Assembly: GCA_015179125.1 (NCBI GenBank) | Contig: WHVA01000142.1 | Coordinates: 124,001-188,000, forward strand | Direction of reading: 5' to 3' | From: Gautieria morchelliformis | Taxonomy: Eukaryota; Basidiomycota; Agaricomycetes; Gomphales; Gomphaceae | DNA length: 64,000 nucleotides | Part shown: positions 1-64,000 of the stretch, in pieces | Layout: each line of letters begins with the position of its first letter | Position numbering within the stretch: the stretch's first letter is position 1 | The notes under the pieces: model-generated | Seen by the model: only the letters and a program-made list of their open reading frames with translations | Databases searched by the model: none | What the model was told of the DNA's origin: nothing | Position numbers and translations under genes: made by a program

Positions 1-67
1 GGGCGTGCAGCAGGGTTAAAAGTTGTCGAGTCTGGCGTCCCTAACCCTCTAGGGCTTGCTGGCACTT

Positions 68-1539
68 TCAAGCTGGCCTATCATGCAAAGTGCTCTTGTC
101 AATAATACGGATCAGATCGCTGACATAGGACAATTCCTTCACCTCTTTCTGCTTCTTTTCTTTCTCCTTCAAATTTGCAATTCGATTCCTTCGCATTGCT
201 CGTACCAAAGATATTACTGAAGGAATTACAACAACTAGGGCAAGTACCTGCGATCTGTCAGTCTGCGAGCACAGTATATGGTATCAAAAGAGAACACTGC
301 GTACTTGACCAAACCCCCATTGGTTTGTGCCTGATCAAACCAATTTAGTAGGAGCTACTAATAGGGACAAAATGAACACCTGACCTGAGACATGTACGTG
401 CTTTTGATTGACGATCTTCTCTGTTGTAGAGATGAAGTAGGCAAAGATGATGACTTGGGTCAAAAAAATTCCGAGAAAAATTGCTGCATCTCGTAGTTGG
501 CAGTGATGCGAAAGTAGTCTGATTAAAAGACTTACGATCCACATCTGTGCCCAACCATTGCTGTCGAGACGGTCCGGACGGATGGCGTCTGCGACTCTGG
601 GACATGGCGCTGTTCTTACGTTGGTGGTGCCCCGAGATTATACTTCCTTTATGAACAACCCTAGGCGACAGCTCGACATCAACCTCTCGCCCCACGGTAT
701 CTCTCACGGAAAGACGAGACATCCTATTTCGCCTCCATGCCATACACTCTGTCAAGGTCACTCCTGTGTAGAGCGCCATCATTAAAGATGCACAAACAAG
801 GGCGACAGTTCTGCCAGCTCCAAGTGCAGGTAAATCAACGCCGAAGAGGAATGTGAATTTGATCTCATGATTGCAGGGGCTTCTCTGAGAAAAGTGGGCA
901 CACCACGTCCACATCACAATTGTCAATATCATGGAGAAGTAGCCTGCGGCTCTTAAGTTTGGTATACCAATTGACGGTGAGGAAATGACACACCTTGTAA
1001 AACAGCAGCAACCTTTATTAGATTGTCCTTTCCCTTGGATCGAGAATAAGAAGCCAACGCGAGAAATGTTCCGAGGTTAGCAAGCCACGCCAGCTGGGAG
1101 GCTGATTATGCGAGTGTGCCAAGGTTGTGCACACGTTAGCACTCCAACGTACGCCACACTGTGAAGCGCATACCTAGTATTCCTTCGACAAAGTTCAGGT
1201 TCCCCAGTCCCACTTGGACTAACGCAGCAACTGTCAGCCCAAAGCTGTGTGGGTCAGCACGCGCACCTAGCTTGGGAGGAACAACTAGATGTTGTACTTA
1301 CCTAGTCGCAATGAATGTCCATAGCGCATTCTCAGCGTCCTCGTACGATCTATCGACAAGCAGAACTGTGGGGTGTTGAGATAAAACGACCGTGGTAGGG
1401 TCATTGTTTCTAGGAAAGGCGACATACCCAAGAAAAAGTTCTGAAAATAAAACGACAACCGCACGCCTACCCCGGCGACATCTCCATCGTACTGAAAGAT
1501 GGTGGAGTTTAGAGAGCAATTCGTCGCGATAGTGGACAT
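68..1539 (-). CDS. Multi-pass membrane protein of a fungal family with unknown function
   Basis: I do not recognise a named function. The start at 1539 gives an N-terminus with a few Asn residues, then GVGVRLSFYFQNFFLG, which looks like an extracellular tail entering a first membrane segment. I can join exons in one frame: donor after the FFLG codons, an exon encoding VDRSYEDAENALWTFIAT, one with LGLTVAALVQVGLGNLNFVEGIL, one with QLAWLANLGTFLALASYS, then a longer exon around 930-600 with two hydrophobic stretches and a basic cytoplasmic stretch. A further membrane exon (about 550-400) is followed by a last exon (VLALVVVIPSVISLV, then a Lys/Glu-rich tail) ending in TGA at 68-70. About seven or eight membrane helices are expected. 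Introns are short with good GT/AG ends, so the gene looks intact. Exact splice points in the middle are not certain. Confidence 0.65.
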
Positions 1540-1596
1540 CCGCTAGGTAAGGTCTGACCTCATTGGCACGAGGCTGTGCACTGTTGATCGGATGCC

Positions 1597-1770
1597 AGTG
1601 TTGGGCCTTGGCTCCCAAGCCTTAAATGGTCCTAAGTACCCTTAATTAAGGGCGTAATGCTACGGCTTAACTGGGGCAGGAGATGGTATCCCTTAGTGCC
1701 CAGCTCCCTTAATTAAGCCTTAATCCTTAACCTACCCTTAACACCCGAGGGTGCCCTTGGAGCCAACACT
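1597..1770. repeat. Short inverted-repeat element (MITE-like)
   Basis: The block starts with AGTGTTGG (1597) and ends with CCAACACT (1763-1770), an 8-base inverted match; GCTCC follows on both sides with a small offset. The interior is rich in CTTAATTAAG palindromes and CCTTAA runs and has no ORF. It lies between the membrane-protein and NUDIX genes. A miniature transposon remnant is likely, but no target duplication is visible. Confidence 0.35.
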
Positions 1771-2021
1771 AGTCCTGGCGCTAATTGCGTGTCTCTCGAA
1801 AAGGAAATCGCTTGGGTGGGCTGTATCTTACAACTCCGCTTTGGGCGTTAGTGGCTGTAGCCTGTGCCTTTAGCTACTGTATAGCTAATACTCTAGTCGG
1901 CCCTATCCAAAATCTTAAAAATTGTAAGCCCTTGCACCAATTCGTAGCCATTCGCGAGGCCGAAATCTACGCCCATTAAATTTTTTTCCCACTTCAGAGT
2001 CCACTAAATTCCTAACACCTG

Positions 2022-2881
2022 ATGCCCGAGAGTCTCCCTCCCGGACTTCAGGGACAGGCGAGAGAGGTCATCTCCGGGGGGCATCCGACCTACGACTCCA
2101 TCGATTGGATGCCCTTTGAAGCCGTCAAGCTTTTTACCAATGTTTTCGTATGGAACGAGAAGACAGGAAAGGTATAGGCTCCCATTTTGACCCTCAATGC
2201 TAAATGGTATAAGAATGCGGAATCTCTCTTGGAATAGGTATTGCTTGGGTTCAAAAAGCGAGGCTTTGGCATGGGATTGTGTGTTTCCAAAAAAGCATCA
2301 CTGGCGTTGTTAACTTATTCACTGACTTCATCAACAGATACAACGGGTTCGGCGGAAAAGTAGAGCCCGGTGAATCTAGTGCAGGAGCGGCTGTTCGGGA
2401 ACTAAAGGTTTGTAACCGATTTGTCCCAGGTGCTTCTAATGACAGATGAGACGCGTTAGGAAGAAGCTGGAATTGACGCCGAACTCACGTTTTGCGGAAC
2501 GCTGTTATTCTACTCGGAAGGATACCCATATGCACATCAAATAGGGATATATTCATCTGACATGTTCCAGGGGGTTCCGACAGAGTATGTCATTGCACGC
2601 GCGCTGCACATTTGTCGATGGATTGACCTACACCTGTTAGGAGTGACGAAATGCGGCCCGAGTGGTTCTCTCTTCCATCTGAATATTGTGCAGGTTCCTC
2701 GGGGGTTCATCCTGGAGAGTTACCCCCGATTCCCTTCGACCGCATGTGGCCAGACGACCGGCTATGGATGCCGCTATTGTTCTCTCGCAAGCCATTCATG
2801 GGACGTGTGGATTTCAGGAAGCTGACTGGACCTGCTGAAAAAACTGAGATGGTAAAGTGGTGGTTCGGAACAGTCGAGTGA
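2022..2881 (+). CDS. NUDIX hydrolase, MTH1 (NUDT1)-like oxidized purine nucleotide diphosphatase
   Basis: Spliced exons give a protein closely resembling the MTH1 family, which hydrolyses oxidised purine nucleoside triphosphates such as 8-oxo-dGTP to the monophosphate and so protects DNA and RNA synthesis. Visible signs: KLFTNVFVWN early; LGFKKRGFGMG, then across an intron LYNGFGGKVEPGE; then the NUDIX box continuing AGAAVRELKEEAGIDAEL, that is G-x5-E-x7-RE-x-x-EE-x-G with all metal-binding Glu residues. Further on come TESDEMRPEWF and MWPDDRLWMPLLF, both hallmark C-terminal MTH1 segments. Four introns can be placed; that after GMGL (donor about 2279, acceptor just before 2339) is phase 2 and restores Leu-Tyr-Asn. 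The ATG at 2022 is the first in frame; a second Met 32 codons on is an alternative start. A loop insertion precedes MWPDD and may hide a small intron. Confidence 0.85.
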
Positions 2882-3100
2882 TCTGCCGAAGACTATTGGA
2901 CGATATAGAATTCAGGTACATAATTATAATCTCGGGATTTTATCCAGACTTTCTTGTGTGATACAGTGTATGATTATGCTTGTGCGGCCACGCTAGGAAA
3001 CACAGGATGAAAAAGCTCGCGAACTAACCACCACGTCTGTGACCTCATCGCTTGTCTGAGGAACTGAAGATGGGTTCGACGAATGCTGGACACTGGGCAG

Positions 3101-6100
3101 TTATATCTGCATGCAGTAATCCAGGTTGTTGACAGATGTAACGGTGTCTGGGTTACCCCACCACTGAGACAAATGAGCATCAGATAGTTGTTCACAATAC
3201 AGCCGGGAATAAGACACACCGTCGGGAATGGGCGAGAGACGCCACTTGCTCCAAACACGGCAAAAGTAAGAATGAAGATCAACACTTGTACACCGCCGTC
3301 CAAGGCTCCGCCAAGAAGCTGGCAGAACAATCAGAGTCTGCCTCGATGTTCTACTGAAAACAAGAATACACACGTAATTGTAATTACGATACCATCTGGT
3401 TCAACGAGTGCGAGTCAGATGCTTATCGCTACTTGCAATGAATGATAAGCTTACCCCGGATAACGTTGGCGGATCCACACTTGTGAGATCACGCCGACCA
3501 GAACTGTAGACAAAATCGTAGAATTGATACCCGTCGATAACCATCCCATGTACTGTGTATGTATATCGCCACGTCAGGTTTGGAATGAGGCAACTAGTCA
3601 ATTAAGTATCGCACCATATATATGACAGGAAGGACGACTTTGTCGACTTGAACGGGTCCGATCTTGGGCCAGCGCTAGAGAAAGCAGGTCAGTCACCTCG
3701 GGCGGTACCCTACGAGTTTAAATGGGCGGACCCTCCATATGAACCACTGGACAGTTGTAGGAATCATTCCAAGGACCTGGGCGATATTCAGAATGCAATT
3801 AAACGCACGCTCACGAGATCACTTACAAGGCCAATAGGAACCCAGATATAGGGACCATGACGACCATAGAGTTGCCCCGCGAGTGACCATGTAACCGCGG
3901 CGCTGTTGAGAGACTGGACAGTTTGACCACCTGAAGACGATAACGAGTTATATCATATTAAATCGTGGGCGGGCGCAAAATAAAACACCTACTCCAGACG
4001 TTGGTACCAATAGGATCCAGGAGGACTTGACGCTGGTGTTGCGTGACAGAAGCCATCACTGCGTAGTTCACAAAAGCACCGAGGAGGGTTCCCCATATCT
4101 GAGTGACAACCATCACCCGCGGCGGAATTTTAACTAATTTGACACGTTCAAAACGACTTCAGGCAAAACCACAACGTGCGGGTATACTTACGGTACTGCC
4201 CCAGCTTCAGATCACCAGCCATGAGGATCGACGTGACGACCACATCGTGTGACCACATGGAGAACTAATCATTCTGTCCATCAGTCCCTCAGAACAGACG
4301 TGTACTTTATTAGCACCTACATAAAGGTTTGCTACGGGCTTGCCAGGATGCATGGCACCCGCCACCATTTTCATCTATGAGGAAGAGATACGTTTGGGGG
4401 ACAGCTGCAAAAAAAAATACAGCACATACAAGCTGATTTGTCGCGATTCCATTACCTAGCCTGGCGACGAGTAGGTTTGAAAACGGCTAGACGTATCTGC
4501 TTGTACGATTTATTTTGTGAATATGGTCTGTGACTCACCGCGATGAAGGCTATGCAAAGCACTCATGTCAAAACACAAGTTCGTAAGTATAAGATATTTC
4601 AGTAATTACCTCCTAATGAGAGTGCAGTGATGTAGCCCCACCATGGCAGCGTTGTATTGCCTGCGGATCATTGAGCTTCAAATATCACGAAGAAGGAAAG
4701 ACAAGTCTCCATACCTGTGAGTACGACGATCAATCCTGAGAAAGGATCAGCAGCTTATATTACTTGGGAATGAAACCACCGACCTGCAAAGAAAGCTAAA
4801 GCCAATAACAACGCAAACCACCACCACGGCACTTCTTTGTATTTTTGCATAGCCTGTAGATTTGGGAGGTTGAGTTAGAAGCGGCTTGATGATGAATAAT
4901 GTGGAGGGCACACACCACCCAATGTCGATCAGGCTGCGTCCCGGTTTTGGCTTGTTTGAACGAGTCCTTTACATAACCAGACCAAAAGAACAAACAATGA
5001 GCGATGAGCCCTCCGATCGCCCATGCGGCTGTCATGTTTGACCACACGTTACTTCCCGTGAGGAAAGGACGGCCTTCGATTTCGTACGCAGTCTCGTTTA
5101 GGGTGAATGTCGGCCCGAATACAAAGGTTTGGTTGTAGACGGTGCCGTTTGCGGCAAAAATGCTTGTTGAGAGCAGAGGGAAGGATAGGGACTGAACGCG
5201 AGGCCATGACATTGAGTCATCTGCGTTCTTGGAATAAACAAGGAGACATACACTCCATGTGTTGGTGTAATATATGGCCGCCATGGCTGCATAGCAAATA
5301 GACAGGCCAATCCACGAGTTGGCTATAAACACCCACAGAGCGGTGATCAGTTTCCGATGCAAGGCGTTCGTCACTCATATCACCTTGCTGTACCAAAGGC
5401 AATGACATATAGAATGAACCAAGATACTGCCAATCAAAGCACAACGACAAGAGTCCGAGGCCTTCGTTAGCAACGGAGCCGCCGAATATATTGGTAATGG
5501 TTGTTCGGACGGCGTCGCTTGCTCCCTGCGATGCAAGACAAGGTATTGAAATGCCGTTTAACAAAGGAAAACTAGGGAGCATCTTGATGTCAGACTCGAC
5601 GCTAAATGATGAACGATGAACGCGTACATGTATGCAGGAATCAGCTGTGGTGACAGGTAGCGTGAGCACGATCAACAAATGCGGTTTAATCCACGTGCCT
5701 CGTACGCAGCAGCACCTGTACATGCCGTCCAAAAGAGTTTAAGACGCTTGGAAGTCTTCGGGGTGTCGAAATGCAAGGTTTGGAACACTGCCACTGTGGG
5801 TAGGTTCGACCAATATACCTAGTAGCATAGGCTGAAATTAGCGAGGTTGATAAACGACCGCGATGCAACCTTTTTTACCATCTCAGCAGGGTACACCGTC
5901 AGGGGACGGAGCAGCCCGACAATGCCGTATCCAAAGCATGCGGTCGAGAATGTTGCCAGCACGGCTGTTGTAGCATTGACTTTCGCGTCGTAAAATAACT
6001 GCACGTTCCGCCGCATCAGCATATATGGGTCAACAGACGGTATTCTGAAATTGTACCCGTTGCACTGCGAAGTTGTTCACTGCTGAACTCGCCGTAGCGG

Positions 6101-6772
6101 CCGTAGTGCATATTAATGTGGCAACGGCATGCTGTGCAGAGCTAGTCAGTGGGTGTTGGGGTGAAGGGCGGAGGAAGGGTCTCCAAGGAGAGATGTCGAC
6201 AAACCTCCTTCAACCCGAAAGGCCCGGGATTGATGATACGGGCAGCAGGGGCTAGCCATGCCCACCTGGGATGATTATCGAAAGTGTCTCCTGTAGGGAA
6301 AACGCGCGCCCATGCCTGTCCTATGGTGAAAATAAAAAGCAAAAGGAAAATGGCGGAAATCATGACATTGATGGGTTTATAAATGTAGATCTGGGCAATG
6401 AAGGTACCTCTATGTAGTCCGTTGGATTAATTAAGGGCATGTACACACCTCGGATAAAGCAGCTCCCAAACCTGCCACTACAGTTCCAATGAAGAAGGAA
6501 CGAAATGTTAACGCCTCATCACCGTCATCACGAGGATCAACCGCGTAGTTTGATACATCCGCCCCCGTAGTTATGACCGGTTCCCCATTAACAAAACGAG
6601 TCGTCCCAAACTCATCCTTGACTGTGTAGCTCCCGGTTTCTGAGCCAGCGGCATTGTCAACGTCGACAATGGTTTGACTGGAGTCTGTGTGCTTTTTGTT
6701 CAGGCGACTTTTCTCGAACATGACCTTCTCATGATCTTTCGAGTGGTTCGCTGGGAGATTTGGGATAGCCAT
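3101..6772 (-). CDS. OPT family oligopeptide transporter
   Basis: A large multi-exon gene for a plasma-membrane proton-coupled oligopeptide transporter. The N-terminal exon (6772 to about 6450) is hydrophilic and ends RSFFIGTVVAGLGAALSE, spliced to IYIYKPINVMISAIFLL. Diagnostic family segments follow in order: IINPGPF-LKE (about 6210), GYGIVGLLRPLTVYPAEM (about 5890), STSIFAANGTVYNQ (about 5150), LTGSNVWSNMTAAWAIGG (about 5030), GPYIWVPIGLVLGMIPTT (about 3820), GGALDGGVQVLIFILTFAV (about 3290) and the terminal WWGNPDT..LDYC. The last intron, between PFPT and WWGN, has clear GTGTGT and CAG ends, and the stop is at 3101-3103. I estimate 15 or more exons and about 850 residues, normal for the family. 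No disabling change was found in the parts I translated. It is transcribed toward the NUDIX gene, with about 220 bases between the two stops. Confidence 0.88.
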
Positions 6773-6779
6773 GGAGTGT

Positions 6780-8007
6780 CGGTTGACAAGAGCGTCCAGG
6801 GTGACACCTAGACCAGTTTGGCGAGTTTAGGGACATCAACGAGAGGGAAATCTGCATTCCATGGCACTCAGTTTAAGTATATATCCTTGATGCGGAATAT
6901 TAACAGGTGTGCTATAATCGGGCGACCCAAAATAGAGAATGGAGGCAGTCACATATCATAACGCAGATAAGGGTGGGCACAAGCGAAGAAATGGCAGCAC
7001 AAATATGTTGCGATGTGGCTGATGGACATGCATTGACAGTGTCCCTGCCAACGGGGGGTAATGCATACCCGGACCTTGATAGACTTTGTAAAGTGTAGTT
7101 GACTAGGCTGCTACACACGGATCACTTCGAGAACCACCACGAACGACGCTGAGGGGATAGCTGAAGCTAAGTATAAGTATCAGAGCAATCACAAAAAGAT
7201 GCTCAAGGCACACGCGGGCACCGCCAAATGCGGAAGCCGCTGATGTAACCCGGCGTTCCTGTGGGTCAGCTTGATGACGGAGCGTTGTCGGCGCCTTGAT
7301 CACGTGCCGGCGGATGCATAACTTCCGCGCTTCCATTGCGGTACTTGTTGCCAGACTCCACACGGTCACACGAGAGCACCCTCTCTCTGCTACCGTCACG
7401 CGGCCTCAGGAACCCACACAAGAAACACCTACTCGAATTTTATCTCGTGCTAGGATGAATATGGTCTCACAGACACCTGATCTCTCAGTGCTCCTTTAAC
7501 GCTTTGCTGCCTGACAGTCTCAGCCACCGCTGCTGCGCTATCTCTTGAACTGATGAAGGAGTAACGATGAACTTGTCACGCCGCTAAGGTGTCCGAATAT
7601 TCACCTTAGACTACAGGGCTTTGGTAGCAGCCTCATCCACCGTGGTGGTTGACCCGTGATTACGCGGTCAGGTGCGCGCCCAGAAAGAATACTAGAGGTC
7701 ACGCCGCCGGTCCGCTGGTAAACGCATTACGACAAGCGTTGCGCCGCTGAACCGCTCCCGCAACTCAGACACACCAACTCATATGGATGTTCCCGACTCG
7801 GGTCGACACAACTTGCCTCAGACTATGCTCTCTTCTCACGATTGTGATTATCATTTCACTGTTTCGTCTTCATTCTTCATTCGTAATCGCTCTCTATGTG
7901 TCATGCTGCTCGACCTACGTGTTCCAATTTCGGGGACTGGGGCGTTATAGGATTGGCATAAATATGTCCCAAACACCGAAGTTTATTGCCACCCCCCGAA
8001 GCGACCC
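6780..8007. other. Intergenic region between divergent OPT and esterase genes
   Basis: About 1.2 kb separating two divergently transcribed genes, so it should hold both promoters. I see no convincing coding exon. A minus-strand frame at 7399-7103 contains one hydrophobic run, but its codon use and lack of partner exons make it doubtful. The stretch 7770-7990 just upstream of the esterase is CT-rich, as is common before fungal starts. Confidence 0.5.
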
Positions 8008-9850
8008 ATGCTGCGGAAAGCCCTGTGCTTTGTTCTTGTCCTCATAGGTGGCATCCATGCTGCAAAATCACCCTCCCCGCCTACAGTAAACCTAGGCTAT
8101 GCGACGTACGAAGGAACGGCACAAAGCAACGGCCAGAACCAGTTCCTAGGCATTCGCTTTGCGGCGGCTCCTCTGGGGAACCTTCGTTTCCGGAAACCGC
8201 AACCACCGGTGAAGATGAAAAGTGTTCAGCAAGCTAACGCCTTTGGCCCTACTTGTTTTGGCGTTGGCGCAGGTCTTGTCAGCACTTCCAGTGAAGATTG
8301 CCTGTTTTTGAATGTCTGGGCGCCATCAGACGCCACTCCAAACTCTAAGCTCCCTGTCTTCTTCTGGATACAAGGGGGAGGATACGTCTCGAATTCAAAC
8401 GCTAATGTGAGTTTTGATCTTAAAGTCGCGAGGTTGGCTCTAAACTGCTACTCCCAGTACAACGGCTCGGATTTGATTCAGTCTACCGGTAACCAAATGG
8501 TATTTGTCAATATCAACTACCGAGTTGGACCGTTCGGATTCCTTGCCAGCGAGAAAGTGCGCCAGGATGGCGATCTGAACGCTGGCCTGCTCGACCAACG
8601 CCAGGCCTTGGAATGGGTGCAGGAACATATCACTAAAGTGATTTTCATAATATGTCTTATTCTACGTCAACAATTCTCTCACCTTTTTTATTTATGCAGT
8701 TCGGTGGCGATCCAGAACGCGTCGTCCTCGTAGGCTGCAGTGCCGGCGCGGGAAGCATAGCCATGCATCTCATATCATTCGGTGGGAAGCCCACCCGCCT
8801 TTTTGCCGGCGTCTTTGGTGTTTCGCCCTTTTTCCCGACCCAAATGCTCGTCTCGGAGCTCGAGTGGCAGTTTGATCTGTTCGCGTCTAGGGTTGGGTGC
8901 AACGGCACCAGCGACCCTTTGGCGTGTCTTCGAGGACAGGATACTACCGTTTTGCAGACGGCCAACGCCCCCATGCCCTTCCCGGGACGGACCGGAAACT
9001 CCGAGTTCCCATTTACACCAGCCATTGACGGGGATCTCATTGCTGATTTCCCATACCGGATGTTCGAAGAAGGGCGCTTTGTCAAGGTCCCAGCGGTTTT
9101 CGGGTGAGATCCTGGACGTACGGACGAAGCTCCACCAGAGTGTCTGACAAATATTTTTGCATTGTGCTTTCAGAGACGATACTGATGAGGGGACGATTTT
9201 CGCGGCCAATGCATCGTCTCCAGAAGCGGTTGCGTCGTTTTTCATGGACGAATATCCCCAGCTCACGGCCGCGGATACCGACTCGATCAATGCGCTATAT
9301 CCACTCGAGGCCCCACTACCCCAGCACGCCCCATTTTTCCCTTCTGCCTCCGCTGCATACGGCGAGACCACCTTCACGTGCCCCGGACTTGAGATTTCGA
9401 CCGCGCTCGCGAAATACACCAAGTCCTGGAACTACCGGTGAGCCAGACCCTCGCACGTTGCCGTTGTTGAACGCGTGTCGAGACAAATAATCCTACTTAT
9501 TAAGATACAACGTTGTGACGCCTGCATCGCTCGCCGCCGGGCTAGGCTCCTCCCACACCAGCGAGATGCCCAATGTATTCGGGCCGGGGAACACGCCTGC
9601 AGGGTCCAGCACCTCGACCTTTGACTTTGACGATATCAGCCTCACGCCGATCCTGCAGGCGTACTACACGAGTTTCGTGCGCGAGCTGGATCCGAATGCG
9701 CACCAGGTCACCGGCAGCGTATTCTGGCCGCAGTTTGCGGGGCAGAGGCTGCTGCTGCAGGTGAACGCCACGCAGCTCGAGGCGGTTCCGCAGAGTCAGA
9801 TGGATAGATGTGCGTTTTGGAAGGGGCTGGCGATCAAGATGGAGCAGTGA
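8008..9850 (+). CDS. Secreted type-B carboxylesterase/lipase
   Basis: An alpha/beta-hydrolase of the carboxylesterase type B family, predicted secreted: residues 1-18 (MLRKALCFVLVLIGGIHA) form a signal peptide. FLGIRFAAAPLGNLRF and SEDCLFLNVWAP are family signatures, followed by the oxyanion-hole segment WIQGGGY. The nucleophile elbow is VGCSAGAGS, GxSxG with Cys where most relatives have Glu. The acid follows the third intron in DTDEGTIF, and the His is in GSSHTSEMPNVFG near the C-terminus. Four introns have clean boundaries: 8407-8457, 8638-8699, 9104-9173 and 9438-9504. The first is a multiple of three without a stop, so its retention would add 17 residues inside the oxyanion-hole region. 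Stop is at 9848-9850. Length, triad and frame are all intact. The likely substrates are extracellular esters or lipids. Confidence 0.9.
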
Positions 9851-10142
9851 CCATCCTGCTGCTGTATAGTACTGTATACTTATCATCATCAAATCTCCTT
9901 GTGCATGTGGAATGTATGTGCCGAGTGGGGCTTGAGTTCATGACGTCAGTCCCTGAGCATCAGGCTGGGCAGCAACTTAGATAAAGAAACCTGGCAGGGA
10001 GTGAGCAAGTAGTACATGGACATGATACATGCCACACAGCGTATCATATTAGGAACAGACCAGAGAAATTGATAGTGTGCCAAATAGAGGTCTCGAACTT
10101 GTGAAAAGCAGGAGATATGATTTGTATTTTATAGTTACAGGA
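9851..10142. other. Downstream segment of the F-box duplication unit
   Basis: Non-coding. From about 9966 (AGCAACTTAGATAAAG) to about 10110 the sequence repeats almost exactly the stretch at 15924-16060, showing that the 3' flank belongs to the duplicated unit of F-box copies A and C. A shorter piece (ACCAGAGAAATTGATTGTG) recurs at about 12055, downstream of copy B. At 9929 there is also a diverged copy of the GGGCTTGAGCTCATGACGT motif seen near 13955 and 28040. Confidence 0.6.
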
Positions 10143-11880
10143 TTATCGTTCCTCGATCATATCTGGATCTGGAATATGGAAAGCTAACCAGGGATTATAG
10201 GTCGTCCTCCAAGTCAGACCATCTGCTCCCCGAATTATCTCCATTGCCTCGAAAGGCCCGTCAATAAATACAAGTCGAGGAAATATATCAGCGAGAAATA
10301 CAATTCTGGCTTGATTCTCTTCTTCCAGATCATCTGACTCAAAGGGGATTCCATATAGCGCTCTAAGATTCTGAAACGAGAGAAGCTTTATTACGCATTC
10401 CGCCTGTGTACTGAATTGAGTAACGTTGGTATGTCAAGGAAAGAAATTCTTTTACCATCGACAGACGTATAACAGATCCCGCGTCGTCAAAGTGATATGC
10501 CGTGTCCAGGTCGAGGTATTCAATACACAGAAATATCATCCCCAGAAGCTGGAGATAGTCGAGTCTTTGGATACCAGTAATTTTCACGGCAAGCAAGGCA
10601 TCCTTATTGATGCCCTGGAAATTTGAATCAGGTTGTTCACACAACGCTCTGTCCAAGGGTAGTCCCTTAATTTTCTCGAGCGGTCGCGGTGGTGAACACG
10701 GGCATGAAAGTATGGCTAAAATCGTCTGACCTTCCGCATCTAAATATGTCAGGTGGGGGAGACAGTTAGGGGGGAAAATGATGTCCGGGATTTCGTCATC
10801 ATCTGTACCGACAAAGCAAGTGAGATGCCGGATTGCGAGATTGTTGGAAAAGAAAGATCCCAGCGTTACGCGCATGGTGTGAGTAGGCGATATGGCGATG
10901 TCCTGGAGTTGCAATATACGGAGCCTTGGCCACTTTCCAAGGAGGAAAAGATTGTCCACATTCGGATATGGAGATTGATTTTGTTCAAGATCGATCATAA
11001 TTGCGAGACTCTAGAAGTTAGGTCACTTGTGAGAAAGGCAATTAGCTGCAGTAACTTACCTCCAGGTAGGGACAATGGGAAACGAGTAGGTCCACCACAG
11101 GAAGGATCATGGCGGGACCCTCAAAGGGAATCGGGGTACATATCAAATGGAATCTGACGAGACCAAAGAAAGTGGTTGAGATCTACACGAGAACGATCAA
11201 AATTTGTGCAAATATTACGAAGTGCTACTAACGGGGCTGACGAGTAAGGAGCGGATGTTGATTTCCATGCCTTTCCGCGGAGAGACTGCATAAGAAGGGG
11301 CCTCGGACCCTAGCTCCAGCAACTTTATATCAGATAGATACGCCTTCTGACAGAGTGCACTCCAGATATCTCCAGGCCCGGAGAAAATAGGAGGACAGTA
11401 ACGAAGCCAAGCTAAGGACCTGAGATTGGTCATGCCACGCAGCGCGATCGCAAGAAGTTGCTCGCTCCATATGTCACGCTCGAGTTGGGATGGCCATATG
11501 TCACACTCGAGTTGGGATGGTCTCTGGCTGGAGGGACGGGAGGGATGTTGAGCATTGTCTGCCACCCGGTCCTCTAGGAATTTGACTGGCCTAAACGAGC
11601 CCGAGCCCATGGTGTCGGGGGTGACCTCAAGATGGCGAACACAACGCGCATAGGTGCGATTCCGAATTAGATGCATCCAGATGCCAACGCATCCTATTGG
11701 AGCGCGTACAGTGTAATACTGGATGTGGCCGGAAAATAAGATGCGGGCCAGTACCCTACATGTGAGGCCGAGGGATAACAAATTCGATAAACCGACGACG
11801 TTCAGCACAATCAATTCAGTGATTTCCAGAGGTAAGCGTAGAAGTGGAGTGTGGACTAGGCTTGCTGTATTATGTGACAT
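10143..11880 (-). CDS. F-box-like leucine-rich protein, tandem copy A
   Basis: Predicted substrate-recruiting subunit of an SCF ubiquitin ligase, inferred from the N-terminal F-box-like segment LLRLPLEITELIVLNVVG followed by LLSLGLTCRVLARIL. The start at 11880 (MSHNTASLVH) was chosen because all three tandem copies begin alike there. The rest carries degenerate leucine-rich repeats such as MTNLRSLAW, RLRILQLQ and CLPHLTYLDAEG. Three introns fit all copies: one after ...RSLLVSP, a 49-base intron at 11011-11059 joining CPYLE to SLAIM, and one before NLRALYGIPFE. The protein ends PDMIEER, stop 10143-10145. In this copy the second intron has a normal GTAAGT donor. There is a small in-frame tandem duplication (WPSQLE..) about residues 120-135 compared with copies B and C. 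The substrate is unknown. Confidence 0.75.
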
Positions 11881-12139
11881 GGCACTCGATCGCGGTTGAC
11901 GGCGGAGTTCCAAAGCCACGGCGCGTGCCACCGAGTTACCGGGTTCGAACTCAAGGTGGAAGAATAAGTATGGGTCGCTGTCATCGTCGTGCTACGTTTT
12001 CAATGCTTGGTTATGTATTGGTTGATATAGTTCGAATTATTGTCATATAAACAGACCAGAGAAATTGATTGTGTGCCAAATGAGAGGTCTCAAAGTTGTG
12101 AAGAGTACGATATACTATTTGTATTTCATAGTTACAGGA

Positions 12140-13869
12140 TTATCGTTCCCCGATCATATCTGGATCTGGAATATCAAAATACGCCCAGGGATTAATGGTT
12201 GTTCTCCAAGTCGGACCATCTGCTCCACGAATTATCTGCGTTGCATGGAAAGGCCGCCACTCTAGGCCATCAAGAAGTACAATTCGAGGAAATATATCAG
12301 TGAGCAATACAATTCTGGCTTGAATTTCTTCTTCCAGATTATCTGACTCGAAGGGGATTCCGTATAGTGCTCTGAGATTCTGAAACGAGCGAAGCTTATT
12401 TGCGCATTCCGCCTGTGTACTGAATTGAATAACGTTGGTACGCCGAGGAAAGAAAATATTTTACCATCACCAGACGTCTAGTATATCCCGTGTCGTCAAA
12501 GTAAGTTCCCTCATCCAGGTCAAGGCATTCAATGCACGGAAATAACATGCCCAGAAGCTGGAGATAGTCGGGTCTTTGGATACTCCTAATTTTCACTGCA
12601 AGCAAGGCATCCTTATTGATGCCTTGGAAACTCGAATCAGGGTGTTCCCAAAACGTTCCGCCCAAGGTTAGTCCCTGAATTTTCTCGAGCGCTCGTGGTG
12701 GTGAACACGGGCATGAAAGTATTGCTTTAATCATCTGATCTTCCGCATATAAAAATGCCAGGTGGGGGAGACAGTTGGGGGGGAAAACGATGTCCGGGAT
12801 TTCGTGATCATCTATATAGAGGAAGCAAAGGAGATGCCGGATCGCGAGGTTGTTGGAGAAGAAAGATCCCATAGCTCCATGCATGGCGGAAGTGGGCGAT
12901 AGGGTGATGTTCTTGAGTTGCAATATGCCGAGCCGTGGCCACATTCCAAGGAGGAAAAGATTGTCCACATTTGGATATGACCATGGATGACCGTTACGGA
13001 AGATCATAATTGTGAGACTCTAGAAGTTAGGTCACTTGTGAGAAAGGCAATTAGCTTTAGTAACTTGCCTCCAAGTAGGGACAATGAGAAACGAGTACTA
13101 GTAGGTCCACCACAGGAAGGATCATGGGGGCACCTTTAAAGGGAATCGGGGTAGATGTCAAATCGAATCTGACGAGACCAAAGAAAGTGGTTGAGATCTA
13201 CACGAGAACAATCAAAATTTGTGCGAATATTACGAAGTGCTACTAACGGGGCTGACGAGTAAGGAGCGGATGTTGATTTCCATGTCTTTCGGTGGAGAGA
13301 CTGCATAAGAAGGCGCATGGGACCCTAGCTCCCGCAACTTTACATCAGATAGATACTGCTTCTGACAGAGTGCACTCCATATATCTTCAGGCCCGAAGAG
13401 AATAGGAGGACAGCTACGATGCCAAGCTAAGGACCTGAGATTGGACATGCCACGCAGCGCGATCGCAAGAAGTCGCTCGCTCCACATGTCAGTCTCGAGT
13501 TGGGATGGTATCTGGCTGGAGGGACCGGGGGGATATTGACCATTGTCTGGGACCCGGTCCTCTAGGAATTTGACTGGCCTGTACGAGTATGAGGGCCGGG
13601 TGTCGGGGATAATCTCAAGATGGCGAACACTTACGCGCATACGTGCGGTTCCGAATTAGATGCTTCCAGGTGTCAATGCATCCTATTGGGGAGCGTACAG
13701 TGTGATACTGGATGTGGCCGGAAAATAAGATGCTGGCCAGTACCCTACATGTGAGGCCGAGGGATAACAAATTCGAAAGACCGACGACGTTCAGCACAAT
13801 CAATTCAATGATTTCCAGAGGTAAGCGTAGAAGTGGACTGTGGACCAGACTTGCTGGGTTATGTGACAT
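12140..13869 (-). CDS. F-box-like leucine-rich protein, tandem copy B
   Basis: Paralogue of copy A with the same exon plan and most residues shared: MSHNPASLVHSPLLRLPLE at the start, the F-box-like helix LLSLGLTCRVLASILF, PNVDNLFLLGMWPRL in the LRR part, and a terminus near DPDMIGER with stop 12140-12142. Its second intron (13020-13068) begins with GC (exon GGAG, then GCAAGT) instead of GT, and the reading frame across it matches copies A and C. In the region after MRVSVRHLE, exon 1 shows a small change: the track ATACGTGCG in the others differs here by one base near 13633 (TTACGCGCAT), which shifts the frame between RTYAR and the downstream RHLE part. If that is real, this copy is broken; a sequencing slip is the alternative. 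Confidence 0.65.
13020..13068 (-). other. GC-AG intron in F-box copy B
   Basis: Read on the minus strand the exon ends TTGGAG and the intron starts GCAAGTTACT, ending CTTCTAG before AGTCTCACAATTATG. Copy A has GTAAGTTACT at the same place. The joined frame reads ...CPYLE-SLTIM, matching both paralogues, so this is a genuine GC donor in an otherwise near-perfect consensus. Confidence 0.75.
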
Positions 13870-14772
13870 GGCACACCGATATACGGTCGAGTAGAAAGAC
13901 GCCGGCAGATGCCACCCACTGGTCACTGGTTCGAACTAGCTACGTGGTTGCCTTATGGGGCTTGAGCTCATGACGTAAGTCTTCCGAGCAGCGCCTGTTG
14001 CCATGTACAGTCGACTCCCTCCTAACACATACCAGGTATAACCCATGACAAAGTATCTGAATGTGGGTACTGTGATTCGATAGAAGTATGATTCAAGTCC
14101 CGAGTGGAACCGAATCGAGGTATGTTCGAGAGGTGAGGATTTGAGAGTATATGAGAGCTATATGAGTTTTGACAGAAGGGACGCAGGTTCAAGTGCGTTT
14201 CAAGACGAGTGGATTCTATGGGAGACAGTGAGTTCGATTGACTGGTGTTCTAGTGTACATGCGACAGCTATTTAACCTTTGTGCAGGATGTGCTAGAACG
14301 AAGGGGCTGTTACCAGCGCCGGTAGGTGCGTGTGCGAGACTTGTGCTACGGGGGTTGGAGTGCCGGATGCTGCGGCGTGTATGTACTGTTATCTATCGAA
14401 TGAGAGGGGAGATATGAGACTTGGATATCAGAAATGTGTGATGTGTGGAAAGAAAGGAAAGGAAAAGGGAAAGTCCATGCACGGTGGCTCAACCACCGTG
14501 CCACTCCACGGATCAGTCGCTCTCGGGCTCAGGGATGGGTCCGCGGGTTTTGCATCGGATGTCGGTCTGTGAAGGAGTGGTGTGTGCTATGCGGGCATGT
14601 GTGGGCTTGGGTAGACATGGTGGGCTAGTGAACTATCAAGTGGGGGTCGTAAGAATGAGCATGCGGCGTGGGTGAAGAAAGGGGGAGATCATGTGAGACG
14701 ATAGTATTTGTGACAACCCATACTCCCTGAAAGGCCATAGGTTTTTGGATTTCCCGAGTTGGTTTGCGGGGA
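13870..14772. other. Intergenic region upstream of F-box copy B, holding an empty transposon site
   Basis: No gene is convincing here. At 13938-13980 the sequence reads ...CTACGTGGTTGCCTTATGGGGCTTG... without interruption. It is the paralogous, uninserted version of the site that in the copy C upstream region carries the 9.3 kb Mutator-like element (and, a few bases away, the 861-base element). Frames around 14330-14670 are open but have the composition of random GT-rich DNA. Confidence 0.6.
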
Positions 14773-15438
14773 GTTTGTTTACCATAACCCACAGCAACAA
14801 ATAGTGACAAAAGAGGAAATCTGGTAATGGTTTGAAACTATGGCAAATGATGAAGAATTCTTCCCTTTTTTTCACAATTTAAGGCATCAAGGAAATCTGA
14901 ATAAAGGCAAATAATAATTTCTTGCATCTTATGCAGTGAATATGATTTATATTGTCACAATTTATTTCTTATAAGTGTTCATCTGTGTTTATTCAGATTT
15001 TCTTGATGTTTTAAATTGTAAACAAAAAGAAAGGCTTCTTCACCATTTGCCATAGTTTCAAATTATTACAAGATTTCCTCTTTTTTCACTATTTGTTTAC
15101 TGTAACTTATAGCAACAAATAGTGACAAAAGAGGAAATCTGGTAATAATTTGAAACTATGGCAAGTTGTAAAGAATCCTTCCTTTTTGTTTACAATTTAA
15201 AACATCAAGAAAATTTGAATAAAACCAGATGAACATTTATAAGGAATAAATTGTGACAAAATTAATCATATTTGCTGCATAAGAGGCAAGAGATAATTAT
15301 TTGCCTTTATTCGGACTTTCTTGATGTCTTTAATTGTAACAGAAAAGAAAGACTTCTTCACCATTTGCCATAGTTTCAAATTATTACCAGATTTCCTCTT
15401 TTTTTACTATTTATTGCTGTGGGTTATGGTAAACAAAC
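14773..15438. repeat. 666-base double foldback repeat
   Basis: The two ends are inverted copies: GTTTGTTTACCATAACCCAC at 14773 matches the reverse complement ending at 15438, and the match continues with few changes for about 80 bases. Each half is itself a near-palindrome: AGAGGAAATCTGGTAAT..TTTGAAACTATGGCAA occurs near 14813, inverted near 15070, direct again near 15131, and inverted near 15390. So the element is two hairpins joined tail to tail. It is AT-rich and non-coding. No target duplication could be recognised. A non-autonomous DNA transposon that doubled is the simplest reading. Confidence 0.75.
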
Positions 15439-15472
15439 AGTGACTTGCACCTAGTGGTATGCCCTGTATAGA

Positions 15473-15549
15473 ATAAGTATGGGTCGCTGTCATCGTCGTG
15501 GTACATTTTCAATGCTTGGTCATGTATTTGTCAATCTAGTTCGAATTAT
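15473..15549. repeat. Duplicate of the upstream flank of F-box copy A
   Basis: GAATAAGTATGGGTCGCTGTCATCG and the next 60 bases repeat the stretch at 11968-12045 upstream of copy A with a handful of changes. This marks a segmental duplication that carried flanks as well as the F-box gene, and provides the empty site for the solo LTR that follows. Confidence 0.65.
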
Positions 15550-15786
15550 TGTTGGGATCTGGAGATCCCGGGCGGCACTTTGGTGCGCGTCAGTGACATG
15601 TCGCACTCGCGAGTGGATAAGAGGAAGACAAAGGATAGGGAAAATACAAAGGACAAAGGAGACAATGAGATAGATTATAATTAGCACAAGGCTTTCATGT
15701 ATATAAGGCAGCAACTGACTGAAGGTCGCTGCTCGATGTCGAATCTACTCCGAGATACTAGACCTCTAATCACACTTCAACCTACA
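15550..15786 (+). mobile_element. Solo LTR, 237 bases, with 5-base target duplication
   Basis: It begins TGTTGGGATCTGG and ends CAACCTACA, with ATTAT directly repeated on both sides (15545-15549 and 15787-15791). The paralogous segment near 12030-12045 reads GAATTATTGTCAT with a single ATTAT, which is the pre-insertion state. Inside there is a TATA-like box (ATGTATATAAGG, about 15697-15708), as expected of an LTR promoter. TG..CA ends and a 5-base duplication are the signature of retrotransposon integration followed by LTR-LTR recombination. No internal domain remains. Confidence 0.85.
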
Positions 15787-16078
15787 ATTATTGTCATGTA
15801 TCAACATCCCCTTTATTATCATATATTCCTCCTAAGGTCCGGTACTGGCACGGAGCTGACACCTTGGCTACTTAGCATATCTAGCTCCGTATCTACATTT
15901 GGGTCACTATGTCGGGTTGGACAGCAACTTAGATAAAGAAACCTGGCAGGGAGTGAGCAAGTAGTACATGGACCATGCCACAGCATATCACATTATGAAC
16001 AGACCAGAGAAATTGATTGTGTGCCAAATGAGGGGTCTCGAACTTGTGAAGAGTATATTGTATTTCATGGTTACAGTA

Positions 16079-17779
16079 TTATTGGTCCTCGATCATATAT
16101 GGACTAACGAAAGCCACCCAGGTATTAGCGGCTGTCCTCCAAGTCGGACCATTTGCTCCACGAATTATCTCCGTTGCATCGATTGGCCCGAGAAGAAATT
16201 TAAGTCGAGGAAATATATCAGCGAGCAATGCAATTCTGGCTTGATTTTCTTCTTCCAGATCATCTGACTCGAAGGGGATTCCGTATAGCGCTCTAAGATT
16301 CTGAAATGAGCGAAGCTTTATTGCGCATTCCGCCTGTGTACTGAATTGAGTAATGTTGGTACATCGAGGAAAGAAATTCTTTTACCATCGACAGACGTCT
16401 AAATCCCGCGTCGTCAAAGTAATATGCCATGTCCAGGTCGAGGTATTCGATGCACGGAAATAACATCCCAAGAAGCTGAAGATCGTCGGGTGTTTGGATA
16501 CTAAAAATTTTCACTGCAAACAAGGCATCCTTATTGACGCCCTGGAAACTCGAATCAGGTTGTTCCCAAAACGTTCTGTCCAAGGTTAGTCCCTGAATTT
16601 GCTCGAGCGCTCGCGGGGGTGAACACGGGCATGAAAGTATGGCTTGAACCGTCTGACCTTCCGCATCTAAATATGTCAGGTGGGGGAGACAGTTAGGGGG
16701 GAAAATGATCTTCGGGATGTCGCCATCATCTGTAATGATGAAGCAAAGGAGATGCCGGATCGCGAGATTGTTAGAGAAGAAAGATCCCACAGCCACGCGC
16801 ATGGCGTGAGTGGGCGATAAGGCGATGTTCTGGAGTTGCAATATGCGGAGCCTTGGCCACTTTCCAAGGAGGAAAAGATTGTCCACATTCGGATATGACC
16901 ATGGATGATGGAGACGGAACATCGTAATTTTGAAACTCTAGAGGTTAGGTCACTTGTGAGAAAGCAATTAGCTTCAGTAACTTGCCTCCAAGTGTGGACA
17001 ATGGGAAACGAGGAGGTCCACCACGGGAAGGATCATGGGGGGACCTTTAAAGGGGATCGGGACACATGTCAAATGGAATCTGACGAGACCAAAGAAAGTG
17101 GTTGAGATCTACACGAGAACGATCAAAATTTGTGCGAATATTACGAAGTGCTACTAACGGGGCTGACGAGTAAGGAGCGGATGTTGATTTCGGTATCTTT
17201 CGGCGGAGAGACTGCATAAGAAGGCACATTGTCCCCTAGCTCCATCAACTTTACATCGGATAGATACTTCTTCTGACAGAGTGCATTCCATATATCTTCA
17301 GGCCCGGAGAGAATAGGAGGACAGCTACGATGCCAAACTAAGGACCTGAGATTGGACATGCCACGCAGCGCGATCACAAGAAGTCGCTCGCTCCACATGT
17401 CAGTCTCGAGTTCGGATGGTATCTGGCTGGAGGGACCGGGGGGGTATTGACCAGTGTCTGGGACCCGGTCCTCTAGCAATTTGACTGGCCTAAACGAGTC
17501 CGAGCCCGTGGTGTCGGCGGTGATCTCAAGACGGCGAACACTACGCGCATACGCGCGATTCCGAATTAGATGCTTCCAGGTGTCAACGCGTCCTATTGGG
17601 GAGCGTACAGTGTAATACTGGACGTGGCCGGAAAATAAGATGCTGGCCAGTACCCTACATGTGAGGCCGAGGGATACTAAATTGGATAGACCGACGACGT
17701 TCAGCACAATCGATTCAATGATTTCCACAGGTAAGCGTAGAAGTGGACTGTGGACTAGACTTGCAGTATTGTGTGACAT
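16079..17779 (-). CDS. F-box-like leucine-rich protein, tandem copy C
   Basis: Third paralogue, with exon 1 open from 17779 (MSHNTASLVHSPLLRLP) through the F-box-like segment SLGLTCRVLASILFSG and ...INIRSLLVSP. Intron 17109-17158 joins to ISTTFFGLVRFH and onward to MILPVVDLLVSHCPHLE. Intron 16938-16985 starts with GC (GGAG|GCAAGT) and joins to SFKITMFRLHH. The next exon holds PNVDNLFLLGKWPRL and CLPHLTYLDAEGQT. A last intron precedes NLRALYGIPFESDD, and the stop is at 16079-16081 after MIEDQ. All frames connect, so this copy appears intact. Its upstream DNA is interrupted by two stacked transposons starting 49 bases before the start codon, which probably alters its expression. Confidence 0.75.
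16938..16985 (-). other. GC-AG intron in F-box copy C
   Basis: On the minus strand the exon ends CACTTGGAG and the intron begins GCAAGTTACTG and ends CCTCTAG. The position is homologous to a GTAAGT donor in copy A. No GT in frame nearby gives a working join, so GC must be the donor if the gene is spliced. Confidence 0.75.
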
Positions 17780-17827
17780 GGCACACTGATATACTTCGCC
17801 GAAAGACGCCGGACGCCACCGACGGTA

Positions 17828-18688
17828 AGATAGAAGTCATCTTAAAACTGGCACCTTTATGTAAGCGGGCGCTTAGGTCACGTGATGCGCCAAATCTTCG
17901 CCTTGGGGATTTTCTTTTTTTTTTTTCCCTTTCAGAAGGCACCTTGGCACAATGACATGTTCTATAATATAATTAGTGACATTGAATCATATTACATGAA
18001 TCCCTTGTCCAACTCAGACATAATGTTTGGAGGTAAAGTACAATGGCCATGGTATAGGCAAACACTTTTTGCCAAATGGCTTCCTAGAGTCTCTTTGGGA
18101 CATGTCTACCTACAATCCTTAGGAGAGACTTAGGATATATCTATATTTATTGAGGAGATATATAGCATCCGAAATGTGACAGCCTGAATGTGTAAACAGG
18201 GTCAAGCACAACCTGCCGGGCGGTCAAAGCGATGACTAAGCAAGCAGCCTGCAGTGGAACTCACCTAGTGTAAGGTTGTACCTACCTAAACCCCGATTTA
18301 AGCAGTAGAAATGTGTAGCAAGGGCCCCAGAGCGGTTTGAAGCCTTTTTCATGCATCGTCCAGGTTCGAAAGGCTGACAAATAGGTCACGTGATCTGTCA
18401 CGTGACCGCCAAATTCCATCAGTGAAAAAACCGAAATTGCAGGAAATCATTCTAGGACATCAGAAAAATAATTTGGTATTTTTTCTATGTCATATTTTGG
18501 ATGCTATATATCTCCTCAATAAATATAGATATATCCTAAGTCTCTCCTAAGGATTGTAGGTAGACATGTCCCAAAGAGACTCTAGGAAGCCATTTGGCAA
18601 AAAGTGTTTGCCTTCGAGTGTTATTGAGCTTGCCATTGGACTGTGCTCAGCTTATGTAAGGGGTGCCAGTTTAAGATGACTTCTATCT
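17828..18688. mobile_element. 861-base non-autonomous DNA transposon with TA target duplication
   Basis: The ends are inverted repeats: AGATAGAAGTCATCTTAAAA at 17828 and its inverse ending at 18688, flanked by TA on both sides (17826-17827, 18689-18690). Longer inverted arms lie further in: the stretch 18060-18170 (AACACTTTTTGCCAAATGGC onward) is matched, inverted, by about 18500-18615. The centre (18180-18480) is unique and non-coding. In the paralogous flank of copy B the sequence runs ...CGAACTAGCTACGTGG with a single TA, the empty site. TA duplication suggests mobilisation by a Tc1/mariner-like transposase, but the tip AGATAG does not match a family I know. Confidence 0.8.
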
Positions 18689-19098
18689 TAGCTACGTGGT
18701 TGCCTTATGCAAGGCATAATAATGTCTCGTGGGAATGCAATTCTGTCTCCGCCGAACAGCCGCCTGTCCTCGAATATAACTAAGCCGTCTCAACATTAAA
18801 CAGCTACTCCCCAACACCACCAAAAAACATGAACTGGGTCTCAATCGAAAGCTCCCCATTAGCACATTCCGACAAAATTATCCCTTTCATAATATCTTAA
18901 ATTTCATTCAGTTATAAGTAGATCTTTGTGTTTGTACAGTCTTAATACCACCGTATGTTCTGCTTCTTGCAGCCTTGAACGGAATCCATCCCCGAGCATT
19001 ATTAGGTTAGATCTAGTGCACATTAATGAGAGCCACTGTGCCCAGTACAGTCTGCATATTTCTAATAATTTTACATTGATTTACTTGATGAATTATTT

Positions 19099-22000
19099 TC
19101 AGGGCCGCAGACGCCGCCCTACATCTGCCGGTGCCAGGACTCCTTCAGGGCTTCGCTTTCGCTTAGGGTTGGAGGTCTTCTGAGTGCCCATGTGATTTGT
19201 TGCCAAGCCGTCACCAGAGGTATCCTGTGCTCGCAGTTTACCATGTGGAAGAGCACCGGCAGATGCTTTCCATCCCTCGGCGGTCTTCACAAGTCGAATC
19301 AAGGGTAGTTGATCTGTAGCTAGAACAGACCCAACCTCCGGAGCTGCATCTATAGCTAAAGATAACCCAGTCTCTCGTGTTTTGTTGGTCGCTGCATGTT
19401 CCACTCGAGTCCTTTCTACGCTTTTGGATTCTCGGGCATTGGCATCCCCGTTATCGGCATATGGGTCAGTGGGATCTATTTGAGGCACCTGCGAGGGAGA
19501 GTCAAACTGACTGCCCTTGTTCCAACCGCTAACCATGGTGGGTTGCTGATCTGGAGGAAGCGCTGTTGTCTTGAGATTGGGGCCAGATGTAGAATAGACA
19601 GGTCGGTGAGGATCTCTTGGAAACTGCGTAGATTTAAATCCCTCAACAGGTGGTGCCATTGTGGCGGAACTGGAGGAAACGTCTGCAGAATCGAGGGTCA
19701 TGTACACCCTAGGGGACGATTGTTGCACCACAGACAGCGACACGGCGTCCGAAGAAGGGTGAGCCTGGGATCCAGCAGAATATGGCAATGGCACGAACGG
19801 CTGTTGATCACCACGTGGAAGCTGGAATTGCGGTTGGGGGAGTGAGTGCTGCACCTCGATTTCACTTGCCATAGCTTCACCTTCGTGACCTTGTAGTACA
19901 TCAGGAATTTCCATTTGTCCGGCTTCGGGAATTATGGTTACAGCTTCTTGTGGGACAAGTTCTTTAGAGTGGCCAGCATCCGCACCGCGTTTATCCACAT
20001 TGCGTGAAGGGGTTTCTTCAATATGAGCCTGCTCTTATGTGATAAGTGTCAAATAAAGCAGAAAATAAAGTGATGACCTTAGGATCAGAAGCAAAGGGCA
20101 CCTCAACGCCCAGTAGCTTGATCGTCGCGTCCATAATCCTGTGCATCCGTTCAAAATCATCGTGTCCTTTGACACTCAGCGAAACGCGCCCTCGCATAGC
20201 TTCCCATACCAATTCATGATCCGAGGAGGGTCGATACAGGTGGTCCTGGTCTGCCAGCACGTACGTTTCTTCAGCTCCGAGCCCCAGTCGATTACCTAGC
20301 AGATAGTAAGCCAGAATTGTGCAACCAGGGCCGACCACCAGGTTTGTCTGTTCCAGGTGGCCCTGAATGCCATGCGTTTCTCGTAACACACATGCGAGTC
20401 TGCTAGCACAAGAGGATCCAATGATGTATGCATCCACATTGTCTAGCTATTGGGAATGTTCTCTAAAAAAGTCAAAAGTCAGACCAGCATCAAGTGTGGA
20501 TCGTGTGCACTTGGCTAGACGTTCATTCCATTGGTCGACTAGTCTGTTGAATGGTGCTCTTGATGGTTGCACGAGAATCTCTGCAACAGTATCAATGACT
20601 GTGCACAGATAGTCATGCGCAGCTGCCTTTTCCGGTGAGAGAATGTCTCTGATTTGGTCATCTGCTAGACCTTGGGCTTCAGCAGCCTCTAGGTCACGCG
20701 TGTCCAAGTCGGCGGGCCATCGTAATTTGGGGATCTATGAAAAATATATTAGGGACAGTCCAGTTCCATAGAACATGATCCAGCACGTACCTGAGAGGTT
20801 TGGAGCTCAGGCACAGAATCGTCAGGGGCACCCATGAGATCATAACATTCGGCGAACATGCGAGTGAATTCATAGGTGTTTTGGAGAGGCAAAATGTCAT
20901 AGAAGACTCGGAAGGTTGCGACCTGAGAGGAAATATCACATTCTGTGATCTGTGCTGGGAAATGTAGGTCTCCCTGAGCAAGGGGCCACAATGCCCAGGC
21001 ATCCATGCCAGGCACATATGTCTCTCTCACCTGGGCAGACAGAATGACATTGGTGGAGGCAGCATTAAGGGTATTGGGCACCCTCAATGTCATTTTAAAC
21101 GGTTCCACCCACTCAGATAGTGGGAAGGGTGCAGGGTTAGATTTGCAATGGGAGGATGACGCACGGGGCACTGCCTGTTGATCTTGCCATTCACAAGCCA
21201 AGCGTTGTCCTATTTGGGTACGCAGACCTTCAATGTCACCAGCACTCAGCGAGTATGTAGGTGCTTCTGGATCACCACCTCTCACTAACTCCTGTGTAAA
21301 CACCACCAGGTATACCCCACAGTCAGTGCTGTTTGACTGATGGGGTAAGTGAGAAGGTAGCTTATAACCAGGTGAATATGGAGCCAACGTGCAATTATAA
21401 GTAAGTCTTACCTCTGATCGCATATGCTCATCTGAATTCTGACGCCAAATGCCAGAAATTTCACCTTGATCTGAGCAACGTGACTCCCATGCAAGAAAGC
21501 GTAATATGCACTGGAATGTCATACAGTGAGACAAAAAAAGAACATCGAGAGGGTTAGTGACACGAACCTCATAGATGTGCTTGTGAGTGAGCACGTTTCG
21601 GCTCAAGCTATCATATATACGAATCGTTGAGGTTTGTGTGTTAATTACTACCAGTATCCAATGCCTTTTTTTAGTGATGAACCATGGAAGGAGAAGTCTT
21701 CTGTAATTAAATACATCACACTGAAACATATTTTCAAGTCAGCTGATTTACTGATAAAGGTGATAAGAGAGACCTACATCAGGTATCCAAGAGATCAGCT
21801 TGCTTCCCTTTTTTCTTCGTCCTCGCCCCTGTCCTGGAGGTCCAAATGCAGCTGTCAGAGGGGCATCACGAATGGGATCAGCAAGTATGGTGTCAAAGAT
21901 ATTAAAACTAGGCAGATCGGTGGTACTGGTGTGGATATCCAACGTGTAGAGGTGAAAGTAGCTGTTGATCACTGTTTCAGAAAGTTCACCCTGTGAGCGC

Positions 22001-23400
22001 AAAGCTTGCAGCTTGGCAGCATTGAGGGGGTAGATGCCATTGACGGTAAAGTTTAATTGTGGGTAGTCACACAGGGCTGGAAAAAGTAGCTCGCCTCCAT
22101 CCATGGAGTTTCTGGTCATGTCCTAAGGGAAATATAAGAAAGTAGATGAGATTTGCAGCATATGGCTAGAACAGGGACTCACTAGGAGGGGCATTGGGCC
22201 AGAAGTCTTCAAGGTTGCTTGAGATGGTGACTGAAGCAAACACAAGGCTTGCATGGTTAGTCTAAGCTGGAAAAGTGGTGCATTACATTACTGTGCATGC
22301 TGTGCAGCTCCATTGAGCTGAGCTGGTGTTGAGCTAATGCCTTGACCACTTGGTCTGTTGTCAGTCCTTCAGGGCTGCAGACATATGCGGCATAAAGCGT
22401 AGCAAGCAGTGTCTTGATGTCTGGGGGTTGAAGTGCGTACACATCCCTGGGGTCCAAACGCAGCAAAAGAGTGAGCGCGATGACAACTACCCAGAAACTG
22501 CATGTGCTTGAATCTTTCTGGAGTTGTGTGGGGAATGAGACGTAAGAAGTCTCAAGGGGTATCTGCCAGATATCAACATCAACAGTGTGGATGCAGCAGT
22601 TAATGGAATAAGCTTATGGGTGATGTGCCAGGAGGTTGCAAGTAGTTATGAATCAACCACTGATCCACAATAGTGGAGCGGCCATTCACCCCTGACGTCG
22701 GGTTGTAACGAGTGCATGCTTCGAGAGCGTTGCTGCCAAGGGAATGATGGAATAGTGTCCAGTGGTTTTCCTGCAGATCCATAAACATCAAGTTCACAAA
22801 AGGATTCCGTTTGTGCTGTTCAATAAGAGGGTGACAAAAGGGTGGTTTCTGATATGTATGTGTCAAATATGTGGTATGAAACCAGGGGAGGCGAGACCCT
22901 ACCATGGTGCCACTCAATCCCTGCGCAAAGCTACTGGACATCCCTGGAGAAATGCAGAACCAAGTGCGGAGCCCATGGGCAGTGCTAAAAGAATTCAGCA
23001 GTTCTACAAATACGATCATCTCCTCGATTCTCAGCCAGTATCCCGCATTGTCCCACCATGAACAGTCCACAGACCAGATGGCCAGGTCTTCAACGGTAAG
23101 ATCGTCACGAGCGTGTTCATCCGATGCACTGCATGGGACCAGTTGACTGGCAATGGGTTGGGTGGATGAACCTGCAATAGAATCACCTGGTGTCACGCTG
23201 AGGAGAACAAGCATTTCCAAGCCGAGCACCCCCATGGGTGGCTCTAGCACCTTCCGGCTGGCCAGGTGTTTGCGTAATGCAGGGGTTTCAGTCATCAAAC
23301 TGTTCTTCAGGCGTTTGGTGGGTTTTCTACCTGGCTTTCTGCTGAATTGTGGGACACGGTGCCGTTTTGTAGGAGAACGCCATGGTTGCATGGGCACCAT
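19099..23400 (-). CDS. Ulp1/SENP-type (C48) cysteine protease gene of the MULE element
   Basis: Multi-exon gene downstream of the transposase. The key exon (21729 to about 21200) shows RHWILVVINTQTSTIRIYDS, with the catalytic His at about 21662 and Asp in YDS, and then QSNSTDCGVYLVVF with the oxyanion Gln and nucleophile Cys at 21319-21321. This is the full C48 arrangement used to cleave SUMO or ubiquitin-like modifiers. Upstream, the exon at 23400-22600 has a Lys/Arg-rich start and SWWDNAGYWLRIEEMI, which I do not recognise. Downstream exons (20707-20450, 20437-20018, 19998-19099) have no known domain; the last is Pro/Ser/Gln-rich and ends in a basic stretch (NPKRKRSPEG) that could be a nuclear signal. 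The joins are not all certain, and it could be two genes. Mutator-type elements with Ulp1 domains are known; the protease's role in transposition is unresolved. Confidence 0.65.
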
Positions 23401-23446
23401 CGGGCCTGGTCGTCCATGTGCAGGGAGAGAATGGGAAATGACTGCA

Positions 23447-26400
23447 TCAGAGCAGAGATAACCGCATAAGTTCTGAGCACAAAGTCTCTCGGATTATTGC
23501 ATATTCACATTGATTAGATGCATGTGGTGAACCACCCTCCAGCTCACTGGACATATCAGGTTGAGGCGGGCTCATTGAATCACAGCCTTCATGGATGAGG
23601 CTCGGCACACCCTGGTGTGCGTACACCTTCTTCAGCATTCGGTCAAGCTCAGCATCCCACGCTTTATCCGATTGTGGACATCTCTCAGGATTCCCATTGG
23701 CCTTTCTGAGTGGTAGCCGCTTTTGATTGCTGGTTTCAAGGACTGAATTGAGTTAGCTGGGTGACTAGAGTGAAAACGTGAACACTGTATCGCACCTTTC
23801 CATTCTGAGGCTGATCCGTTTGAGACTTGCAATTTAGCCGCAAGAAGGTGAGTGCAATATTTACCATTTTGCACCCATGCCTCACATGTGCAGCTTGGTG
23901 CCAGAAGGTTGACATTGAAAGCCCCCGGCACTTTGGAATCACTGCACAGACCTCTAATTTAGGGCATGAGCACTCAGAAGAATATGATCTCACTCACGGT
24001 AATGCCATAACATGAAAACGGTGGGGTGATCCTAGCTGATGCATGAGACCTGTATCCCACAGTCGATGTGCCTCATAGTTCAAGTCCATGAGGTGGTGAG
24101 GCTCGTGGCGAGGGGTAGAAGCCCAGTACTTGTAGTAGGGAAAAAATTCATTCAAAATAACGGCTGCTAGACGATCAATGCTGCCACAAACATGTCAACG
24201 ATGGGTGCCATTATATACACTCGATCTCACCGTTTATTCTTGCGGTTGTCAAGAAATACCGAGTCGAACACTCAAAAACCCCGTTCAACCCAGTTATTTA
24301 CATTCCAGGTACCATCACGAGTCTGTCCAGAGGGGAGCCCTATATCGGTGAAATGCTCTGAGTTACCATACACAGTAAGCTCATTATTATCATATCTCAT
24401 ATGTATGTTCTCACCTATCCACTCCTCGGTGAACCAGTTGCGATTGAAGTATTCATGAACCCATGCCCATTGCTGGCTGCAATATCAAAATCTCATATTT
24501 GATCTCCTGGGAAATCCTGGGACACATGCTCTTCAGCTGGTCATCGCCATCCCAACGTAAAATGGTCTGTATGATGTGAAACTGGCACAACCTGATATAT
24601 GCATTGGGAAATACTGAAGTTTTTAGGGGATATGTGTACGTAGCATGCATATAGAGTCAGCTCACCTTGTCTAATGGCCTTGAGCTCAGACCTACACTTA
24701 TCAATCATGAATTTGGGTACATGCCAGCCTTCCTTGAGTATGTCAGTCGAGAGCCGTACAATTTCCACCCTGTTGGCTTCTCCAGTGTGCTCGATGCTGT
24801 TAGGATCTGCCATGTTACTGTATGAGATCATGACCACGACCATCAGGTATATCGTACCTGAAATAATCTCTTTTGCTCGCTGTCCCACTTTGACCTTTGT
24901 AGCTTCCAGGTACGTCGCTAAAGTCTGTGTACGTGCATTTGCAGACAGCAATACAGATCCTACACAGTAGACACGGCTTTTATGAGATTGTATTTAGGCA
25001 ACAACCACACAATGAATGACTCACCTGGCACAAAGTGCTGATGCTCGTCGATTGTGATCAGGAACGTAACCGCAGCACGATTCTCATTTTTGTTGCGCCA
25101 GCTGGTATCTGCGGCCAACCCATCACGTGTACTATGGAGAATTAAATTCTCCAGAGTGAAAGAATCTGCCATAGCACATGTGAATCGAGACTGACTATCG
25201 GGTTTTCTTGAATTATGAGGGATAAAGCTACAAGTTTGGTAAATATGTCAGGAATAACGGTTTGGGATGGGTATATACACAGGAACATACTTGTAGATCT
25301 TGTCTGGATTGTGTTTCTTCAGGATTATAACCGCAGTGAACGGATCCTGATTGAGACGTTCTCGGCAAACGATGGCAGGTAACATCTGCCTGATCTGTTT
25401 GGCAGTTGGCCTGCGGAAGACTGGGAAATTGCCGGTTAGGTCAGATGGAGCATTCGTTGGTCTCGAAGTGACGTGCGGGATCCTGTACCGATTAACTAGC
25501 TCTGTAATGGATTTATTGGTCAGTTTATATTGGAGGTATCTAGGTCAGAGACGTACCACGCATAACCGTCGTGGCCTTGACACCCATGAGCCTCAGCCAT
25601 TCAGAGACCAGGTTATGCAAATGCCGTGACCAAACTAGGTTTTTTGGATTGGTGTCTTCGTGTGACCCAGATTGCCAGATGGTGACCCGGGTCAGGTCAT
25701 CGGCATAAGCCTCAAGCTGTTTCATGGGATTATTAAAATCATTAGTACCATAATAATTAAATAAAACCAAAAGATAATACCACAAGTTTGACTAGACTCG
25801 GGCATTGCTTCCAATGGGTTGTACAATGTGGGGGATGTGAAGAGCGTAGATCTTCGGGATCAGACTCGGTCCCAGAATCAGAGGTCTTGGAAGATAAGGC
25901 ACATGCTCCTTGGCACTTGTATTCAAACCGGAGAACGACCCTCCTTTGCAGAATTGCTGCCTGATGTCCCTGGAGTGAAAGTCTCGAGGTTTCATTCCAC
26001 AATAGGATGAAGGGCCGTGCCCTGACATCCACGGGTGTGTCGCTGGGATGTCCAAACCACGATTGGACAACAGCAGCAGAAGTGGTGAGCCTGTAGGGAT
26101 TATAATCATTGTACTGTGCAGAACGAAATAATAGCAACATAATTTCATTAAGCTGCGCATATATAATCTATCGGAAAGACGACTCACCTGGGCATCAAAC
26201 CAATCCGGGAGTTTAGTGGTGAGTACCTGACCTATGTCCTTCCATACCAGGGCCATGCGCTTGATGGAGTCCAAGAGAAGGGGTTCGTCTGATCGGTTCA
26301 TAATGAGAACAGGCGGAGGGACACTGTGAGCCTCGTAGACCATGTTGAGATATGCACGTCGCCTTGGGGTGATAATAGTTTCAGACTCATCGTTTAGAGG

Positions 26401-26524
26401 GGTCAAAGGCGGACTCTCTGACGAAGGGCTACTAGCAGTCTGGCGAAGGTTGTCATTGCAGGCTTTCCGTCCACGTGTACGAAACTTCTTACGGGGATGA
26501 CCAGGACGTTGTTTTCCAGACGGC
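23447..26524 (-). CDS. MULE transposase with SWIM zinc finger
   Basis: DDE-type transposase of Mutator-like elements. Exons read on the minus strand: an N-terminal basic start MPSGKQRPGHPRKKF (26524; a longer in-frame start exists at 26619), an exon with a short Cys pair in EYKCQGACALSSK (about 25940), one with VTIWQSGSHEDTN (about 25690), then LAADTSWRNKNENRAAVTF (about 25110), where the first catalytic Asp of the family lies. KFMIDKCRSELKAI spliced to VFPNAYIRLCQFHIIQ (about 24700-24580) is the conserved second block. CTCEAWVQNGKYCTHLLAAK (about 23890) is a SWIM finger, C-x-C...C-x-H, typical of MULE transposases. The C-terminus near 23450 is not resolved. I saw no obvious inactivating change in the conserved blocks, so activity is possible. 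Confidence 0.75.
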
Positions 26525-26889
26525 ATGGCGATTGAGATGGTAGAGAGCTCATAAGGACTGACCATTATATGGCCGAGAGAAAACAAAAGAACACCGTGAC
26601 TTAGTCCCACATTGTCCACCAGTGCGTTATGCGCAACAAACTGTGGACGGTCAGTGGTTAAACAAAGATGGAGGTATGCACGGACATCCTAGTACCTGAG
26701 AAAAGGCGCCGGAATTGGGCCATGTTTAGTGCCACTGTGCGCCAATCAAGAGGCTGACAATTTTGCTGGGGTGTGCTCGATCCGGGCAACAAAACGAGCC
26801 CGCACTCGTATTTTTTGGCAGAGTACACGGCGAGCTACATAAAGTTGAGACAGGAATGCATTGTGGACAGGACAAAAATATCTCTGACA

Positions 26890-27990
26890 CAGGACCAAAA
26901 TGCTTCCGCGTTGAGACAAAAGCCCCAACGAGCTGTGACTAGGTTTGGCACAAGCCCCATCTCTGACTCAAAGTTCACGCTCTGCGAGCACCTTCCGGAG
27001 AAGGGGCTTGTACCAAGATGCCGCGCTAGGGGGGCCGTCTCCCACCGCCTCTACCACCAGCCACACACTCTCTACGGCTTCACTCATTATAACAATCTAC
27101 TAGACCATATGTCTCTTGAGCTCCCTAGGTAGTTAGAAATGCTTAATCACTGAGTAACTGTCTTATATCCCATTGGGAATAGTGGGGGTGGGCACAATTG
27201 TGCTATCTCACTTGTCAACGCGTTACAGACGGCCGTTCGCTGATTTTTAAGGACATCTATAGTTGGGAATGTAGGCCAGATGTCCTAAATACTTTTAGTA
27301 GGAAATGGGACAGCTCGATCGCTATGATAGTAGTGGTACGAATAAATTGAGTCATTGACAGGCACGGTTTCAAACCTTCGGGCAAGAAGGAGAGAAGAGA
27401 AACAATAATAGCTCAGAATATGAGACTCCCAGATGACTGATGAGAGATAATATGATCCCAAGCCTGTCCTCTAGAACATCTTTGCATGATAACAGCAGGA
27501 TATCTCCCCAAAGTCGATGTCCATTTAAAACGCGAGCGTGCTTAAAGTCACATGACGTAACGAACTGTCGACACCGTCGTCTGGAAAAGTGCCCGGTGCT
27601 GCGCCCACCGGTCACCGAGCAGCAAAGTAATTCATCGGATCACTTTAAAACATACTACAGGTCATTGTAATAATTTTTTAAAATTATTCTTGAGTGACTG
27701 GTTCAACTACGTGCCTCACAAACCATTTGTCACTTGTCCCAGAAGGCACATACATCATGACATAATTAAAATGATTCTTAGCTACTCACACAGGACAAGT
27801 TGTCAGAATACATCTCTGTTACAATAATCTAAAGAAACCTTGACGCGAGAGGTGTTGTGGCCGACGCAGCACCGTGAGGAGATGGTCCCCCTAGCGCGGC
27901 ATCTTGGTACAAGCCTCTCCTCTGGAGATGAAGTCGGAGCTTCAAGGCTTGTGCCGAACCTAAGCCGTGACAACCAGGCTGTTTGGCGGA
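26890..27990. repeat. Internal inverted-repeat pair near one end of the MULE element
   Basis: The stretch about 26940-27065 (GGTTTGGCACAAGCCCCATC, then GGCTTGTACCAAGATGCCGC and GCTAGGGGG) recurs inverted at about 27850-27965. The arms are about 150-200 bases and clearly similar but diverged. The outer arm adjoins the terminal repeat, so one end of the element carries a second, inverted copy of its subterminal region. The 750 bases between the arms have no gene. Confidence 0.65.
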
Positions 27991-28183
27991 GACAGAATTG
28001 CTTTCCCATGAGACATTATTTGTTTTTCCTTGCCTTATGGGGCTTGAGCTCATGACGTAAGTCCTCTGACTTTTGCTATGTACAAGCTTTACCGTTACCA
28101 GTTGCCTGTAACTGCGCCTGTGAAATGGATATAGGTATCACTAGGCCGGGGGATTCTGGTGGAGCCCAGTAAGTATTACCGCC

Positions 28184-29350
28184 ATGCAAAGCAACAACCC
28201 ATTCCACACCGCTGGAGATGAGAAAACACCTTTCCCCAACCCCGACGCGCAGTATCCCGCGCCTCCTGGTCCGCCAGCATCTGGCTCAAAGCAGGACGGG
28301 GCTTCAGATTGGCTGTCCACCGGCAGGTCGTCGCTAGACCATTCACATGATTGTCAGATGCAGATGTGAGGCTATACGTACGAGGGGAGCACTACGCAGC
28401 AGCCTGAATGGCCGCCTCTTCCACCCCCCTCGTACTCAGTCGCAGCCCCCTCGACATCCTCTGCCGTTGTGCCACCACACCCTGTGTCTCAGCCATACAT
28501 ACCCCCGAGGCTCACACAGGCGTAGCGGCACGTTCATCACTGGCAGGGCCCTCCAGGGGGCCTGGATCAGCAGCGAATAACAGCTCGTCGAGAAACCCGC
28601 TTGATCCCCTCCCTCTGTCATTCTCTCGCCCGATAGCACCGCACCTTCTCGTGCCCAATGCCCATGCAGGGTATCCACAGCTTCAAGGGTTCCCTCCCAT
28701 GCGGCTGTATAGTAAGGAGAAGACCCTCAACCATAGATTCCCCATTTTACTACCCCCTTGTACTGTGCAACCGCACCCATTTTCACAGAGGGATGTCATG
28801 GAAGCAGACTGGATTAGTGTGATAACTACATATAAGTATACCATCTCGAGGTATTCATGATTTACGCTGGGATTATTCAGGTTTCTCCAAGACCTCCAGT
28901 TAACGGGCCGCCCTTCTAAGCTAGCTGCAGCTGCAGATGTGCTCCAAATAATGCGTCGGGCTGGTATGGATGATGGATGATCACCCGGGTCATCGAGAAA
29001 GAGATGAAAAGAGGGAAGAAAGAACCCGTCGGCCACCTAGTCGATACTTGGAATGAGGTGCGTCTTTTACATTTCCTGTTTTGATAATAATTGTGCAAAA
29101 GCTCAACATGTACTAACCGGAGCATTTCTTCCACGCGCGTCGATTGCATATTATCCTCGCTTGTGGGCCGGAAAACATCGGTGGGGAGGTCGACGGGCCC
29201 GCTCTTGATTGGCAGCATGGGCGATCTCGGTCGTTGTCATGTTCTTCCTCGAGCTCGAGCTCTAGTTTTGAGGATACTCATCGTGGGATTGGCCTCATGG
29301 GCAGGGAGGAGCGTCGCCATCGCCGCAGAGGTGAGCGCACGCATCGTTAG
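28184..29350 (+). pseudogene. Decayed host gene of an unnamed fungal protein family
   Basis: Frames in order read like a single fungal-specific protein: MQSNNPFHTAGDEK at the start, a Pro-rich stretch (PEWPPLPPPSYSVAA), then FPPMRLYSKEKTLNHRFP and PHPFSQRDVMEADW, next RFLQDLQLTGRPSKLAAAAD, then VIEKEMKRGKKEPVGHLVD, and after an intron with a TACTAAC branch site, FFHARRLHIILACG and a Ser-rich, Arg-rich tail. Damage: an in-frame TGA at 28367-28369, a frame change near 28535, a join after EADWI that lacks a GT donor in the right phase, and a further frame change near 28977. Four lesions argue for a pseudogene. I know of no function for the family; an HPF..DV.E.DW..FL pattern recurs in basidiomycete proteins, which is from memory and not checked. 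Confidence 0.55.
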
Positions 29351-29399
29351 CGGGAGAGAAGAGAGGAGAGGAGTGTGGGGGCAGGGAAGAGGTGTCAGG

Positions 29400-29830
29400 T
29401 TCTCAACCTTCCTTGGGATTCCCTTGGCTTACATTGACCCAGGGCAAGGAGCTCAGGGATCATTCCAGCTTCTCATTGAGGGTCATGGTGTGGATATCAA
29501 AGGCTTGGGGGCATTCCCAAGCATAGTGTCCTGGTCTGTGGCACTGGTGGCAAGTTACCAAGGGGTGGCCATTTTTGTGCATGCAGTCCACATCTATTGG
29601 GGCCAGCCATCCTTCAGAGGTGCTGGCGCTGCGGCTTCCTTGGGGGCACAGAACAGGGCCTTGGAATTGAACATTGGGGCAACTGCTGCCTTCGGGAAGA
29701 TGGTGGTGGTGTGGGCAGGTTTGCTGGTGCCTTGGCTTGTCTCAAGGAATGCCTTGTTCGCATCAAGTGCAACCAGGTGAGCAGGATGCCTTATTTGCTG
29801 ATGAAGCAGCCATTGAATGAGCAAGAGCTT
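29400..29830 (-). pseudogene. Gag remnant of a Ty3/gypsy element
   Basis: On the minus strand a zinc knuckle CHQCHRPGHYAWEC (C-x2-C-x4-H-x4-C, about 29560-29515) is followed by PQAFDIHTMTLNEKLE and a stop. Upstream, LVALDANKAFLETSQGTSK lies in another frame. The same organisation (EANEAFVEMNQNM, GHYAHECPQAFDIRLM) is found on the plus strand at 39510-39830, so both are fragments of one retrotransposon family. Only the C-terminal half of gag remains here. Confidence 0.65.
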
Positions 29831-30574
29831 TAGTGGAAGCCAAGGCCAATGACAGAAAAACTCAGCTCCCAGACCTCATGCCGGGTTCCAAAGTGAATGC
29901 ACAGGATGTAAGTGAGCCAATTGACCATCCCAACCCCCCTCTCCCACATGCTCCCACTCCAGTCATGCACACATCCACCCCCACCAAACCCGGCCCCCAC
30001 CCCACCCCACAATCCGAACTGCAGACCGAAGGAGTGCGCTAGCCTCCCTCCCCTCATCAACATGATGAGCCGAGTGATAGGCTCACGTGGGGCCTTCCGC
30101 TGGCTAAAGGCCACAATACTGTATTGGCTAAAGGCCATATGTCACCACCAGCTAAAGGCCATTCTCTCCTATCCTCTCACACCCATCAGAACCACCCCCC
30201 CCCTCTCCCTGCCAGTCCAATCCTGCATAGCAGCCTGACGCATACTAACCAGTGATCTGACAGCTATACCGTAGAAAGTGGACGATGCCTTCAGGCCTTC
30301 CGCTATGTACCATACACCACCCTGTCCATGTCAGCACGAATCAAGGCCAGCAGAGGCAAGGAGGATTTCATCATGAATGCCCAGGGAGGCCTCACAGCCA
30401 AAGGCAAGGCCATAGGGAAGAGAGATGGGGGGGGGGGGGGCTCAGGGAAGCAAAAAGCATGATAAGTATCACTAGGTGATAGTCAGTTTCTAAGGATAGG
30501 ACAGAGTGGATATGCTGCATTTCTTTGCAAGACTATTACAGAGCATCATACAAGACATGCATTAATTATAATAT
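29831..30574. other. Repeat-rich non-coding stretch
   Basis: No gene seen. It contains three spaced copies of GGCTAAAGGCCA-like words (about 30100-30165), a C/A-rich low-complexity run (29935-30010) and a run of 14 G at about 30427-30440. It is probably decayed retroelement DNA. Confidence 0.4.
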
Positions 30575-30681
30575 TGTAAGGACCCGGCCTTTGGCTGGTT
30601 ACTTACCGGTACAACCCTTTTTCCGAGCCCAAGCCTTGTGATACTTGTGCCTGAGTACTCGTGATTCTAAGCCTGTGCCTG
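30575..30681 (+). repeat. Truncated extra copy of the chromovirus LTR start
   Basis: TGTAAGGACCCGGCCTTTGG at 30575 repeats the first 107 bases of the full LTR that begins at 30682, with several differences, and stops abruptly where the full LTR starts. This is either the remains of an older LTR into which this copy inserted or a partial duplication of the LTR. Confidence 0.75.
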
Positions 30682-31241
30682 TGTAAGAACCCGGCCTTTG
30701 GCCGGTTACTTACCGGTAAAACCTTCTTCCGAGCCCGAGCCGTGTGATATTCGTGCCCGAGTACATATGATCCATATCCGCGCCCGAGCCTGAGCCCGAG
30801 CTTGAGTTCATATCCGACCTTGATCCCATGCCCGTATCCCCTTAGTTACTGATTCCACTCCATACGCATCATTCGTATATTACCTCGCCCTGACCTTGGC
30901 CTCCTGACCTTGCCCTGACCTCCACTAATATGTTCGCCCCTGACTTGCACCCTCGCCCGTATATAACCCCCTTGTATGCATTCCTACTCCTCAGTCTGAA
31001 AATCAACTATCGTATCCCTTCGATCCTTAGCTAGTTTCTAAGCCTCGCCTCTTAAGCCAAACCTCGCCTCTTATTCATTTGCCTCCGAAGTTGGGACTCG
31101 TGTGTAGGGTCGGTGCAGCACATAAGCTGAAGCCAAGTCCCTCTCCGACTTCCCCATCCAAACCTCGCCTCGTGACCTTGGACCTTACCTCGGGCTTCGC
31201 TCCCGACCTCGGTCAACCTTACGACGGATCGTACCGTAACA
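30682..31241 (+). repeat. 5' LTR of the chromovirus
   Basis: Starts TGTAAGAACCCGG and ends GTAACA, 560 bases. A TATATAA box lies at 30960-30966, and the self-priming complement CAGTCTGAAAAT lies at 30992-31003, about where transcription should start. The sequence TCGCC/CCTCG is repeated many times, giving strong codon-like triplet periodicity without coding. Confidence 0.9.
30960..30966 (+). promoter_or_regulatory. TATA box of the chromovirus 5' LTR
   Basis: TATATAA, followed 26 bases after its end by CAGTCTGAAAAT. The 3' LTR keeps the same box and spacing. Confidence 0.7.
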
Positions 31242-31243
31242 GT

Positions 31244-31255
31244 ATTTTCAGACTG
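31244..31255 (+). other. Self-complementary primer-binding site
   Basis: ATTTTCAGACTG, two bases after the 5' LTR, is the exact reverse complement (12 of 12) of 30992-31003, the predicted first bases of the transcript. Tf1-type retrotransposons prime reverse transcription by folding their own mRNA 5' end onto such a site. No tRNA-type TGG motif follows the LTR. Confidence 0.75.
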
Positions 31256-31285
31256 TTTACACCCTACGTATCCCTTTTCTTCACT

Positions 31286-32506
31286 ATGTCCATAATGACT
31301 CGTTCTCGCACCCTTCGGGGTATATCAGAACAACAACATTTCTCGGAAGCCCCCGACGACTCACCACCGTCTCTGGGGGTACCCCTCGCAGACCCCACCG
31401 AGCCTAGTAACAAAGGCAAAGGTAGGGCTAACCCCAGTGATCCTTCAGGTGATCCAGGTGATGGCTCGGGAAGTTCTGACAATGATCAGGACCTCCCCAA
31501 GCTACCACCCGAGGACCTCGGTGACCTCGAGGACAACGAGCTTATGCATCGAGTGTTCATCAAACTCGCGAAACCTCGCAAGTCCGAAGCATGAGCCAAG
31601 GTCAAGGAACTGGATAGTTATGACGGTACTGACCAGGCCAAGCTTCGCACCTTTTTCCTTCAATGCGTACTCAACTTCCGAGATCGCCCCACAGCTTTCA
31701 AAACTGGGGCCTTGAAGGTGCAGTATGCTATTTCTTACCTGTCCGGCTCAGCTCTACAGTATTTTGAGCCGGCGATCCTCGGCGAAGTCCAACCCGAGCC
31801 AGATTGGCTCGAGGACTGGGACAGCTTCAAGGCCGAGCTCGAGCTCAACTTCAGGCCATACGACAACGCTGCCCAAGCCGAGATTGACCTCGAGAAAATC
31901 GTTATGAAAGAGCACCACAAGGCCGCACGATTCTTTATCGATTTCGCCCGAGCTTCGACTCGGACTCAGTGGAACGATGCGGCCCTCCGACACTTCACCT
32001 ACAAGGGCTTGGCCAAAAGAATCAAGGACGACTTGCTTCACTTCCCTCGATTCCGCAGCCTTGCCGAGCTTAGGAACTTCGCGCTGGAATGCGACAGCCG
32101 TTACTGGGAGCGTAAGGAATATGACGCCATGATCAATGGTCGTAGCTCCCAGCCGGCACGCACTGCTAATCAGTCCAGCAGCAATGCCACTAACAACAAC
32201 CAGTCGTTCAGCGGTTCTAATAACAATAAGAACCGCAACAAGACTAACAACAACGGCAAGGGTTCCAACAACAACTCTTCGAACAACAAGGGTCAGTCCG
32301 ACATTTCGAGCAAACTCGGGAAGGATGGCAAACTACTTCCCAAGGAGCGCCAACGTCGGGTCGACCAAGGCCTTTGTCTGCTTTGCGGCACCAAATGCCA
32401 CATCGTCAAGGACTGCCCTAAGAACAAGTCTACCAGCGGTAGCGGTTCTAAAGGTCGGGCAGCGAAGACCCCTAACGAGGGGACTTGGCCTCCATTATGG
32501 AGGTGA
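31286..32506 (+). pseudogene. Chromovirus gag, interrupted by one in-frame TGA
   Basis: Capsid-like protein. From the ATG at 31286 the frame runs to a TGA at 31592-31594 and continues in the same frame, without frameshift, to 32506. After the stop come LNFRDRPTAFKTGALKVQYA and LELNFRPYDNAAQAEIDLE, the gag core, with an Asn/Ser-rich linker around 32170-32290. A zinc knuckle follows, CLLCGTKCHIVKDC (C-x2-C-x4-H-x4-C), with Cys where Gly usually precedes His. A single nonsense change or stop readthrough are both possible; because pol is also broken, a decay mutation is more likely. The open frame upstream of 31286 lies in the LTR and is not counted. Confidence 0.75.
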
Positions 32507-32597
32507 AAAAATAGGTAGCAACCTCGGAACCACACGATCCGAGGATTGCGGTAACCTCACCCGTGTGCTCAGACTCAGTGCCGTTCTCATTCATTGT

Positions 32598-35500
32598 CCA
32601 AAGATTCCCTTAATGTAGATTTAACCTCGCCTTCGCTCCCCAACGTCGCTTTTGTTGCATTAGTTGACTGCGGGTCCTCAGATTGTTTTATTGAATCCAG
32701 ATTTGCCAGAAGTACTCTATGCCTGCTTATCCTGTCTCCCCTATACCTCTGAAACTATTTGACGGTAGTACTAACACTACCATTACCCAAGCTCTAGACC
32801 TCTGCATTTGCTTTCTGACTGGCGAACAACAATGGGTTACCTTCTACGTAACCTCGCTCGACTCGAGTTGCTCGATGGTACTTGGCCACAACTGGCTCAC
32901 CCGCTACAATCCATCATTGACTGGGTATTGGGCAGTATTACTTTCAAGACCATCGACCTAACTACGACTCCAGCGCCACGGCGATGTCAGCCCGCTCAGC
33001 TTCAGCTACGACTTCGACCTCGCCTACGGCATCTTCGCCCCCGCCTCGACCTCGCCTCCGAAGTTGCAAGCACCGCTCGTTTCCCTAATCAATGCACCCG
33101 CTTTCATGCGTGCGTCTATATTGGAAGGGTCCGAAGTGTTTCAGCTCGATCTGGCTTCGCCTGGGCTCCTCGCCAGAGGGGCAACATCGGGAGAAAGTTC
33201 CTCCGAACTTTCTGAGAATGTTAAGAAACATGTTCCCGAAGTATATCACGAATTTGCAGATGTTTCAGTAAAGCACGCGCTGACACTCTAGCTCCCCACC
33301 GACCCCACGATATCAAAATCAACCTCGAAGAAGGGACCTCGCCACCTATCGGTCCAATCTACTCCCTCTCGGCTTCCGAACTCAAAGCACTTCGCGAGTT
33401 CATTGACGAGCACTTGAACATGGTTTCATCCGACCTTCACGCTCGCCTCATGGTGCACCGGTATTGTTTGTTCGCAAAAAAGATGGCTCACTTCGGTTGT
33501 GCGTCGATTCCGAGGTTTAAACAAAATCTCGAAAAAGGATCGGTATCCATTGCCATTGATTGCTGACTTGCTTGATGCTCCAAAGAATGCTCGCATCTAT
33601 ACGAAGATTGACCTTCGTCACGCTTACCACCTCGTACGGGTGGCCGAGGGTGACGAATGGAAAACCGCCTTCAGGACTCGCTATGGGTCTTTTGAATGGT
33701 TGGTTATGCCATTTGGTCTCACTAACGGCCCTGCTGCTTTCCAGAGATTCATGAACGAGGTTTTCGCCGACCTTTTGGACGTTTGTGTGGTGGTATACTT
33801 GGATGACATTCTAATCTACTCCAGTGACCCCTCCAAACATGTTGAACATGTCAAGGAAGTCTTGCGACGGCTGCGACTCAACAACCTCTTCGTCAAAGAA
33901 GACAAATGCGAGTTTCATCGCGACTCGGTTGAATTCCTCGGCTACATACTCTCTCCCGAGGGCCTCACTATGGCGGACGACAAGGTAAAGGTCATTCAAG
34001 ACTGGCCTGAACCTCGCAAAGTTCGCGACATCCAATCCTTCCTCGGCTTCGCCAACTTCTACCGACGTTTCATTCACAACTACTCCGACATCACCATTCC
34101 CCTCACCCGACTCACCCGCAAGGGTACCCCTTGGAACTTTTCCGAGGATTGTCGGCAGGCTTTCAACCTGCTGAAGAGGGCGTTCACTACCGCTCCTATC
34201 CTTACCCATTGGATTCCTGACCTTCCGCTAATCGTAGAGACTGATGCTTCAGATTATGCCTTAGCGGCAATCTTATCACTGCGAACCTCGGAAGGCGAAC
34301 TTCATCCCGTCGCTTTCCACTCCCGCACATTCACCTCTACCGAGCTCAACTACGATGTTCACGACAAGGAGCTCCTCGCCATTTTTGAAGCTTTTCAACG
34401 CTGGCGACACTACCTAGAGGGCTCTGGCGACCCTGTCGACGTTATCACCGACCACAAGAACCTCGAATACTTTTCAACAACGAAGCTCTTGACCCGTCGA
34501 CAAGCTCGGTGGTCAGAATACCTGTCCCAATTCAACCTCGCCATACGTTTCCGACCTGGTCGCCTCGGAACGAAGCCTGACTCCCTCACTAGACGATGGG
34601 ACGTCTACCTTAAAGAAGGGAATAGCGACTATGCCACCATAAACCCACAGAACCTACGGCCAGTGTTTACCCAACACCAGCTGGCATCGTCCCTTAGAGC
34701 TACTAACCTCGCTCCCGTCGTGCTCCGAGCCGCTTCACTGCTTGATACCGAGCAGATCCGAGCTGACATACTAGCAAACCTCCCCTCGGACCCCATAGCC
34801 AAGTCGCACCTCGGCTTGGTTAATGACCCGAGGTGGACCACAGACCCAGAGGGTTTTCTCAAGCTTGACAACCGAACCTATGTTCCAGCGGCCCAAGACC
34901 TTCGACTTCGCATCCTGCAATACAAGCACGACCACATTCTCTCAGGACACTTCGGGGTCAACAAGACCTTGGAGCTGATCCGACGAGACTACACTTGGCC
35001 AGGGATTAGATCCTTTGTCAAGGAGTATTGCAAGACTGCACCACTTGTATGCGAAGCAAGCCGCAACGTCACAAACCCTATGGTCTCCTCAAACAACTTC
35101 CCGTTCCCGAGAAGCCTTGGAATTCCATCTCTATGGATTTCATTGAGCAGCTTCCCCCTTCATCCGAGTTCACCTCCATACTAGTGATTGTTGACCGCTT
35201 CACTAAGCAGGTTATCTTCATTCCAACCACAGACAAGATAACCTCGCAAGAGCTCGCTCATCTCTTCGTCCTTCATGTCTTTTCCAAGCATGGAGTCCCC
35301 TCGCACGTCACCTCAGACAGGGGTTCCGAGTTCGTCTCGCACTTCTGGCGTTCTCTAGGGAAAGCCTTGGCATGTGTTCTGGAAGTCGAAGGGTGAAGGA
35401 GTGAGTACCCGCTCGGGAAATGATCTCAAAAGGACCCAAGAACTTCTCGGCGAGCTTTTGGTAGGGCGAGTCGTTCTGAAGTACTGTGCCTTCACGAAGA

Positions 35501-36197
35501 CGAGGATCCTACTTGGAAATCCGGAGCGGGCTTGCGGCGAACATCGGCCAAGCTTGGTAAGTCTTCTGAGCCTCGAGGATGGCGCGGCGAAGTTCTTGGT
35601 GAAGCTCGTCCAGGTCAACCACAAAGTCTCGGGCTCGTGCCGAGGCGAGGTCGCGCTCGGGGTGAACTGCGAGGTTCGGATGGTAACCCTTATTAGCAAA
35701 GAATGGGGAGATGCCGGTGTTGCGCTAGGCGCGTTGTTGTAGGCGAACTCGGCTAGGGAAGGAGCGAAGCCCAATTGACTGCTGATAGTTGCAATATATC
35801 CTGAGGTACTGTTCCAAGGTCTGGTTAGCATGCTCGGTTTGACCGTCACCTTCGGATGATATCCCGAGGTGAAATGCAACTGCAGTTGCATTCAGTCCAT
35901 CCAGTATTCCACGTATCTATGCTCGAACCAGCCTCGCCCAACACCATCCCGAACCGAGTTCAGCCGCCTCCGCCCCCAGCCGTTATCGACGGCGAACCCG
36001 AGTTCGAGGTTTCCGAAATCCTCGACTCGAAGATCGATAATAGACGCAAGAGCTGCAAGTTACTCTATCTTGTTAGGTGGACTGGTTACGAAGGTACCGA
36101 TGAAGAAACCTTGTGGATCCTCGCTTCCGAGCTGATCATGCCTCGGAGCTGGTCACTGACTTCCACGAATCTTACCCGGCCAAGCCAGGACCTTTGA
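32598..36197 (+). pseudogene. Chromovirus pol: protease, reverse transcriptase, RNase H, integrase, chromodomain
   Basis: Polyprotein in pieces. An aspartic protease motif ALVDCGSSDCF (about 32660; Cys where DSG/DTG relatives have Ser or Thr context) and, in another frame, VLGHNWLTRYNP (about 32878). Reverse transcriptase is open from 33499: VVYLDDILIYS at about 33790, WLVMPFGLTNGPAAFQRF before it. RNase H follows: VETDASDYALAAIL (about 34235) and VITDHKNLEYF. Integrase begins with the HHCC zinc region (HILSGHFGVNKTLELIRRD, about 34935); a frameshift near 35036 separates its two Cys-bearing parts, then VIVDRFTKQVIFIP and TSDRGSEFVSHFW. The rest of integrase is inverted (see 35362-35888). A chromodomain (FEVSEILDSKI, YLVRWTGYEG) ends near 36197. 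Frame changes occur near 32700, 33300, 33495 and 35036. Confidence 0.85.
35362..35888 (-). repeat. Inverted-in-place segment of the integrase coding region
   Basis: Read on the minus strand this segment continues the integrase from where the plus strand leaves off: HFTSGYHPK, then FAYNNAPSA and HSLL, and ends at the point where the plus strand resumes with HPVFHVSMLEP before the chromodomain. So about 525 bases are reversed relative to the rest of the element. The right junction is a 20-base perfect palindrome (AATGCAACTGCAGTTGCATT, about 35872-35891), with a few filler bases after it. Confidence 0.85.
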
Positions 36198-36249
36198 CTG
36201 CTCTATGACCATTCCTTGTTTAAACCCCCATGAACCCAGTAGCTAGATA

Positions 36250-37415
36250 ACAAAATCCCCTCACAACCGAACAAAAAAAATCGATAAAATCCAAGAAATT
36301 CCATTATTCTCTTAGTAGTTACTCCAAACATCCTCATATCCTCTCCCTCTCTCTCCTCGCTACCCTCGCCTGAATCCTCCTCATTACTACTGCTACTTCG
36401 CTCCACCAGACCCCATGTCCTCCATAAGCTGCCAAGTCCCTCGCCCCCTGCATCCGCTTCAGATAATTCCGCTCTCCTTATCCTCATAAACTCCACATCC
36501 GCCCGATTCATCTATCGTTCGCCGCCCTAAACTCCCCCAACAACTCACACACCTTTTCCCCAACCTCGCAACCTTCTGTCCCACGTCCCTCACGCCACTA
36601 TCAAATCCCTCATCTCTGCACTTCACTCCGACCTTTTCACTTTCTTTTCCTTTTCGCCTCCGACCTTCCACCTCGTTTCCTTCCCCTCACTCTGCCTCGC
36701 TCCCTCTGTCCCTTACCCTTCTCCTCGCTCATCCTCGCTTCCATCCTCTCAACCCTCTCTCGAGATTCCGCTCGACCCAGTCGCTTGAGTCGTCATCCTC
36801 CGCAACCTCGTCCCGAACCTTGGCCTCTTTCCTCGGCCTCGGTCCATCCTCGGCATCCTCGCTCCTCACTCGCTTCTTGCCCACAGCACCCACCTGACCT
36901 TTTCCTGGGGTCGCCTTGCTGCGGCGACCTTGGGCTATGCTACAGCCCAAGGTGCGTGTCCTGCACACACGCAGGCACCCTGGTCGGCGAGGCCGAAGTC
37001 GAGACTAACGGCCCGAAGGCACGTATAGTCGCGCTCTTCGCAGCGCGCGCACCTCGCCTCGGCCTTGGTCGCGAGTTGCCACTCACGAGGTCCCCCGTCG
37101 GCGAGCTTGTACCCATATAGGGACAAGTCGGTAGGGTGGTACGAGAATAACATGCGTTTATACTGTACGAATCAGCAGCGTCCATGACCAGACAACAACG
37201 GTACTCACCTTTTTGCCATTCGGCCCTTCCTGCCACGGCTGCCACATGTCGATGGCCCCCGTCTCATCAATTGGCAATATGCCAACTTCGGGTCGATCCT
37301 CGGGCATAACCTCGCCCAAGGCTCCGTTCTCCTCAGACAGTAGTGTCTGGTCGAACGCGTTGTTCGCGCTGTTCTCGTCGACGGCTGAGTTGAAGAGGGC
37401 TTGAGGGCGCACCAT
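36250..37415 (-). CDS. Antisense accessory ORF of the chromovirus, Cys-rich
   Basis: Between pol and the 3' LTR, on the opposite strand. The start at 37415 gives MVRPQALFNSAVDEN..., an acidic stretch and MWQPWQEGPNGKK. A clean intron (GTGAGTACC...TACAG, about 37164-37208) joins to YKRMLFSYHPTDLSLYGYK and REWQLATKAEARCARCEER, with DYTCLR after it. A one-base frame change near 36950 leads to CRTRTLGCSIAQGRRSK, a basic stretch, and an acidic Ser-rich part ending at 36729; further open frames reach about 36250. The paired Cys groups (CARC..C, C..C) resemble small zinc-binding clusters. The function is unknown. The frame change and the lack of a recognisable family make its present activity doubtful. 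Confidence 0.5.
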
Positions 37416-37587
37416 ATTTCGTTGGCACTTGGGTTCGCTGCCTCCTACCCACCCTTTTATCTAACCTCGGCTACAATTTAAGCTTCGCCTTTCCGGCTAC
37501 TTAACATCGGGCCGGGATCTAGATTCGAGGATAGGCGAACCTTGTTCATATTATGGCCTCAAGGGTCTCGGCCATAAGGAGGGATAC

Positions 37588-38147
37588 TATAAGAACCCGG
37601 CCTTTGGCCGGTTACTTACTGGTAGAACCTTCTTCCGAGCCCGAGCCTTGTGATATTCGTGCCCGAGTACATATGATCCTTATCCGCACCCGAGCCCGAG
37701 CCCGAGCTGGAGTTCATATCCGACCTTGATCCCATGCCCATATCCCCTTAGTTACTGATTCCGCTCCATCACGCATCATTCGTATATTACCTCGCCCTGA
37801 CCTCGGCCTCCTGACCTCGTCCTGACCTCCACTAATATGTTCGCCCCTGACTCGTACCCTCGCCCATATATAACCCCCTTGTATGCATTCCTACTCCTCA
37901 GTCTGAAAATCAACTATCGTACCCTTCGATCATTAGCTAGTTTCTAAGCCTCGCCTCTTAAACCAAACCTCGCCTCTTATTCGTTTGCCTCCGAAGTTGG
38001 GACTCGTGCGTAGGGTCGGCGCAGCACATAAGCTGAAGCCAAGTCCCTCTCCGACTTCCCCATCCAAACCTCACCCCGTAACCTCGGACCTTACCTCGGG
38101 CTTCGCTCCCGACCTCGGTCAACCTTACGAAAGATCATATCATAACA
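37588..38147 (+). repeat. 3' LTR of the chromovirus
   Basis: 560 bases, matching the 5' LTR along its length; starts TATAAGAACC (TG changed to TA) and ends ATAACA. TATA box and the CAGTCTGAAAAT stretch are preserved. Confidence 0.9.
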
Positions 38148-38149
38148 GT

Positions 38150-38400
38150 GTCTCACGAGAGACTTCACCGCAACATTCCCAAGACCTCTGGTCAATTTTC
38201 TTAATGAGGTCTTGGAGATCATCAAGACTGGGGTTTGTCAAAGTGCACCATCTCATCTTTGATTTGCTTCGGCAAAGCCAAATAGGCTTGGTGATGCAAA
38301 GCTGAATCATTATACTGGAGAACCAATGCAAGCCTGGAAAAATTGACAAAAAACTGAGTTGCCTTGGGGCAATGCAGGGTTGATGACAGGTGCTGAGTGT
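38150..38400 (-). pseudogene. Gag fragment of another gypsy element
   Basis: On the minus strand the frames give QAYLALPKQIKDEMVHF, then DDLQDLIKKIDQRSWE and GEVSRET, the last part of a retrotransposon gag core, running right up to the end of the chromovirus 3' LTR. Compare GLAKRIKDDLLHFPRF and ECDSRYWERKE in the chromovirus itself: the same domain in a different family. Stops interrupt it. Its other half was not found at 30575. Confidence 0.6.
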
Positions 38401-38589
38401 TGTCCCTGGCTGCGGACTAGCGTAGTATAATACGGGCTCACTGACATTGGGGGTCCTTAGACTTTTCTCTTTGAATTTCCCCTTGTCAGGTGAGAATCCC
38501 CTCTCTTGTGTATTCTGTTCATTTATATGTATACTTTGGATTTCCCCTTGTCAGTTGTGTGGTAGTGGGACCTCCACAGCCAGCTAGGG

Positions 38590-41200
38590 TTGCCCTTACA
38601 GCAGAAAAGTCTCTCCACTAGAGGACCGGCGGTCATACTGCACGTTGCATTCGCCATAGGTGCATTCAGAATCGGAGATAGTGACTTGGAGATCACAACC
38701 TCCTCCGTGCACACGGCATACGACAGCCCCTCTTCTTATGTCAAGCTCCCAACACCAGAAATCCTATCCCATACTTCTTCTCCTTCAGACATGGATCTGA
38801 ATGATCGTCTTTGGAATATGGGAGGAGGAGTTGACACGGAACTGGATGAAGACTGACGCGATTGAAACAGCCTTACAAACAATTTTGGCTAAGTTAGATA
38901 TTCCATGAAGAGGTGGAAATGCAATGTGGGATGAGTCAGATTTTGGAAAAGCAGAAGTAGTAGAAGAGAGGATGTCTGCCAAGTTGGCAAAAGTCAAACC
39001 CGCAATTCCAGTGGACTTTGATGGAGATTGGGAGAAGGGACATGCATTCTTCAACACATGCAGCATTTACTTTGCAATTGTCAGAGACCTCTTTCCGAAC
39101 GACCAGGCTCAGATTCACTGGGCATTGTCCTTTTTCAAGTTGGACCATGCAGCCCATTTTCAAACAAGGTGATCCAACATGAAGCAAAGGGCAAGGGCAG
39201 CTACTTCCGGGACTGGGACACCTTTGAGAAAACCTTTTCCAACCAGTTCTGCCCAAAAAATGAGCAACTCACAGCCCTCACAAAGCTTGAGGGACCAGCT
39301 GGTACCAGGCCAAGGATCCGGTCAATGACTACATCAATCGCTTCCTGGAGCTCATTGACCTCATGGAGTATGACGACAACAAGATGATCGTCATCAAATT
39401 CTGACAAGGACTGGATCCGACACTCCAGAACCAAGTCACACTGCTTGGGGATGGAGCTCCAGATTTAGATGATCCAGAGGGGTGGTACCAAGCTGCACAA
39501 AGGGTGTCCCCAAACAGAGAAGCAAATGAGGCCTTTGTGGAGATGAACCAGAACATGACATGCAGTTCCGCTCGTCCTACTCCACCTGTGCCGAAACCCA
39601 GAGCAGTATTCATTCCAACATGGAAGATATTTCCGAGAGTTGCTTTGTTTACCCCTGCTTGGAACCCTAGCCCCCCTCCTTCAAAGAGTGGCCCTACCCA
39701 ATGGATGTTGACCACATGCGTGGAAAAGGCAACCCAACCATCACCTGCTTCTGATGCCGGCAGGCAGGCCACTATGCCCATGAGTGCCCCCAAGCTTTTG
39801 ATATCCGGCTTATGACCATGGAGGAGAAAGTTGAGCTCCTTCCAGAGTTCCTTGTGCTTGTTACATATCGGAAATCCCGGAGATCGGAACTAGAAAGGAC
39901 AACGGCTTCAACTTATGTGTTGCGCCCCTGATGAACTATCATCCTAAGTATTTTGGATTTGACTTCCAGATTTCGGAGAAGGCGGAAGTCGGGAAGAGAG
40001 TACTGAGAGAGAGACAAAGCTTGCAAGACTCACTGTGCTAAGAACAGGAGATAGTGCGAAGGGATTCACGTATCGAAGTTGATTATCTGATTGCAGAAAC
40101 GGAGACATACATGAGGGGTTTTTATACAAAGAGCTGAAGCAACAAGTAATAGTGTGGTACTAAGCAAATTCCAGAGAGGGTGGGAATCAGATAGACATAC
40201 GGGGTAAGTAACTAATGCGGAACAAGGGGATGACAAGGGGGTGCAGGGTAGAGTAAGAACAATGGCAAAAGAACAAAGGTGCGTAAGTACAATAGGCATC
40301 GGAACAAACAGAAATACGGAAATGGTATCTTGCTGTGTTCAGGTTCGAGTATGGGGGCCGGTGGGTAGAGGTGACCAGGGGTACTGAAGAACAAGGGGTC
40401 GAGGTCGTGGGTTGCGGACGTTGTGGAATAGAGTCAGAGGTACTGCGGAGGTGTTCCAGAGGTGGCGGAGAAGGTTGAGCGGAATGGTCGTAACAGTGCT
40501 AAAGACATAAGCAGAGTGCCCACTGCAGAAGACAGTTCCAAAATGCAGAACATGGCGCGTTGGAAGTGGAAGATGCATTGGAAGTGGAAGATGTGTCAGA
40601 AGTGGAAGATGCGTCAGATTTTGTGATGCGCAGCAGGTGAGATGTGTGCCCCTGCTGCCTGTACATAACTGGTTTTCCTGTCTCAAAGTAGAGAATGAGA
40701 AACCCCCACTCCCTTCACTTCATGCAGACCCACCAGAAAAAGTCACACAAAGCCAAGTCCGACATCCCACCCACTCCACATCCGCCCTTGGCAGAGACGC
40801 CTCCTGAAACGCTATGTTCGTTGCTGCCACCCTGGCCCCAAGTCACTGGCAGACCAAGGGACACAGGTGGAAAGTCAAATACGGACCTCCGCACTTTTTC
40901 GACTGCGGGGCCACTGGTCAGTTTATGGACCAGGACTACGTTGAACAGAACCTGACCACATGGAAGTTGCAACATGCAATCCTGGTATTCAATGTGGATG
41001 GAAGCCCTAATGAGGTGGGGTCCATCACGGAAATAGTAGACACAATTCACCGCTATGAATGGACACATGGGAACACACTTCCTTGCAGTCACCAGCCTGG
41101 GGAAGCAAGACATCATCCTTGGGTTTACCTGGCTGCAGGCGCACTTGGGGAGATTGGAATAACTAATGTTATTCCACCAAATTTCATTGCACAGTAAAAA
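38590..41200 (+). pseudogene. Second decayed Ty3/gypsy element: gag and protease
   Basis: Gag frames: KPAIPVDFDGDWEKGHAFFN (about 39000), FFKLDHAAHFQTR, FRDWDTFEKTFSNQFCPKN (about 39210), then an acidic or Pro-rich linker and a zinc knuckle region whose second Cys is preceded by a TGA (tgc-ttc-tga-tgc, about 39750) followed by GHYAHECPQAFDIRLMTMEE. After an LTR-like insertion (39918-40635) the protease continues: HFFDCGATGQFMDQDYVEQN (about 40890) and GSITEIVDTIHRYEWTHG, then a frame change before DIILGFTWL. Reverse transcriptase and integrase are missing, replaced by tandem repeats from 41210. Same family as the fragment at 29400-29830. Confidence 0.7.
39918..40635 (-). mobile_element. Probable solo LTR inserted in the decayed gypsy gag/protease
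   Basis: Read on the minus strand it starts TGCTGCGCATCACAAAATC and ends GGGGCGCAACA, so its tips are inverted (TGCTGCGC / GCGCAACA). A TATAAAAACCCC box lies at about 40119-40130. It splits the gag-protease reading of the host element and has no gene of its own. No 5-base target duplication is evident (TTATG before, GGTGA after), so the exact ends are uncertain. Confidence 0.5.
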
Positions 41201-41209
41201 GATCACTTG

Positions 41210-42460
41210 ATCAGAACAGAGCACAAAAAACATGCAAAGGGCTCCCTCCGCCAATAGGCAAAAAGAAGTAGAGAAAGCATGGTGACAGTAGAACATATGG
41301 AAAGCACTGCAAAGAACAGGGACACTGATGACATCACATACCATAAATATAGTGTAAAACATACCCAAGGCAGAGAACAGTCAGAGCCACAACGTCAAAG
41401 ATAAGAGAGCACAAAAAACACACAAAGGGCTCACTCTGCCGATAAGCAACAACATGAATGTTTATTGCAATAGCCAAAAAGAAGAAGACAAAGCATGGTG
41501 ACCATAAAACATATGCAAAGCACAGCAAAGAACAGTGAGACAGACGACATCAAATAGCTGAAAAATAGTGTAAAACATATGGAAGGAAAGAGCACGGTGG
41601 GGATAGGCAACAATACGAATATTTATTGCAACATATTATTAGCAGAGGATCACTGATAGCCAAAAGAAGAAGAGAAAGCATGGATACCATAAAACATATG
41701 CAAAGTGCTGCAAATAACAGTCAGACAAACGACATCACATGGCAGAAAAATAGCATAAAACATATGCAAAGTGCAGCAAAGAACAGTGAGACAGACAACA
41801 TCAAATAGCTGAAAAATAGTGTAAAACACACTGAAGGAAAGAGTGCAAAAAACAGGCAAAGGGACCCCTCTGCAGATAGGCAATGATATGAATGTTTATA
41901 GCAACATAATATCGGCAAAGGATTGCCATAGCTGAAGAAAACACATAGAGACTGTAAACATATGCAAAGCACAGCAAAGAACAGTGAGACAAAAGATGTC
42001 ACATGGCTGAAAAATAGCATAAAACATACCCAAGGAAAGAGTGCAAAAACCACACAAAGGGCTCCCTCTGACAATAGGCAACAATACAAATGTTTATTGA
42101 AACATAGTATGCAAAGCACTGCAAATAACAGTGAGACAAATGACATCACATGGCAGAAAAATAGCGTAAAACATACACAAAGTGAGGGAATGTTACGACA
42201 TCTGTCACAGCAAAGCAGTGAAAATGATGGAAAGCAAGGGATTGTTTGAAAGGATGGTATCAGAAGGTCACCTATTAATGACAATGCTAAGAACTCCTGT
42301 CACCAATATGCAACCATATGAATGTTTATAGGCAAACAGACGAGGACTAAGCATGGAGTACATAACACATAAGCCATGTGCACAAAGGAACAGTGAGACA
42401 AAGGTCATCACATGGCAGAAAAACTGTGTCAAACATACACAAAGGGATGCAAAGGTTCAC
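41210..42460. repeat. Tandem repeat array, imperfect units of about 150-250 bases
   Basis: Landmarks recur in order: GCAAAGGGCTCCCTC, AATGTTTATTGCAA, AAACATATGCAAAG, AACAGTGAGACA, GACATCA and GTGTAAAACATA, at least five times, with spacing near 220, 250, 200 and 150 bases. Frames through it on the minus strand look like long hydrophobic Cys-rich ORFs only because the unit lacks stops; they are not credible genes. The array replaces the expected pol of the gypsy remnant. Confidence 0.75.
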
Positions 42461-42469
42461 ATGTCATAT

Positions 42470-44560
42470 GCTTAATAGAAGTGTAATATTATATGCTCAT
42501 ATATGCTGTATCACATGACCTTTTTGATTAACCTCCCAGGGGTAAAAGGAAGAACTGAGGAAAACTGAATGAACACGAGGGTTCCTGAGCGAGTGCCAAG
42601 GCTGAGGCCTCAGGACCGGACTTGGGAACAGGTCTTAACACTCCACTCCAATCATATACATATGCATACCCACCTTACAGGATTTCAACACAGAACACAT
42701 CCAGAGGACTGTGGGATTACCTCATCATTTTTTTTTTTGAATCTGGCGGTAAGGGGGCAATAAGGTAGACATGGTCTGACTTGTTTAATTTGACAACATG
42801 CCGAATTCAAACCTTGTGGACTCTGTTACTAGACTACTAGTAGTAATTTTGAATAATTTGCACTGATTCAACAATCAGATAAATTGATGATTAATAATTC
42901 CGAGTTTAAGTTCGTACATGCTTACCCAAGGTGAATTTTACCTGGGGCCACTGGCTTAGTAGTCGTCGCACCGGCTGCCTTGCCCCGTAGGTCTCACCAG
43001 TGATCCCGAACACACGCACGGGTCACTTGTCTCTTTCCCTTGTTTCCCTTTTGCTTCTGACTATTTGTGGTCTTGCCAGGGTTACGCGCTACCTGTTTGT
43101 TATTACTAATTAACGTGTTCCGCTGAGCACATCCTCGCACAGGCCTGAGTCCTGCTGGAGAGCGTCAGGATCGACTTCACCGATCGTCAGCGCGTTTCAG
43201 CGCTCACTCTGGCCCTTTTTTATATTGCTTCGCGCCTTCTTTCTTTCCTCGCTCGCTTGCGGCGCATTTCCACCTTCGCACAGGTATTTTTAGCAGTTTT
43301 AATTTCGGCGCGTCTTTAGTTTGCGCTTTCGCCGGCCCCCCTGCTCGCTCACTCGCAGCATCCCTGCATGCACGAATGCCTTTTCCCTACGGGGTTTTGT
43401 TAACGCCTCGCATCGTCGTCAGGTTCTCTTTCCGCGGTTTCTTCTTCTCTACATGAATTTACTCACAGCCCTCGGAAAAAGAAGTCCCCTGCCTCGCTTG
43501 GCGCTGGCGTCCCTTTATTTTTCTGCTCTAAGCCATTCCTCCCGCGTGAGGAATTCGTGTGATAATTGTAATAATTCTCACCCTGAAGTTGCAGAAAATG
43601 ACTGATAATCTCCGGGAGTAAAAGATGGACTAGAGAGCCCAGTGGTTATAGAAGAGTGGCATCCCCTACGTGATTGCTGTAATATCGCCGTACTGACGGA
43701 ATCCCCTAGTTTCAAGCGAGGAAACAATTTCCGAGCGCGCTAAAAGCTGCAACTTACCTTTGATCATCCAGCACCTTCGGACCGACCGGATTTGGCACAG
43801 TTAATTCACGCTTCTTATGCCTAACTCTAAAATGAATCTTCGAGGTAGCGTGGCGTTTGGCGGTCGAATCGGACCCTCGTGAGTTATCCAACAGTATACT
43901 TTGGACACGTCACTGGTGACCGTCTGCATCCGAGGTCCCTAGTGCTGTACCACGCTGACTCGGAGACACTCGTCAAGCTGAGGGTGTGAAAGCGTTACAG
44001 GTCATGGTGACTTCTTATGATGTAGATCTAAATGTGGCATATCGAAACGCAGTGCCCACGTACCCCATTTGCAGACGCCGGAACGGTTTCAAACAGCAGC
44101 AAATTCCGCTGGACCCGAGGAGCGACTCAAGGAGCGCTCTCGGCGAAGGATAATCGATAAGGAACGCCCGCCTGGCGAGGTACAAAGACGCCATTGACAA
44201 AGAACTGCAATGTGAGTGCGGCAAACGAGCCTGGAGCGCGAAACTAGCTGTGCAGAGAGCGCCACAAGGGAAGGGGCGCTTGAACGGAACGCGCCAGGTC
44301 ACGTGAGGTTGACGCAGTGCGGGGTGAGCAGCGGGTGTGGACTTCGTCGGGTTCCTACTTACATAAACTCTGATGAATGACGATGAAGTTCAGCATGCTG
44401 CAACGTTCAGCAGTTCATCCATTTATGAGGAAGCCGAGTCGCTATATTTCTCCTCGTATTGTTAATTAATTACAGACTAGTGAGTGTGCGAAGGCAGCCA
44501 CGAGAGTGTGGTAGAAGCCGTCGGCCGGGCGTCGTTTGGTTTCCTTATCCGAGTATGGTC
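42470..44560. other. Gene-poor stretch
   Basis: About 2 kb in which I find no gene I can support. Base composition shifts from AT-rich (42470-42950) to more GC-rich. A short open frame at 43321-43605 is Arg/Ser-rich without family signs. The stretch 43780-44300 holds frames on both strands with no consistent coding pattern. Confidence 0.45.
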
Positions 44561-44614
44561 TGTGCACGAAGTGGCGCAGTATAAAGGGAAAAGCTCCCAC
44601 AGCCCAATTTCTTC

Positions 44615-44790
44615 ATACTTACCTTGATGGCGCAGGTGCTTTCAAGTGCTGCGTTTGCGGGCTATGGGAGCTGACCATAGCACGGCGACACATTGTCCCC
44701 AGCCAGGTCTTGTAGCTTGTATGCGGTCTAGGCCGCATGCACCGTCTCAATATTTTCCTGTCCTGGTTCGCTCCTCGGAGTGGTCGGGCT
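44615..44790 (+). ncRNA. Structured small RNA, U1 snRNA candidate (canonical 5' end)
   Basis: The 5' end ATACTTACCTT is that of U1 snRNA, whose bases 3-10 (ACTTACCT) pair with 5' splice sites. Downstream the sequence folds into hairpins: CGCAG/CTGCG near 44632-44653, CTATGG/CCATAG (44662-44680) and ATGCGG/CCGCAT (about 44721-44738). An Sm-like site AATATTTTCC (about 44749-44758) follows, then a terminal hairpin (CCTGGTT...GGTCGGG) and a T run. A TATA box (44579-44586) lies 35 bases upstream, and GTGCACGAAGT at about -53 is shared with the second copy, resembling an snRNA promoter element. Against U1: the loop that binds U1-70K (GATCA-GAAG) is not evident. Size (about 176) fits. Confidence 0.5.
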
Positions 44791-45084
44791 CCTTTTTTTT
44801 TGGCCCTTTCGCAATCCTAACCCTAACCTAAGTTGTACATAAGCTACCTACGTAAGCTACCTAATGGAGTTCAACAATTATTTCGGACCCCTCTTGTACG
44901 TCTGAGACCCCTTGTTCAGCTCTACATAATGACCATAACATCACGTGTAGACTTGAGCATATAAGGCCCACTGGAACAGACGAATCGTCAGATATCATAT
45001 AGCTTGTTTCGACGACGGCACCAAGCCCCCATTATCGATTGATTATCCTCCCACCATCGTCACTACTGCAGTCTATACACGAGC

Positions 45085-46386
45085 ATGGGGGCCAGTAGGC
45101 TACCACAGGAGCTTATCGATGCTGTTACCGATAATCTCCATGAGGACCATGGTGCTTTACTGGCGTGTTCGCTAGTTTGCCGTTCATGGCTTCCCTCGAG
45201 CCAACGCCATCTTTTCTGGCGGGTAACTTTTGCTCTGGACAAGGATCGCTGCGAGCAACTGGCTCAAGGTTTACTCAATTCTCCTCATCTTGCCAATTAC
45301 ATCCGAGAGCTGGAGATCCGAAAGCTGGACGTGCGCGTGGCTGGAAACCATTGGACCAGGGAACGGGGATTCGATCCAAATCAATCACTCCCGGCGGCGG
45401 CGTTACGCAAGTTCAGGAAGCTCCAGAGCATACATCTATACAATCTGGACATGGATGATTTGACAGTAGACCTCCGCCAATCGCTTCGATGGGTACTCCT
45501 GCTACCCTCGCTCACGTCCCTGAAGCACCGTATTGGTCAAGATGAAAACAGCAACTTTGTGAGCCTTGCATGTCACGCTGAAAGTCTAATGGTTATATTG
45601 AGAACTTGTGTCATTTTTCCGTCGTGGCAGCTTCAGGACCTCTTGACGCGAGGAGATCAAGAGGATGATGAACCACGGGAGCGGAGTTACCTTTCTCACC
45701 TGGATTTAGAGTTGTCGAGGAAAGGCAACCTTGGCCTACATGTTGACTGGTTTCTTGGACCTCGTTCGCCTTTTGAAGTATCGCATATACAGAATTTGCG
45801 CGTAGCTTGTCTCGACAAGAAGGACGAGGAAGCTTTAAACCGCCTGTTTCGCACCATTGGCGGCTCACTCAAACAAGTCGAATTTTCTGTACCATATCGG
45901 CCATATAACGGTGGGCTGGGTGAGTGACCACCTATTTTGAACTCAAATGTAGTTGTTTAACTTTATACCTTGGTGTTTCTAGACCCAGAGCTAGCATTCG
46001 ACGTCAAACTGGAATATAACTCGAATATTCGCTTCCTATCCTTGACTGATGTCGCTATTGACGCAGTGGACTCGGGACCGTTCGGGACGGCCTGGTTTTG
46101 GCTTCAGCGGTTCCTTTCTAATTTTGACGCTTCTAACAAAATAGAACAGATCTATCTCGAAGTGATAATTTATGACACTGACGCGTTTAGGGAATTTGTG
46201 TACTCAGCTGCTGTTTGGGGCCAAGTAGACTGCATTCTTGCAGAAAAGTTTCGGAAACTGGAGAAGCTGGACATAAATGCATTGTTGATGGCCCCGGAGT
46301 ACGGTGAGATTAAGGAAAGTATTCTTGACGGGCTTCCAATGTTAGACAGGCGAGGTGTGTCTGTGACGGTGGATAGATATTGGTAG
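45085..46386 (+). CDS. F-box protein
   Basis: Predicted SCF ubiquitin-ligase adaptor. The N-terminus is a good F-box: LPQELIDAVTDNLHEDHGAL, then CSLVCRSWLPSSQRHLFWRV (residues about 6-48). The rest has loosely repeated Leu-rich segments (LRKFRKLQSIHLYNLDMDDL, LLPSLTSLKH, YLSHLDLEL), in the style of large basidiomycete F-box families. One intron, 45920-45982 (GTGAGTGACC to TTTCTAG), joins GGL to DPELAFDVKLEYN in phase. It ends SVTVDRYW with a stop at 46384-46386; about 412 residues. It is not closely similar to the tandem copies at 10-18 kb. It sits between two copies of the U1-like RNA gene, so the 2 kb block may have spread as a unit. Confidence 0.8.
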
Positions 46387-46692
46387 ATACAGCCGCGGCC
46401 CAAAGCCATAAGAAAATATCAGACTCCTAAGAGTATGAAACTGTTAAAAGTATGAAAAATATTGGCTGCCGCGCGCTGTTGGGCGCTGGTTGCAACGATC
46501 ACGGTCACGCTTGGATGACCGTATACCCCTGTCACATGATGAATACAGACGTCTGGCAAGTTATGGCGAATGAGAACATGCAGACATGGCTAAGGAATTT
46601 CCAGTGCAGTTCGTAGCCTGTGAGAATGTTGCAATTTTTGTGCACGAAGTTGGCTAGTATAAAGAGAAAAGCTCCCACAGTCTAATTCTTTC

Positions 46693-46858
46693 ATACTTGC
46701 CTTGATGGCGCAGGTGCTTTCAAGTGTTGCGTTTGCGGGCTATGGGAGCTGACCATAGCATGGCGACACATTGTCCTCAGCCAGGTCTTTTAGCTTGTAT
46801 GCGGTCTAGGCCGCATGCACCGTCTAAATATTTTCCTGTCCTGGTTCGGAGTGGCCGG
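46693..46858 (+). ncRNA. Structured small RNA, U1 snRNA candidate (variant 5' end)
   Basis: Second copy of the RNA at 44615, more than 90% alike by eye, with the same TATA box (about 46658) and GTGCACGAAGT element. The 5' end reads ATACTTGCCTT: base 7 is G instead of A, within the splice-site pairing segment. Such an RNA would pair perfectly with AG|GCAAGT donors and by G-U wobble with GTAAGT. Changes elsewhere tend to keep pairing (GTGCTGCG to GTGTTGCG in hairpin 1; six bases lost from the terminal hairpin, leaving a shorter stem). It may be functional, or a decaying duplicate. Confidence 0.45.
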
Positions 46859-47210
46859 CCTTTTTTTTTTGGCGCTTTCGCAGTCCTAACCCTAACCTAA
46901 GTTGTACATAAGCGGCGTCTAACACAGGCTAGACATTGGGTGGGCGTAACGTACAGTATGCATTCGACTTATCAGATCGGAATCAACCAGTATTATTTCG
47001 GGTTGTGAGTACATTCGCCGCGAGCTAGACTAACTGCATGGAAATAATGGGTCTATGCAACACAGCTAGCAAGCAGAGCGACAAAAAGTGATGATACCTT
47101 AATGAGAGTCTAAGTCCCTGATGTAAAGATAATGCTGATGAGTCCCTTCGCGGCAATACACACAAATAGATAAAGATATCCAGAATCAAACATAGAATCA
47201 AACAGATATG

Positions 47211-50200
47211 CTACACCGCGTGTGGGGACGCTGTGAAGCCAGAGGCTTCAGAGGCGATTGATTCCCGCCACGGGTCATTGTTTCCTCCTGGCTCAGCCCT
47301 AGACCGTGAGGTGATTGTCGCTATATCGTCGTCGTGCCACAGCCCGGTATCGTGGTCCGAGTTGCTGCCTTCTCGTGCAGTGAAAAACGACGTTTCGCTT
47401 TGGGTGACATGCGACGCCTGCGACGCAGCACGATCGGGCTTGGGACTCTGCGAGGGCGATCGACCCAGCACTTCGAATTCGCCAGAATAAGCAGCAGCAC
47501 CCGAATAGTTTTGAAGACTTCGCGGAGGAGTCACATGGGTGCGCGGACTATGCGGGGGCGTAGCGTGCGGTGATAACGAGTCTGGTTGTACCTGCAGCGG
47601 TCGCGACGAGCGATTCGCCCCCTCAGGTTGTGTCGTTACTGAAGTCATGGTCATTGGTCGTAGGGATGTCGGTGTGTAAACGTTTGATTCTGAGAGAGGG
47701 GATGGGGGCGGAATATCGGAGGCGGAATAATACGATGTTCGGGACAAGGGAGGGTCCGGTGGTGTGCGCTGAATGGGGGTCACCGTGTCCCAAATATCGC
47801 CATCGTCGATCACATAACCTAGGTTGACGTTCACGCGTGCAGGGCTCGTGTCTGGTGGAATGTCTGAAAAAGTGAGGTTTGGCTGCGGTGTTCCAGCTTC
47901 GGGTGGACTCTGTGTCCCCGCTGGGACATAGCTGCCACGAGCATCGCGCGTCGCATCGTATGGCATATCCACCGACTCGCGCTCAGAAACCGACCGCTCA
48001 TGGTAATCTGCTTCGAACATGGGTATATGTTCAACATCGCCTTTACGGCGCTCACGACGGCGCTTGATTCCCAGCTGGTCTTTAAGGTCCCCAAGGACCC
48101 ACATTTCCCGCACAATGTCCCGGTCCAGTGGATAGTATGTCGAAGAGACAAACTTATAAATTAGGCGAGGACCTATCATGGGGGGATGAAGGCAAGTGGC
48201 GAGGCTGAAGAACAATACGTACCGATAGCTAGGACCACCGATAAGAGTACACTTGCCCAGAAGTCAACTGTCCCAAGGAGGTCCACAAACTCGCTGGTGA
48301 ATGTAGATGTCGTAAAGAGCGAATACACCGCGATCCAGATGATCATGACTACATTGGAACCAATGACAGTAATCCAGGTAACGATTGACCAGCTGTTCAA
48401 TCAGGATCAGAAATTTCGACGAAAAACATGGTGACTGGCTCACTAGTTAGTGTTGATACCAACGAAGATATTGGCTGCAAAGATCGCCGCTACAGAGACT
48501 GTCGTACCAAAGTCACTTAGACTATCCAAACCCCTACCATTCCATGATGCAGTAACATCGCCTAATGCCCAAACACAATATGGTATGAAAAACACTACTG
48601 CGGATTGATACAAACCGTCCAACATATATGTCCAGAATTTGAGCCGGGTATAATCGAGGCCACGGATACCACGAATATAGAGTTGCGGAAATGCGAGACT
48701 CGCACGAGCATTCACATCTTGATCAAAGGCTGCCAGAAAACATTGTCACATCTCACGAGGTGGCATATAAAAAAGGAAACATTTACCACCGAGGGATATG
48801 ATGGGTAATGAGGTGAAAACGAGGTTGTAGAGAAGAATGAAGGTGTACTCGTATAAATAAGTTGCGTCAAAGCTGCCGATAATTAGATGGCATAGATACG
48901 ACCTTATCCGAAGAGACGCGTACCTATTATAAAATAGAAACCAGAACATGGCAAACGTCCATATTACGCACTATTGACATCATTGAGTAAAGGTTTGTGC
49001 GGCACCCGCACAATATACATACTTTGTAAAAAAAGTTCGAATGCATATCCGCGATCCGCAAGTACGACCAGCGTCCATGAACGAGTAGGAGCTTCGTTAA
49101 AAATCGGAATTGGCCGAATGCATAATCTGCCGACATAGCTGCCTGAGAGCCCTCGAGGCCAAGTAATCCACATCCAATGTTGGCCTCCTGTATCATGGCC
49201 ACATCATTTGCACCGTCGCCAATGGACAACGTCATTGCTTTCCGCCCTTCCTTGACCTACACGTAGAGCACAGATGGCGGGAGTAAATAAGGGTAGAACA
49301 ATGCGTCCAATAAGACACGTACTAATTTGACCGTAAGGGCTTTCTGAGCGGGTGAAACTCGACAACACACAACTGTTTCACATTGCGTCCCGAGCGTGAG
49401 GAACAACGGCTTGAGATCGGCTTCGAGAGCATAGCGTAATGTGTCACCATCAATTACAACTGCAAAGCTCTTTTGAAGACCAGCGACAAATCCGCGGTTT
49501 ATGTCCTTGGTTGTCGGTGGGGGCCCAAGGAGTGATGCGATTTTGTTGAGACCAGCTTCAATCTGAGACCGCGCCCCTTCAGCGGAATCAGCAGACAAGA
49601 TCATGATCTCCATGTCCTGCTTGAGGAGGTTACAGCTGAAACCAATCTCAATTGCCGTTTGCAGCTTATCGCCTACGGACATTCAGTATAGTTGATAATT
49701 ACAGAAGAAGCACCAACCGGTTAAGATCCATAACTTGATACCCGCTCTGTGCAGCGTCTCGATAGCCTCTGGAACACCTTCTTGTAGCTTGTCTTCCAAA
49801 GCTGTTGCGCCCAGAATAAAGAGGTCGCGTTCAATTAGCTCGCTGGCCTTCTCCATCTCCTCTTCGCGATCTTTGATAGCAGAGCTCGCAGCGTCGAATG
49901 TGCGTACCCATTCAAGATACTCCTCGTTGCTTAGGTACTTATACGCAATGCACAGGGTGCGCAAGCCTCCGTTCGCAAAATTTTCCATATTTTCCTGCGT
50001 GGCAGCTTTGAGCTCGGGATCCTGGTGCTTCGACAAGCGGGCATACACGACACTGTCTGCACCTTTGCAGTATAGCACGAGCTTACCCTCTGGATTGCGC
50101 ACGATAACACTCATCCGCTTCCGTGTACTGTTGAACTCGAGCACCTTGAGCGGCGTATGACGCTCCACCTGACCCAAGACTTCGATGTCGACCGCCAGGC

Positions 50201-52673
50201 TCGAGCGCTGGACAAAAGGAAAACCAACGTCGCGCGCAGCAGCGACTAGCGCGGCCTCGTCAGGCGATTCTGCCTTATAGTCAAGTTTATACGGATTATT
50301 TGGGTCAGGGCGGTCGGAAAGAACCGAATGGCAAATGGCGAGGGCACGGAAGAATGCAATGAGGTGGCCACGTTGCCCCGACGAGCGATCAGCTAGGTGA
50401 TCAGCAAGCGTAGGTGAGATGAGGGTAAGCTTGTCTGGACAGAGATACCGATTTTTGAACGTTTCGTTCATGCGCCGGATCATGGCATCCTTGAGAATGG
50501 CGAGCTGCCTGGACTGCTCGGCTGGGTCGATTGTATTTCCTTTGCCTTCGCGCTGAAGAGCGCCTCGCTGAGCCTCAGTGACTCCCTCGCCATATGCCAC
50601 ACCGTTTACGGAGCATTTCTGAAATTCCATGATATTCTGCGTGAGCGTGCCAGTCTTGTCGGAAAATATGTACTCGATTTGGCCGAGATCATCAGATATG
50701 CTCCAGTTTTTGGGAACGCATGCCGTGTCGTATGGTCCGTAGTACATGTCGATATCCTGACTTATAAAATATGCCTGGATCGTTTTTACGATTTCGATGG
50801 AGATATAGAGTGAGATTGGGACAATATTTTGAAAGGCGATCAAGGAAGAGCTGGAGGGATATCAGCAACTAGGACCCATGGGAAGTTAGAATACAACGCA
50901 CGCAAAAGTAACGAGGGCGTTAATAGCAGGTATGCTTGACGGCTGGGACCCTTCCTCGAAGAAGCGGGCACTGGTGCCAGACTTGCCATCGAAATAGCCG
51001 TTTACGGCCCCAGTGGTGATGCACATGATTAACAAAATGGCAAAGTTCATGATCACATTGAAGTTGGTCTCCTTTTCGATCTTGGAGCGTTTGCTAGGAG
51101 TATCCCCACCGTTAAGCATAATCTTCGTATCAGCACCAGTGAAAACGACAAGCCCGATGACCCAGCTGGTGTTCCGCAACGCACAGCCTCGGAGAAGAAA
51201 CTCTCTGGTTGTGACAGGCTCGACACGTTCGGCGCCTTCGGGGTCGGTGAAGTGCAGAACGCCATTGTATACATATAAATTGGCATGGGGGGGCTCCGAA
51301 TCGAGAACAAAGCTGGCGTGTTCAACATCTTCCTCTGAAACGATGCTAGACGTCGCACGCAGGGACCGTCGGGGCTTTAAGTTCGTCTCCCCATCTAGAT
51401 TCTTGGTCTCCACATAGCATACACCGTCCGAATCAGATGTGGAGAGCACTACAATGTCGGCAGGGATCTGGTCATTGTCGCGCAATAACACCACGTCGCC
51501 GACCTCAAGCTTCTTCCATAATGTACGCTCCCAGCGGGGATTGCCGCCTGATGGCTGACGATTCCAGTCCACTACGCCGGCTGAAGTATGGGAGGCAGTG
51601 GATCTAGGATATTGAGAGGACGCAAGCGAGCCGCTTCGGCTTCGGACACCAAGATTGGGGTTCCCGGGAGGGTTAGTGTTACTCCGATCACCGCTCGAGC
51701 TCGATACGGACTGGATATCATCAAGGCGGATGCGAGACTGACCGCGGTTTGTACTGTTAGTCGACTCTATATCATCCTCCGCGATCGTCCGCGTGCGCTC
51801 GAGCACTATGCGCACATCTTGTGCTTCGCGCGCCCGTAGCTTACGCACGCCCTTGGATAAAGTCCCTGGTTTGTTGATGCCTAAAAGCCGCTCGAACCAG
51901 ACTCGGGGGTCAGAGGGTTGATTCATGTTACGCCAGGCACCAAGTTTGGTGGCTGCGGATGTGTTCACCTCTTCGTCAAGGCGCGCCCGGCGGTAATCTT
52001 CGATCCCATCCTTGATCGCGGTCACAATGAGAATGAAAACGAGCGGTATCATGCCTAACTGTGGTGCGGCAGCCCCGAAGACGGGAAACACTAGACGAAC
52101 ATCAGCGAAGGCACAGCTTCGAAAGAGAATGGCGCTTACCTGTGACGATGACCAGGACCAAGAAGTATAGATTTGCAATACGACGAAACTGTTCGTACAA
52201 GTTCTTTGGGAGGAATGTGATGATGGTATACTCTAGAATCACATCAGTCGTATGTCACACTGATTGGTAAAGAGGACGCAACTGCTTGTGCGGACTTTGT
52301 TGCGTACATAACGGACCCATGGGTCACCGTTTGATCTAAGCTCGTGGGCTGGTAGGGGTGCATTAACGTAGATATTCCTACGAGGTTTGCTGGTAACGGT
52401 GACCTGTTGCGATACCTCCTGCGGTGCGCTCGGGGGAGGGTTTGACCTAACAGATCCTTTGCGCTTCTCTGAATTTCTTCCAAAGAACCGAGACTTGGTA
52501 CTGGACTTGCGTTTGCGGCGTGCTGCGCGCTGTTCAGAGCGTATAGACTCGGCGATGGTCGACGCTGCGGTTGTGACCGTACGGAGACGGAGATCGTCAT
52601 CGATGCCAGTGTCAGATTCATCGTCAGTTTCGAGCTCATCTGGGTGGAGATGACGTCGGAAAAGCTTAGACAT
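47211..52673 (-). CDS. P4-ATPase phospholipid flippase, Dnf1/Dnf2 type
   Basis: Type IV P-type ATPase that moves phospholipids from the outer to the inner leaflet, usually at the plasma membrane with a Cdc50-type partner. The start at 52673 ([20 protein letters not shown]) gives a long acidic/basic cytoplasmic N-terminus. Then [42 protein letters not shown] with a long Ser-rich insertion before [21 protein letters not shown], typical of the Dnf branch. [16 protein letters not shown] is the actuator motif. [17 protein letters not shown] is helix 4 with the P4 PISL motif. [11 protein letters not shown] (about 50660) has the phosphorylated Asp. [14 protein letters not shown] and, near 49220, [19 protein letters not shown] complete the ATP and Mg sites. 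C-terminal membrane exons follow (48950-48180), then a 300-residue Pro/Ser-rich tail ending at 47211. All motifs are intact; short introns throughout. Confidence 0.92.
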
Positions 52674-52689
52674 GGTAAGTTAGTGTACA

Positions 52690-53460
52690 ATGCGATTAAA
52701 CGAGTGGAGTGACAGTAGAAAGGCGGTGGGCGTTGAGGCAGGGAGGGAAGCGCGCATTAGATGACTAATCAGGGTGGTGACTAATGATGTATACGTCCCG
52801 ACATCCAACATCGTCGTCTTGCTCCATGGACTCGAAAATACCTGTCGCCGGATGGAAACTACCGACCGCAGTTCACGGGTTAGTCAGCTTGAGCTAAGGA
52901 GCTCTTATGACTAACTCGCCACCCAACCGTACACTTCCCGCTGGTGGGTCACGCTGTAGCAGCCTCTGGATGGATGGCTAAAGGCACAGACTGTTAACTC
53001 CCACTCACCGCGTTTTGTGGGGTCAAATTTGCCATCCAAATAGATGAGTCCAGCCGGGCATTTAGCGCCGTATTACAGTGTGATTACCCCAACACACCGA
53101 ACACTCAGTAGATCCGCCCCCATATCTTTGGGCCAAAAATCCAAATTTATCCAATGCTCTAGATACACTGTCTAATTCCCTCGTCAAGTATTTTAGCTCC
53201 CTGACATCTAATTAAGTTCGAAAGATAGCTACGCTCGAGTACCAAATATACTCGTCCACGTTTGCCCCAGTCCGCACACAGCTCATGATCACAGAGCAAA
53301 TACATGCTCCGACCTACACCTAGGCCGCACTTACGCATTTTGAATACATTAGACTACTAATCACCACTTTATATCAATTGGACAACTCAGGCCACAGCGA
53401 CATACAGCGGTATACACACAAAGCACGTAAACATATAATTATTGCTCACATATATATAGT
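52690..53460. other. Intergenic region upstream of the flippase
   Basis: No gene seen. It should contain the flippase promoter (minus strand). Frames are short on both strands. Confidence 0.5.
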
Positions 53461-53463
53461 AGT

Positions 53464-55012
53464 TCAATCCAAATTAAATACGACCTCAACACGTTGCGTC
53501 ATGCGGTGCGGCTGCAGCCTGTCGTGAGGGAACGGCCACCGAGCCATGCTGCAGCTGCTAGTGCAGGAACCTCCCATACATCCTCGGGGTGAGCGTCTCG
53601 TCAACTGACGCCGCGGGCATCGGGAGGAACAACACCATTCAGCGAAACACGTGCAGAAGCAAAATGGCAGCCAACACACCTGAGCAGAAATGCGCCTCAG
53701 AACCAGCCCATCAGGAAGAAGCACTCAGGTGCATACCGCAGGATCCCCAGTGCTGCAGACACTAGCAAGATGCACGTCGGGCAAACCATCCCATCCCGTC
53801 CGCCCCACGCACCTCTGCGAAGAACATGTCCCCCAGCTCGACGCCGCAGCACGTCCATGCCGTCCCAAAGCTGAACAAGAATATCACCAGATGCATGTAG
53901 TCCTCGAATATCAGGACACCCATGGTGTGGAATAGGCACACCATGTCTGTGCAGCGTCAACGTCAGTGCAAGCGCGAGGACGCGACGGGGGTTAGGATGG
54001 GTGCATGCACAAATAAACGGACCATTGTGATTGGACTCGTTCCCATAGTTTGTCGTGCCACGCTCTGATCTCCGTCTCCTCCATGATTGCCTGAAGGTCG
54101 CACTGCTAGCGAGTAGACATCAGAAAGTAAATCAAATAGAAGCAAGGAAGCGCAGCGGCCATTGTAGATAGCAGAAAGTAAATCAAATTAAAGCAGCCAT
54201 CAATGCAAAGGCAGGCCGCACAACTTAAAGCAGACCCTGACGCGTGACATACCTTGTTGAGGTTGTTCAGTGGCTTCGGATCTGAGTAGACTTTCTCGTG
54301 GAAACGTGACACAAAGCGCAGCAGCCCCATGTATGCCACGAGGTGTACGTCGTGCGCGTGGTTGTACCTGCCCGCCGGAATCCGCGTCGTCAACATTGTG
54401 TGCCACGCAGAGCGCAGCAGCAGCCTCAGCACTGGAAGAAAGCCCCGCTGCAGCACAGCGCACTTACCGGCTCCGCCGATACCATGCCTTCTGGGAGCTT
54501 GTTCGAGCTGTGGTTTGGGTACATGTGTGTGTGGGGGTGGGCAGGCGGCGACCCCGCGAGCGGGTAGGCGTGCGCGTGCTGCGTGGGCGTGGGCGTGGGC
54601 GAGGGCGAGGGCGGGAGAGCATGTGTGAGTGGAGTGGGGTACGCGTTGGGCGCCGGCGCGGGTCCGTTCCCGTTCCTAGGCGGCGTGCGGGGCGGGATCG
54701 CGAAGACGCATTTCATTTGCCCGCGGGTCGGCGGCGGGGTTTGGGGGGCTCTGGGAGGGGGCGGATAAGGGCAAGGGTGCGGTGGCGGCGGCGGTGGTAG
54801 GCGCGGGTAAGGGCGATTGCGGGGCGTGTGTACCGCTGCGGGTGAGCCTGTAGGTGCTGAGGGCGCCGGCGGCATGTGTGTGCGGGGGTGCGGGGATGTG
54901 CCGTGCGCCAGCATGGCCGTGGTCCACCACGGCGTGCTGCGGATCGTTGCATCCTCCTGTGCGCCTGTCGGCTTCCCCCACTGCGTCGACGAGTGGTCCA
55001 TGTTGTAGACAA
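53464..55012 (-). CDS. Pro-rich, membrane-protein-like locus, possibly decayed
   Basis: Not recognised. From MDHSSTQWGKPTGAQED (55001) a frame runs through a long Pro/Thr/His-rich low-complexity region (54940-54540, GC-rich GGGCGT/GGGCGA repeats on the plus strand). Exon-like pieces follow: WHTMLTTRIPAGRYNHAHD with VAYMGLLRFVSRFHEKVYSD and PLNNLNK (54410-54260); LQAIMEETEIRAWHDKLWER (54095-54040); and a hydrophobic one, FHTMGVLIFEDYMHLVIFLF, then WTCCGVELGDMFFAE (53940-53815). The pieces read like one conserved protein with two or more membrane helices, but I could not join the last two in phase with GT..AG introns, and the final exons near 53700-53470 change frame. Either the gene is damaged or I have a splice site wrong. 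Confidence 0.35.
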
Positions 55013-55242
55013 TCAGGCACAACATACCTGGTCCCAGCCGCTCCCAAGACCTAAGTCAACTCTCCCCAGTCCCATAACAGCTCGCAGATCTCAAAACAAG
55101 AAATAGGAGAAAGTAAAAGCAAAACAAAGCTCACGTGATTACAAAATGACATTAGTAGGAGTATAATTTGTTGAAGTCCAGCATATGACCCCGCCATATG
55201 GACTTGCATTTGCGCAAAAGCGTTGTGATGGGATGGAACGAT

Positions 55243-55490
55243 CAATAGAGTAGCCAGCTGGAGCTGGCTAGATACCGTTGGACAGCATGCTTATGGGTTA
55301 TTCTCAGGTTCGAATGCCTGGTCTAGACGCATCTGGTCGATCCCTTTCGGAAGCAGGCCGAGGCACTCGAACAATAAATAGAGTAGTTGGGTGGAGCTGG
55401 CTAGATATAGTTGGACAGCATGCTTATGGGTTATTCTCAGGTTCTAATGCCCGGTCTGGATGCATCTGGTCGATCCCTTTTGGAGGCAAT
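55243..55490 (+). repeat. Two tandem copies of a tRNA-like (SINE-like) unit, period 133 bases
   Basis: GAGCTGGCTAGATA at 55261 recurs at 55394, and about 115 bases are alike: GGACAGCATGCTTATGGGTT, TTCTCAGGTT, CATCTGGTCGATCCCTTT. The first copy has a box A-like TGGCTAGATACCGTTGG and a box B-like GGTTCGAAT (55307-55315) about 30 bases apart, as in a tRNA-derived Pol III promoter; the second has GGTTCTAAT. A proper tRNA cloverleaf cannot be drawn, so a SINE fragment is likelier than a tRNA gene. Confidence 0.5.
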
Positions 55491-55499
55491 CATCGCCTG

Positions 55500-56337
55500 A
55501 GAATAGATGCCATATGCGAACGTTTGGTAGGGTAACTATACATCCGCGTCAGCCGGCAGCTTATGGCCGGCCGCATTGACTAATATTTACTTTCAATCCG
55601 ATTTTCAACCGCCAAAACGCGGTGACTAGGCGCAGGCTCAGAAATAGTGACTCCTAAACAGAACTGGCGGTCGGGGTACTACCGGTATCCCCCTGATGAG
55701 AGCTTTCGTCGGCTCGAAACCGCTGCACACCCGTCTCCACTAGCAACCCTCTTCCCTACCTGGCAGGAAGCCCAATCTTAGGAGACGGCTGCCCGCGGTA
55801 GGTGCAGAGGTTGTGGTCTGCCCAGCGGCGCTCTGTTGGACGCAGCGGCCTGCGGCTTTGCTTGCAGGCAGCATAGCTAAAGTACTGTACAAGGGGGTAG
55901 ACCTTACCGGGATAAGCCTGGATAAGCCTGGATGTGCACAGCACCATGGTTGGGTTGAAACTCAGTGGGGTAGACCGCCGGCGGCCGGGGACCCATGTTG
56001 AAACTCAGCAAATGGTCGGCAAACATTCCGCGTGCAACTTTAGTACTGCTGCAAGTGAAGGTACTGTAATCGACTGAAAATCCATCCTTAGAGTTTCTGC
56101 AAGTGAATCTTCCACCAAAAGACAAAACTGGGAGCTGGATATTGGATATTGGATACTTTCGCTTGCCCAGGCCTATTTCTCACGGTATCCCACTCGCAAT
56201 GGTCAATAAACTTCATATCGTTATGCCATATAACATGAAAAACGGTGATAGACCACAAGAGCCTCCCAATTCAACGTGCTTGAATACTCGGAGACCACGT
56301 AGAGCGTTTAAAAAGGAACGGCATACGCCACCGTCAA
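55500..56337. other. Intergenic stretch with short direct repeats
   Basis: No gene supported. GATAAGCCTG is repeated twice at about 55912-55932, and GTTGAAACTCAG occurs at about 55953 and 55997 with GGGTAGACC nearby. The remainder is unremarkable. Confidence 0.4.
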
Positions 56338-57455
56338 TCAGAGCTTCTGTGCATTTGCAGCCGTGATGTTTTGCCCAGCGGCCTTCGCACGCCGCCTCAA
56401 CTTTTCCGTGGACTTGTTTCCACGCAGGCCTCCGCCCCAGACTCTCCTTAGATCCTCGGCTTTGTCATTACTACAAATGCATGATTAGCAAAACCACCAC
56501 TCAACCTGTAACGAACTCTTACAAGTTGGCCTTGGCCGCGCTAACAATAGTGGCAAGTTCCCTTTCGTCCTCGCTCTTGACATCCTGAAGTGTAAGGATA
56601 GCCGCAGTTTTCTTGTGTACAACTGTGCCGAGCCGTGCCTTGGATTTGACAATGACGTAGGGGACACCCATCTTCCGGCAAAGCGCAGGGACAAACACGA
56701 CCAGTTCAATCGGGTCGACGTCATGAGCAATGATGACGAGGTTTGCCTTTTTCGACTCTATGAGCGCGACGCAGTGGTTGAGACCATACTTGACAAAAAG
56801 AGGCTTCTTATCCTGATGCGAGAGCTAAGCGATTTCATTCTAGCATAATTTGTAAATTGTCACCTTCTTCTGATCATCTTTCCCATCGACAACAGCTTTG
56901 GCATCAGCATCAAGACGTTCCTTCTTCTGTTGCTTCGTCTCGGGACGATATCTGCGGAAGCATTAGCGCAACCTTGACAACTGTAGAAAAGCACTGACTT
57001 ATTTAACAGCTTGAAAAGTTGGGTCGCCGTGTTCTTATCCAAAGTGTGCGAGAATTGAGCGATGGCGGGTGGTACCTTGAGGCGCTGGTGGAGAATTACT
57101 TTCTGCCTTTGTAGGCGGACATACTCAGGCCACTTGACGAAGCGAGTCAAGTCACGCTGAGGCTGAATGTCTTGGCCTACACTGATGCATCAGCCCCTCT
57201 TCCCCAGACCAATGTCAAATTTTATTTGATAACGCACCGATACCAAAGTTTTTGGGGTGAGACTCAAAGAGAGGATTTTTGGTGACCTTGGCCTGCTTCG
57301 AAGCTCCAAACGGGGCGGGAGCAGGCTTCTTGCTAGTCTTGGCCTTGGGCTGGTCATTGAGGCGATGCGTACCGGCAGCACGGAAACAAGCAGAAGGAGA
57401 CACAAATCAGCATATCGATGCATTTGATCACCCTCTTCTGCTCCGGCAGCACCAT
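56338..57455 (-). CDS. RPL8: 60S ribosomal protein eL8 (yeast L8, human L7a)
   Basis: Structural protein of the large ribosomal subunit, L7Ae/L30e fold. Joined exons give [19 protein letters not shown]..., [75 protein letters not shown], then [20 protein letters not shown] (L7Ae core, about 56770-56710), [12 protein letters not shown], and a C-terminus with [19 protein letters not shown], ending at 56338. The first exon is only the ATG (57453-57455): it is followed by a GTGCTG...CCAG intron and then CCCAAGGCC (Pro-Lys-Ala), which restores the conserved MPK start. Later introns: after FGIG (phase 1), after KLLNK (phase 2), after DDQKK, and 56471-56522. High expression is expected. Introns of such genes often house snoRNAs; I could not identify one. 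Confidence 0.93.
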
Positions 57456-57468
57456 ACGTCTCGGAGCT

Positions 57469-57960
57469 CTAGTGCCCACAGACCCCACCGTGGCAAGATG
57501 GGGTCCGTAGGCCCAGCGGGGTGCGCTTCATCACCCTTATAGGACTCAACGCAGGGTAATAGACATGCTTGTCTACACGAGTCTGAGAAGGCTGGTTAGG
57601 GACGAATGTATGTGTCATCCGAAAGCAACACTTGCCATCCATCCAAACATCGCCTCCAAAACTCGTGCCCTCGCCGCCAATAGACGTATGATGTACTGCC
57701 AGACCAAGAGTTCGAATAACGCATACTCACCATTGTAGCTGAAGTCTTGACGGTTGGATGACGGTAAAAGGTGTGACGCTGACAGATTTACAAGTCCGAC
57801 ACCCAAAACAGTCGTCCGAGCAAATAGTTTATGTAAGTACGATTCGTGCCACTCAAATCGCGTCAGGTTAGCAATAGAAACGGTCATGAATGCCACACGG
57901 GTGGAAGTTCTTATAAAGACCACTCTGTCGATCTCTGATTACTCACCTCATCGTCAACAC
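57469..57960 (-). CDS. Small unrecognised gene just upstream of RPL8
   Basis: Weakly supported. With an intron after FSYN (GTGAGTATGC...GGCAG, about 57698-57733) the frame joins to VHHTSIGGEGTSFGGDVWMD and GKCCFRMTHTFVPNQPSQ, ending CHGGVCGH with a stop at 57469-57471. Upstream, an intron GTGAGTAATC...TATAAG (about 57911-57949) precedes the exon. The stop lies only 14 bases before the RPL8 start codon on the same strand, which would leave almost no room for the RPL8 leader outside this gene. A noncoding leader or chance frame is the alternative. Confidence 0.25.
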
Positions 57961-58139
57961 TGCTGAGGAACTCGTTGATTGCCTCCCTATCTCAGGCTAT
58001 AAAACTGCTTTTATGGTAGGTAGTCTCCTCCTTGACTTGTTGAAGAAATGCCGGGCCACAGACGGAGTCCTCTTATATCCGGAACCGCGGTGTTTCCGAA
58101 ATCTTACAAAGTATTTTTATGTCTGGATTTGAGATATCA

Positions 58140-59112
58140 GTAATTCTGACAATTGCCCTCAGAACACCAATATATGTTGGATAATTGGAACGAAACATTT
58201 CTGAGCCACGCACCCTCAGAGGCTAGAAGCGTGCTAACTTTCCATCTCATCAGACATATTCGGCCTCCATATTTGGTCGTCCTGGACAATACCTGTTACG
58301 TTGCATATCCCTGTATTCGGTACATTCCTAGATGATTGTGATGTGTATCAGCCAACGGCAGAGGATAATGCATTTATCCTGGAGTTGAGATATCCGGCTT
58401 CTTCGACACTGAGGCCAAACGCATGACTCGTGCGCGGGAGCTAATGGTGAAATATGACCTCCCTGTGGGTCGAGTTCATACACAACTGATGTGGATCTGC
58501 ATGGAATTGACTTCATCTACGCCATACTTGAATCCAAGTGCCAGTGGACTTGGGGTAGCCGCCGAACCAGTGCTACAGCTGGAATGGTGTTATGCTTCCG
58601 ACGGCACAAAGGATTACCCTGTATCCAATCTACCCTGTTAGCTTGTCTACCTAGTTGGTGAGTACTGTGGAAGCCCACTAGAACTTCTGGCCATAACACA
58701 GGGGCCTACATCGGCTTTATAGGTGCTGTATGGATGGGGCACCCTGCTCTTCAAGTCCTTGGCCCCGTCTTGCCATTGTATTCCCATAACAATGACTGTG
58801 GTGCTCGGAGCCATATTGCATGTACTTTCAGTGCAGCAAAACAGGCTTGTTCATCACTGAAGCACTCTTATGGGAAATGTCTTTGATCAAACTCAATGAC
58901 CTGTTTCTGAATTCCCACACCGCGAATACAAGCCTTCTTTGGACGGTCTTTCTCGGGCTTTCACATATCTGACAGCGACAGACAAGACAAACTTGATCTT
59001 CCACCGAAAGTGTGAAAATTGCGACATGTATCAAGTTCACGCGTCGCTATTCACCAGAGGCACACTCAGCACGCGTTTCGCTGGGATGTGCGCCAACTTT
59101 GAAGGGGTGTGA
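58140..59112 (+). pseudogene. Possible remnant of an unrecognised plus-strand gene
   Basis: Several short frames look like exons: DDCDVYQPTAEDNAFILEL (about 58332-58390), AYIGFIGAVWMGHPALQVLG (about 58706-58765), and a last piece at 58915-59112 ending FHRKCENCDMYQVHASLFTR..GTLSTRFAGMCANFEGV and a stop. GT..AG pairs exist (for example 58659-58700 and 58801-58831), but I could not connect all pieces. No domain is recognised; the Cys-x2-Cys group near the end is the only motif. Confidence 0.25.
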
Positions 59113-61098
59113 ACGCATTGCTAAGGGATGGTTCATGATTGGGAACGGCGAGAGCCATCGCAACTTTGATGGTAAAGCCCTCTATTGACTTTGACTGGGC
59201 AGGGAAATTGGAGACGTGAAATATACGCTGGCCTGAAGGAGTGCACGATCGATGGGCAGAGTGTTGTTGCCCGGCATGATATTAGGTTGCTCGGATGTTT
59301 ATGGATCTTGGTGTTGCATGACACGTATAAAGCATACGAGTACGATATATTCTGATGTAAATACAATACCACAAATCACGGGAAGGAACGGAAAGTTAGT
59401 CTGTGACATAAGTACGGCTTGTAATACACTACAGAAAACTTCGACACTTGATTTCCCGTACATTTACAACAGGCGATATTCAGCACCGGCAATCAATGCC
59501 AGGGAATGTTTAGGGCACCGCCAAAATAAATGCTTTCGAATGTTTATTTTACCAAAAAAAATCCAAGTATGGGTATGCAAGGTGCGAACACGTCTTCCAA
59601 CACCCCGGCGCTGGTTTACAGTAACCCCGCTCGTACGTCCATGGACAAGAGTAAGTTGCCAGCACATCAGACAAGTGACCATGCTCGCATAAGGGTAGTA
59701 GGCCGGTTAGTTCAAGAAATGATACTGTTGAGCCGTGTCCAAGTTGGGTCGAAAGCCTGGGGCGTCAGCCCTGCAGCAGGCTTTTGATGAAAACACACCA
59801 CCATCAGACCTGGAACCAATATTTGGATTTACTTATAATTGTACTTATACTTAGAGAGAGAGAGACGGAGATCGATCAATTATAGTGCTCGAAGCGCTTA
59901 GCGCTTATAGTGCGCTTTTACTAGAAATACATTGGCTTCCCTACGATAGTAGAGAGATCATAACGTGAAGGGGCGACGAAGGGTAGCACCCGCGGATGCA
60001 CCTGGCGCCACGATAGGGGGGGAGACGCGGTTCTAAACCTGTTGCGCATAAGAGGATGGTTGCATCCCCGGATCTATGTCTCTTGCCGCGGAGGCGCCAT
60101 TGGTCCCCCAGTGGTCAAAAGTCCCCGCATCTCCGGTGCATTGGGTCCACGGGTGCGTCTATCTGAGGCTGAAGAGGGCATGGCGGAGTGTCTGAGTATC
60201 AGAAGGGGGGGCGTAGGGTGTAAAGTATTGGCCGGGGAGACTTGCATGGCATTTAGGACGACGACTCATATATTTGTTGTGTTAAACCGGTACTGATGCA
60301 TCTGACCTCTGCATACACCCGAATACATCAAGCAGCCTTCCGGTGACATGCGTACATGCGAAATGGGGACTATGGCCAACTGGTAAGGACCATTATGTAA
60401 TTGGTCTCATCTGCATCAGCGGAAATTTTTCCAGAACTGCGTGGATTGTCAAATTGGTAGTACAGCATGTTAGGCGGCCCGCCGGCCCTGAGCCACCGGA
60501 ACAACATATCTCGGGCTGCACTGCAACGGTTAGACCAAACCATGCGAAAACCTTGTGGACGCGTGGATAATGTGCCGACGTGCGGCCGGGAATTCCGAAC
60601 TGCGAGCACCGGCCATCCGGCAGCATCGAGCGCCCGCCAGACTAGCCATTCTGGCTGCTTTGTAAACATCAGCCACACTCTCTGAGAAGCATGCTCGTCT
60701 GATAGATCTCTACGGCCTAGGCGGTGTTGCCCTTGCGCAGTAGATCACCACAGTTTTCGAGGGCCGTCTACCCGTTGGGGAGGTCCCATCGCAGGCACGA
60801 GTTGCCAAATCCACAGACGACGCCTGCTCAGGTCAAGGAATGGTCTGCCTGGCGCGGTTACCAGGGCCAATATATATAACCCCGGGTCTGTGGAGTAACA
60901 CTAACAATAGAAGTTGATCTTGATATGCTTGGTGGCTGAGAGTTGGCAGCGCGAGACTTGCTAAGCAGAGCCATCGGATTCGGCGTGAGCGCATGTTACC
61001 TCTTCGGGGCTATATCTTTATGGCAAGCAGATGTCAGGGGGGTGGCATACATATGCTTGAGCGCCGTATCCCTCTTGCGTACCAGAGAATCATCTAAC
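59113..61098. other. Gene-poor stretch before the G-alpha gene
   Basis: No gene supported. It contains a GAGAGAGAGAGA microsatellite (about 59854-59865), a nearby palindromic AGCGCTTAGCGCTT (59893-59906), and G-rich runs at 60015-60023. Frames at 60370-60690 are open on both strands but have no family signs. The last 200 bases should hold the G-alpha promoter; GGCCAATATATATAACCCCG at about 60867 is a CCAAT-plus-TATA arrangement, which may drive a leader transcript of that gene. Confidence 0.4.
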
Positions 61099-63360
61099 AT
61101 GCCTGTTAGTCTGGGCATATCATCGGACCCGCTGTCGCACGCGCTGGCACCCCCACCGGATGAAAGCCCTGAACAACGTCAACAAAGGCTGCGCGACGAA
61201 AAGGCGGCCAAGCTCATCAACGATGAAATCGACGCAGAGCTCAAACGGGATCGCAAGTCTTTCCTCAAAGAGTACTCGAAAGCGGTTCGCGTTCTGCTCT
61301 TGGGTGAGCCTCGTCTCCCCATCGAAAATGAGGAGTGTGAGCTTACTGCTACCTTGCCAGGGCAAAGTGAGAGCGGCAAGTCCACAACATTGAAGAGTAT
61401 GTAGCCTTCGTGATGCTGCAGCTATCAGCTTATAGACCAAATATTCAAGACTTCCAGATGGTATGGGCGCCCCAGTCATGGCGGGAGGAGCGCGCATCCT
61501 GGCGGTCTGTAGTAAGTCGCGTACGTCCCTCCCAAACACAAAACATCTCTCTTAGTTCTATATACGAGGTCTGTCTAAATATTGTCAAGTCAACATTCAA
61601 TATACTCTCCGTGTTATTCACCTCTTCATCTCCAATGGACCGGTTCTCGCCACAGGACCTGTCATCAGTCAACCTTGACGCGTTATCTTCCTCCCTCGCG
61701 TCCGCAGAAGAGATCATCAAAACACGTCTCTGTGCGTTCGACGCAAGAAATACGTCAGGAGCTCTACGCACAGGCTCCGTGGATCCACAACCTGAACTTT
61801 TCATCCCGTCCAATGTTTCCTGGAAAGATCGCTTCATTACGCGACTACGAGGAACTAAGGCGGACGACCAATCCTCCATTGAGTTGAATGGTAATGGAGT
61901 GCTCGAGAAGGACGAAGCGATGGAGATTTTGATCTCTCGGAAATCCTATATCCAACAGCTTTGGAACAGCCCTGTGGTCCAAGAGCTTTTATATAGAAAA
62001 GGTGTGAGGCTCGAGGAATCGCCTGGCTTGTGAGTGCAGCATGGATAACGGACCATTCCTATTCCTGAGTAATCGCATACTGAGAAGCTATGACTTTTAG
62101 CTTCATGAATGACTTAGATCGAATACTAGCTGAAGGCTACGAGCCTTCTGATGGCATGTGTTCTCGCCTCTTTATTGCACTCTCCGTTTCATATTCCAAC
62201 TTTAGAGGACGTCATGAGGGCGCGTCTACGCACCATGGGTGTCCAGGAACACAAATTTTGCTTTGAGACTGGTATATCTCTGCCGTGCATTCATTGGAGC
62301 TATGTCTCTGATCCTGTTTGCATGCGCATGTAGGTACCGAAGTTGGGCAAGAGTGGATAATATATGATGTCGGCGGAACACGACCACAGGTATGTATCTT
62401 TTGCTTTATCTCTTGCCGAGAGTGGTGGACTCATCCGCCTTAACTGATCACAGCGAGGTATGCAGGAATAGCCATAACAGGGCATCTAGTTGCTGATGCG
62501 CACCGGACACAGCATCATGGTTTTCTTTCTTCGATGACGGTAAGGACAACGTTTTTCAGGCAAGGCGATTTCGACACATAATATAACTTTATTGGCAGTA
62601 AACGCCATAATATTTCTCTTTCCCGTCAATTGTTTCGATGAGGTACTAGACGAGGACCCGCGCGTCAACCGACTGGTGTGTTCATAATGTGTCATCTTGT
62701 GAACTCGTGTTGCTCAAGAACGTTCTTGGACAGCAAGATTCGCTCAACCTCTGGAAACAAATATGCCGGTCGCCTCTCCTTGCGAAAGCGCAATTAATTC
62801 TGTTTCTGAACAAGGTATGCTTGCTCGAACAGATCGATAATAGCGCTCACATTCAGTATTGAAATGATCCAACCTCGATAATCGGCATGGTCAAGGTTGA
62901 CCTTCTGCAGCGGAAACTCGACTCGGGCGTCCATTTCGCAAATTATGTCCCCGGGTTCGGCAATCGCTCAAACGACCGTGACACCGTATGTCGATGTAAG
63001 CATTTGTCTCCGTTCCCTTCGAGACTTCTCTTGCGCTGCTTCATACAGTATCTGACCGCGTTCTCGGGCCTAGATTTGCGGAACCAGATGAAGGATGCGC
63101 AAAAGCGCCACTCACCTCAGCCTCGGGCATTCAACGCCTGGCTAACGTGCGCCACTGTGAGAAAAGCCTTCGCATCCAATGTTTTGGCTTGAACTCTCAT
63201 CTACATGAAAATGTGCACTAGGACACGAAAGCCACCGAGAAGACACTCGGAACCGGTGCGTCACGAACCACTGATCTACATGCCCTGCCTCCAACTAACT
63301 TATCTGGAAGTACGATTCGGTATCATAAAGGAAAACGTCGCTAAAGCCGAACTCGTATAG
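61099..63360 (+). CDS. G-protein alpha subunit, atypical fungal class
   Basis: GTP-binding signal transducer. The start at 61099 gives MPVSLGISSDPLSH, without an N-terminal Gly for myristoylation. Exons join to LLLGQSESGKSTTLKNFQ (P-loop), WAPQSWREERASWRSVV, CLNIVKSTFNILSVLF, a longer than usual helical domain, PSDEDVMRARLRTMGV (switch I Arg and Thr), WIIYDVGGTRPQ (switch II: Thr where catalytic Gln normally stands), FFDDVNAIIFLFPVNCFDEV, LILFLNKVDLLQRKL (NKxD), LTCATDTKATEKT (TCAT) and VRFGIIKENVAKAELV, stop 63358-63360. Every guanine-binding motif is present, so it should bind GTP; loss of Gln predicts slow hydrolysis. About 11-12 introns; that at 62154-62205 starts GC. Such Gln-lacking, expanded G-alpha proteins occur in mushroom-forming fungi; their receptors are not known to me. 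Confidence 0.9.
62154..62205 (+). other. GC-AG intron in the G-alpha gene
   Basis: Exon ends CCTTCTGATG, intron starts GCATGTGTTC and ends CAACTTTAG before AGGACGTCATG. This join gives PSDEDVMRARLRTMG, the conserved switch I run-in. The nearest GT (62158) would put the following exon out of frame, so the GC donor is required. Confidence 0.75.
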
Positions 63361-64000
63361 TGTTTTTTTCTTTCTTTCTTTGTCGGGTCGTGGTAGTGAA
63401 AGTAATCATGGATAATCTGCCCGCGGACTCATCTGTAACGCGCTGTCATTCATAGTGTTCCTCATATCGTACCTGTACCGGTCACGCTGGAAACCCGAAG
63501 ATGTACTCGTATGAATATAGCACCCAATCGAGTGCATTGCGTTGTATACCACCACTGTTGAAAAAACTGCCGTTTGTGTGTAGTTGTCCGACGGTTGTCA
63601 TCCGTCGACTTCTTCATGACAGACCCCTTTTGACATGATAACATGTAGCCGTCGCAACTGAGAGTCGTGAGAGGATCCGAGCCGACCTCCGTCCGAATGG
63701 TCACCAAGGCAAGGCGTTCGCGGCGTTCGAGAAGAAAAATCCAAGCAATATGTCTGGCTCAGACAACGTTTGACACCCATGACGACTACTAGCTTCGTCT
63801 GTGAAAGACCGTCCGGAAAGGAACTTGGCTGCCGACGAGTCCTTGTAGAGATACAACCCGGAAGTGTAGCCGTCACTCTCGTAATCGGAAACCGCTCACA
63901 GGGGAAACACAAGTCCGCTACGCTGCTATAACGCTCGTAATCATGTACCCGTTAGGCTGAGCTATGCCAAAGGACACGAGGGGTGATTACAATCGCCAGA
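63361..64000. other. Downstream flank, no gene supported
   Basis: The last 640 bases contain a T/C-rich stretch (TTTTTTTCTTTCTTTCTTTG at 63362) after the G-alpha stop. A minus-strand frame at 63912-63598 has no family signs. A gene entering from the right edge cannot be excluded. Confidence 0.35.

Follow-up and report, generated by a model that had tools for sequence, protein, structure and literature searches.

A Probable U1 snRNA Gene Family in Gautieria morchelliformis With a Probably Decaying Paralogue and a Telomere-Repeat Box Downstream

Two U1-Like Genes and Their Relatives in the Genome

The window analyzed is a stretch of 64,000 nucleotides (C163:124001-188000) from the 122-Mb genome of G. 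morchelliformis, which is assembled in 1113 contigs. It contains, on the forward strand, two copies of a homologous unit (44561-44844 and 46639-46913) with 90.5% identity over the 285 columns of their direct alignment. The gene of copy 1 (44615-44790), which matches the Rfam U1 model and folds into the consensus cloverleaf, starts with ATACTTACC, and that of copy 2 (46693-46860), probably a decaying paralogue, starts with ATACTTGCC. Both are preceded by TGTGCAC at position -54 and by TATAAA at position -35 (44580-44585 and 46658-46663). The places of the two copies, the spacing of TGTGCAC and TATA, and the difference at base 7, which is A in copy 1 (44621) and G in copy 2 (46699), agree by coordinates with the original prediction.

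In copy 1, the arm that pairs with 5′ splice sites (ACTTACCT, bases 3-10) is located at 44617-44624, and it is followed by the 5′ strand of helix H (GATGG, 44626-44630; partner CCGTC, 44742-44746), the Sm-like site AATATTTTCC (44749-44758), stem-loop 4 (SL4, 44762-44788) and an oligo-T (44793-44801). A telomere-repeat box, CTAACCCTAACC, lies exactly 15 nt beyond the oligo-T (44817-44828). Copy 2 keeps only a remnant of SL4 (46840-46858), followed by its own oligo-T (46861-46870) and the same box (46886-46897).

An F-box-like gene is placed between the two copies (Pfam F-box-like, E 1.2e-4, 22.2 bits against a cut-off of 24.3). It adjoins copy 1 (45009-46188), and a relative with 92% identity over 1181 columns also adjoins the U1 gene of C583 (L003).

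A DNA search of the genome returned 14 family matches, counted as 13 loci, and for this reason the family is not a product of chance. These loci are the window pair, its counterpart pair on C369, and C583, C792, C200, C69, C655, C450, C349a, C349b and C859. The C369 pair duplicates the window pair almost exactly (99.9% identity over 3.0 kb), representing either another haplotype or assembly redundancy, and it is left out of the locus counts below unless named. A second genome search with the divergent C859 as query gave 12 matches and no new locus, and no relatives were found in the viral contigs with one exact pattern. An insertion of ~0.9 kb that has inverted end sequences divides the U1 gene of C450 in two (L014). 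The pattern GTGCACG-N38-67-ATACTTNCC matched 10 times in the genome, eight of which belong to the family (reversed control, 2); the two matches of core plus ATACTTNCC outside the family were not U1-like by eye.

U1 Identity of the Family

Copy 1 is highly likely to be a genuine U1 snRNA gene: it combines the AUACUUACC 5′ end with a cloverleaf supported by paired changes across the paralogues, with SL4 and an Sm-like site, and with a promoter element common to U2 and U4 genes. The original prediction had recognized that both copies start as U1 does and had doubted their identity, which is now well supported by the end-to-end Rfam match, the cloverleaf and the shared promoter element. Among the ten loci with a 5′ end, AUACUUACC is exact in eight, the exceptions being copy 2 (ATACTTGCC) and C859 (TTCCTTACC). 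Similarly, ATACTTACC is unchanged in 8 of the 10, while other parts of the gene vary.

Positions 1-166 of the Rfam U1 model (RF00003) align to 44615-44789 with 22.9 bits (E 3.3e-4, query of 196 bases). The match is weak, and it runs exactly from the AUACUUACC start to where SL4 ends. Its score is below the gathering cut-off of 69.5 bits, which is a database threshold and no biological feature. The covariance search proposed with the original prediction thus aligned copy 1 from end to end but with a low score. At Rfam's own cut-off no match was obtained in the whole window, and U1 was absent from the matches of a 2700-base search up to E 5. RF00003 run over the genome also returned nothing, with 41 of 1867 candidates scored; since it missed the window copies too, this result has little weight. 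Such U1 genes are easily missed, because copy 1 is far below the Rfam threshold and the genome-wide U1 family search was empty; the alignment, the structure and the promoter rule given here aid their annotation.

The RNAalifold consensus of eight copies shows the U1 layout, that is, helix H, SL1, SL2, SL3, an open Sm stretch and SL4, with helix H formed by GAUGG and CCGUC and the latter located directly 5′ of the Sm-like stretch. Tested on the same few related sequences from which it was derived, the consensus pairs in 97.4% of 427 cells, compared with 37-44% in slid controls, and both-sided changes are found in 5 of its 54 pairs; none of 500 shuffles was as high in either measure. One measure does not favor the structure: further pair types numbered 19, and the shuffles gave 20.3.

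Compared with RF00003, copy 1 is alike in its 5′ arm, helix H, SL1-SL3 cloverleaf, Sm-like site, SL4 and full-length model match. It is unlike in its score, its SL1 loop, the sequence of its Sm-like site (AATATTTTCC) and the downstream series of oligo-T, 15 nt and CTAACCCTAACC. The family loop is UUUCANGUG instead of GAUCANGAAG, the consensus SL1 loop bound by U1-70K; the canonical form is absent from SL1, in accordance with the remark in the original prediction that this loop was not obvious. UCAAG or UCAUG is present in the SL1 loop of all eight aligned copies. As for the protein, the U1-70K N-terminal family has one match in the genome (E 2.5e-19), and the exon behind it resembles RNA-binding domains, with human U1-70K among its matches though not at the top. 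The Sm-like site, AATATTTTCC or AATCTTTTCC, is in the correct position and is shortened in C655; the Sm site of U2 and U4 in this genome is AATTTTTG, unlike that of the U1 family.

Two structural alternatives were rejected. A stem formed with upstream bases, considered as a part of the RNA, is carried (by eye) only by copy 1, copy 2 and C583. A spliceosomal intron within U1 was discarded because the uninterrupted RNA folds as U1.

Five loci, copy 1, C583, C792, C200 and C69, all carry the promoter element along with the arm, Sm-like site and SL4, and they probably supply the U1 of this fungus.

Promoter Element

The element upstream of the U1, U2 and U4 genes is GGYCYGTGCRC, represented in copy 1 by the PSE-like GGTCTGTGCAC (44557-44567). 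The original prediction rightly placed a promoter-like element before both copies; the element is longer than was then described, and copy 2 is without its left part. When anchored on the RNA starts, the full element was found upstream of 7 of 10 U1 copies (the others being copy 2, C655 and C859), 11 of the 12 U2 loci read out of 20 found, and 7 of 11 U4 loci. In those U1 and U2 copies with a TATA detected close to the start, it is located between -35 and -32.

Upstream of U5 (L030 and L031) and U6 (L072 and L073), three of the four loci carry CGACAGGCTCRACCAAA, which is altered in L031 (by eye). This motif differs from the U1/U2/U4 element. Transcription of U1 by Pol III had been considered in view of the oligo-T, the absence of T5 within the gene and a stretch, TGGCGCAGGTG, that by eye resembles an A box. 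It was dropped because U1 has the element common to U2 and U4, whereas U6 and U5 share another.

The element also occurs outside snRNA genes. The core CCGTGCACG with a nearby TATA has 639 matches in the genome, some of them overlapping (reversed control, 14). Most of the first 100 listed belong to two sequence types, often 2.5-3.5 kb apart. Three stretches (L096, L097 and L098) were read and look like members of a large repeat family with GTGGTCCGTGCACGAC...GGTATAAAG, the element plus TATA of the snRNA genes; they had no Rfam or tRNA match of note. The element supports a promoter of the snRNA type and is no proof of U1.

Its occurrence in repeats, the Rfam score under the cut-off and the absence of the canonical U1-70K loop are what could be expected if the family were another Sm-class or repeat-derived RNA with a chance resemblance to U1 at its 5′ end. 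This origin is scarcely credible in view of the full-length Rfam alignment, the U1 cloverleaf with its paired changes and the retention of ATACTTACC amid variation elsewhere in the gene. Moreover, no other U1 was found in the genome: the canonical arm with a 70K-like loop gave 16 pattern matches (reversed pattern, 8), none of which has a PSE core within 120 bases upstream. A clearly better U1 elsewhere, which the original prediction had named as evidence against itself, was therefore not returned by the pattern searches of the genome.

Copy 2 and the Change at Base 7

The count of U1 genes and of their base 7 suggested with the original prediction gave 13 loci. Base 7 is A in nine of the ten loci with a 5′ end and G in copy 2 alone, to which only its C369 counterpart has to be added. 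The arm of copy 2, ACTTGCCT, is the exact complement of AGGCAAGT, and so the claim that it matches the GC-type donor AG|GCAAGT holds. By arithmetic, which is not evidence of use, G7 would give a U1 Watson-Crick pairing with GC donors and wobble pairing with GU donors.

The rest of the gene shows several defects. Homology of copy 2 with copy 1 begins at TGTGCACG (46639-46646), within the promoter element, and TTTT replaces the GGTC of copy 1. The promoter is therefore not intact, with GGYC missing and TATA kept. Seven nucleotides of the upper stem of SL4 have been lost, and the predicted folding energy of this stretch is -5.1 kcal/mol in copy 2 against -12.8 in copy 1. In SL2, a change of G to T turns a U-G pair into a U-U mismatch.

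In silico, the probability that bases 3-10 remain open is 0.002 for copy 2 and 0.064 for copy 1, a weak test given the low value of copy 1 itself and the possibility that proteins override both predictions. The respective values are 0.77 for C583, 0.87 for C792, 0.91 for C200, 0.80 for C69 and 0.91 for C655. With A in place of G7, the value for copy 2 rises only to 0.063, and with G7 that of copy 1 falls to 0.0006; in these models, therefore, G7 worsens the predicted sequestration of the arm.

Among copy 1, copy 2 and C583, eight gene substitutions occur in one of the three alone, six of them in copy 2 and two in copy 1. One of the six is the same base as in C69, and copy 2 also has two gaps. 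The unique substitutions of copy 2, copy 1 and C583 are 11, 1 and 0 in the 5′ flank, and 5, 1 and 5 in the 3′ flank, respectively. Since the branch of copy 2 is long in the flanks too, the gene count alone is no proof of relaxed constraint. As a point against decay, the gene of copy 2 diverged less than its flanks (6/168 against 16/119 sites, Fisher p 0.003), also when the first six flank columns are removed (12/113, p 0.02), and thus it may have been constrained during part of its history. TATA, the right part of the element, the helix H bases, the Sm-like site, the oligo-T and the telomere-repeat box are all retained, which likewise speaks against decay.

The best account, with a probability of roughly three in four, is that copy 1 is a member of the U1 family and copy 2 a decaying duplicate that gives little or no working snRNP, its A7G change being drift. 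To an observed sequence, family, set of paired changes, promoter truncation and deletion, this account adds presumed transcription, presumed assembly and a presumed lack of function. Copy 1 would be transcribed, as a member of the dispersed family, from the PSE-like element and TATA, and its RNA would fold as U1 and offer AUACUUACC to 5′ splice sites. Copy 2 would be a nearby duplicate of the unit, probably born with the promoter element already reduced to its right part; it would also have lost the SL4 upper stem, a pair in SL2 and the A at base 7, which is now G. Most likely it yields little or no working U1 snRNP. The grounds for decay are the truncated element, the loss in SL4, the broken SL2 pair, the six unique gene substitutions with the two gaps, and the arm sequestered in silico.

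The truncated element, the damage to SL4 and SL2 and the sequestered arm stand against the proposal of the original prediction that copy 2 could favor GC-AG introns, as an expressed variant in which C at +2 would be paired by G7. Apart from the base itself, with the exact complementarity that it creates, nothing was found to support such a preference, and the nine other loci keep A7; the slower divergence of the gene body relative to its flanks would nevertheless suit an expressed variant. GC donors are also spliced by ordinary U1. For the copepod Eurytemora affinis, Frey and Pucker (2020, PMC7072748) proposed a possible role in GA-AG introns for a U1 altered at base 8. They also report this alteration from a human U1 gene whose annotation is that of a pseudogene, and the copepod case is a fair precedent for both readings, service to GC donors and decay. 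Copy 2 is like variant U1 genes and U1 pseudogenes, such as the human vU1 genes and the E. affinis U1 (PMC7072748), in being a paralogue with an altered base in the 5′ splice-site arm. It is unlike them in that the base is the seventh, the host is a fungus, and half of the promoter element and the SL4 upper stem are lost. On balance, a role of copy 2 in GC-AG splicing is highly improbable.

Less improbable, though still unlikely, is that copy 2 is expressed with no special preference, its snRNP binding GU donors through G-U wobble or acting outside splicing. This would fit the promoter parts, H bases, Sm-like site and 3′ signals that have been retained, as well as the slower change of the gene; the SL4 deletion, the broken SL2 pair and the predicted closure of the arm speak for decay instead. 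For multicopy U1 families this is a warning that decay, and not innovation, may well lie behind an altered splice-site arm.

A Bipartite Element at the 3′ End

All 11 loci with a 3′ end show an oligo-T (7-16 T), exactly 15 nt, and then the telomere-repeat box. The oligo-T of C450 reads TTGTTTTT. The box is exact in 10 of the 11, and C349b has CTAACCTTGACC. Over the whole genome, T7-N14-16-CTAACCCTAACC has 11 matches, all of which are U1 loci (nine of the 11 with a 3′ end, C450 and C349b being missed, plus the C369 pair), and the reversed control has none. In 27 U2, U4, U5 and U6 loci of ~3 kb each, CTAACCCTAA was absent from either strand.

The presence of the box in the copies is explained by descent. 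However, between the divergent C859 and the other loci the 15-nt spacer is on average 35% identical and the box 98%, and a box constant beside a diverged spacer suggests function. We tentatively propose, at somewhat short of even odds, that a bipartite 3′ element closes these U1 genes and that a telomere-repeat-binding factor there stops the polymerase or sets the U1 3′ end, perhaps by acting as a roadblock at the box. We know of no telomere-type DNA in such a role in snRNA genes. If the box is a real 3′ signal, telomere-binding factors would be linked to snRNA biogenesis. Among the features described here, the box most merits further work.

Introns in U2 and U4 Genes

The U2 genes (L018-L028) carry an intron of spliceosomal type (49-56 nt, GT...CTAAC...CAG) between CTGGCCTTTTG and GCTTAGATCAAG, which is present in 11 of the 12 loci read out of 20 found. 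U2 introns are known from Rhodotorula hasegawae. In PMC5832005, U3 and U6 are the two named as often interrupted. Our literature searches found nothing on U1 snRNA together with Agaricomycetes, and nothing joining U1 snRNA, basidiomycete, intron and snRNA genes; earlier publications on the A7G change, the 3′ box or the U4 intron may nevertheless exist.

In the U4 loci (L032-L042), an intron-like stretch is located between ATCTCTTGTG and CTCGGGCATGTACTG and is clean in 3 of the 11 (L034-L036). L033 also contains such a stretch, with the exon one base shorter. L032 is uninterrupted, and the remaining six fit neither form cleanly.
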